DNA from: Alphaproteobacteria bacterium
GTDB taxonomy: Bacteria; Pseudomonadota; Alphaproteobacteria; Micavibrionales; Micavibrionaceae
NCBI GenBank assembly: GCA_018063145.1
Contig: JAGOQV010000013.1
Span: 1-33,580 of the forward strand
Length of the DNA stretch: 33,580 nucleotides
Direction: 5' to 3'
Part shown: positions 1-33,580 of the stretch, piece after piece
Layout of the letters: the number at the start of each line of letters is the position of its first letter
Numbering within the stretch: the stretch's first letter is position 1
Made by a program: the position numbers and the translations under genes
The notes under the pieces: model-generated
Told to the model about the DNA's origin: nothing
Seen by the model: only the letters and a program-made list of their open reading frames with translations
Database searches by the model: none

Positions 1-341
1 ACCGACTGGCCACAACCGCAACGGCCTTTTTCATTAGGGTTGGTGATTTCTAAATGGCGATTCCCCACTTCATCCTCAACATAGTCAATCACAGTCCCAA
101 ACAGCCTCAGAACATCCGTCTTGGGAATAAATATTTTCAATTCCTCATCCACCACCAAAACTTCATCCGCGTGAGAAACATCAGCGGCCGGAACGGGGGA
201 CAAATCGTATTCATTTCCTCCACACCCTTTCCCGCCCACCAAACGAAGACGCAAGCCAACGTTATCTCCAACAACAGCCTTAAGGCGAACTATCGCAGAG
301 GGGGTTACAAAAATCTCTTTCGTGGTTAGCCCCAACATCAT
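1..341 (-). CDS. sufA: SufA/IscA-type Fe-S cluster carrier (HesB family), 3' end cut by window edge
   Basis: A-type carrier that receives Fe-S clusters from the SUF scaffold and passes them to apoproteins in the cytoplasm. About 113 codons are visible before the window edge. They include the first family cysteine (C40, in GGKGCGGNEYDL) and the C-terminal CGCG motif (RCGCGQS) at the very edge, so only a few residues should be missing. The start is the ATG at 341, which has AGGA just upstream and lies 6 bp after the sufT stop. Another ATG at 346 is out of frame and stops after two codons. As the last visible gene of the suf operon it is most likely sufA. The sequence alone does not separate SufA, IscA and ErpA, so the symbol is from context. 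Confidence 0.88.
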   Translation of the reverse strand, partial: MMLGLTTKEIFVTPSAIVRLKAVVGDNVGLRLRLVGGKGCGGNEYDLSPVPAADVSHADEVLVVDEELKIFIPKTDVLRLFGTVIDYVEDEVGNRHLEITNPNEKGRCGCGQS

Positions 342-347
342 TCCATC

Positions 348-761
348 CTATGTAAACATATTAAGTTGTAATTTCGCCGTTTCAGCCATAAAGGACGGGT
401 CCCATGCTGGGTCCCAAATAATTTCCACATCCACATTACCAACCCCCGTCAAAGGGAAAATCGCGGCCTGCACCATCCCGGGCATTTCCTGCGCTACGGG
501 ACAAGCGGGGGAAGTCAGCGTCATCTTAACATCCACATCGCTGGTGTTGTCGGGTTGGTCGATGATTTCAATTTTGTAGATCAAACCGAGTTCATAAATA
601 TTGACCGGAATTTCCGGATCATAAACTTCGCGCAAGGAGGCAAGAATAGCAGGCCACAAAGGATGATCCTTTGATCCCGTAATATGGGGAGGTTCGGCAA
701 GTTCGTCGTAATCCTCGCCGAAGGCACTGCGCACCATTTGTTCGTCTGCAACGTGATGCAT
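348..761 (-). CDS. sufT: SufT-type DUF59/MIP18 family Fe-S assembly protein
   Basis: 137-aa DUF59 (MIP18/PaaD-like) protein, a family that helps mature Fe-S proteins and often sits at the end of SUF operons. The conserved core is visible: VYDPEIPVNIYELGLIY at about residues 46-62, and TSPACPVAQ with the family cysteine around residue 87. A tryptophan-containing WDPAWDPSFM segment lies near the C-terminus. The N-terminal ~30 residues are a non-conserved extension. The ATG at 761 lies 8 bp after the sufS stop, with a GAGGT Shine-Dalgarno overlapping that stop. A shorter start at Met9 is possible. It lies between sufS and sufA on the same strand and so is part of the suf transcript. Confidence 0.9.
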   Translation of the reverse strand: MHHVADEQMVRSAFGEDYDELAEPPHITGSKDHPLWPAILASLREVYDPEIPVNIYELGLIYKIEIIDQPDNTSDVDVKMTLTSPACPVAQEMPGMVQAAIFPLTGVGNVDVEIIWDPAWDPSFMAETAKLQLNMFT

Positions 762-769
762 TTATTTTT

Positions 770-1999
770 TTACCTCAATATGTTGCACGCTTTTTCTAAT
801 CCAAAAACTAAACTGTCAATATCGCTGCGATCAGAATACATTCCCATCGAAGCGCGCACCGTCCCATCAACTCCCAGATGTTGCATCAGCGGCATACAAC
901 AATGATGCCCCGTCCGAACAGCAATCCCCATCTGGTCTAAAATCATCGCCACATCACCCGCCGGACACCCTTCCAGCGTAAAACTGATAATTGCCGCTTT
1001 TTCGGGTTGATGACCATATATTTTCAGCCCCTCAATCTCCATCAGCTCTTCCCGTGCGTAAAGATGAAGGTTTTCTTCCCACGCCCTAACCTTATCCATC
1101 CCCACGGACATAAGATAGTCCACCGCCGCCCCAAGTCCAATCACCTCGGCAATAGCCGGAGTCCCTGCTTCAAAGCGCGATGGAGGCTCAGCGTAAACCG
1201 CCCCCTCCAACGTCACTTTTTCAATCATGTCGCCCCCACCTTGATAAGGCGGCATAGACGCAAGAACATCGTATTTTCCGTACAAAACCCCAACACCTGT
1301 GGGACCATACAGCTTATGCCCCGTAAAGACATAAAAGTCAGAGGCAAAATCTTGAACATTCACAAAGCCATGCACCACGGCTTGGGACCCATCAAAAAGC
1401 ACTTTAATTTCTGGATTAAATTCTTTTGTTATCTTACTGATTTCGAATGAATTATTGATGGTCCCCAAAACATTAGAAACATGGACCAGAGAAACCATCC
1501 GCGTCCGAGGGGACAGGGCCTTCTGAAAGAAATCCATATCTAATGTTCCGTCTTCCAGAACAGGGATAAATTTCAGCACAACCCCGATTTGGTCGCGCAA
1601 CAGAAACCACGGAACCAGATTGGCATGATGCTCCATCACGCTCAGGATAATCTCATCTCCTGTTTTCAGGAAATTCCGCCCCCAAGTTTGGGCCACCAAA
1701 TTGATGGCCTCTGTGCTATTGCGGGTGAAGACAATCTCGCGAGAGGACGAAGCCCCGATGAAACGCGCCACCTTACTGCGAGCCCACTCAAACTCTTCAG
1801 TTTTTACTTGAGAAAATTCGTATAACCCTCTGTGAATATTAGCATATTTTTCTTCATATGCCTTACGGATCGATTCAATAACAACCAAAGGTTTTTGAGC
1901 ACTCGCCCCGCTATCAAGATAAACCAAAGGCTTCCCGTGCATGGTCTGCGTCAGGGATGGAAAGTCTTTTCGCCACGGATTATGACCTAGGTCAACCAC
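770..1999 (-). CDS. sufS: SufS cysteine desulfurase (PLP-dependent, group II)
   Basis: Removes sulfur from L-cysteine as an enzyme persulfide for Fe-S assembly on SufBCD. The protein is 409 aa, the usual SufS length. The PLP lysine is K229 in FTGHKLYGPTG. The persulfide cysteine is C367 in RTGHHCCMPL, followed by a second cysteine (C368) where many homologues have Ala. The late VRASMGMY motif is also present. The start is GTG at 1999, which overlaps the 3' end of sufD by 13 bp and has GAGAGGA about 8 bases upstream, so translation is probably coupled to sufD. No SufE or SufU partner gene is visible in the window. Confidence 0.95.
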   Translation of the reverse strand: MVDLGHNPWRKDFPSLTQTMHGKPLVYLDSGASAQKPLVVIESIRKAYEEKYANIHRGLYEFSQVKTEEFEWARSKVARFIGASSSREIVFTRNSTEAINLVAQTWGRNFLKTGDEIILSVMEHHANLVPWFLLRDQIGVVLKFIPVLEDGTLDMDFFQKALSPRTRMVSLVHVSNVLGTINNSFEISKITKEFNPEIKVLFDGSQAVVHGFVNVQDFASDFYVFTGHKLYGPTGVGVLYGKYDVLASMPPYQGGGDMIEKVTLEGAVYAEPPSRFEAGTPAIAEVIGLGAAVDYLMSVGMDKVRAWEENLHLYAREELMEIEGLKIYGHQPEKAAIISFTLEGCPAGDVAMILDQMGIAVRTGHHCCMPLMQHLGVDGTVRASMGMYSDRSDIDSLVFGLEKACNILR

Positions 2000-3066
2000 G
2001 CCGAAATCCTCTCTTGCATTTTTTCCCGCGCTTCGCGTGTTGTGACTTTATCCAACACTTCGCCAAGAAAAGATTCCATCAACATCCGGCGGGCAGCCTC
2101 TTCCGAAAGTCCCCGACTACGAAGGTAAAACATAGGCTCTTCATCCAGAGGTCCTGTCGTCGCCCCGTGAGAGCATTTGACATCGTCCGCATAGATTTCA
2201 AGCTCAGGCTTGACATCCATTTCAGCCAAAGGAGATAAAATGACGTTATTGGAAAGTTGATACCCATCCGTCTTTTGCGCATTCTGATGAACGTGGATTT
2301 TTCCTTGATACACGCCACGAGACATTCCATCCAAAACACTTCTGAAAAACTGGCTTGAATGGCAATGGGGGGCCACATGGTCAACGCGAATGGTTGTGTC
2401 TCCCAACTGCTTTCCGCGCAGCAAGGTCAAACCAGAGAGATCCACGCTGGCATCTTGCCCCAGAAGAGACACATCAAACTCCTGACGCGTAAATCCCCCT
2501 CCGGTCGTGAGGCTTACCATTTTGTACTTTGCTCCCTGCTCCAATTCGACATGAACGGCATGGGTTGAAACAGAAAACGGATCATCTTCGAGAATACGGT
2601 AATGGGTCAGCTTTGCTTCTCGCGCCAACCGAATGGTAATGGCTCCATTTTTCCAATAAGATTCCTCTCCGGTATGCGTTTCAATAATAGTAATATCGCT
2701 GCCATCCCGCCCTTCAATATCGATCCGCCACGGAATAACATAACGCCCCGCCCCGCGCAAAGACAAGAAAACGGGACGAGCCGCTTCGCGGTGACGAGGA
2801 ACAAACAAACGAACAACCTTTGGCGCATAACGGTTATTCAGGTCCCATAACTCTCCAGTCCCAGATATTTTCTTCTGGGTGGGATCAATAGATTCCAGAA
2901 AATCAAAAGCCCCCGAAGTTTCCCAATCAGGCCCCTGCACCTCTGGATGTTGCATAAGGAGAGCCGCCCGCAGATTTGAATATTTCCACCGCTCGGATTT
3001 GGGGTCAGGCAGAGCCAAGGCCCCCGCCCCGCGAAACGATAGAAGGGGGTTCCCTCCGCTGCTCAT
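1987..3066 (-). CDS. sufD: SufD, scaffold subunit of SufBCD
   Basis: SufD pairs with SufB and SufC to form the cytoplasmic scaffold on which Fe-S clusters are built. The protein is 359 aa, somewhat shorter than E. coli SufD, with the low-conservation N-terminal region reduced. The C-terminal beta-helix core is clear, including VKCSHGATTG (with the family's conserved His) at about residues 292-301 and FYLRSRGLSEEAAR after it. The start is ATG 3066, overlapping the sufC stop as ATGA, with GGAGG about 6 bases upstream. Its 3' end overlaps the GTG of sufS. This tight packing implies stoichiometric co-expression. Confidence 0.95.
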   Translation of the reverse strand: MSSGGNPLLSFRGAGALALPDPKSERWKYSNLRAALLMQHPEVQGPDWETSGAFDFLESIDPTQKKISGTGELWDLNNRYAPKVVRLFVPRHREAARPVFLSLRGAGRYVIPWRIDIEGRDGSDITIIETHTGEESYWKNGAITIRLAREAKLTHYRILEDDPFSVSTHAVHVELEQGAKYKMVSLTTGGGFTRQEFDVSLLGQDASVDLSGLTLLRGKQLGDTTIRVDHVAPHCHSSQFFRSVLDGMSRGVYQGKIHVHQNAQKTDGYQLSNNVILSPLAEMDVKPELEIYADDVKCSHGATTGPLDEEPMFYLRSRGLSEEAARRMLMESFLGEVLDKVTTREAREKMQERISAWLT

Positions 3067-3809
3067 GCCGCCCCTCCGATGTTGACATAGCCGGAGGATT
3101 CAAGCGACACAGCAAGATCTGCGCCGCCTGATTTGACAATTTTTCCACCAGACAAGACATGGACATGATCCGGCACGATATAATCCAAAAGACGTTGGTA
3201 ATGGGTGATAATGAGGAAAGACCGACGAGGAGAGCGCAGCGCATTGATTCCCTCAGCCACAACTTTCAGCGCATCAATATCAAGACCGGAATCGGTTTCG
3301 TCCAATACAGCCAGTTTTGGCTCCAACATCATCATTTGCAACACTTCGTTGCGTTTCTTCTCGCCGCCAGAAAAGCCAACATTGACGGGACGCTTAATCA
3401 TCTCATCAGAAATTCCCAAAGCAGCCTGTTTGGATTTGAGGAGTTTGAGAAAGGCTAGGGCATCCATCTCCCCTTCCCCGCGCTGCTTACGCAAAGCATC
3501 CAAGGACGTTTTCATGAAATTGGTTATCTGCACACCCGGAATTTCAACAGGATACTGGAAAGCGAGGAAAACCCCCGCTGCCGCCCGCGCTTCCGGTGTC
3601 AGATTTAGAATGCTTTTTCCTTCAAGCAGGATATCCCCGCTCGTTACGGTGTACCCGGGTTTTCCCGCCAGAATATAAGAGAGCGTAGATTTCCCAGCCC
3701 CGTTTGGCCCCATAATCGCGTGGACTTCGCCCGCTCCGATGGTCAGGTTCAACCCTTTGAGAATTTGTTTGCCATCAATTTCAGCGGCAAGATTTTTAAT
3801 TTGAAGCAT
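3063..3809 (-). CDS. sufC: SufC, Fe-S assembly ATPase
   Basis: ABC-type ATPase that drives conformational change in SufBCD; it is soluble and not a transporter. At 248 aa it has the normal length. Visible motifs are Walker A GPNGAGKST (about residues 34-42), Q-loop AFQYPVEIPG, the SufC-specific signature FSGGEKKRNEV, Walker B LAVLDETDSGLDID and the switch His in LIITHYQRLLDYI. The ATG at 3809 follows sufB by 41 bp, the largest gap in the operon, with only a weak purine-rich Shine-Dalgarno. The stop overlaps the sufD start by 4 bp. Confidence 0.97.
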   Translation of the reverse strand: MLQIKNLAAEIDGKQILKGLNLTIGAGEVHAIMGPNGAGKSTLSYILAGKPGYTVTSGDILLEGKSILNLTPEARAAAGVFLAFQYPVEIPGVQITNFMKTSLDALRKQRGEGEMDALAFLKLLKSKQAALGISDEMIKRPVNVGFSGGEKKRNEVLQMMMLEPKLAVLDETDSGLDIDALKVVAEGINALRSPRRSFLIITHYQRLLDYIVPDHVHVLSGGKIVKSGGADLAVSLESSGYVNIGGAA

Positions 3810-3850
3810 TTCTTTTCTATTTCTTTCTACTTAATCAACCAAAAGAAGCC

Positions 3851-5293
3851 CTACCCGACACTTCCTTCCAGAGAAATTGCCACGAGTTTTTGAGCCTCGA
3901 CGGCAAATTCCATTGGAAGGTTTTGCATGACCTCACGGCAAAATCCATTCACAATCAAAGCCACGGCCTCTTCGTTCGAGAGTCCACGCTGCTGGCAGTA
4001 AAAGAGCTGGTCCTCTGAAATTTTGCTGGTTGTCGCTTCGTGTTCGAGACGCGCCAGAGGATTTTTGCTTTCAATATAAGGAATGGTATGCGCCCCGCAT
4101 TGATTGCCAATCAGAAGGGAATCGCATTGGGTATGATTACGCGCTCCTTCTGCACCAGCCAGAACCTTGACCAAACCGCGATACGTTGAATCCGATTTTC
4201 CGGCGGAAATCGTTTTGGCAATCACCCGTGACCGCGTGTTTTTCCCCATATGGATCATCTTGGTTCCCGTGTCCGCCTGCTGGTGGTTATTGGTAATCGC
4301 CACCGAATAAAACTCGCCAACCGAGTTCTCGCCGCGCAGAACGCAAGACGGATATTTCCAAGTAATCGCCGAACCAGTTTCTACCTGAGTCCATGATATT
4401 TTGGCATTGCGGCCCTCGCACAGGCCCCGTTTGGTGACGAAGTTATAGATACCCCCTCGCCCGTTTTCATCCCCGGGATACCAGTTCTGTACCGTGGAAT
4501 ATTTAATCTCGGCATCTTCGTGGGCGATCAGCTCAACCACGGCGGCATGAAGTTGATTCTCATCGCGCATGGGGGCTGTGCATCCTTCCAGATACGAAAC
4601 ATAAGCCCCTTTGTCAGCGATAATCAAAGTCCGCTCGAACTGACCGGTTTTCAGTTCATTGATCCGAAAATAAGTTGAAAGCTCCATCGGGCAACGAACC
4701 CCGGGGGGAACATAAACAAATGACCCATCGGTAAACACCGCCGCATTGAGGCAAGCGTGTTTGTTGTCATGAAAAGGAACCACCGACCCCATATATTTTT
4801 GAATAAGGTCTGGGTGTTCGCGCACAGCTTCCGAAATCGAACAGAAAATAACGCCGGCCTCTTTCAAGGCCTCTTTGAAGGTTGTGGCAACGGAAACGGA
4901 GTCAAAGACAACATCAACCGCAACGCCGGCAAGAGCGGCCCGCTCCCGCATTGGAACCCCAAGCTTTTCAAAGGTTTCCAACAATTTTGGATCGGCCTCA
5001 TCAAGCGAGTTGAGCTTGGGTTTTGGGGCGGAGTAGTAATAAGCATCTTGGTAATCAAACAAGGGGAACCGTGGCTTGGCCCATGTCGGTTCAGGCATTT
5101 TTTTCCAGTGATCGAAGGCTTTGAGCCGTGCGGCCAAGAGCCAATCCGGTTCTTTCTTTTTGGCCGAAATGAAGCGAACAATCTCTTCATTCAGCCCTTT
5201 AGGGGCCTTGTCCGATTCAATATCAGTGACAAATCCGGCCTCGTATCGAGCCATATTTTCAACATGACGGGCAATGTCTGATGGTTCGGCCAT
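3851..5293 (-). CDS. sufB: SufB, scaffold subunit of SufBCD
   Basis: Main cluster-assembly scaffold of the SUF system. The protein is 480 aa, normal length. Conserved blocks include [49 protein letters not shown], the C-terminal [15 protein letters not shown] and [20 protein letters not shown], with several conserved cysteines. Start ATG 5293 lies 5 bp after the stop of the Rrf2 regulator gene, so regulator and scaffold share a transcript. The Shine-Dalgarno upstream is weak (AAAG), consistent with translational coupling to the regulator. Confidence 0.97.
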
Positions 5294-5298
5294 ATTCT

Positions 5299-5730
5299 TT
5301 AGATCCGTCCTTTCTGACGTGATGGTACGAAGACCAACATATCGGCTAATGAGAGGGTATCAAGGGCTGATTTAATCACTTGGTTTACTTTCTGCCACCG
5401 CCCTTTAAGAGGACAAAGCTCTTGAATGCCGCACTCATGAATTTCACTTGTGGCGCAATCTGTGACAGAAATAGGCCCCTCTAGGGCAACAATCAACTCG
5501 GTAACCGTTACCTCCGCCGGAGAGCGTTCCATTTTATACCCGCCATTCACCCCGCGAATTGAAACAATTACGCCCTGACGAGAGAGCAGCTTCAGAACCT
5601 TGGCAACGGTTGGTTCAGGAATCCCCGTCCGCTCAGCAAGGCTTGAGGCCGTATGAACTTTTCCGTGGGCCGCAGCCAACAGACTCAAAACCACAATGGC
5701 ATAATCGCTAAGTTTGGAGAGTCGAATCAT
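5299..5730 (-). CDS. Rrf2-family SUF regulator (winged helix, three-cysteine cluster motif)
   Basis: Rrf2/IscR-like transcription factor, first gene of the suf operon and probably its autoregulator. With the ATG at 5730 it is 143 aa. This start has AGGAAGG just upstream and gives the family N-terminus [13 protein letters not shown] 13-residue upstream extension is possible but has no support. The N-terminal winged helix carries [17 protein letters not shown] (recognition region) and RGVNGGYKM. Three cysteines, C92, C100 and C106, match the Fe-S ligand region of IscR-like proteins, but the first spacing is 7 residues where IscR has 5. By family knowledge it would sense cluster status and control suf; the exact effector is inference. 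Confidence 0.9.
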
Positions 5731-5800
5731 GGCCTTCCTAATTCGTACATTTTTGGTACCATATGTCACAAACCGCCTGAAACTGCAAGCCTCCGGCTTT

Positions 5801-5829
5801 TTTACGAAATATTATGTTTTTCGTAATAT
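5801..5829 (+). promoter_or_regulatory. Candidate operator/promoter between the suf regulator and the divergent gene
   Basis: A perfect 8-bp inverted repeat, TTACGAAA (5802-5809) and TTTCGTAA (5819-5826), separated by 9 bp, lies in the 130-bp divergent intergenic region. It overlaps a plausible plus-strand promoter: TTTACG (5801-5806), 17-bp spacer, TAATAT (5824-5829). A near direct repeat (CGAAATATTAT / CGTAATATTAT at 5805 and 5822) overlies it. A weak minus-strand -35 (TTGCAG, complement of 5783-5788) could serve the suf operon. Binding by the adjacent Rrf2 protein is inference from position only; the site does not match the E. coli IscR consensus. Confidence 0.4.
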
Positions 5830-5860
5830 TATTGTCCCGATCAGAGCTTCGGGAGAAAAA

Positions 5861-6610
5861 ATGGGCGACCACAGCTTTAACAAACCATCCCCTAACAAAA
5901 AAATTGTCGGCGATATTGGCAGTCTGGCAACGGATGGTCTGCCGAAAGAGGCTGGCTTGACCGGAGTTTTGGGCGATACGTTCGGGAGTGCCGTACGCGG
6001 TGGAGTCATTCGCGCCATTGATAAAGCTCTTGGCCCCGTCAGTGTGGTTATCGACTACGCGATTGACTGGGGCAAAGAAAGAATTCAAGAGAGCAAAGAG
6101 CAGGAAAATTACATAACTGGAATTCGCGGGCTCGCCGAGAAGAAAGTGTCAGGATTCCTTTTCGAAGAGAGACAGATCAATGGACAATCCGTTCAGGTGG
6201 CGGTGGACGCTAGCGGAAAGTTAGCCGACCCGAAGGCCAAGCCATTCATCTGGACCAATGCCGATGATCCAAACGAACCGCAAATCAAGAATCTTCTTTC
6301 TGCTGCCGAAGAAAAAGCCGCTGCAGAACTGGAGGAATTTAGACAAACCTCGATGAAAGAACTCCCCGCCCGCAAGCAACGCTATGTGGATGATCTAAAA
6401 GCATATACCCAATCCATTGAGGACGAAGAAAACGATGAGGGAGTCAGTAGTGTTCGGCGCCCCCCCACTCCTCAGTACCGCGTAGAAGATGACTATCTCC
6501 AGAAAATCCAAGAGGCACACCATTCTATCGCTGAAGATGTAAAACTGTCAGGACCTAAACTAGGCCCTCAAGCCGGACAAAATCCTGCATTGACATCAGG
6601 CGGCGGCTAA
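5861..6610 (+). CDS. Hypothetical protein, 249 aa, divergent from suf operon
   Basis: I do not recognise this protein. The start is the ATG at 5861, with GGGAG 5 bases upstream; the reading frame is open further upstream but without a better start. There is no signal peptide or clear membrane segment. A glycine- and hydrophobic-rich stretch at about residues 38-70 (VLGDTFGSAVRGG...VVIDYAIDWG) could form an amphipathic or membrane-associating helix. The middle and C-terminal half are highly charged and probably helical (residues ~150-235, rich in E, K and A). The tail is Gly/Pro-rich and ends in SGGG. It could be a cytoplasmic structural protein or a secreted effector; nothing in the sequence decides this. 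It may respond to the shared operator region with the suf regulator. Confidence 0.7.
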   Translation: MGDHSFNKPSPNKKIVGDIGSLATDGLPKEAGLTGVLGDTFGSAVRGGVIRAIDKALGPVSVVIDYAIDWGKERIQESKEQENYITGIRGLAEKKVSGFLFEERQINGQSVQVAVDASGKLADPKAKPFIWTNADDPNEPQIKNLLSAAEEKAAAELEEFRQTSMKELPARKQRYVDDLKAYTQSIEDEENDEGVSSVRRPPTPQYRVEDDYLQKIQEAHHSIAEDVKLSGPKLGPQAGQNPALTSGGG

Positions 6611-6703
6611 CCAAAAGGAAGCAAAAGGCCTTTATAAGGCACCGAATCACCTGTAGAAATAGAGCTGTTCCGCCGCGTCACTCTCTTTTTCTTGGGGATC
6701 TAA

Positions 6704-8914
6704 ATGCGCTTTTATGCCTACGTCACAACGACAGCCGTCTTTCTGAGTGCTTATCTGCTATTCGTTGTTCAGCCCATGGTTGGCAAATATCTCCTTCCCT
6801 TGCTTGGGGGGGGACCGTCTGTGTGGAACACGGCCATGTTATTCTTCCAGATTCTTCTGCTCGGCGGCTACGCCTACGCCCACGGAATGGCTCGTTTTGT
6901 GCCGGTGCGCAGCCAGTATATTGTCCACCTTTCCCTTTTTGTTTTGGCCGCTTTGTCGCTGCCTCTCGCCCTCACCCCGGGGGCCGAGCCTACCGGACAA
7001 GACCCTATGATTTGGCAACTTCGTACGATGTTGGGGATGGCTGCGGGTCCTTTCTTTATTCTCTCGGCGACCGCTCCGCTGCTTCAACAATGGTTTTCAA
7101 AAACCGCGCATGAACGCGCTGGAAATCCTTATTTCCTCTATGCCGCCAGCAATATTGGCTCCATGCTTGCGTTGTTGTCCTATCCATTTTTGGTTGAACC
7201 CGCTTTGAATCTTTCCTCTCAATCCTTTGGTTGGTCATGGGGGTATGGCCTGCTGGGGGTTCTTATTCTGCTCTCCGCCCTACTCTCAAAGCCTGCCACC
7301 AAGGTTGAAGAAAAAATAGAATCCGTGGAGGAAGATGTTCCGATAACATGGAGAAAACGCGGCGCGTGGCTCCTCCTTTCCTTTATTCCGTCCTCGCTGA
7401 TGCTTGGTTTCACCAGTTACATCACCAGCGATGTGACAACAGTTCCTCTTTTCTGGATTATTCCGCTCTCTCTTTACCTGCTCACTTTCATTATTGCCTT
7501 TTCGGAGAAATCCTTCTTTTCCCTGCCCCTCACCCGCATTATCCAAGGGGCCTCTGTTTTACTGCTTCTGTTCCATATGATGTTTACTGGTCTGTTGGTT
7601 CGATGGGAATTCGCAGGTGTCCACGTTCTTTTCTTTTTCTTTACGGCTCTTCTCTGCCACCAAGAACTGGTTGCCCAGAAGCCAAAACCTCGCCACCTGA
7701 CCGAATTTTTTCTTATCATGTCACTGGGGGGAGCTCTCGGCGGACTCTTTAACTCGATTATTGCCCCACTTATTTTCTCGCTTCCTTATGAGTATATGGC
7801 GACAGCCCTGCTGAGCACATTTTTCCGCTTTAGCTCGTCGCAACCTTTGGGCTTTCTCCATTTTGAACGAAAAGATTTCCTGAAAAAATACGCAAAATTC
7901 GCAGGCGTCATAGCTTTGGTTATTGCCATTTTGTTGGTAGATATGCCCCTTGCTACGTCTGTGTTTGGGGCCGGAATTATCGTCCTCTGCAGCTACTATA
8001 TGAACAGCCGCCTTACCTTCGGTGTTTTATGCGCCCTTCTTTTTCTGGTCTTCCCGATCCGGCAATGGACTTTGAGCGGTCAGGACCTCGTCACTTCCAG
8101 AAACTATTACGGGGTTATCCGTGTACGGGATGAGGGGGGAGTTCGGACTCTCCTTCACGGTGTCACCAACCACGGGGGGCAATCCCTTGATCCGAATGAC
8201 CCGTTCAAACCATTCGGCTACTACGACTCTCATTCTGGCCTAGCTGATGTTTTCGCGCTTCCTTACATGAACGCAGCAAATCAACCGAGAAAGATTGCCG
8301 TGATTGGCCTTGGAACTGGGGCGATTGCGTGCTTCTTTAATCGTGAAGACCGCAGCTTTGATTACTACGAAATTGATCCCGCCGTTGTTGAAGTTGCTCA
8401 AGACCCCAAATACTTCACCTATCTAAGCAATTGCGTTTCCCATTCAACCGTGCAAACCGGCGATGGCCGCCTCTTGATCGCCCATACGCCTGATCATAGT
8501 TATGATGTCATTGAACTGGATGCCTTTACCTCCGATAATATTCCCTTGCACATCATCACCAAGGAAGCCATGCAGCTTTATCTTCAAAAACTCAAGCCAG
8601 ATGGAATTCTTGTTTTCCACGTGACCAACCGCTTTTTTGATCTTGAAAACGAACTGGCCGTTACCGCGAAATCTCTTGGTTATAAAGCTCTTTTCAAGCT
8701 CAACATCGGCGATGATCCTCGAGAACTCAAAGAAGCAGGAAAAAGTCTTCAGCTTGCCACTCAGTCTTCGAAATACGTTGTGATTACGTCGAACGAATCT
8801 GTGCAAGCCGATTTGCTGGAACGGGCGCAGAAATGGAAAGTTCTAACCGCCAATGAAGACTGGAAGCCTTGGACCGATAGCTATGCCAATATCCTGCGCT
8901 CGATCAGACAATAG
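6704..8914 (+). CDS. Fused multi-pass membrane / spermidine synthase-like protein
   Basis: 736-aa two-part protein. Residues ~1-440 contain about a dozen hydrophobic segments, resembling the membrane half of 'fused MFS/spermidine synthase' proteins. Residues ~450-736 form a SpeE-like Rossmann methyltransferase-fold domain: AVIGLGTGAIACF (cofactor loop), YYEIDPAVVEVA, GDGRLLI and IELDAFTSDNIPLH. The GGGDGG-type motif of true spermidine synthases is replaced by GLGTGA, so classical aminopropyl transfer from decarboxylated SAM is doubtful and the substrate is unknown. Start ATG 6704 has GGGGA about 6 bases upstream. The 93 bp before it hold an AAAGGCCTTT palindrome and no obvious terminator, so co-transcription with the preceding gene is possible. 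It converges on prfC with an 8-bp gap. Confidence 0.85.
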   Translation: MRFYAYVTTTAVFLSAYLLFVVQPMVGKYLLPLLGGGPSVWNTAMLFFQILLLGGYAYAHGMARFVPVRSQYIVHLSLFVLAALSLPLALTPGAEPTGQDPMIWQLRTMLGMAAGPFFILSATAPLLQQWFSKTAHERAGNPYFLYAASNIGSMLALLSYPFLVEPALNLSSQSFGWSWGYGLLGVLILLSALLSKPATKVEEKIESVEEDVPITWRKRGAWLLLSFIPSSLMLGFTSYITSDVTTVPLFWIIPLSLYLLTFIIAFSEKSFFSLPLTRIIQGASVLLLLFHMMFTGLLVRWEFAGVHVLFFFFTALLCHQELVAQKPKPRHLTEFFLIMSLGGALGGLFNSIIAPLIFSLPYEYMATALLSTFFRFSSSQPLGFLHFERKDFLKKYAKFAGVIALVIAILLVDMPLATSVFGAGIIVLCSYYMNSRLTFGVLCALLFLVFPIRQWTLSGQDLVTSRNYYGVIRVRDEGGVRTLLHGVTNHGGQSLDPNDPFKPFGYYDSHSGLADVFALPYMNAANQPRKIAVIGLGTGAIACFFNREDRSFDYYEIDPAVVEVAQDPKYFTYLSNCVSHSTVQTGDGRLLIAHTPDHSYDVIELDAFTSDNIPLHIITKEAMQLYLQKLKPDGILVFHVTNRFFDLENELAVTAKSLGYKALFKLNIGDDPRELKEAGKSLQLATQSSKYVVITSNESVQADLLERAQKWKVLTANEDWKPWTDSYANILRSIRQ

Positions 8915-8922
8915 GTGGCTAT

Positions 8923-10491
8923 TTATTTGGTAGCTGTAAATTTTATGGCTGGGTTTTTGTCCTGTGCATCGTTCAAATGCCATGCATTACGCGCCATAAA
9001 AACGGGGTCTCCATCATGGTCGCTGGCAATCGAACCTCTGTATTCATCCAGAAAAGCTTTCAGTTTGGCAGGTTCCTGACTGGAAACCCACCGCGCTGTG
9101 TGAAGGCTGGTTGGCTCGAATCGAACGGGCAAACTATATTCCGTTCGGATACGATCCCCGAGTACATCAAATTGAAGCTGGCCAACGACCCCAACAATCC
9201 AACTATTATCAAGAACGCTGCGAAAGACTCGCGCTACGCCCTCTTCGGCTAACTGTTGCAAAGCATTCCCCAAATGTTTGGCCTTGAGAGGATCATCTGC
9301 CACAATCCGTTGAAGATATTCCGGCGCGAAACTGGGAATGCCGGTGAAGGTCAATTTTTCGCCTTCGGTTAAAACATCCCCAATTCTCAGATTTCCATGG
9401 TTGGGAATCCCGATAATGTCTCCGGCGACAGCCTCTTCAACCATCTCCCTCTCTTGCGCAAAGAACATCAGGGGCGAGTGAATAATCATCTGTTTGCTTG
9501 ACCTTGCATGATACAATTTCATGCCTCGCTTGAATGTCCCCGAACACAGACGGGTGAAAGCAATGCGGTCTCTGTGTTTTGGGTCCATATTGGCTTGTAT
9601 CTTGAACACAAAGCCAGTGACCTTGTCTTCGTGAGGCTCAACAACCCTCTCCAACGTCTTTTGCGCACGCGGAGAAGGCGCAAATTTTCCAATCCCGCCT
9701 AGCAATTCACGCACACCGAAATTGTTGACCGCGCTTCCAAAAAAGACAGGCGACATATGGCCTTCGAGATAATCATCAACCGCAAATGGCGGACACGCTC
9801 CGCGTATCATTGCCACATCTTCGCGTAATTGGGCGGCTTGATCGGCAGGAAGCTTTCCATCAATCAAAGGGTCGTCAAGCCCCGAACAGGTCAAGCTATC
9901 CGAAAGAGTTTCCCCCTTGCTACGATCGAACAACACCAGCCGATCATTCAACAAATCGTAACACCCTTTGAAATCGCGCCCCATGCCGATAGGCCAACTG
10001 GCCGGAGTAACCTGCATCTGCAATTTATCTTCGACTTCATCCATCAGGGAGAAAGGATCCTGACTTTCGCGGTCCATCTTGTTGATAAAGGTAATGATGG
10101 GAATATTGCGCAAACGGCAAACTTCAAACAACTTGAGTGTCTGGCTTTCAATCCCCTTGGCCGCATCCAGAACCATAATCGCGCTATCCACGGCGGTCAG
10201 GGTGCGGTAGGTGTCTTCCGAGAAATCTTCGTGCCCGGGAGTATCCAGCAGATTATAAGTCAGCCCTTCATAATCGAACGTCATCACCGAAGATGCCACC
10301 GAAATTCCCCGTTCCTGCTCAACTTTCATCCAGTCCGAGCGAGCCCGACGCCGTTCACCACGCGCTTTGACCATTCCGGCAAGCTGAATGGCTCCTCCGA
10401 AGAGGAGAAGTTTTTCAGTTAAAGTTGTTTTCCCCGCATCGGGGTGCGCAATAATCGCAAAGGTGCGGCGCGTTTCTACCAAACTTGTCAT
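8923..10491 (-). CDS. prfC: Peptide chain release factor 3 (RF3)
   Basis: Translational GTPase that removes RF1/RF2 from the ribosome after termination. The protein is 522 aa, the normal RF3 length. The G domain is complete: G1 AHPDAGKTT (residues ~16-24), switch region ERGISVASSV, G3 DTPGHEDF and G4 NKMD. RF3-specific features include FKGCYDLLNDRLVLFDR and LQFDVLGDRIRTEY in the C-terminal domain. The ATG at 10491 directly abuts the stop codon of the DUF1491 gene (TAA-ATG), so the two are probably translationally coupled. Confidence 0.97.
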   Translation of the reverse strand: MTSLVETRRTFAIIAHPDAGKTTLTEKLLLFGGAIQLAGMVKARGERRRARSDWMKVEQERGISVASSVMTFDYEGLTYNLLDTPGHEDFSEDTYRTLTAVDSAIMVLDAAKGIESQTLKLFEVCRLRNIPIITFINKMDRESQDPFSLMDEVEDKLQMQVTPASWPIGMGRDFKGCYDLLNDRLVLFDRSKGETLSDSLTCSGLDDPLIDGKLPADQAAQLREDVAMIRGACPPFAVDDYLEGHMSPVFFGSAVNNFGVRELLGGIGKFAPSPRAQKTLERVVEPHEDKVTGFVFKIQANMDPKHRDRIAFTRLCSGTFKRGMKLYHARSSKQMIIHSPLMFFAQEREMVEEAVAGDIIGIPNHGNLRIGDVLTEGEKLTFTGIPSFAPEYLQRIVADDPLKAKHLGNALQQLAEEGVARVFRSVLDNSWIVGVVGQLQFDVLGDRIRTEYSLPVRFEPTSLHTARWVSSQEPAKLKAFLDEYRGSIASDHDGDPVFMARNAWHLNDAQDKNPAIKFTATK

Positions 10492-10833
10492 TTATAAGAT
10501 CTGCTTGCCTTCAAAGGGGTTTTGTCCGCTACGGTCTTCTATCTCGATAACCCAAAGATCGGGATCACGATTGATCGCGCGGCGAATATACGCATCAGCA
10601 TCGGATTCCGCAACTTGTTCGTCTTTTAAGGCCTTCATCCAGCCTAATTCTCCATTGATCCCGCGAATTTGGCTCAAGACGCGACATAGCCCGTTCAAAA
10701 GGTTAATCTTGAGCAAAACAGTCCCCGAGGCATAGGCCCCCTTTTGCGCTACATAATACGGGATACACGCCAAAGTCATCTGGCGCAAATGAGCATCGAC
10801 CCAAAGTCCGGTTGGCAAGCGGGCATCGCTCAT
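10492..10833 (-). CDS. DUF1491 family protein
   Basis: 113-aa protein matching the alphaproteobacterial DUF1491 family by overall pattern: LPTGLWVDAHLRQ near the N-terminus, then AYASGTVLLKINLL, then DPDLWVIEIEDRSG near the C-terminus. Function is unknown for the family. No signal peptide or membrane segment is seen. It lies 20 bp downstream of fur and abuts prfC, so it is the middle gene of a likely fur-DUF1491-prfC transcript. The start is ATG 10833, with AGGAAAG about 12 bases upstream. The domain assignment is from memory of the family. Confidence 0.8.
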   Translation of the reverse strand: MSDARLPTGLWVDAHLRQMTLACIPYYVAQKGAYASGTVLLKINLLNGLCRVLSQIRGINGELGWMKALKDEQVAESDADAYIRRAINRDPDLWVIEIEDRSGQNPFEGKQIL

Positions 10834-10853
10834 TTTTGAGAAACTTTCCTCTG

Positions 10854-11261
10854 CTATTCCTTAATTTTCCGGCCATACAGTTCAAGCCGATGATCGAGAA
10901 GATCGTAACCAAGTTCTTTGGCAATCCGAAGCTTGATCTTTTCAAGCTCGGCATTTTTGAACTCAATGACATTTCCGGTTTCGAGGTCTATTAAGTGATG
11001 GTGATGGTCCAGATTATTCACTTCATAGCGTGAAAAATTCTCATTAAAATCATGGCGGACAATAAAACCCATCTCATCCAACATCGACAATGTGCGGTAA
11101 ACAGTGGCAATGCTTATGGATGGGTCTTGTTCTTTGGCCCGCAGATAGACTTCATCAACCGAAGGATGATCTGAGGCTTTCTCAAGTGTACTTAAAATAA
11201 CCCGCCTCTGACCCGTCATCTTAAGTCCGGCTTCAATGCAGCGTGAGAGTAAGTCTTTCAT
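10854..11261 (-). CDS. fur: Fur-family metal-responsive regulator
   Basis: 135-aa Fur-family repressor. The N-terminal winged helix includes KMTGQRRVILSTLE and ISIATVYRTLSMLDEMG (recognition helix region). The dimerisation/metal domain carries a four-histidine run, DHHHHLIDLETGNVIEF, at about residues 84-100. The CxxC zinc-knuckle cysteines of E. coli Fur are absent (only Cys8 is present), as in alphaproteobacterial Fur/Mur proteins, so it could be the manganese-responsive Mur type. The start is ATG 11261, 18 bp after the preceding gene, with only a G-rich weak ribosome binding site. Iron or manganese sensing cannot be decided from the sequence. Confidence 0.85.
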   Translation of the reverse strand: MKDLLSRCIEAGLKMTGQRRVILSTLEKASDHPSVDEVYLRAKEQDPSISIATVYRTLSMLDEMGFIVRHDFNENFSRYEVNNLDHHHHLIDLETGNVIEFKNAELEKIKLRIAKELGYDLLDHRLELYGRKIKE

Positions 11262-11279
11262 TTTTACGCCCCCACCCGA

Positions 11280-12842
11280 TCAATGCATATACGTCAAAGA
11301 AAACAGAACATGGTTGTCTGTATAATCTTCGGAGGAAATTGTAGAAATCCGCTTCCGGTAATTATACTCAGCCCCTGCCGATAAATTGTCCGAAAGCTTG
11401 TAATCTGCTTCGACTCCGGCTTCCAGAAGCTTGTTTTTGCGCGAGGTTCCCGAGAGAGAATAGTCATTGTCATCATAACGCACGCTTGTGGCTCCACTGA
11501 GGCGCGTGGTGAGGCTGCTCCGTAATTCCGCTTGATGCGACGTGGTCATTGACCCACCAGTTCCCGATACGCTTGGCTCGCTAAAATACCGTGCCGATTG
11601 AAGGGACAAAGCAGTCAAAGGAGTGATTTCCCAAACAAACGACCCGCCGACATAGGGGTCTTTAACATCAAACTCGCCCTCATGTTTGCGGTGAAGATAG
11701 CCGCCAAACAAGCTCCCGCGATAAAGACTTGCCGTATGAAACTTGAGCCCCAAACGCGTGTTTACTCTGGTTGCCCGATCTTCAGTGCCGTTGATGAGAG
11801 AATAATCCGTTGTGTTATAGGTAACTTCAAGAAAGAGCTCATTTTCTGGCAGATATTCAAAGGCAATATTTGATTGATATGTGTTCGAGTTTTTCTCGAA
11901 ATAATCCCCGCTCCCGAGCAAGAAGCGATCTGACTCCAGCTCACTTTTTTCTGTACTGCCAAAGAGCTTGAGCTGAATATAGCTTAGAGCGCGTGTAAAA
12001 CTCAGGCTTCCCTTGGTGGCGTTGTAATCAACTGTGTCGCCCCCTTCTTGGTCTTCCCCTGCCCCACGCCCGTAATGTTTGCGGTTCCGTTCCAACCCTC
12101 CCACGACATAAGTTTCATAGGCAATGTCATATTGACCAGACAACAGGAAACCGTAATCGGTATAATCCTTGTGGCTGTATCTTTTATAGGAAGCTTTTTC
12201 AGCCTTTGTTCCGAAATAAAGCGAATGGCGATTCCAGTTGGTTTGCACCGCGAGGCCCGGCTCAAACACCGTTACCATATCGGAAGATGTGTCGTTTTTG
12301 CTTAGAAAGATATTGTCGTGAATATTTGTTTCTACCTTAACCCCGGGGGAAATCATAAAGCCTCCCAAAGGAATGCCAATCGTGGACTGGTCAGAAATTT
12401 TTGAAGGTGGCAGAGAAAGAATATTGTCAGGAGAGGTTGGCTGAGCCCACACCGGCGAAGAAGAAAGAGATAAGACACCGACAACAAGCAGCATCCTCCG
12501 CGGGTGAGCCTCTAGGCCAGATTTGAACAACCGCCCCAGACCAATTCCCAACACGACCCCCACGCAATTGGCAAGAGCATCACGGACGGAGGCTTGCCTA
12601 CCGCCGATAACATCTTGCAAAACCTCGTTCAAAACTCCCATTAACATCAATAAAAATCCGGTTATAAGATGAGCCCGCAAAGAAGATAAAAGAACAACCG
12701 GAATCACCATTAAAAAACTATAAGCAAGAACGTGAAGCAGTTTATCTGACTCGTTCGGCGTTGTAATAAGGTGCGGAATGAGAGAAAGCCCAGCGACAAG
12801 AGCAATCATCACAACCCAAAGAAAATGGGAAGCTCTTCTCAT
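11280..12842 (-). CDS. VanZ-like membrane domain fused to an outer-membrane beta-barrel protein
   Basis: 520-aa protein with two unlike parts in one frame. Residues 1-~108 are VanZ-like: hydrophobic helices with SDKLLHVLAYSFLM and NEVLQDVIGGRQASVRDAL. A second hydrophobic stretch ending in SSSPVWAQ (about residues 117-134) looks like a signal peptide with a cleavage site. Residues ~135-520 alternate polar and hydrophobic residues with many aromatics, like an outer-membrane barrel (BBP2_2-type proteins of exopolysaccharide loci). The start is ATG 12842, 12 bp after the Wzc-like gene. An internal ATG at 12494 lies exactly before the second signal sequence, but GGAGG abuts it with no spacing. 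It may be one polypeptide or a nested second start. Context suggests polysaccharide export. Confidence 0.75.
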   Translation of the reverse strand: MRRASHFLWVVMIALVAGLSLIPHLITTPNESDKLLHVLAYSFLMVIPVVLLSSLRAHLITGFLLMLMGVLNEVLQDVIGGRQASVRDALANCVGVVLGIGLGRLFKSGLEAHPRRMLLVVGVLSLSSSPVWAQPTSPDNILSLPPSKISDQSTIGIPLGGFMISPGVKVETNIHDNIFLSKNDTSSDMVTVFEPGLAVQTNWNRHSLYFGTKAEKASYKRYSHKDYTDYGFLLSGQYDIAYETYVVGGLERNRKHYGRGAGEDQEGGDTVDYNATKGSLSFTRALSYIQLKLFGSTEKSELESDRFLLGSGDYFEKNSNTYQSNIAFEYLPENELFLEVTYNTTDYSLINGTEDRATRVNTRLGLKFHTASLYRGSLFGGYLHRKHEGEFDVKDPYVGGSFVWEITPLTALSLQSARYFSEPSVSGTGGSMTTSHQAELRSSLTTRLSGATSVRYDDNDYSLSGTSRKNKLLEAGVEADYKLSDNLSAGAEYNYRKRISTISSEDYTDNHVLFSLTYMH

Positions 12843-12854
12843 CCCCCCGTCCCC

Positions 12855-14906
12855 TTACGCGGCTTGGCCAATATTTGGCAACAAGAAATCAGATCCCACA
12901 GCACCTTCTTTGTATTTCTCAATATCGACACGGTTTAAGACGACTCCCAGAACGGGAACCGCATAGGTTTTGAGCAATGCCAACATACCGGACATATCCT
13001 GTTTGGAAGTTTTCATCCACTCAGTCACAACGATAACACCATCTGCCTGATTGGCAATAGCCCCAGCCTCAGAATGTGCCAAAATTGGTCCGGTATCTAC
13101 CAAAATATAACCATAAGTCTTTTTCAATTCAGCGAACAACTCATGCATCCGCTCAAAATGGATTGGCCCCATATCCTGTCCGGTTTTTCCGCCGCGCAAA
13201 ATAGCAAGACCGTTCGGATCTCGTGCAATAGCCTCGGCCAAAGGAGAGCGTCCAGATAAGACGTCGGCAAGGCTGGCTCCGCCGCTGCCCTTCAACATCG
13301 TCGTCAAACTCGGCTTAAGGAAGTCGGCATCAATCACGATAACCTTGTGTCCTTGGGCCATCAAAGAATACGCAAGGGCTGTAACCAGCGTGGTTCTCCC
13401 CTCTTTGGGCAGAGCAGAAGTCACCAAAACGGCTTTAGCCGGAGTGCCAAACAATCCCGCCATATATATTCGTTTGACGGCTTCCTTAAAGGTTGAGTTC
13501 TGAGCAGAACGCGCCGCCATCAAAGGATTGTCAACTTTTGGCAAAATGCCCAAGGGGCGAACTCCCAATTTGCGTACGTCTTCGTAATTGGCAAGACCAG
13601 AACTCAAAATTTCCGAGATAAAGACAACGGCGAGAGCAAAGCTTCCTGCAAACACGAGGTTCACAATCATCAAGAGGGTTTTCCCGGGCTTGACCGGATA
13701 AAGCGGAGCCACCGCCGTTGAGACCACAACAGCATCTGGCCGTGCAAAACTGACCTGTGATTGCAAGTTTTCGTAGTTATTCAAAAACCCATCAAGAAGT
13801 TTCTGACTGGCATCTTGTTCAACCACAAGGCTTTTAAGCGTCACCAACTTGACCCTCATGTTATCAGCTTGTCTTTTCAAAGCCTCAAGACGTTCTTGCA
13901 GCATAGCTTCTTGAGCCTCTGTCGCTTTCAAGTCGTTAAGCAACGAGACTTTAATATTGGTTATTTCGGTTTTAATGGCGCCCTCGACTTGGCCATACTG
14001 ACTGGAAGCTGCACGAAGCCCGGGGTGATTAGGGCCATAGCGTGAACTCAACCCCTGCATTTGCTGGCCGGCAAGGCTTTTTTGTTCCTTAAGGTGTTGA
14101 ATGAGAGGAGAACTGACCACATCGCCAATTGCATCTGGATTGCCCTCTTCTTCAGCAACTTCAATTGCCTTCAGCTTAGCCTGCAAATCAAACTTATGAA
14201 CCTGCACTGGGGCGATCTGATTGGAAATGTCTGAAATCTGCTGGTAAACCAGTTCTTGGGAATCTTTGCCAACCGCTAAATCTTCCTTGGCGCGAAATTC
14301 GTTGACGGATTGAGACTTTTGAATGACATCCGCCTTAAGATCTTTAACCTTGGTTTCGAACCACTCACGCAATTGCTCAACACGTTGACGCTTAAAATCT
14401 ATCTGGGACTCAAGATAAGCCTGCACATGGGCATTGGCGATCTGCGCTGCTTTTTCTGGGTCTTTGTCTTTATAAGAAACTTCAATGACCCGCGACAAGC
14501 CTTGAGGAAAAACCGAAAGATTTTTGGTGAAGGTTGCAAGCATCTTTTTAGGATCAGACGCAACCTCGGCAAACTCTGGGAATTGGCTCATATCCAATTT
14601 TTTAAGGGTCAATGCCGCCAGGCTCGGGGAAGAGAGCATTTTAATTTCAGTTTGAACTGTTAATTCGCTGAATTTATTTCCTTCGGTGACATCATTAAAA
14701 TCTGCCAGCTTGACAGTCTTGTCTTCAATCATCACCGAAGAAGATGCGGCATAATAAGTCGGACGCATCAAGACAACCAAAGTTCCCAGCAAAAAGGTTA
14801 CGGCTCCAACCGCAACAATCATCCGGCGACGCCGCCAAAGGATCAAGAAAATGTCCCGTATGTCCGGAAGTGTATCCATCGCGGGAGAAAATTCATCGTT
14901 TTGCAT
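12855..14906 (-). CDS. Wzz/Wzc-like polysaccharide co-polymerase with C-terminal BY-kinase domain
   Basis: 683-aa inner-membrane protein controlling polysaccharide chain length and export. Residues ~28-48 form TM1, a periplasmic coiled-coil-rich region follows to ~410, and PVKPGKTLLMIVNLVFAG begins TM2 with its family proline motif. The C-terminal CpsD/ExoP-like ATPase has Walker A' VIVIDADFLKP and Walker B YILVDTGP. Its P-loop reads ALPKEGRTT: Arg (R504) replaces the normally invariant Lys. The C-terminus lacks the usual tyrosine cluster, with only one Tyr in the last 20 residues, so kinase activity may be reduced or lost. The ATG at 14906 is preceded by an AAGGA that sits in a small palindrome. 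It heads a two-gene unit with the VanZ/barrel gene. Confidence 0.9.
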   Translation of the reverse strand: MQNDEFSPAMDTLPDIRDIFLILWRRRRMIVAVGAVTFLLGTLVVLMRPTYYAASSSVMIEDKTVKLADFNDVTEGNKFSELTVQTEIKMLSSPSLAALTLKKLDMSQFPEFAEVASDPKKMLATFTKNLSVFPQGLSRVIEVSYKDKDPEKAAQIANAHVQAYLESQIDFKRQRVEQLREWFETKVKDLKADVIQKSQSVNEFRAKEDLAVGKDSQELVYQQISDISNQIAPVQVHKFDLQAKLKAIEVAEEEGNPDAIGDVVSSPLIQHLKEQKSLAGQQMQGLSSRYGPNHPGLRAASSQYGQVEGAIKTEITNIKVSLLNDLKATEAQEAMLQERLEALKRQADNMRVKLVTLKSLVVEQDASQKLLDGFLNNYENLQSQVSFARPDAVVVSTAVAPLYPVKPGKTLLMIVNLVFAGSFALAVVFISEILSSGLANYEDVRKLGVRPLGILPKVDNPLMAARSAQNSTFKEAVKRIYMAGLFGTPAKAVLVTSALPKEGRTTLVTALAYSLMAQGHKVIVIDADFLKPSLTTMLKGSGGASLADVLSGRSPLAEAIARDPNGLAILRGGKTGQDMGPIHFERMHELFAELKKTYGYILVDTGPILAHSEAGAIANQADGVIVVTEWMKTSKQDMSGMLALLKTYAVPVLGVVLNRVDIEKYKEGAVGSDFLLPNIGQAA

Positions 14907-15114
14907 TTGTAAGGAAATCCTTGCCTAAATTTTCATTCTATCAGCCAGCCCACCCATCACCAAGGCTGGATTTTTCAGGGTTTTTTGTATAATCCCCAAA
15001 GAAAATAGGCAAGAAGTTTAACCATGTTCTCCCATAAGATTGTAAAAAACTTGCTTTTTGCTCAAGGGATCGTTACGGATAGCCCGTTCCACTTTCGATT
15101 TTCGGACTTGAATT
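14907..15114 (+). promoter_or_regulatory. Divergent regulatory region of the exopolysaccharide locus
   Basis: 208-bp spacer between the Wzc-like gene (minus) and wecB (plus). A consensus -10 hexamer TATAAT lies at 14988-14993 on the plus strand, about 120 bp before wecB, with no good -35. A perfect palindrome AAGGAAATCCTT (14911-14922) covers the Shine-Dalgarno of the minus-strand gene. A small plus-strand frame opening at ATG 15024 is not in the wecB frame. No other gene is seen. Confidence 0.4.
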
Positions 15115-16335
15115 ATGTCGTTGACACCATCTTCTACCGCTGAAAACCCTCGCAAACGGGTTCTGGTTCTTATCGGAACCCGCCCTGAAGCTATTAAAAT
15201 GGCTCCAGTTATCAAGGCGTTGCACCGTCAAGGTGAAACCGAAGTCGTGGTTTGCGCGACCGGACAGCATACGGATATGGTTTTCCCGCTTCTTGATTGG
15301 TTTGGCATCTCCCGCGACTTCACGCTTGACGTGATGAGCCACCAACAGCCTCTTTCCCATCTTGCGGGCCGCCTGCTTTCTGGTCTCCATGACGTGATCG
15401 AAGAAGTTAACCCCGATGTGGTCATGGCTCAAGGCGATACAACCTCAGCTTTTATTGGCTGCTTGGCGGCCTATTACAGTTACGATCACTTCTGGAAAAA
15501 CCAGCTCCGCAGCACTCCCATTGAAATTGCCCATGTCGAAGCCGGATTACGGACTGGGAATAACTATTCCCCCTATCCAGAAGAAATCAACCGCCGCTTG
15601 ATGGGCCACATGGCTCATTGGAACTTTGCTCCTACGCTGGAATCTGCAGCGGCTCTCCACCGTGAAGGGATTAAGACCAACGTCTTTGTGACAGGAAACA
15701 CGGTCATTGACGCCTTGTTTGAAACCCGCGATCTGGTCGCCAAAAGCGGCATCGATCCTGTCCCATTTATTCCTCAAGGCGAAAAAATCATTCTTGTTAC
15801 CAGCCACCGCCGCGAGAACTATGGCGAAGGCCTCAGAGAAATCTGCGCTGCGATTAAGGCCTTGGCCCTTCGTTATGCCGATCAGAATTACCATTTTGTG
15901 TATCCGGTTCACCTGAACCAGCACGTTCAAAAACCAGTTCATGAACTTTTGGGCGGCCTTTCTAATGTGCATCTCATTGCCCCGCAGGGCTACCCAGAAT
16001 TTGTGGCTCTCATGGCCCGCAGCCACCTGATCTTGACTGATTCCGGCGGGGTACAGGAAGAAGGCCCTTCTTTAGCCAAGCCTGTTCTTGTCATGCGTGA
16101 CAATACCGAACGCCCTGAAGCAATTACGGCGGGAACAGCTCGTCTGGTGGGCCCTCGAACAAATAGCATCATCGCCGAAACTTGCGCTTTGCTGGATAAC
16201 CCTCTTCTTTACAACCGCATGGCCCATACGGCCAACCCCTACGGGGACGGCAAAGCGAGTACGCGCATTGTAAATCTTTTGCGCGGTGGTAAGGCCGATG
16301 ACAACACGTTCATCTATAACCCTGACCCATCCTAA
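15115..16335 (+). CDS. wecB: Non-hydrolysing UDP-N-acetylglucosamine 2-epimerase
   Basis: Interconverts UDP-GlcNAc and UDP-ManNAc in the cytoplasm, supplying ManNAc-type sugars for surface polysaccharide. The protein is 406 aa, slightly longer than the ~375 typical. Family motifs are IGTRPEAIKMAPVI (residues ~20-33), CATGQHTDM, AQGDTTSAF, EAGLRTGNNYSPYPEEINRR, TSHRRENYGEG and LTDSGGVQEEGPSL. A short insertion (about a dozen residues, around SYDHFWKNQLRS) sits between the GDTT and EAGLRTG motifs. The start is ATG 15115, with only a weak GGAC upstream. It is followed after 29 bp by the glycosyltransferase gene. Confidence 0.95.
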   Translation: MSLTPSSTAENPRKRVLVLIGTRPEAIKMAPVIKALHRQGETEVVVCATGQHTDMVFPLLDWFGISRDFTLDVMSHQQPLSHLAGRLLSGLHDVIEEVNPDVVMAQGDTTSAFIGCLAAYYSYDHFWKNQLRSTPIEIAHVEAGLRTGNNYSPYPEEINRRLMGHMAHWNFAPTLESAAALHREGIKTNVFVTGNTVIDALFETRDLVAKSGIDPVPFIPQGEKIILVTSHRRENYGEGLREICAAIKALALRYADQNYHFVYPVHLNQHVQKPVHELLGGLSNVHLIAPQGYPEFVALMARSHLILTDSGGVQEEGPSLAKPVLVMRDNTERPEAITAGTARLVGPRTNSIIAETCALLDNPLLYNRMAHTANPYGDGKASTRIVNLLRGGKADDNTFIYNPDPS

Positions 16336-16364
16336 TATAGATACAAAGAAAGCTCTCTTCCCCC

Positions 16365-17162
16365 ATGTCCACCACGATTGATCCATCTGCCTACCTGCAA
16401 AACCCCACCAAGCGTTTTACTTTTCTTGGGGCTCCGATGGATGGACTCACCATGAGCGAAACCTTGGCGATTGCCGAACACTGCATGAAAACGCGCACGC
16501 GGCTTCAACACGTTGTCGTCAATGTTGCCAAGCTCGTAAATATGCAATCCGATAAGGCCTTGTGCGAAGACGTGAGCGGCAGCGACTTGATTAACATTGA
16601 TGGCATGGGTGTTGTTTGGGGAGCGCGTCTATGTGGCCATACTGTCCCCGAACGGGTCAGCGGCGTTGACATCATGGAACATCTTTTGAAACTCTGCGCC
16701 GAAAAAGGCTATCGCCCCTATTTCTTTGGAGCAAAACAAGAAGTTCTGGAACAGGCCGTCCGTAATATTCAAGTTCAATATCCAACCATTGTGATTGCGG
16801 GCTATCGCAACGGATATTTCAAACCCGAAGAAGAAGCCGGACTTATTCAAGATATTGCCGCTGCCAAGGCTGATTGCTTGTTTATTGCCATTTCCAGCCC
16901 TACCAAGGAACGGTTGCTTGCCCAATACAAGGACACCATCAATGTTCCCTTTTTGATGGGCGTTGGAGGATCTATTGACATCAAAGCTGGCCTCACCAAA
17001 CGCGCCCCGCTCTGGATGCAGAAATTCGGGCTCGAGTGGCTTTACCGTATTTTGCAGGAACCTCGGCGAATGTTCATGCGCTATTGGACCACCAACCGCA
17101 AATATGCTGGTCTGCTTTGGAAAGAATGGTGCCGGTTCAAAGGCTGCGCAAAAACCGTATAA
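16365..17162 (+). CDS. WecG/TagA/CpsF-family glycosyltransferase
   Basis: 265-aa glycosyltransferase of the family that adds N-acetylmannosamine or ManNAcA to lipid-linked GlcNAc during polysaccharide or teichoic acid synthesis. Family features are FLGAPMDGLTM near the N-terminus, VNVAKLVNMQ, INIDGMGVVWGARL (the conserved Asp-Gly segment, about residues 74-87), ERVSGVDIMEHL, PYFFGAKQEVLEQA, FIAISSPTKE, FLMGVGGSID and FGLEWLYRILQEPRR. The position right after wecB fits a UDP-ManNAc-derived donor. Its stop lies inside the convergent amidohydrolase gene (26-bp tail-to-tail overlap). Confidence 0.9.
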   Translation: MSTTIDPSAYLQNPTKRFTFLGAPMDGLTMSETLAIAEHCMKTRTRLQHVVVNVAKLVNMQSDKALCEDVSGSDLINIDGMGVVWGARLCGHTVPERVSGVDIMEHLLKLCAEKGYRPYFFGAKQEVLEQAVRNIQVQYPTIVIAGYRNGYFKPEEEAGLIQDIAAAKADCLFIAISSPTKERLLAQYKDTINVPFLMGVGGSIDIKAGLTKRAPLWMQKFGLEWLYRILQEPRRMFMRYWTTNRKYAGLLWKEWCRFKGCAKTV

Positions 17163-17898
17163 TCGTATCCGCCCATCTATCTTGATCCTGAACACTCAAG
17201 AGCTTTTTGACGTTTATTTCGAGGGCCACCCCTGCAGTCCCGTTCTTTTGCTGGTGCATTTCGATGGAACCTGATTTGAGTTTCTTCAGATCATACGGAT
17301 AGTTATGCGCGAAAGAATAATCCGTTTCCGTTTTCAAAAAAACATCCAGCTTTTCAAGCAAAGGACTTTCCCGCGTGTAAAGTATCCCAACATCCACCTC
17401 GGTAAAAGGTGCATCCTCTTTCGCCATCGCTTTTTGGGCAACATCAGGTGTGTAGGAATGTATGGTTAAAAGAGAACCCCCCTTCCCTTCCGCATTCAAG
17501 CTCTGCGCAATGCGTTTTTCCACCTGATGATGAAACGGCCAGTAATAAAGGTCCAAACGAAGCTGTTTTTCGGCCTCGGATAGATTTTTGTTCCTCGGCA
17601 CATCTACCCCGTGCTGCGTCTCACAAAATAACTGGGGATGATCGGTGGAGCGATTCAGATCAACCAGAATACGCGATTGCCGGCCCATGACAGCGGGCAA
17701 TCCCAACTCTTTGGCTGCGCGAAATAAAATCCTTCGTACGCCTTTGTCTCCACCAAAATTAGGATCACGACGAAAGACAAGAGGATCAACACCCATTTTA
17801 TTATAGGATTCAGGAATCCCGAATCCTGCGTGTTCTCCCAGCAAAATAAGGGAAGAGCGGGATTGTGGGTTTAGCTCAATAAAACTTTTTGACATCAT
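17137..17898 (-). CDS. N-formylglutamate amidohydrolase-family protein
   Basis: 253-aa member of the family whose founding enzyme (HutG/HutF pathway) hydrolyses N-formylglutamate. Conserved elements are LLGEHAGFGIP (residues ~18-28), RDPNFGGDKGVRRI, RILVDLNRSTDHP, LTIHSYTPD and VALEINVKKL; the His and Glu residues are likely metal ligands. No histidine-utilisation genes are nearby. It lies 11 bp after a GCS2-type ligase on the same strand, so its substrate may be an acyl- or peptide-like conjugate related to that ligase. The start is one of two tandem ATGs (17898), with AAGGA about 8 bases upstream overlapping the ligase stop. The true substrate is unknown. Confidence 0.85.
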   Translation of the reverse strand: MMSKSFIELNPQSRSSLILLGEHAGFGIPESYNKMGVDPLVFRRDPNFGGDKGVRRILFRAAKELGLPAVMGRQSRILVDLNRSTDHPQLFCETQHGVDVPRNKNLSEAEKQLRLDLYYWPFHHQVEKRIAQSLNAEGKGGSLLTIHSYTPDVAQKAMAKEDAPFTEVDVGILYTRESPLLEKLDVFLKTETDYSFAHNYPYDLKKLKSGSIEMHQQKNGTAGVALEINVKKLLSVQDQDRWADTIIRFLRSL

Positions 17899-17909
17899 TT
17901 ATATCATCC

Positions 17910-19244
17910 TTAAGTCGGGGATCGGCGCAGGGCCTCCACAAGTTGTTGATCGTCCATAGAGCGATAACAATTCGTCAAGGGAACAAAATCAGGTGACAGA
18001 AACGGCTCAATCGCAAGGGCCGCAGGACTGCCCTCTTCGAAAGTTTCTTGAACCAATTCCTTTATGGCACGAAGAAAATCCCGCATAGTCCCTAGCCCAA
18101 AGCTCATCTTATCCAGATTGCCTGTATTTTCAACAGCACTCGCACGGTTTTGTGAAAGGAGATAGTAATCTTCTATAAAAGAGCCCTTGAATCCAAAATC
18201 TTTTAGAATTTTCTCTAGCGCGAGAGCAGAACGCTCCGTCCCAATCACTCCACCGATTAAGGCTGTGGCCGCTACCATCTGGGCCGGACCTGAATCTGGC
18301 GTACGAAATTCCAAACGCCGTCCTCCCTCTGGCAAGGGTTTGAATTTGATGTCGGGATATAAAAAACTCTCGGCAAGAGCGAAATTTCTCTCGGTCTGCA
18401 ACCCTTCACTGGCCAAGCTGTTAAAAGTTTTGCTCAAAGAACCTGCGCCAGATGCGCCAAGCTTCATATTCCCTGCCCGATCATAATAATACAGCATGGG
18501 GGCGTTACAAATTTCCTCTATGTGCCTCCGTATCAAATCGTCTCCATCTGTGACGTTTTGCAGATAGGCAGGAAGGCCGGATTCATGGGTGGGATAGGCC
18601 CTATAAAAGACACTGCGAATATGCTCGGAATAAGTTTGTTCATCGGCGCGGCCTGTGTCAGAAGCAAACAAGGCAATCAAAACAGGGGAAAGAGCATGAC
18701 CAAGATAAAGTGTGCGGTATAGATCTTGAGGGGTAGAGTACGTCAAGCTAACCTGTACGCTGGCGGTCAAAAACCCAACCTTCAAAGCATCCAGAGGAAG
18801 TCCTGTTCGCACAGCTTCGACCATATCAACAACTCTCTCGCGGCCGATCATTTTTTCTTCGGCCTCAAGCAAAGTTGTAAAAGGCGGAACCGAAGAAGGA
18901 AGAACTGACAAGCCTCTCTCTGCCGCAACCTCATTGATCCGTCTTTCCGCATGACTGGCTTTGACAATCAGGCCGTCCAAATCTGTCAGATCATGAGGGC
19001 TGGAAGCATATTCGATTACCCCTGCCGCTTCGGTATGTATAGGAAACCCATCGTCCTCAGATAATCTCTGATGTAACTGTGTAATCTCTTCCCTGCCGGC
19101 GTACGTCCCGCCCTCTTGAAAGACGATGATATATTCGCCCTCCACTCCAATACTGCGCTGAGGGGTTCCTGCCCCTGAGAATTCCGCAAAAATTTTGCCA
19201 AAATCAATACTGGCTGAATCTGATGCAATGCTTATGGTCGTCAT
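17910..19244 (-). CDS. GCS2-type glutamate-cysteine ligase-family (carboxylate-amine ligase) protein
   Basis: 444-aa ATP-dependent carboxylate-amine ligase resembling the GCS2/YbdK/EgtA group. Visible features are IGVEGEYIIV near residue 32 (family GxExE-like motif, with Gly where a Glu is usual), IEYASSPHDL, LPSSVPPF, SVQVSLTYS (substrate-binding strand), and RRLEFRTPDSGPAQ late in the core. A true gamma-glutamylcysteine synthetase role is possible but not shown; the partner amidohydrolase gene 11 bp downstream suggests a dedicated small-molecule or peptide pathway. The start is ATG 19244, with AAAGGAAC upstream and a hairpin at 19261-19280 in the leader. No gshB is visible. Confidence 0.78.
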   Translation of the reverse strand: MTTISIASDSASIDFGKIFAEFSGAGTPQRSIGVEGEYIIVFQEGGTYAGREEITQLHQRLSEDDGFPIHTEAAGVIEYASSPHDLTDLDGLIVKASHAERRINEVAAERGLSVLPSSVPPFTTLLEAEEKMIGRERVVDMVEAVRTGLPLDALKVGFLTASVQVSLTYSTPQDLYRTLYLGHALSPVLIALFASDTGRADEQTYSEHIRSVFYRAYPTHESGLPAYLQNVTDGDDLIRRHIEEICNAPMLYYYDRAGNMKLGASGAGSLSKTFNSLASEGLQTERNFALAESFLYPDIKFKPLPEGGRRLEFRTPDSGPAQMVAATALIGGVIGTERSALALEKILKDFGFKGSFIEDYYLLSQNRASAVENTGNLDKMSFGLGTMRDFLRAIKELVQETFEEGSPAALAIEPFLSPDFVPLTNCYRSMDDQQLVEALRRSPT

Positions 19245-19482
19245 GATGTTGTTCCTTTAGTGGCCTGAAAAACAGGGCCAGAAAAAATGCCAAATAGTTT
19301 GTTAAAATGGGAAAAAGGAATGATGGGCTTATGCCCAGAGACGCCAAACGGACACTGCGCTTTGACAGGTTTCTACAACAAAAGATGTTTGGGTCAAATT
19401 CTTCATGATAGGAATAAGGTAGATAAAACTCTCTCCTTCTGTCAAGTAAAAAATTGAGCTCCTCTTCCTCTTCTTCGTCTAT
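19245..19482. other. Gene-free spacer with leader hairpins
   Basis: 238 bp upstream of the GCS2-type gene, ahead of the palindromic element. Dyads are seen at 19261-19280 (TGGCCTG...CAGGGCCA, one bulge), which falls in the 5' leader of the ligase mRNA, and at about 19325-19337 (GGGC...GCCC). A 33-codon frame at 19308 on the plus strand has a poor context and no recognisable product, so I do not call it a gene. Confidence 0.4.
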
Positions 19483-19635
19483 TAGGCCTGTTGCAAAAGT
19501 CCGTCATCGCCTGAATTTGGCGTAAGACAAATTCTAGGGCGATCCATAACATACTGATGTTTCTGGATTCCCTTAGAATTTTTCTATCAAAAAATTCAGG
19601 GAATGACATTGTTCTGGACTTTTGCAACAGGTCTA
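19483..19635. repeat. Nested palindromic element, copy 1 (153 bp, 20-bp terminal inverted repeats)
   Basis: The terminal inverted repeats at 19483-19502 and 19616-19635 match at 19 of 20 positions (TAGRCCTGTTGCAAAAGTCC, read inward). Inside are two related ~49-nt units in opposite orientation: plus 19503-19551 and minus 19559-19607. Each runs GTCAT...CTGAATTT...AATTCTA...ATCCA. Each unit is itself an imperfect palindrome (for example ATTCCC...GGGAAT in the second). There is no coding capacity, so it is MITE-like. TA at both outer edges would fit a TA target duplication. The right end coincides with the uvrB stop codon. A second copy is at 25555-25700. Confidence 0.85.
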
Positions 19636-21648
19636 CTTCACCTGCAAATCGAGTTCTTCCAAGCGTTTGATCTCATCGCGCAGACGCGCAGCTTCCTCAA
19701 ATTCCAGATTGGAAGCGGCCATGCGCATTTGATCTTCGAGCTTTTTGATCTGTTTTTGAAACGCCTTAGGATTGCTAAATAATTCCTGATCTTGATCCGA
19801 AAACCCTGCCGCTGCGGCCAGATCCACATGATCCCCCCGCTCATAAACACTGCTCATCACATCATGAATGGCCCGCTTAATGCTTTCGGGGGTGATATTG
19901 TGTTCCGTGTTATAGGCTTGTTGTTTTTCGCGGCGACGATCTGTCTCCTCTAAGGCCATCTTCATGCTTCCCGTTATGTTGTCAGCATAGAGAATGGCTT
20001 TGCCCTCGACGTTCCGAGCGGCCCGCCCGATGGTTTGAATGAGAGACGTTCGTGAACGAAGAAACCCTTCCTTATCCGCATCGAGAATAGCCACCAGCAT
20101 ACATTCAGGAATATCAAGCCCTTCGCGCAGAAGATTGATTCCGACCAGAACGTCAAAATCTCCCAAACGTAATCCGCGCAGAATTTCGATCCTCTCGAGC
20201 GTGTCCACATCCGAGTGCAAATAGCGAACCTTGACTCCATGATCTGCCAAATACTCGGTTAAGGCCTCGGCCATTTTTTTGGTGAGGGTTGTCACCAACA
20301 CCCGACCGCCTTGCTTGCTGACGCGATGACACTCTTGCATCAGATCATCGACTTGGTTTTGCGTGGGGCGAATTTCAACAGGCGGATCAATAAGGCCCGT
20401 AGGACGCACAACTTGTTCGGCAAATTTTCCGCCCGTTTGCTCCAACTCCCACGCCCCGGGGGTCGCGGAAACATAGATGGTCTGGGGCCGCATCCGGTTC
20501 CATTCCTCGAATTTCAACGGGCGGTTATCAAGAGCGGACGGCAAACGAAACCCGTAATCTGCCAAGGTTACCTTGCGGGCGCGGTCCCCGTTATACATGG
20601 CGTTGAGCTGGCCGATCATCACATGACTCTCATCTATGAATAACAGAGCATCTTTCGGCAGATATTCAAACAAAGTCGGGGGAGGTTCGCCCGCTGCGCG
20701 TCCGGTCAGATAACGGGAATAATTTTCAATGCCCTGACACATCCCCGTTGCGGCAAGCATCTCGAGATCAAACGTGACCCGTTGCTCCAATCGCTGCGCT
20801 TCGAGTAATTTTCCCTCAAGACGGAACTCTTCAAGCCTTGTTTTCAAATCTTTTTTAATCTGGCCCATTGCCTGCGCAATCGTCGGGCCCGGCGTGATAT
20901 AGTGGGTGTTCGCATAGACCCGCACAGCGTCCATCGTAATGAATTTTTGTCCAGTCAAAGGATCAAATTCAGTGATGGTTTCGACCTCGTCCCCGAACAG
21001 GGAAAACCGCCAAGCTCTATCTTCAAAGTGAACGGGAAAAAGCTCAACCGTATCGCCGCGCACGCGGAAACTGCCCCGTTCAAAGGCAATATCGTTGCGC
21101 TTGTATTGAAGCTCGATCAGCTTGGCAATCAGCTCTTGCCGATCCAGTATTTGCCCCTTTTTCACCTCAAAGGTCATGGCATAGTAATCTTCCTTGGACC
21201 CAATGCCGTAAATGCAAGAAACCGAGGCAACAATAATCACATCTTTTCGTTCGAACAAAGACCGCGTGGCGGCGTGGCGCATCCGGTCAATCTGTTCGTT
21301 GATGGTGGATTCTTTTTCAATGTAAAGATCTGTGCGCGGGACATAGGCTTCGGGCTGATAGTAATCATAGTAAGATACGAAATATTCCACTGCGTTTTCG
21401 GGGAAGAAAGATTTCATCTCCGCGTAAAGCTGGGCGGCCAAGGTTTTATTGTGCGTAAGGATCAGCGCAGGCCGTCCTGTCGTTTCAATGACATGGGCCA
21501 TGGTGAAAGTCTTGCCCGACCCTGTCACCCCCAACAACACCTGATCGGACAGCCCTTCTTCAAGACCATTCACCAATTGACGAATGGCCGCCGGTTGGTC
21601 TCCGGCGGGTTGGTACTCCGAATGGATTTTGAAAGGGGTTTCTGTCAT
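19633..21648 (-). CDS. uvrB: Excinuclease ABC subunit B
   Basis: Damage-verifying helicase-like subunit of nucleotide excision repair. With the ATG at 21648 it is 671 aa. A GTG at 21660 would add four residues but leaves almost no spacing from the GGGGAGGA Shine-Dalgarno, so the ATG is preferred. Motifs are Walker [11 protein letters not shown], the beta-hairpin [16 protein letters not shown]-like [35 protein letters not shown] and a C-terminal UVR domain ([18 protein letters not shown]) for UvrC contact. The protein ends six residues after that domain (LDLQVK), and its TAG stop lies in the terminal repeat of the palindromic element. All functional domains are intact. Confidence 0.97.
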
Positions 21649-21811
21649 CGCACCGCGCACTCCTCCCCTTTAGCTATAAAACATTCACAGGAAAATGAAC
21701 AGAGAGGGTGTGAAAACCACTCCCCGCAGCAGACTTGGCAACCGCCGCACCGCCCTCATCTTGCCTCCCCCTCACATTAACCCTATAAAGAGTGAAATCT
21801 CCTTGGTAATT

Positions 21812-22456
21812 TTAAGACCTAGAAACAGTTTTTCCATTCTTCCAATTCATTTCAAACTGCCTCCGAAATGTATCGGCAACTAACTTGTTTTGTATGATAG
21901 TAATACGAATAGGATTTCCCCAAACGACCAAAGCAAATTTGTCTGCGTACACATAATAAAGCAGCTGGGTGAACAAATCCTTTGATATCCAGCGATAAGA
22001 TTCAATATCAATGTAGGGCAGAACATCTACGTCCCCCTCACACAAAAGAGCCCGAGATTTGATATTGTAAGCACTCATTCGTTTTTGATGCATTTCCACA
22101 AGCTCTGCGTAATCTGCCCAAAGAGATTCATCAATTCCACTCAACAGAACGTCTCCGCCGTGTCCTTTTAGAGTAGCAAAAATATCATCCAAGAGCTGAG
22201 GCAAAGCTTCCTTTCCGGTAAAAGTCTGGGTAACAAAGATATTGTCGGTCAGGCGAACACCCGGACCATCAGTAAACTCAACGCCTTCCTGCTCAAATGT
22301 CTGCCTCAGCAGATCAAAGGTAAATTGACGAGGAGAGACCACATTACGCTCGAGCTTGTTGATGGCAGCAAGAGACAAACCCGATCTCTTTGCAAGATCC
22401 TCCTGCCTCCACCCTAAAAGAGAACGTGCGGCTTTTATCTGAGAAACGGAAATCAT
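21812..22456 (-). CDS. XRE-family regulator with a C-terminal effector-like domain
   Basis: 214-aa protein. Residues ~1-60 are a clear XRE helix-turn-helix (QIKAARSLLGWRQEDLAKRS, then LSLAAINKLERNVVSPRQ). After a linker resembling short XRE 'GVEFTDGPGVRL' proteins, residues ~85-214 form a separate domain with VLLSGIDESLWADY, RALLCEGDVDVLPY and, near the end, FALVVWGNPIRITIIQNK and ADTFRRQFEMNWK. This end pattern resembles the phospholipase-D-like effector domain of TrmB-type regulators, but that is an impression, not a proven match. The start is ATG 22456 with AAGGA 7 bases upstream. It is divergent from a periplasmic binding protein gene that it may regulate. Confidence 0.82.
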   Translation of the reverse strand: MISVSQIKAARSLLGWRQEDLAKRSGLSLAAINKLERNVVSPRQFTFDLLRQTFEQEGVEFTDGPGVRLTDNIFVTQTFTGKEALPQLLDDIFATLKGHGGDVLLSGIDESLWADYAELVEMHQKRMSAYNIKSRALLCEGDVDVLPYIDIESYRWISKDLFTQLLYYVYADKFALVVWGNPIRITIIQNKLVADTFRRQFEMNWKNGKTVSRS

Positions 22457-22615
22457 CTAAAAATCCTTCTGTTAGATATCTATTTGGCAAAAAGTACTTA
22501 TAAAAAGGACTATAATACATTCAATACATTTTTTCTAGACAATTCATAGTTATGTCCACTATGTTTTTCAAACCACTCCAGAAAGTTACTTCTCTTCAGA
22601 AAAAGGAAAGAAAAA
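22457..22615. promoter_or_regulatory. Divergent promoter/operator region with two dyads
   Basis: 159-bp AT-rich spacer. The dyads are a perfect 10-bp palindrome TAGATATCTA (22473-22482), just upstream of the XRE gene, and CATAGT (22545-22550) / ACTATG (22558-22563) with a 7-bp loop. A consensus TATAAT lies at 22511-22516 on the plus strand, without a well-spaced -35. On the minus strand TTGAAT, 16 bp, TATAAG is a plausible promoter for the XRE gene. Which dyad is an operator is not decidable by eye. Confidence 0.4.
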
Positions 22616-23446
22616 ATGAAAAAGGTTATTTTTCTTGCGCTTGTTATCATGTGTACCACCATCTACCCCGCTTTTGCGGGACCTGCCTATGACCATGTAA
22701 TGAAAACAGGTGTTATACGCTGTGCCTATATTCTCTACCCTTCAGAAACCGAAAGAGATTTGGTAACAGGGAAACTAAGTGGAGCGGTGGTAGAAATGAC
22801 AGAGGAAGCCGCACGGCTGGCGGAGCTCAAAGTAGAATGGGTTGCTGAGGTAGGTTTTGCTGATATGTTCGAAGGCTTAAAAAGCGGAAAATATGACGCT
22901 TTGTGTTCAGGTTTGTGGGAAACTCCTACCAGAGCAAGGGCGGCTCTTTTCACAGTTCCCACGAACTATGGACTTCTTTTCACTTTCGTCCGTAAAGAAG
23001 ATACTCGATTTGATAAAAATCTTCGTTTGGCAAATTCAGAAGATGTCACAGTTGCCGTCCTTGATGGAGAGTACGGGGCCATTGTTGCCAATGAAAGCTT
23101 CCCAAAATCTAAGAAGTATAGCCTGCCACAACTAAGTGATATGTCCCAGCTTCTCGTTGCTGTCGAAACAGGGAAGGCGGATATAGCCTTTTTGCAGCCT
23201 TCAACGGGACAAAATTACATGAAAAACAACCCTGGAAAACTAAGAATGCTGGAAAACAAACCAGTTCGGGCTATGCCAGCGCCTACAATTGCAGTTTCTC
23301 CCTCGGAACAAGCTCTCAAAAATCTGCTCGATGCTTCCTTCCGTTTTATGCAGGGTAGCGGAAAAACAGAGGAAATACTGAGAAAATACGACCCTTCTCT
23401 GAGTTCCCACTATCTCCTAGCCCCGCCATATATGTTCTCTGATTAA
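22616..23446 (+). CDS. Periplasmic solute-binding protein (family 3, orphan)
   Basis: 276-aa secreted binding protein of the SBP_bac_3 type (amino-acid or similar small-molecule binding). The signal peptide MKKVIFLALVIMCTT...AFA is probably cleaved after residue 21. The mature part starts with the family pattern TGVIRCAYILYP and includes GFADMFEGLKSGKYDALCSGLWETPTRA and DMSQLLVAVETGKADIAFLQP. No permease or ATPase gene is adjacent, so it is either an orphan transporter component or a sensor-type binding protein. The start is ATG 22616 with AAGGAAAG upstream. It is divergent from the XRE regulator, suggesting local control. Confidence 0.88.
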   Translation: MKKVIFLALVIMCTTIYPAFAGPAYDHVMKTGVIRCAYILYPSETERDLVTGKLSGAVVEMTEEAARLAELKVEWVAEVGFADMFEGLKSGKYDALCSGLWETPTRARAALFTVPTNYGLLFTFVRKEDTRFDKNLRLANSEDVTVAVLDGEYGAIVANESFPKSKKYSLPQLSDMSQLLVAVETGKADIAFLQPSTGQNYMKNNPGKLRMLENKPVRAMPAPTIAVSPSEQALKNLLDASFRFMQGSGKTEEILRKYDPSLSSHYLLAPPYMFSD

Positions 23447-23485
23447 CCTCTCGCAACCGTCAGAGAACCCACAAAGAACTCGGAC
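23443..23485 (+). repeat. 44-bp direct repeat, copy A
   Basis: Sequence running from TTAACCTCTCGCAAC to AAAGAACTCGGAC. It matches 25070-25113 in the same orientation with about five substitutions and one base gap. It begins on the stop codon of the binding-protein gene. The two copies bracket the three-lipoprotein operon. An ATG follows each copy within a few bases, but only very short frames follow. Confidence 0.7.
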
Positions 23486-23506
23486 AAGGATGAAAGACAC
23501 TATTCA

Positions 23507-23522
23507 AAACTGGATTCAGTTT
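23507..23522. terminator. Small hairpin between convergent genes
   Basis: Perfect 6-bp stem AAACTG/CAGTTT with a GATT loop in the spacer between the binding-protein gene (plus) and the lipoprotein gene (minus). The flanking T-runs are short, so this is only a weak terminator candidate. Confidence 0.3.
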
Positions 23523-23539
23523 GGGGTGGGCGGTTATGC

Positions 23540-23968
23540 CTACTCAACCTGATGCGCGGTTAAAAACATTGCTTTTCCTAGTGAAGTAAAAAACTGCTGG
23601 TATGGAAGCGGGTCTTCAACTGTTGTCACCATATATTGGGCATTTGCCCGTACCAAGAGTTGTTTTTCCCCCTTAGGCCTAACCGTTACAGTCATTCTTA
23701 GTTGATAGCCATTCAACTTAGTGGCACTTACTGTTCCCAACTCATCATCCGCTTTATCAATCACAAAGCCGAGGTCTTGGAGAGTTGAGATAATTGTTCT
23801 TAGCATTTTTGTTCGATTCGTTGTATCAAAAGCTCTAGACTGAATCTGACGCAACTGCACTTGAGACATATCTGTAGTGAGAGCCTCTTTAGCCGATCCC
23901 GTTGTATTACAAGCTGTCAGTTGGACCAGAGCCCCACAAATCAAGCAAGACAATAAAAAAAATTTCAT
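23540..23968 (-). CDS. Lipoprotein, paralogue of the next upstream gene
   Basis: 142-aa predicted lipoprotein; function not recognised. The signal peptide ends in the lipobox LTAC (Cys20). The mature part shares the pattern EALT...RQIQSRAFDT.N, then LQDLGFVIDKAD..LGTVSATK, with the gene at 23990-24526, so the two are tandem paralogues. The rest alternates short beta-like strands (LRMTVTVRPKGEKQLLVRAN). It lies 21 bp downstream of its paralogue and is the last gene of a three-lipoprotein operon. The start is ATG 23968 with AAAAGGAAC about 8 bases upstream. Confidence 0.8.
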   Translation of the reverse strand: MKFFLLSCLICGALVQLTACNTTGSAKEALTTDMSQVQLRQIQSRAFDTTNRTKMLRTIISTLQDLGFVIDKADDELGTVSATKLNGYQLRMTVTVRPKGEKQLLVRANAQYMVTTVEDPLPYQQFFTSLGKAMFLTAHQVE

Positions 23969-23989
23969 TATTCTGTTCCTTTTACTCGG

Positions 23990-24526
23990 CTATATTTCAT
24001 TAGCTGTTAAGAAGACGGACTTTGATAATTTATCAAAGAATCCTTTGTAGATTTCTTCGTCATTCACAAATTCCAGATGACTGACCTGCCCATAGTTGTT
24101 CCAAACAATTCTTTGAAAAGTGACGCGCAAATTGGTTGTTTTGGCAGAAGTCGGCTTAGTAACAACAGACACTCTAATTTTCTGTTTGTCATCTATAGGC
24201 ACACTTCCACCACCAAGCGCCGCAATCAGTATAGCTCCAGCAACCTGCCCTGCATTTGTAGCATCAGCGTCCTTAGACCCTACGATAGCCCCAAGCTTCA
24301 TTTCACTCTCTTCAATTGCGAAACCCATGTCCTGCAGAACCTGTGCACCTGCAGAAAGTAATTTCTTTTCATTACCCGTTTCAAATCTTTTTGTTTGAAG
24401 CTGCCTGTTTTTGAGACCTTCAGGTGTGAATGTAAGAGCATCCTTGGGTACCGTCTGTACGCATGCTGATAACAAAATCGCACACAAAGATAACAAGAAT
24501 ACGACTCGAAAACCTTGAACCTTCAT
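23990..24526 (-). CDS. Lipoprotein with glycine-rich central segment
   Basis: 178-aa predicted lipoprotein; function not recognised. The lipobox is LSAC (Cys22). Compared with its downstream paralogue it carries an extra central segment with AGQVAGAILIAALGGGSVPI (about residues 91-110), a glycine/alanine-rich hydrophobic stretch that could insert in or lie on a membrane. The segment KDALTFTPEGLKNRQLQTKR and LQDMGFAIEESEMKLGAIVG define the shared domain. The start is ATG 24526 with AAAGGA about 10 bases upstream. It is the middle gene of the operon, 19 bp after the BamE-like gene. Confidence 0.8.
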   Translation of the reverse strand: MKVQGFRVVFLLSLCAILLSACVQTVPKDALTFTPEGLKNRQLQTKRFETGNEKKLLSAGAQVLQDMGFAIEESEMKLGAIVGSKDADATNAGQVAGAILIAALGGGSVPIDDKQKIRVSVVTKPTSAKTTNLRVTFQRIVWNNYGQVSHLEFVNDEEIYKGFFDKLSKSVFLTANEI

Positions 24527-24545
24527 ACTATTTTATTCCTTTAAC

Positions 24546-24986
24546 TTAGAAGCTGGATGAATGATATGCGTAGTCTCTGACTTTGTGATTACCATCAAAT
24601 TTGATGATAACTGTCAGCGTTCTCTGAGAAGTGGAGCTGGCACCTGCGGCGGAATTAAACCCCCCACCACCGACTGCCCCAATTGCATTTCCTACACCTG
24701 CAGCCCCCAAAATGAGGCCGCCACTGCTGGCAGAAACCACCTTCAATGTAGATATTTTGTCGTATATCCATACCTCTCTCCCATTTTCATCGGTGGAAAC
24801 AACATTAGGAGACCCGAGAACTTCGGCGACCTCACCACCTGACATTCCTTTTCTGATTTGGCTTTGCACCTTGCCTACTGTCAGGTTTTCACCTTGAGCC
24901 GAGTTTACTTGCTGGGCGTGTTCCTGCGCTGTCATGCAGGATGTCAAGAGCATTGTCACGCAACTCAGAAGCAAGTACCTTTTCAT
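24546..24986 (-). CDS. BamE/SmpA-OmlA-like lipoprotein
   Basis: 146-aa predicted lipoprotein, first gene of the three-lipoprotein operon. The ATG at 24986 is chosen over an in-frame TTG four codons upstream because GAGGT sits about 6 bases before it. The signal peptide ends at lipobox LTSC (Cys17). A SmpA/OmlA-type fold is suggested by LTVGKVQSQIRKGMSGGEV and EVLGSPNVVSTDENGREVWI. A glycine-rich stretch (GGLILGAAGVGNAIGAVGGG) follows. It is probably not the core BamE, given its accessory neighbourhood and Gly-rich tail. Outer-membrane or periplasmic location is inferred from the lipobox. Confidence 0.78.
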   Translation of the reverse strand: MKRYLLLSCVTMLLTSCMTAQEHAQQVNSAQGENLTVGKVQSQIRKGMSGGEVAEVLGSPNVVSTDENGREVWIYDKISTLKVVSASSGGLILGAAGVGNAIGAVGGGGFNSAAGASSTSQRTLTVIIKFDGNHKVRDYAYHSSSF

Positions 24987-25069
24987 TTTGAACCTCAAAA
25001 TTTCTTACCGATAATATTCAAATCTAAAGCAACTAGAACATTTTAACTTCAGGGTTGCAACTCGATTCA

Positions 25070-25113
25070 TTAAACCTCTCGCAACAGCCAGAGAACCCTC
25101 AAGGAACTCGGAC
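25070..25113 (+). repeat. 44-bp direct repeat, copy B
   Basis: Second copy of the sequence at 23443-23485, TTAAACCTCTCGCAAC through AAGGAACTCGGAC. The rest of the 24987-25269 spacer holds one stem (GGCCC 25141-25145 / GGGCC 25154-25158) and a 42-codon frame from ATG 25115. That frame has no recognisable product and is not called as a gene. Confidence 0.7.
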
Positions 25114-25269
25114 TATGATTTCAACAACCAAGGGGATTGAGGCCCCTTCATCAGGGCCGAGTTTAAGGTATCCGGTTTTTTGCGCAAGCTTCATGAATGG
25201 CGAAACCACCACAGTAAAAACACTAAAAAATTATGAAAAATAATATCTCCGGCTGCGAAAGAAGAAGAG

Positions 25270-25345
25270 TGGCGTTCCCTACGGGATTCGAACCCGTGTT
25301 ACCTCCGTGAAAGGGAGGTGTCCTGGGCCTCTAGACGAAGGGAAC
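25270..25345 (-). tRNA. tRNA-Glu (anticodon UUC)
   Basis: A complete cloverleaf reads on the minus strand. The acceptor stem pairs the 5' GTTCCC (from 25345) with GGGAAC at the 3' end. The anticodon loop CTTTCAC has anticodon TTC. The T-loop is GGTTCGAATCC. The discriminator is G and the CCA end is encoded (25272-25270). The length is 76 nt, as usual for bacterial tRNA-Glu. Confidence 0.97.
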
Positions 25346-25368
25346 AAGGCCGATAAATAACAGCCGCC

Positions 25369-25398
25369 TATATACTAGGTTATGGGGCAGGAGATCAA
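25369..25398 (-). promoter_or_regulatory. Candidate tRNA-Glu promoter
   Basis: On the minus strand TTGATC (25398-25393), 18-bp spacer, TATATA (25374-25369), ending 23 bp before the mature tRNA 5' end. The match to sigma-70 consensus is reasonable but the spacer is one base long. Confidence 0.45.
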
Positions 25399-25428
25399 GA
25401 GGATTTTTTCATTTTTATTAAACATCTT

Positions 25429-25454
25429 AAAACCCTCTGTTTCTCTAGGGTTTT
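25429..25454 (-). terminator. Hairpin downstream of recJ
   Basis: Perfect 8-bp stem AAAACCCT/AGGGTTTT with a 10-nt loop. On the minus strand it ends with TTTT, so it can serve as a weak intrinsic terminator between the hom-glpX-recJ operon and tRNA-Glu. Confidence 0.45.
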
Positions 25455-25507
25455 GGGGCTCTATAGCCAAGCCTATAACAACTTATCCCTCTGCCCATCC
25501 CCCCAAC

Positions 25508-25552
25508 CGTCACCCCCGCTTCAGGCGGGGGTCTGGCGTATTGAGTGCAGCG
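25508..25552 (+). repeat. GC-rich hairpin repeat, copy 1
   Basis: CCCCCGC/GCGGGGG stem followed by GGCGTATTGAGTGCAGCG. The same 45-47 bp sequence appears inverted at 32881-32927, with a few changes in the loop. In this copy it abuts the truncated left end of the palindromic element. Confidence 0.8.
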
Positions 25553-25554
25553 AG

Positions 25555-25700
25555 ATTGCAAAAGTCTGTCATCGCCCGAATTTGGCGGAAGACAAATTCT
25601 AGGGCGATCCAGAACAGACTAATATTTCTGGATTCCCTTAGAATTTTTCTATCAAAAAATTCAGGGAATGACGAGTCCTAGGACTTTTGCAACAAGTCTA
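25555..25700. repeat. Nested palindromic element, copy 2 (left end truncated)
   Basis: About 88% identical by eye to 19483-19635. The right terminal repeat is intact (25681-25700). The left terminal repeat is reduced to TTGCAAAAGTC, next to the GC-rich hairpin repeat. The internal units lie at 25568-25616 (plus) and 25624-25672 (minus). Several differences between copies cluster just inside the right end (25673-25680). Confidence 0.85.
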
Positions 25701-25715
25701 ACTGTAAATTCAGCT

Positions 25716-27515
25716 CTAACCGGCCAAGGCCGCGTCGGCAATCAAGAATTCCACGGATTCTGTCCCGTTCCATTGATTGATTTTGAACTGCCCCAAAAGG
25801 TGCAAAGCCCCCCCGTTTCCTCGGCTCAGCAATAAATCTCCGAGCGGCGTGTCCACAGACCGGAAAGCGATGGCCTTGATTCGCCCGCCGCCTTCCATAT
25901 CCGAAGCAAACAAACGCACATGAGAACTGCCCACGACATCGGCACTGTTCACCTTCACAAATGGAAGAACGAATTGCGGTTCGGGGTTATCCTGTCCAAA
26001 CGGGCCAACATTATTTTCAAGCAAGCGTACAAAATCAGGTTTTACGCCCCGAACACTGACGATTCCATCCACCAATTCCTCACTGACAAGATATTCTCCG
26101 GTCGAGTTTTTTTCTGCTTCTTCACAGAAAAATTGGTACAGCTCGTCCATCCTGTCTGGCAAGACGGTAAACCCCGCCGCCATAGCGTGCCCACCGCCTT
26201 TAAGGAGCAAGCCTTGATCTTTTGCGGCCATAAACAGAGCCGCGAGATTAAACCCTGCGACAGAGCGGCCCGAGCCTCTTCCCTCTAACTGGCCATCAAG
26301 ACCAGCCGTAAAGGCCACACAGCAGGTTGGCTTGCCGTATTTTTCCTTGATCTGGCCCGCGACCAATCCATTCAGCCCAACGTGCCATGATGGATCGGCA
26401 ATCAGGATGATTGGTTTTTCGTGCAAGCGGTCCCGTTCGACCATTGCGATGGCCTCACGCATCATGTCCGCTTGAATTTCGCGGCGTTTGGTGTTGCAGT
26501 CATTCAGCAACCACGCCAGATTTTTGGCCTCCTCCTCCTCTTCGCAAGAAAGAAGCCGCGCTCCCAAATCCGCCTGATGGACGCGAGATCCGGCATTGAT
26601 CCGTGGTCCCAGAATAAAGCCCGCATCGTCTGGGCTGGGAAGAGCTTTCACTTGGCCGACTTCACACAAAGCTTTCAGCCCTATGTTTTCCTGCTTGGCC
26701 ATTTGTGCAAATCCAGCCCTCACCAAGAGACGGTTGGGGCCCGTCAAGGGGACCATGTCACACACAGTCCCCAAAGCCACAACATCCAGCCAAGATTTGA
26801 GCGGAGGTTCTTCAATGCCCTGATCTGCGTAATACCCTCGGTTTCTTAAGGCGGCATTGACAGCCACGCACGCCAGAAACGTAACTCCCACAGCGGCCAG
26901 CATATCATAGCCGCTGGTGTCATCCTGACGCTTTGGGTTGATAATGTGGTTGGCCTCTGGCAAGAACTCGCCCTGTTCGTGATGATCGAACACGCAAATA
27001 TCAAGCCCCATTTCTCGGCCTTGCGCAATCACATCAAACGCTGTGGTTCCGCAATCAGCCATCAAGACAATTTCCACCCCCTGCGCCTTGAGTTCAGCAA
27101 GGGCCTTGCTGTTTGGTCCATAACCTTCGGTCATGCGGTCAGGAATATAAAGCTGAATATCCACTCCCAAATGGCGGAAGAATTTCTTCAGCACCGCAGC
27201 CGAAGTGGACCCGTCCACATCGAAATCGCAAAAGGCAGCTATTTTACGTTTCTGAATAATAGCCTCGGCCAAATATTCAGAAAATTCAGCCATCCCTGCC
27301 AAGCGAAAAGGATCGGGAAAATCCCGCGATAGCTTAGGGTTCAGATAGGTTTCCACGCCCTCAAAGGGAACGCCGCGTGTTGCCAATAACCTTGCTACAA
27401 CTTCGGGAAGCCCCAGACGGTCCATCATCTGTTGAACCATCTGATCCTGCGCCGGAGGGAAAACCCACCTTGCCTGCATGATAGAACGCTCAACCTGAAG
27501 AGCCAGAGATCCCAT
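25716..27515 (-). CDS. recJ: Single-stranded-DNA-specific exonuclease RecJ
   Basis: 5'-3' ssDNA exonuclease for recombination and repair. The protein is 599 aa, the usual length. DHH-family motifs are present: CDFDVDGSTSAA (motif I), LMADCGTTAFD, VFDHHEQGE (the DHH), and GGGHAMAAGFTV (DHHA1). The C-terminal oligonucleotide-binding region follows, with VGPFGQDNPEPQFVLP. The start is ATG 27515, 11 bp after glpX; it lacks a clear Shine-Dalgarno, but the LQVERSIMQARW start matches RecJ N-termini better than the internal ATG at 27479. It is the last gene of the hom-glpX-recJ operon. Confidence 0.96.
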   Translation of the reverse strand: MGSLALQVERSIMQARWVFPPAQDQMVQQMMDRLGLPEVVARLLATRGVPFEGVETYLNPKLSRDFPDPFRLAGMAEFSEYLAEAIIQKRKIAAFCDFDVDGSTSAAVLKKFFRHLGVDIQLYIPDRMTEGYGPNSKALAELKAQGVEIVLMADCGTTAFDVIAQGREMGLDICVFDHHEQGEFLPEANHIINPKRQDDTSGYDMLAAVGVTFLACVAVNAALRNRGYYADQGIEEPPLKSWLDVVALGTVCDMVPLTGPNRLLVRAGFAQMAKQENIGLKALCEVGQVKALPSPDDAGFILGPRINAGSRVHQADLGARLLSCEEEEEAKNLAWLLNDCNTKRREIQADMMREAIAMVERDRLHEKPIILIADPSWHVGLNGLVAGQIKEKYGKPTCCVAFTAGLDGQLEGRGSGRSVAGFNLAALFMAAKDQGLLLKGGGHAMAAGFTVLPDRMDELYQFFCEEAEKNSTGEYLVSEELVDGIVSVRGVKPDFVRLLENNVGPFGQDNPEPQFVLPFVKVNSADVVGSSHVRLFASDMEGGGRIKAIAFRSVDTPLGDLLLSRGNGGALHLLGQFKINQWNGTESVEFLIADAALAG

Positions 27516-27526
27516 CGCGCTTATAC

Positions 27527-28534
27527 TTATACGGGCTTACGTTTGAAATCGTGACGCGATTCAATCCGGCGAATGGTCCCTGATTTAGAACGCATAACCA
27601 CTGAATGGGTAATCGCCCCGCCCGAGAATCTCCGAACCCCGGGCAACATCGTGCCTTCGGTCACGCCCGTTGCGGCGAACATAACATTATCGCCGCGCGA
27701 GAGATCATTCAGAGTATAAATGCGGTTGAGGTCACGAATTCCGGCTTTTTCCGCCCGTGCCCGCTCTCCGTCATTGCGAAAAACGAGCCTCCCGAGGATA
27801 TTTCCCCCCATACATTGCAAAGCGGCGGCCGCGAGAACGCCTTCTGGGGCTCCCCCTGTCCCAACATAAAGGTCAATCCCTCTGTCGGGGTCTGCTGTGG
27901 AAATCACCGCGCTAACATCCCCGTCTTGAATGAGCATGATCCGCGCTCCAGCATCACGCACCGACTGGATCAGAGCTTGATGGCGTGGGCGGTCCAGAAT
28001 ACACACCATCAAATCGCGCACATCCATCAACTTGGCTGAGGCTACTTTCTGCAAAGTTTTTTCGATAGGCGCGTCAAAATCATCAGGGGTTAAATCAACA
28101 TCCGGTCCGGCGGCCAGTTTCTGCATATAAACATCTGGGGCATGGAGAAAACTTCCCTGATCTCCAATAGCGAGAACCGCAAGGGCGTTTTGTCCCCCCT
28201 TCGCGGTAATGGTTGTTCCTTCGAGCGGATCAAGGGCAATATCAACCAAAGGCCCCTCCCCTGTTCCGACTTCTTCGCCAATATAGAGCATCGGAGCTTC
28301 ATCACGTTCGCCTTCCCCTATCACCACGCGCCCTTGAATATCCAATGTATTCAGGGCTTTGCGCATCGCATCGACGGCGGCGCGATCGGCTTCTTTTTCG
28401 TCACCGCGTCCAATTTGCATGGAAGCTTCAAGAGCGGCGGCCTCGGTGACCCGAATAGCCTCCAAAGTCAAGCTGCGATCCATAGAATGAGGGTCTGCTC
28501 CGAAAGATGGAGGAGTTTTGGCTGGCTGTTGCAT
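27527..28534 (-). CDS. glpX: Class II fructose-1,6-bisphosphatase
   Basis: Gluconeogenic phosphatase converting fructose-1,6-bisphosphate to fructose-6-phosphate. The protein is 335 aa, normal for GlpX. Lithium-sensitive phosphatase motifs are visible: VVIGEGERDEAPM (residues ~70-82) and DIALDPLEGTT (metal-binding Asp/Glu), then KGGQNALAV, DRPRHQALI and GTGGAPEGVLAAAAL. The start is ATG 28534 with AAGGAGAG about 8 bases upstream. It lies between hom and recJ, an arrangement common in alphaproteobacteria, with gaps of 23 and 11 bp. Confidence 0.96.
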   Translation of the reverse strand: MQQPAKTPPSFGADPHSMDRSLTLEAIRVTEAAALEASMQIGRGDEKEADRAAVDAMRKALNTLDIQGRVVIGEGERDEAPMLYIGEEVGTGEGPLVDIALDPLEGTTITAKGGQNALAVLAIGDQGSFLHAPDVYMQKLAAGPDVDLTPDDFDAPIEKTLQKVASAKLMDVRDLMVCILDRPRHQALIQSVRDAGARIMLIQDGDVSAVISTADPDRGIDLYVGTGGAPEGVLAAAALQCMGGNILGRLVFRNDGERARAEKAGIRDLNRIYTLNDLSRGDNVMFAATGVTEGTMLPGVRRFSGGAITHSVVMRSKSGTIRRIESRHDFKRKPV

Positions 28535-28557
28535 ATTATATACTCTCCTTGTTCGCT

Positions 28558-29850
28558 CTAAATATTCAGCATAGGTAACACCAAAGGCGGACCGGCAACG
28601 CTTCCCAGTTGCCCAACGCGTGCCATCGCCAAATCAATCTGTCCCCATGTTGTGTCATGGGTGGTGATGAGGACAACAACAGGCTGGTTCACGGCTTGCG
28701 CTTTTTGAACCAGAGTTTCAATTGAAATCCCTTCATCACGCAAAATTTTTGCCAAATCGGCAATGACACCGACTTGATCTTTTACCTCAACCCTGAGGAA
28801 GAATTTTCCGCCCCACGCCGCAACGCTTGCCCACGAAGCCTTTTGCAAATTGGCCACCGGAAGGCCAAAAACAGGGGTTTTGCGCCCCATAGCCAGATCA
28901 ATCAGATCAGCCACAATCGCCGAAGCCGTTGGTCCTGCTCCGGCCCCCTTCCCTTCGATGAAGGACGGACCGATAAAATCTCCCATCATTGAAACGGCAT
29001 TCATCGCTCCTGTGACGTGAGATAAAGGAGAAGCAAGCGGGACCATCGCTGGCCCAACAAAGCGAAAAATTTCTCCTCCAGATTCTTGAAACGCGCAGCC
29101 AAGAAGTTTGATCGAATATCCCAGTTCAGATGCCGCCCGAATATCGGCCAAAGAAACGCGGCGAATCCCTTGGACCGAGAGTTCCGGCAGATCCGGCGAC
29201 ACACCGAAAACCAGACTGGTCAAAAGGCAGAGCTTGTGCGCCGTATCTCCCCCGTCAATATCCAGCGTAGGGTCGGCCTCGGCATAGCCTTGTTTCTGGG
29301 CTTCGCTAAGAACATCCCCAAAACTCCGCCCCGAAGCCTCCATGCTTGTTAGGATGTAATTGCACGTTCCGTTCAAAATGCCGTACAAACCGGAAATTCT
29401 GTTTGCCGCAAGACCTTCACGCAGCATCTTGATAAGAGGAATCCCTCCGGCAACTGCCGCTTCAAATTTGAGGCTTTTGCCTGCTTTTTCTGCAGCACAA
29501 GCGAGATCCTTTCCATGATGAGCAAGTAAGGCTTTATTGGCCGTCACCACGTCTTTTCCAGCGGCCAAAGCTTTTTGAACGAGAGAGAGAGCCGGATCAT
29601 TCTCTCCACCGATTGCTTCAACCACAACGTCAACTTCCGGCAACTCCGCTAGCAGCGAAGGGTGATCCAGCCATTTCATGTTATCAAAAGAAATGCCGCG
29701 ATCTTTTGTGCGGTCTCTGGCCGAGACAGCCACAACATCAAGGAAGCATCCGGTCCGCGAAGCAATCACATCACGATTGGCCCTCAAGAGAGATAAGACC
29801 CCCAGCCCAACATTCCCAAGTCCGGCAACGGCAATTCTCAGTGTTTTCAT
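28558..29850 (-). CDS. hom: Homoserine dehydrogenase
   Basis: NAD(P)H-dependent reduction of aspartate semialdehyde to homoserine, the branch to Thr and Met. The protein is 430 aa. Features are the nucleotide-binding loop AGLGNVGLGVLSLL, VEAIGG, TANKALLAHHG, ILNGTCNYILTSME, EADPTLDIDGGDTAHK (catalytic domain) and a C-terminal ACT domain (~350-430) that normally gives feedback inhibition by threonine. The ATG at 29850 overlaps the stop of an upstream lipoprotein gene (ATGA), so the two are coupled. Confidence 0.96.
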   Translation of the reverse strand: MKTLRIAVAGLGNVGLGVLSLLRANRDVIASRTGCFLDVVAVSARDRTKDRGISFDNMKWLDHPSLLAELPEVDVVVEAIGGENDPALSLVQKALAAGKDVVTANKALLAHHGKDLACAAEKAGKSLKFEAAVAGGIPLIKMLREGLAANRISGLYGILNGTCNYILTSMEASGRSFGDVLSEAQKQGYAEADPTLDIDGGDTAHKLCLLTSLVFGVSPDLPELSVQGIRRVSLADIRAASELGYSIKLLGCAFQESGGEIFRFVGPAMVPLASPLSHVTGAMNAVSMMGDFIGPSFIEGKGAGAGPTASAIVADLIDLAMGRKTPVFGLPVANLQKASWASVAAWGGKFFLRVEVKDQVGVIADLAKILRDEGISIETLVQKAQAVNQPVVVLITTHDTTWGQIDLAMARVGQLGSVAGPPLVLPMLNI

Positions 29851-30275
29851 GGGGGCAGAACTTCCTCTTCAATCATGCCTCCCCTATCAAATCCTGTCAG
29901 GGAAGGTGTATCCATCAACATTTCCGGCGGCTCATCAATTTTGGGCTCACTTGAGAAAATTTCTCCAAACCCCAGCAACGAGTAAACCGTCACGCGAGGG
30001 TCACGAATAATCATGGATTCGTGTTTGGGAATATTGAATTGTATTCCGTGAGGCTTCTCGGGCAAAGCGGGAACTGTCAAAGTTGGAACCCAAGGATCAA
30101 AAATATCAACCCCACCATCCGAAAGACGACGTCCCAAATCCAGCAAAGAAAACATAGGCGGAGCTGATTCAATTTTTGGAGAACTTGCAAGAGACGTTAT
30201 CGGCGCACAGCCAGACAACCCCCCGCCCAAAATCGGGAAAACGATTGCAGCAAAAAAGAAGTAGGAAATACGCAC
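29847..30275 (-). CDS. Small predicted lipoprotein upstream of hom
   Basis: 142-aa predicted lipoprotein; function not recognised. The N-terminal hydrophobic segment ends in lipobox LSGC (Cys23). The mature part is proline-rich with no clear fold or repeats (PWVPTLTVPALPEKPHG; a C-terminal acidic end EEEVLPP). The start is GTG 30275, the only start before the signal peptide, with AGAGGAA about 8 bases upstream. It overlaps hom by 4 bp, which makes it the first gene of the hom operon. Its role with hom is unclear. Confidence 0.75.
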   Translation of the reverse strand: MRISYFFFAAIVFPILGGGLSGCAPITSLASSPKIESAPPMFSLLDLGRRLSDGGVDIFDPWVPTLTVPALPEKPHGIQFNIPKHESMIIRDPRVTVYSLLGFGEIFSSEPKIDEPPEMLMDTPSLTGFDRGGMIEEEVLPP

Positions 30276-30418
30276 GTCAAGGTTCCTCTAAATTACGCCC
30301 GTATCGTGGCGCAAACTGTGATTCCAAGCAAGTATTAGAGATTTTCGCGTGGAATTGCATTTTTTTTCGCTCTAGTGCACTGTTATTATTGATTTTAGAG
30401 CGATTCGAGACCAATTCC

Positions 30419-32260
30419 ATGACCAAAACCCCGTCCCCCACCTCCCTGCCCCCCTCCTCTTCCCCCGAACAACCCGAGGGATTCGACCCGTTTTCTTTCA
30501 ACCAGCAGATGCGGGAGATTCTGGAGAGGCTTTCTCCCCTCATGAAGGGTTATGCGGAAAAACAGGGGGAAGACCTCGCGCAAAAGAACTGGGACCCTTA
30601 CAACCTACACCCTGTTTTGATGAGTTTCTGGCAAAACTCTTTTCAGAACCCGCAAAACTTTATGAATCTCCAGATGGAGTACTGGCAGAATATGGCCCTC
30701 TTGGTTCACGAAATGGGGCGCAGATTTATGGGGGATGAACACGGCAAGGACATTGCCGAATCCGACAAAGGCGATCGGCGATTCCGTGACCCGCTCTGGA
30801 AAGAAAATATGGTTTTCGACTTTCTAAGACAATCTTACTTGCTCACCTCGGAATGGATGAAAAAATCCATCCACAACACCAAAGGGCTGAAACAGCAGGA
30901 CAAGGCGCGATTGGATTTTTACACGCGCCAATTTGTCGATGCGATTGCCCCCAGCAATTTTGCCATGACGAACCCCGAAGTCATTCGTGAGACCATCAAC
31001 TCTCACGGACAAAACCTCCTAAAAGGCTTGGAAAATCTGGCCGAAGATCTTGAACGCGGCAAGGGAGAGCTGGAAATCAGCAAAACCAATTATCAAGCGT
31101 TCAAAGTTGGGAAAAATCTGGCCTTGACCCCCGGGGATGTCATCTTCGAAAATGAATTGTTGCAACTCATTCAATACGCCCCCTCAACAAAGGAGGTTTA
31201 CAAAACCCCTCTTTTGATTGTCTCTCCGTGGATCAACAAATATTACATCCTTGACCTGCGCCCTGATAATTCCTTCGTTAAATGGGCTGTGGATCAAGGA
31301 CATACCGTCTTTATTATTTCATGGGTCAACCCCGATAAAAAACTCTCCCAAAAGACGTTCACCGACTACATTGAGGAAGGGCTGTTTGAGGCAATGGACG
31401 CTGTCACCAAAGCCACGGGTGAGAAGAAAATGAATGTCATCGGCTATTGTATCGGCGGGACACTCCTCACCGCTGCGATGGCCTATATTTCCTCTGCCGG
31501 ACTTGAAAATAAAATTGCCTCGGCGACACTTTTGACCACCCTCATTGACTTCTCGGATGCCGGAGACTTGAGTATTTTCGTTGATGATGAGCAACTCAAA
31601 TTTCTTGATGAAAAAATGGGAATCAAAGGCTACTTGGAAGGAAGCAATCTTCGCAATACGTTTAGTATGCTCCGTGCCAATGACTTGATCTGGTCGTTTG
31701 TCGTCAACAACTATATGCTGGGCAAAGAACCATTCCCCTTTGATCTTCTGTATTGGAACGATGATTCAACCAATATGCCGGCCACTATGCACAGTTACTA
31801 CCTGCGCAATATGTATCGTGACAATTTATTGGCAAAGGCCGGCGGGATTAAAATCAACAACGTCCCCATTGACGTGCGCAAAATTAAAACTCCGGTCTAT
31901 TTCATTTCCACCAAAGAAGACCACATTGCCCCGTGGAAGGCGACCTATGAAGGGATGATGCTGTTTTCCGGCAAAAAGAAATTCGTGCTTTCTGCCTCAG
32001 GCCATGTTGCCGGAGTGGTTAACCCTCCTGCTGCAAATAAATACCACTACTGGGAGAACGACACGATTGACGAACGCCACCACGCCCAAACATGGTTGAA
32101 AAATGCTCAACAGCGTGATGGGTCTTGGTGGACCAACTGGGCGACATGGATCAAGGAAACCTCTGGCCCGAAAGTTCCAGCCCGCAGTCCTAGCAAAGAC
32201 GGGAAACTGAAAGCAATCGAACCCGCCCCGGGCCGCTATGTGATGAAAAAGGCCGAGTAA
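30419..32260 (+). CDS. phaC: Class I poly(3-hydroxyalkanoate) synthase
   Basis: Polymerises hydroxyacyl-CoA into PHA/PHB storage granules. With the ATG at 30419 it is 613 aa, typical for class I. The frame is open 81 codons further upstream, but that part lies antisense to the neighbouring lipoprotein gene and has no PhaC similarity. The catalytic triad is visible: Cys344 in the lipase-like box GYCIGGT, Asp501 in TKEDHIAPW and His529 in SGHVAGVVNPP. The N-terminal domain has PVLMSFWQNSF-like and DPLWKENMVFDFLRQSYL patterns. The Shine-Dalgarno is weak. No phaA, phaB, phaR or phasin gene is in the window. Confidence 0.96.
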   Translation: MTKTPSPTSLPPSSSPEQPEGFDPFSFNQQMREILERLSPLMKGYAEKQGEDLAQKNWDPYNLHPVLMSFWQNSFQNPQNFMNLQMEYWQNMALLVHEMGRRFMGDEHGKDIAESDKGDRRFRDPLWKENMVFDFLRQSYLLTSEWMKKSIHNTKGLKQQDKARLDFYTRQFVDAIAPSNFAMTNPEVIRETINSHGQNLLKGLENLAEDLERGKGELEISKTNYQAFKVGKNLALTPGDVIFENELLQLIQYAPSTKEVYKTPLLIVSPWINKYYILDLRPDNSFVKWAVDQGHTVFIISWVNPDKKLSQKTFTDYIEEGLFEAMDAVTKATGEKKMNVIGYCIGGTLLTAAMAYISSAGLENKIASATLLTTLIDFSDAGDLSIFVDDEQLKFLDEKMGIKGYLEGSNLRNTFSMLRANDLIWSFVVNNYMLGKEPFPFDLLYWNDDSTNMPATMHSYYLRNMYRDNLLAKAGGIKINNVPIDVRKIKTPVYFISTKEDHIAPWKATYEGMMLFSGKKKFVLSASGHVAGVVNPPAANKYHYWENDTIDERHHAQTWLKNAQQRDGSWWTNWATWIKETSGPKVPARSPSKDGKLKAIEPAPGRYVMKKAE

Positions 32261-32265
32261 AGACG

Positions 32266-32769
32266 TTACCTATACGCCTTTGCCAGCTTGGCGTAGTGAT
32301 CGGCGGAATGCTTCAGATAGACAATCTCTTCTGGGGTCAGATCACGCATATACCGCGCTGGCCGACCTCCCCACAATTGATGCTTGGGAATCCGCTTGCT
32401 AGGGGTGACCAACGCTCCGGCTGCCACCATTGCTTCCTCCTCAACCACGGCCTCATCCATGACGCAGGCTTGCATTCCGATGAAAGCCCGATGGCCAATC
32501 GTACAGGCATGGATCAAAGCAAGATGCCCAATCGTCACATCATCCCCGATATAGGTTCCTTGTGTGGTAGAAGAGACATGAATCACCGTTCCATCCTGAA
32601 TATTGGTTCGGGCTCCTATTTTAATGTCATTCACATCGCCGCGCACGGTACAACCGTACCAGATTCCGCTGTCCTCCCCTATCGTGACATCGCCAATAAT
32701 AGCGGCTGTTTCGGCGATAAAGGCAGTCGGATGAATAACGGGGGATTTGTCTTTATAAGGTCTTTGCAT
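32266..32769 (-). CDS. Gamma-class carbonic anhydrase-like hexapeptide protein
   Basis: 167-aa left-handed beta-helix protein of the YrdA/CaiE/gamma-carbonic anhydrase group. Hexapeptide turns are clear (AAIIGDVTIGEDSGIWYG, VRGDVNDIKIG). Candidate zinc histidines are in TVIHVSS and in GHLALIHACTIG (GHxxxxH). The C-terminus has GGRPARYMRDLTPEE. The start is ATG 32769 (MQRPYKDK). A longer frame upstream runs through palindromic repeats and is rejected. A promoter lies so close upstream that the mRNA may be nearly leaderless. It converges on phaC with a 5-bp gap. Real carbonic anhydrase activity is not proven for this group. Confidence 0.92.
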   Translation of the reverse strand: MQRPYKDKSPVIHPTAFIAETAAIIGDVTIGEDSGIWYGCTVRGDVNDIKIGARTNIQDGTVIHVSSTTQGTYIGDDVTIGHLALIHACTIGHRAFIGMQACVMDEAVVEEEAMVAAGALVTPSKRIPKHQLWGGRPARYMRDLTPEEIVYLKHSADHYAKLAKAYR

Positions 32770-32778
32770 GATGAGCCG

Positions 32779-32807
32779 AGTATATACCTGAAGAGTAGAC
32801 TTGTCAT
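32779..32807 (-). promoter_or_regulatory. Promoter of the gamma-carbonic anhydrase-like gene
   Basis: On the minus strand ATGACA (32807-32802), 17-bp spacer, TATACT (32784-32779). The likely transcription start is about 3-4 bases before ATG 32769. The -35 comes from a GTCATCCC repeat motif. Confidence 0.55.
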
Positions 32808-32927
32808 CCCTCCCCCCGTCATCCCGTGGGCGCGTCCGTAGGACGCTAGCACACACGGGATCCAGAACCTTGTGCAGCTCCGCTGCACTCAATACGCCAT
32901 GACCCCCGCCTAAAAGCGGGGGTGACG
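32803..32927. repeat. Compound palindromic repeat (three hairpins)
   Basis: From 32803: a GTCATCCC motif, then a GTCATCCCGTG...CACGGGATCCAGAA palindrome (32818-32868) enclosing GCGTCC/GGACGC, then GTGCAGC/GCTGCAC (about 32872-32888), then the CCCCCGC/GCGGGGG hairpin (inside 32881-32927), which is the inverted copy of 25508-25552. The GTCAT...ATCCAGAA ends match those of the units inside the elements at 19483 and 25555. It lies between the ankyrin gene and the carbonic anhydrase-like gene and may act as a terminator for the former. Confidence 0.8.
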
Positions 32928-32942
32928 ACCAAAACGCACCCG

Positions 32943-33539
32943 CTACTGATAAGCGGGAATTAAAGCTTCCTGCGTTGTTGCATCCACAGCAGCCCTATCC
33001 CTCGCGGCCTGCAACAACTGCGCGGCAATAGGACTGCGCTGTTGCATGGAGAGTTCGCCTCCTTCAAGATTAGACGCATGGGCATCCTTCGCGCACCACT
33101 GCGCCATTTGCAAAGGGGTCAGGCCGGAATCGTTTTCCTGATTGGGATTTGCCCCTGCCGTCAACAAAGCCTTAACCGCTTCCAGTTTTCCCATGAAAAT
33201 AGCATAATGAAGCGGGGAGCTTCCCGCATATTCTTGGTTTGGGTCCACTCCTTTTCCGGCTAGAGCAAGAATCGTATGATACCGATCATGGCACGCCGCA
33301 TATATAATCGGGGGAATACTCCCTGCTTGCTCATGATCGTTGGCCCCTGCTCCGATCAGATTTAACGCGCGCCATTCTCCTCGCCCCCAGCAAATCTCGC
33401 GTGTCAGAGCCGAATGCCCGGGACGCATCATTTCTCGCTTGATCTGCGGAGCTTTATTTTCCGCAAAATCCCTGACCGCCTGAGCCACAGCCTGAGTAAA
33501 ACTGGAAGAAAAATTGAATTCAGGAGACGCGCTTATCAT
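32943..33539 (-). CDS. Ankyrin-repeat protein
   Basis: 198-aa protein with the ATG at 33539, which has AAAGGA about 9 bases upstream; an in-frame GTG eight codons upstream is less likely. Two good ankyrin repeats are seen at residues ~74-105 (IPPIIYAACHDRYHTILALA...DPNQ) and ~106-137 (SSPLHYAIFMGKLEAVKALL...NPNQ), with a partial third (GLTPLQMAQWCA). A degenerate repeat may precede them (~55-73, GEWRALNLIGAGAN). No signal peptide or membrane segment is seen. Ankyrin repeats mediate protein-protein contacts; the partner is unknown. No operon partner is visible in the window. Confidence 0.85.
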   Translation of the reverse strand: MISASPEFNFSSSFTQAVAQAVRDFAENKAPQIKREMMRPGHSALTREICWGRGEWRALNLIGAGANDHEQAGSIPPIIYAACHDRYHTILALAGKGVDPNQEYAGSSPLHYAIFMGKLEAVKALLTAGANPNQENDSGLTPLQMAQWCAKDAHASNLEGGELSMQQRSPIAAQLLQAARDRAAVDATTQEALIPAYQ

Positions 33540-33580
33540 ATTATTATTCCTTTCTGATGACACAGTTAATAATAATTCAA

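Follow-up and report, generated by a model that had tools for sequence, protein, structure and literature searches.

A VanZ domain and a predicted exopolysaccharide exit porin in one reading frame, joined by a signal peptide with a predicted cleavage site

The fusion gene and its surroundings

The window, that is, the whole analysed stretch of 33,580 nucleotides, carries on its minus strand an open reading frame (11280..12842) that starts with ATG at 12842 and runs through 520 codons without interruption to a stop at 11280. From the frame, profile matches and an AlphaFold2 model, we identified in it, in this order, a four-helix VanZ domain, a Sec signal peptide that ends in VWA before QPTSPDN, and a BBP2_2 porin. 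The AlphaFold2 model of the 520-residue chain (mean pLDDT 86) shows four helices, a low-confidence stretch (residues 115-140) and exactly 18 beta strands (162-519). By hydropathy, transmembrane segments lie at residues 7-23, 36-52, 59-75 and 90-106 and a fifth one at 117-133, which ends exactly at A133; none was found after A133 in the 520-residue chain. The first-pass annotation of this DNA had described one open frame with a VanZ-like domain, a signal peptide and a barrel, and frame, profiles, hydropathy and model agree with that description.

It had also placed the gene in an exopolysaccharide locus, which the neighbouring genes bear out: a gene for a Wzc-like polysaccharide co-polymerase with a BY-kinase-like domain (12855..14906, minus strand) lies 12 bp upstream, and genes for the UDP-GlcNAc 2-epimerase WecB (15115..16335, plus strand) and a WecG/TagA/CpsF glycosyltransferase (16365..17162, plus strand) lie nearby, all assigned from profiles. 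The remaining window consists largely of housekeeping genes.

The VanZ domain and the barrel

To our knowledge, VanZ has so far been given no settled function. The VanZ (Lipocone) domain of the fusion (residues 1-110; 12513..12842, minus strand) was delimited from profiles, hydropathy, models and residue conservation. It scores 26.3 bits with the VanZ profile NF037970, above the cut-off of 20, and 26.4 bits with PF04892, slightly under the cut-off of 30.1, which separate neighbour VanZ proteins (loci L005, L028 and L029) do pass. Both hydropathy and the model (helices 2-20, 30-51, 55-79 and 86-111) show the four-helix hydrophobic core. The predicted active-site residues H37, E73 and D88 were invariant in 10 of the 10 VanZ proteins compared, as were D33, K34, Q76, R82, S85 and N92; in the predicted topology, these conserved residues would be at, or close to, the helix ends that face the periplasm. 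Four hydrophobic helices are shared with VanZ of the Lipocone superfamily, and H37, E73 and D88 match its pattern of His in helix 2, Glu in helix 3 and Asp in helix 4 (PMC12419801). Fold searches of solved structures with the VanZ part alone gave no informative match to a solved Lipocone structure. The main text of PMC12419801 predicts that VanZ acts on the head groups of lipid-linked glycans at the outer face of the membrane, and links VanZ-1 to Wzc and Wzz. The VanZ part may be a lipid-carrier head-group enzyme retained in the inner membrane, and could release or transfer the chain.

The predicted mature barrel chain (residues 134-520; 11283..12443, minus strand) was identified by profile, model and fold search as a BBP2_2 porin with 18 strands between residues 162 and 519. 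The profile PF10082 matches residues 154-517 with 172.6 bits (E = 1.5e-50, cut-off 23.7), which makes the barrel a clear member of the BBP2_2 porins. We rejected the narrower identification as EpsL, a member of the same family, since the EpsL equivalog TIGR03014 yields 40.4 bits, far under its cut-off of 275. The closest solved fold is the alginate exporter AlgE (VIA-align Z 21.2, rmsd 4.1, 305 residues), a match that is not specific, with OprD-type porins within one Z unit of it.

An 18-stranded AlgE-like barrel, EpsX, is known from Myxococcus xanthus, where its partner is an OPX protein that has no outer-membrane domain (PMC9601211; see also PMC9603273). OPX genes are absent from the window; those of this genome lie on contigs 75 and 96. 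The OPX protein of contig 96 (191 residues) consists of Poly_export and SLBB only, without an outer-membrane domain, and is encoded next to an acyltransferase, a PCP and an apparent sugar transferase. A second, shorter OPX-like protein, with a Poly_export but no SLBB match, is encoded on contig 75, just before another co-polymerase/kinase-like gene. Among 78 related BBP2 loci, 47 have an OPX gene within 1.5 kb of the barrel, and nearly all of these frames encode 179-266 residues. Together, these observations make the barrel a likely exit porin for a surface polysaccharide, and the short OPX proteins encoded on contigs 75 and 96 are candidates for its partner.

A second fusion and relatives with separate genes

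A search for homologues, which the first-pass annotation had proposed, retrieved the same fusion once more as well as relatives with the two parts as separate genes. The second full-length fusion (locus L027) lies in a genome from another genus of the family, the metagenome-assembled genome HKST-UBA27 (coverage about 5x), directly after Wzc and with no stop in the frame. The two known fusions (n = 2) are 32% identical end to end, with 39% identity between the VanZ parts and 30% between the barrels. In five genomes of the same genus as the window (L004-L008), Wzc, VanZ and the barrel follow each other in that order as three genes, with VanZ and barrel in different frames, overlapping, or in the same frame with intervening stops. 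The second fusion and the separate-gene relatives thus also have the Wzc-like gene immediately upstream, and the gene order in these five genomes indicates that VanZ and the barrel belong together. Two further genomes of the genus (L002 and L003) have the barrel and no VanZ.

Searches of genome samples from the order (142 genomes), the class (385), the order of a more distant barrel-bearing genome (217) and the phylum (398) returned no third fusion, where rare or divergent fusions could escape samples of this size. A scan of genome contigs gave no match with the window protein as query and, with the second fusion as query, a match in its own genome only.

These relatives bear on the question of whether the fusion is an assembly or sequencing error, with two genes in the organism itself. 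The source genome is a fragmented assembly (122 contigs), and most relatives do have two genes, as the first-pass annotation had anticipated for the case of a lost stop. However, the fused gene of the other genus is independent, has the same layout at 32% identity and contains no stop, so two distant genomes would each have had to acquire the error at one and the same position. Moreover, both domains are complete and in one frame, and the join, at about 10 residues, is too short to hold a normal intergenic region. We therefore reject the error, which we regard as highly improbable, and consider the gene fusion real and rare: two known parts of polysaccharide pathways have been joined with the signal peptide kept between them. 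The layout is new; its component parts were already known.

In the barrel tree, both fusions, the separate-gene relatives, L002, L003 and the barrel of the distant genome G443 fall into one clade (support 100/100). The two fusions do not group with each other within it, and an AU test rejects a single fusion clade weakly (p = 0.031). Either an old fusion was later split, or VanZ and the barrel were fused twice; by our count, the two histories need an equal number of changes.

Several arrangements deserve mention. In L007 and L008, nothing but stop codons and a short gap separates VanZ from the barrel, the two being in one frame; such loci could once have been fused and then split, or could be poised for a fusion. 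In other genera, VanZ and BBP2 barrel genes are adjacent and convergent (L009, at 1408-2646 and 3027-3392, L028 and L029), so that the association of VanZ with the barrel outlives the fusion and the pairing is kept without an operon. In the distant family of G443 (L074), the barrel lies directly after Wzc and VanZ is absent; the Wzc-barrel pair may predate the insertion of VanZ, or VanZ may have been lost there.

A signal peptide at the join

VanZ and the barrel are connected by a cytoplasmic loop with three basic residues (KSGLEAHPRR, residues 107-116; 12495..12524, minus strand), delimited by hydropathy and charge and possibly serving as n-region, and by the hydrophobic and c-region of a signal peptide (residues 117-133; 12444..12494, minus strand), delimited by alignment, site score and hydropathy. 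The sequence between VanZ and barrel thus reads MLLVVGVLSLSSSPVWA followed by QPTSPDN, with the predicted cut between A133 and Q134.

We scored cleavage sites with a purpose-built score that was trained on 49 unfused barrels and is not a standard predictor. A133/Q134 received the highest score of all positions in the fusion protein (20.8), compared with 6.0 for the next-best site outside the neighbourhood of A133, a median of 12.2 and a maximum of 21.0 for the own sites of the unfused barrels, and 8.8 for the best false site in mature barrels. In the second fusion, A129/Q130 ranks first (17.3), with a fairly high score for its best alternative site, A131. The two sites correspond to the 98th (window) and 92nd (second fusion) percentile of the unfused-barrel sites. 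The score responds to helices, as VanZ-only proteins reach 7.5-11.1 inside theirs; both fusion sites are well above this range. A133 aligns with the signal-peptide cleavage column of 34 unfused barrels, which holds Ala in 30 of 36 rows. In the closest barrel of the genus, which has no VanZ (L002), an ordinary signal peptide is present, and its GASVA/QPISPDD aligns with SPVWA/QPTSPDN of the fusion. The charge pattern is the same in both fusions: the N terminus inside, four helices, a basic cytoplasmic loop (KSGLEAHPRR in the window, RKGWNA in the second fusion), and a fifth segment that runs from inside to outside and puts the site on the periplasmic side. By charges and site score, the internal signal peptide is intact and correctly oriented.

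The first-pass annotation had offered two ways to obtain a free barrel, release by signal peptidase and separate synthesis from an internal ATG. The second would start at ATG 12494-12492 (or at TTG 12530) and yield the barrel as a preprotein of its own, with the long read-through product in the minority. This ATG opens the hydrophobic segment in frame and has GGAGG directly before it (12492..12499, minus strand), and overlapping starts do occur in the genus: the VanZ genes of L005 and L006 contain, in another frame, the start of the separate barrel gene. However, sequence inspection, with Shine-Dalgarno use gauged against 19 genes of the window, makes this a weak alternative start, as there is no spacer at all between GGAGG and ATG, and the product would begin with MLLVVG, without a basic n-region, whereas the unfused L002 begins with MSLNRRYK. 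TTG 12530 has only GGGG, three bases upstream. No comparable start exists in the second fusion, where a TTG at codon 106 lacks a usable Shine-Dalgarno sequence. Furthermore, a full-length product would still be made, with the cleavage site still in it. We consider internal initiation unlikely. Given the site score, the alignment, the charges and the weak, non-conserved internal ATG, cleavage by signal peptidase I is the best reading, and one precursor is most likely cut into two chains at the predicted site.

If the chain were not cut, it would stay whole, either as a dead end in the inner membrane or as a bridge between both membranes. The first strand follows the last helix after about 28 residues that are predicted to be unstructured, which speaks for an uncut chain at most indirectly. 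Such a stretch could not comfortably span the periplasm with the barrel in the outer membrane, and the high-scoring signal-peptide site, kept in both fusions, would be needless without a cut. An uncut chain therefore appears very unlikely. In published work, a polytopic protein was given a signal-peptidase I site behind its final helix, and this engineered site was used to release the domain that followed (PMC5449189).

Proposed fate of the two products

We think it probable that one precursor gives rise to two proteins of the same polysaccharide-export pathway, parted by signal peptidase I at VWA. The VanZ part would be inserted via Sec as four helices, with its N and C ends in the cytoplasm, and its short basic C-terminal tail would lead into the signal peptide of the barrel, a fifth hydrophobic segment that would also cross the membrane. 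After a cut behind VWA by signal peptidase I at the periplasmic face, the barrel would be delivered to the outer membrane by the Bam pathway and, with a short OPX protein from another locus as partner, act as exit porin of a Wzx/Wzy-type exopolysaccharide. VanZ would remain an inner-membrane protein, now with the signal peptide as its fifth helix, and act on the lipid-carrier-linked glycan from the periplasmic side. A bolder version, which we offer only tentatively and hold to be rather doubtful, is an obligate two-membrane polyprotein: Lipocone enzyme and porin would be made at a fixed 1:1 ratio, the leftover signal peptide would be a working fifth helix, and a single step would both mature the porin and activate VanZ.

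The natural fusion of VanZ to a predicted exopolysaccharide exit porin, together with the adjacent genes of relatives, ties VanZ to polysaccharide release or export and makes VanZ and barrel a small, testable pair. It also illustrates that a two-membrane precursor can arise simply when the gene of an inner-membrane protein loses its stop and reads into that of an adjacent secreted protein, whose signal peptide then parts the two; one cut chain is an unusual way of making proteins for two different membranes.

Comparison with known systems

The cytochrome b/c1 precursor FbcH of Bradyrhizobium also combines a polytopic inner-membrane protein with an exported protein, and the two are separated at an internal signal peptide. 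Both products of FbcH remain at the inner membrane in one complex, whereas the second product of the window fusion is predicted to reach the outer membrane.

With EpsX-EpsY and WzpX/S/B of M. xanthus (PMC9601211, PMC9603273), the fusion shares the 18-stranded AlgE-like barrel, the Wzx/Wzy-type setting and the presence of short D1D2 OPX proteins in the genome. In contrast to these composite translocons, the barrel is here the C-terminal part of a VanZ precursor, encoded behind Wzc rather than beside an OPX gene. It differs from EpsL (40 vs. 275 bits for TIGR03014) also in the added N-terminal VanZ. As far as the main text of PMC12419801 describes them, VanZ-1 proteins have the exopolysaccharide and Wzc neighbourhood in common with the window VanZ, whose motifs are mixed (DKxxH, ExxQ, SxxDxxxN) and exactly match those of neither VanZ-1 nor VanZ-2. 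That main text describes many VanZ fusions, among which a fusion to a BBP2 barrel does not appear. The YfiM-type Lipocones treated there are likewise fused or linked to an outer-membrane barrel; their predicted site of action is the outer membrane, whereas the window VanZ has strongly hydrophobic inner-membrane helices and a signal peptide between the two parts.

The adjacent Wzc-like protein

In the kinase-like domain of the Wzc-like protein, Arg replaces the Walker A Lys (SALPKEGRTT), and the same replacement was seen in L004-L008, in the second fusion and in L074. The C terminus of the protein lacks a tyrosine cluster. Judged by its sequence, the protein is a candidate for a BY pseudokinase in one chain with its co-polymerase, for which the stand-alone EcpK (PMC12004946) is a comparison case.
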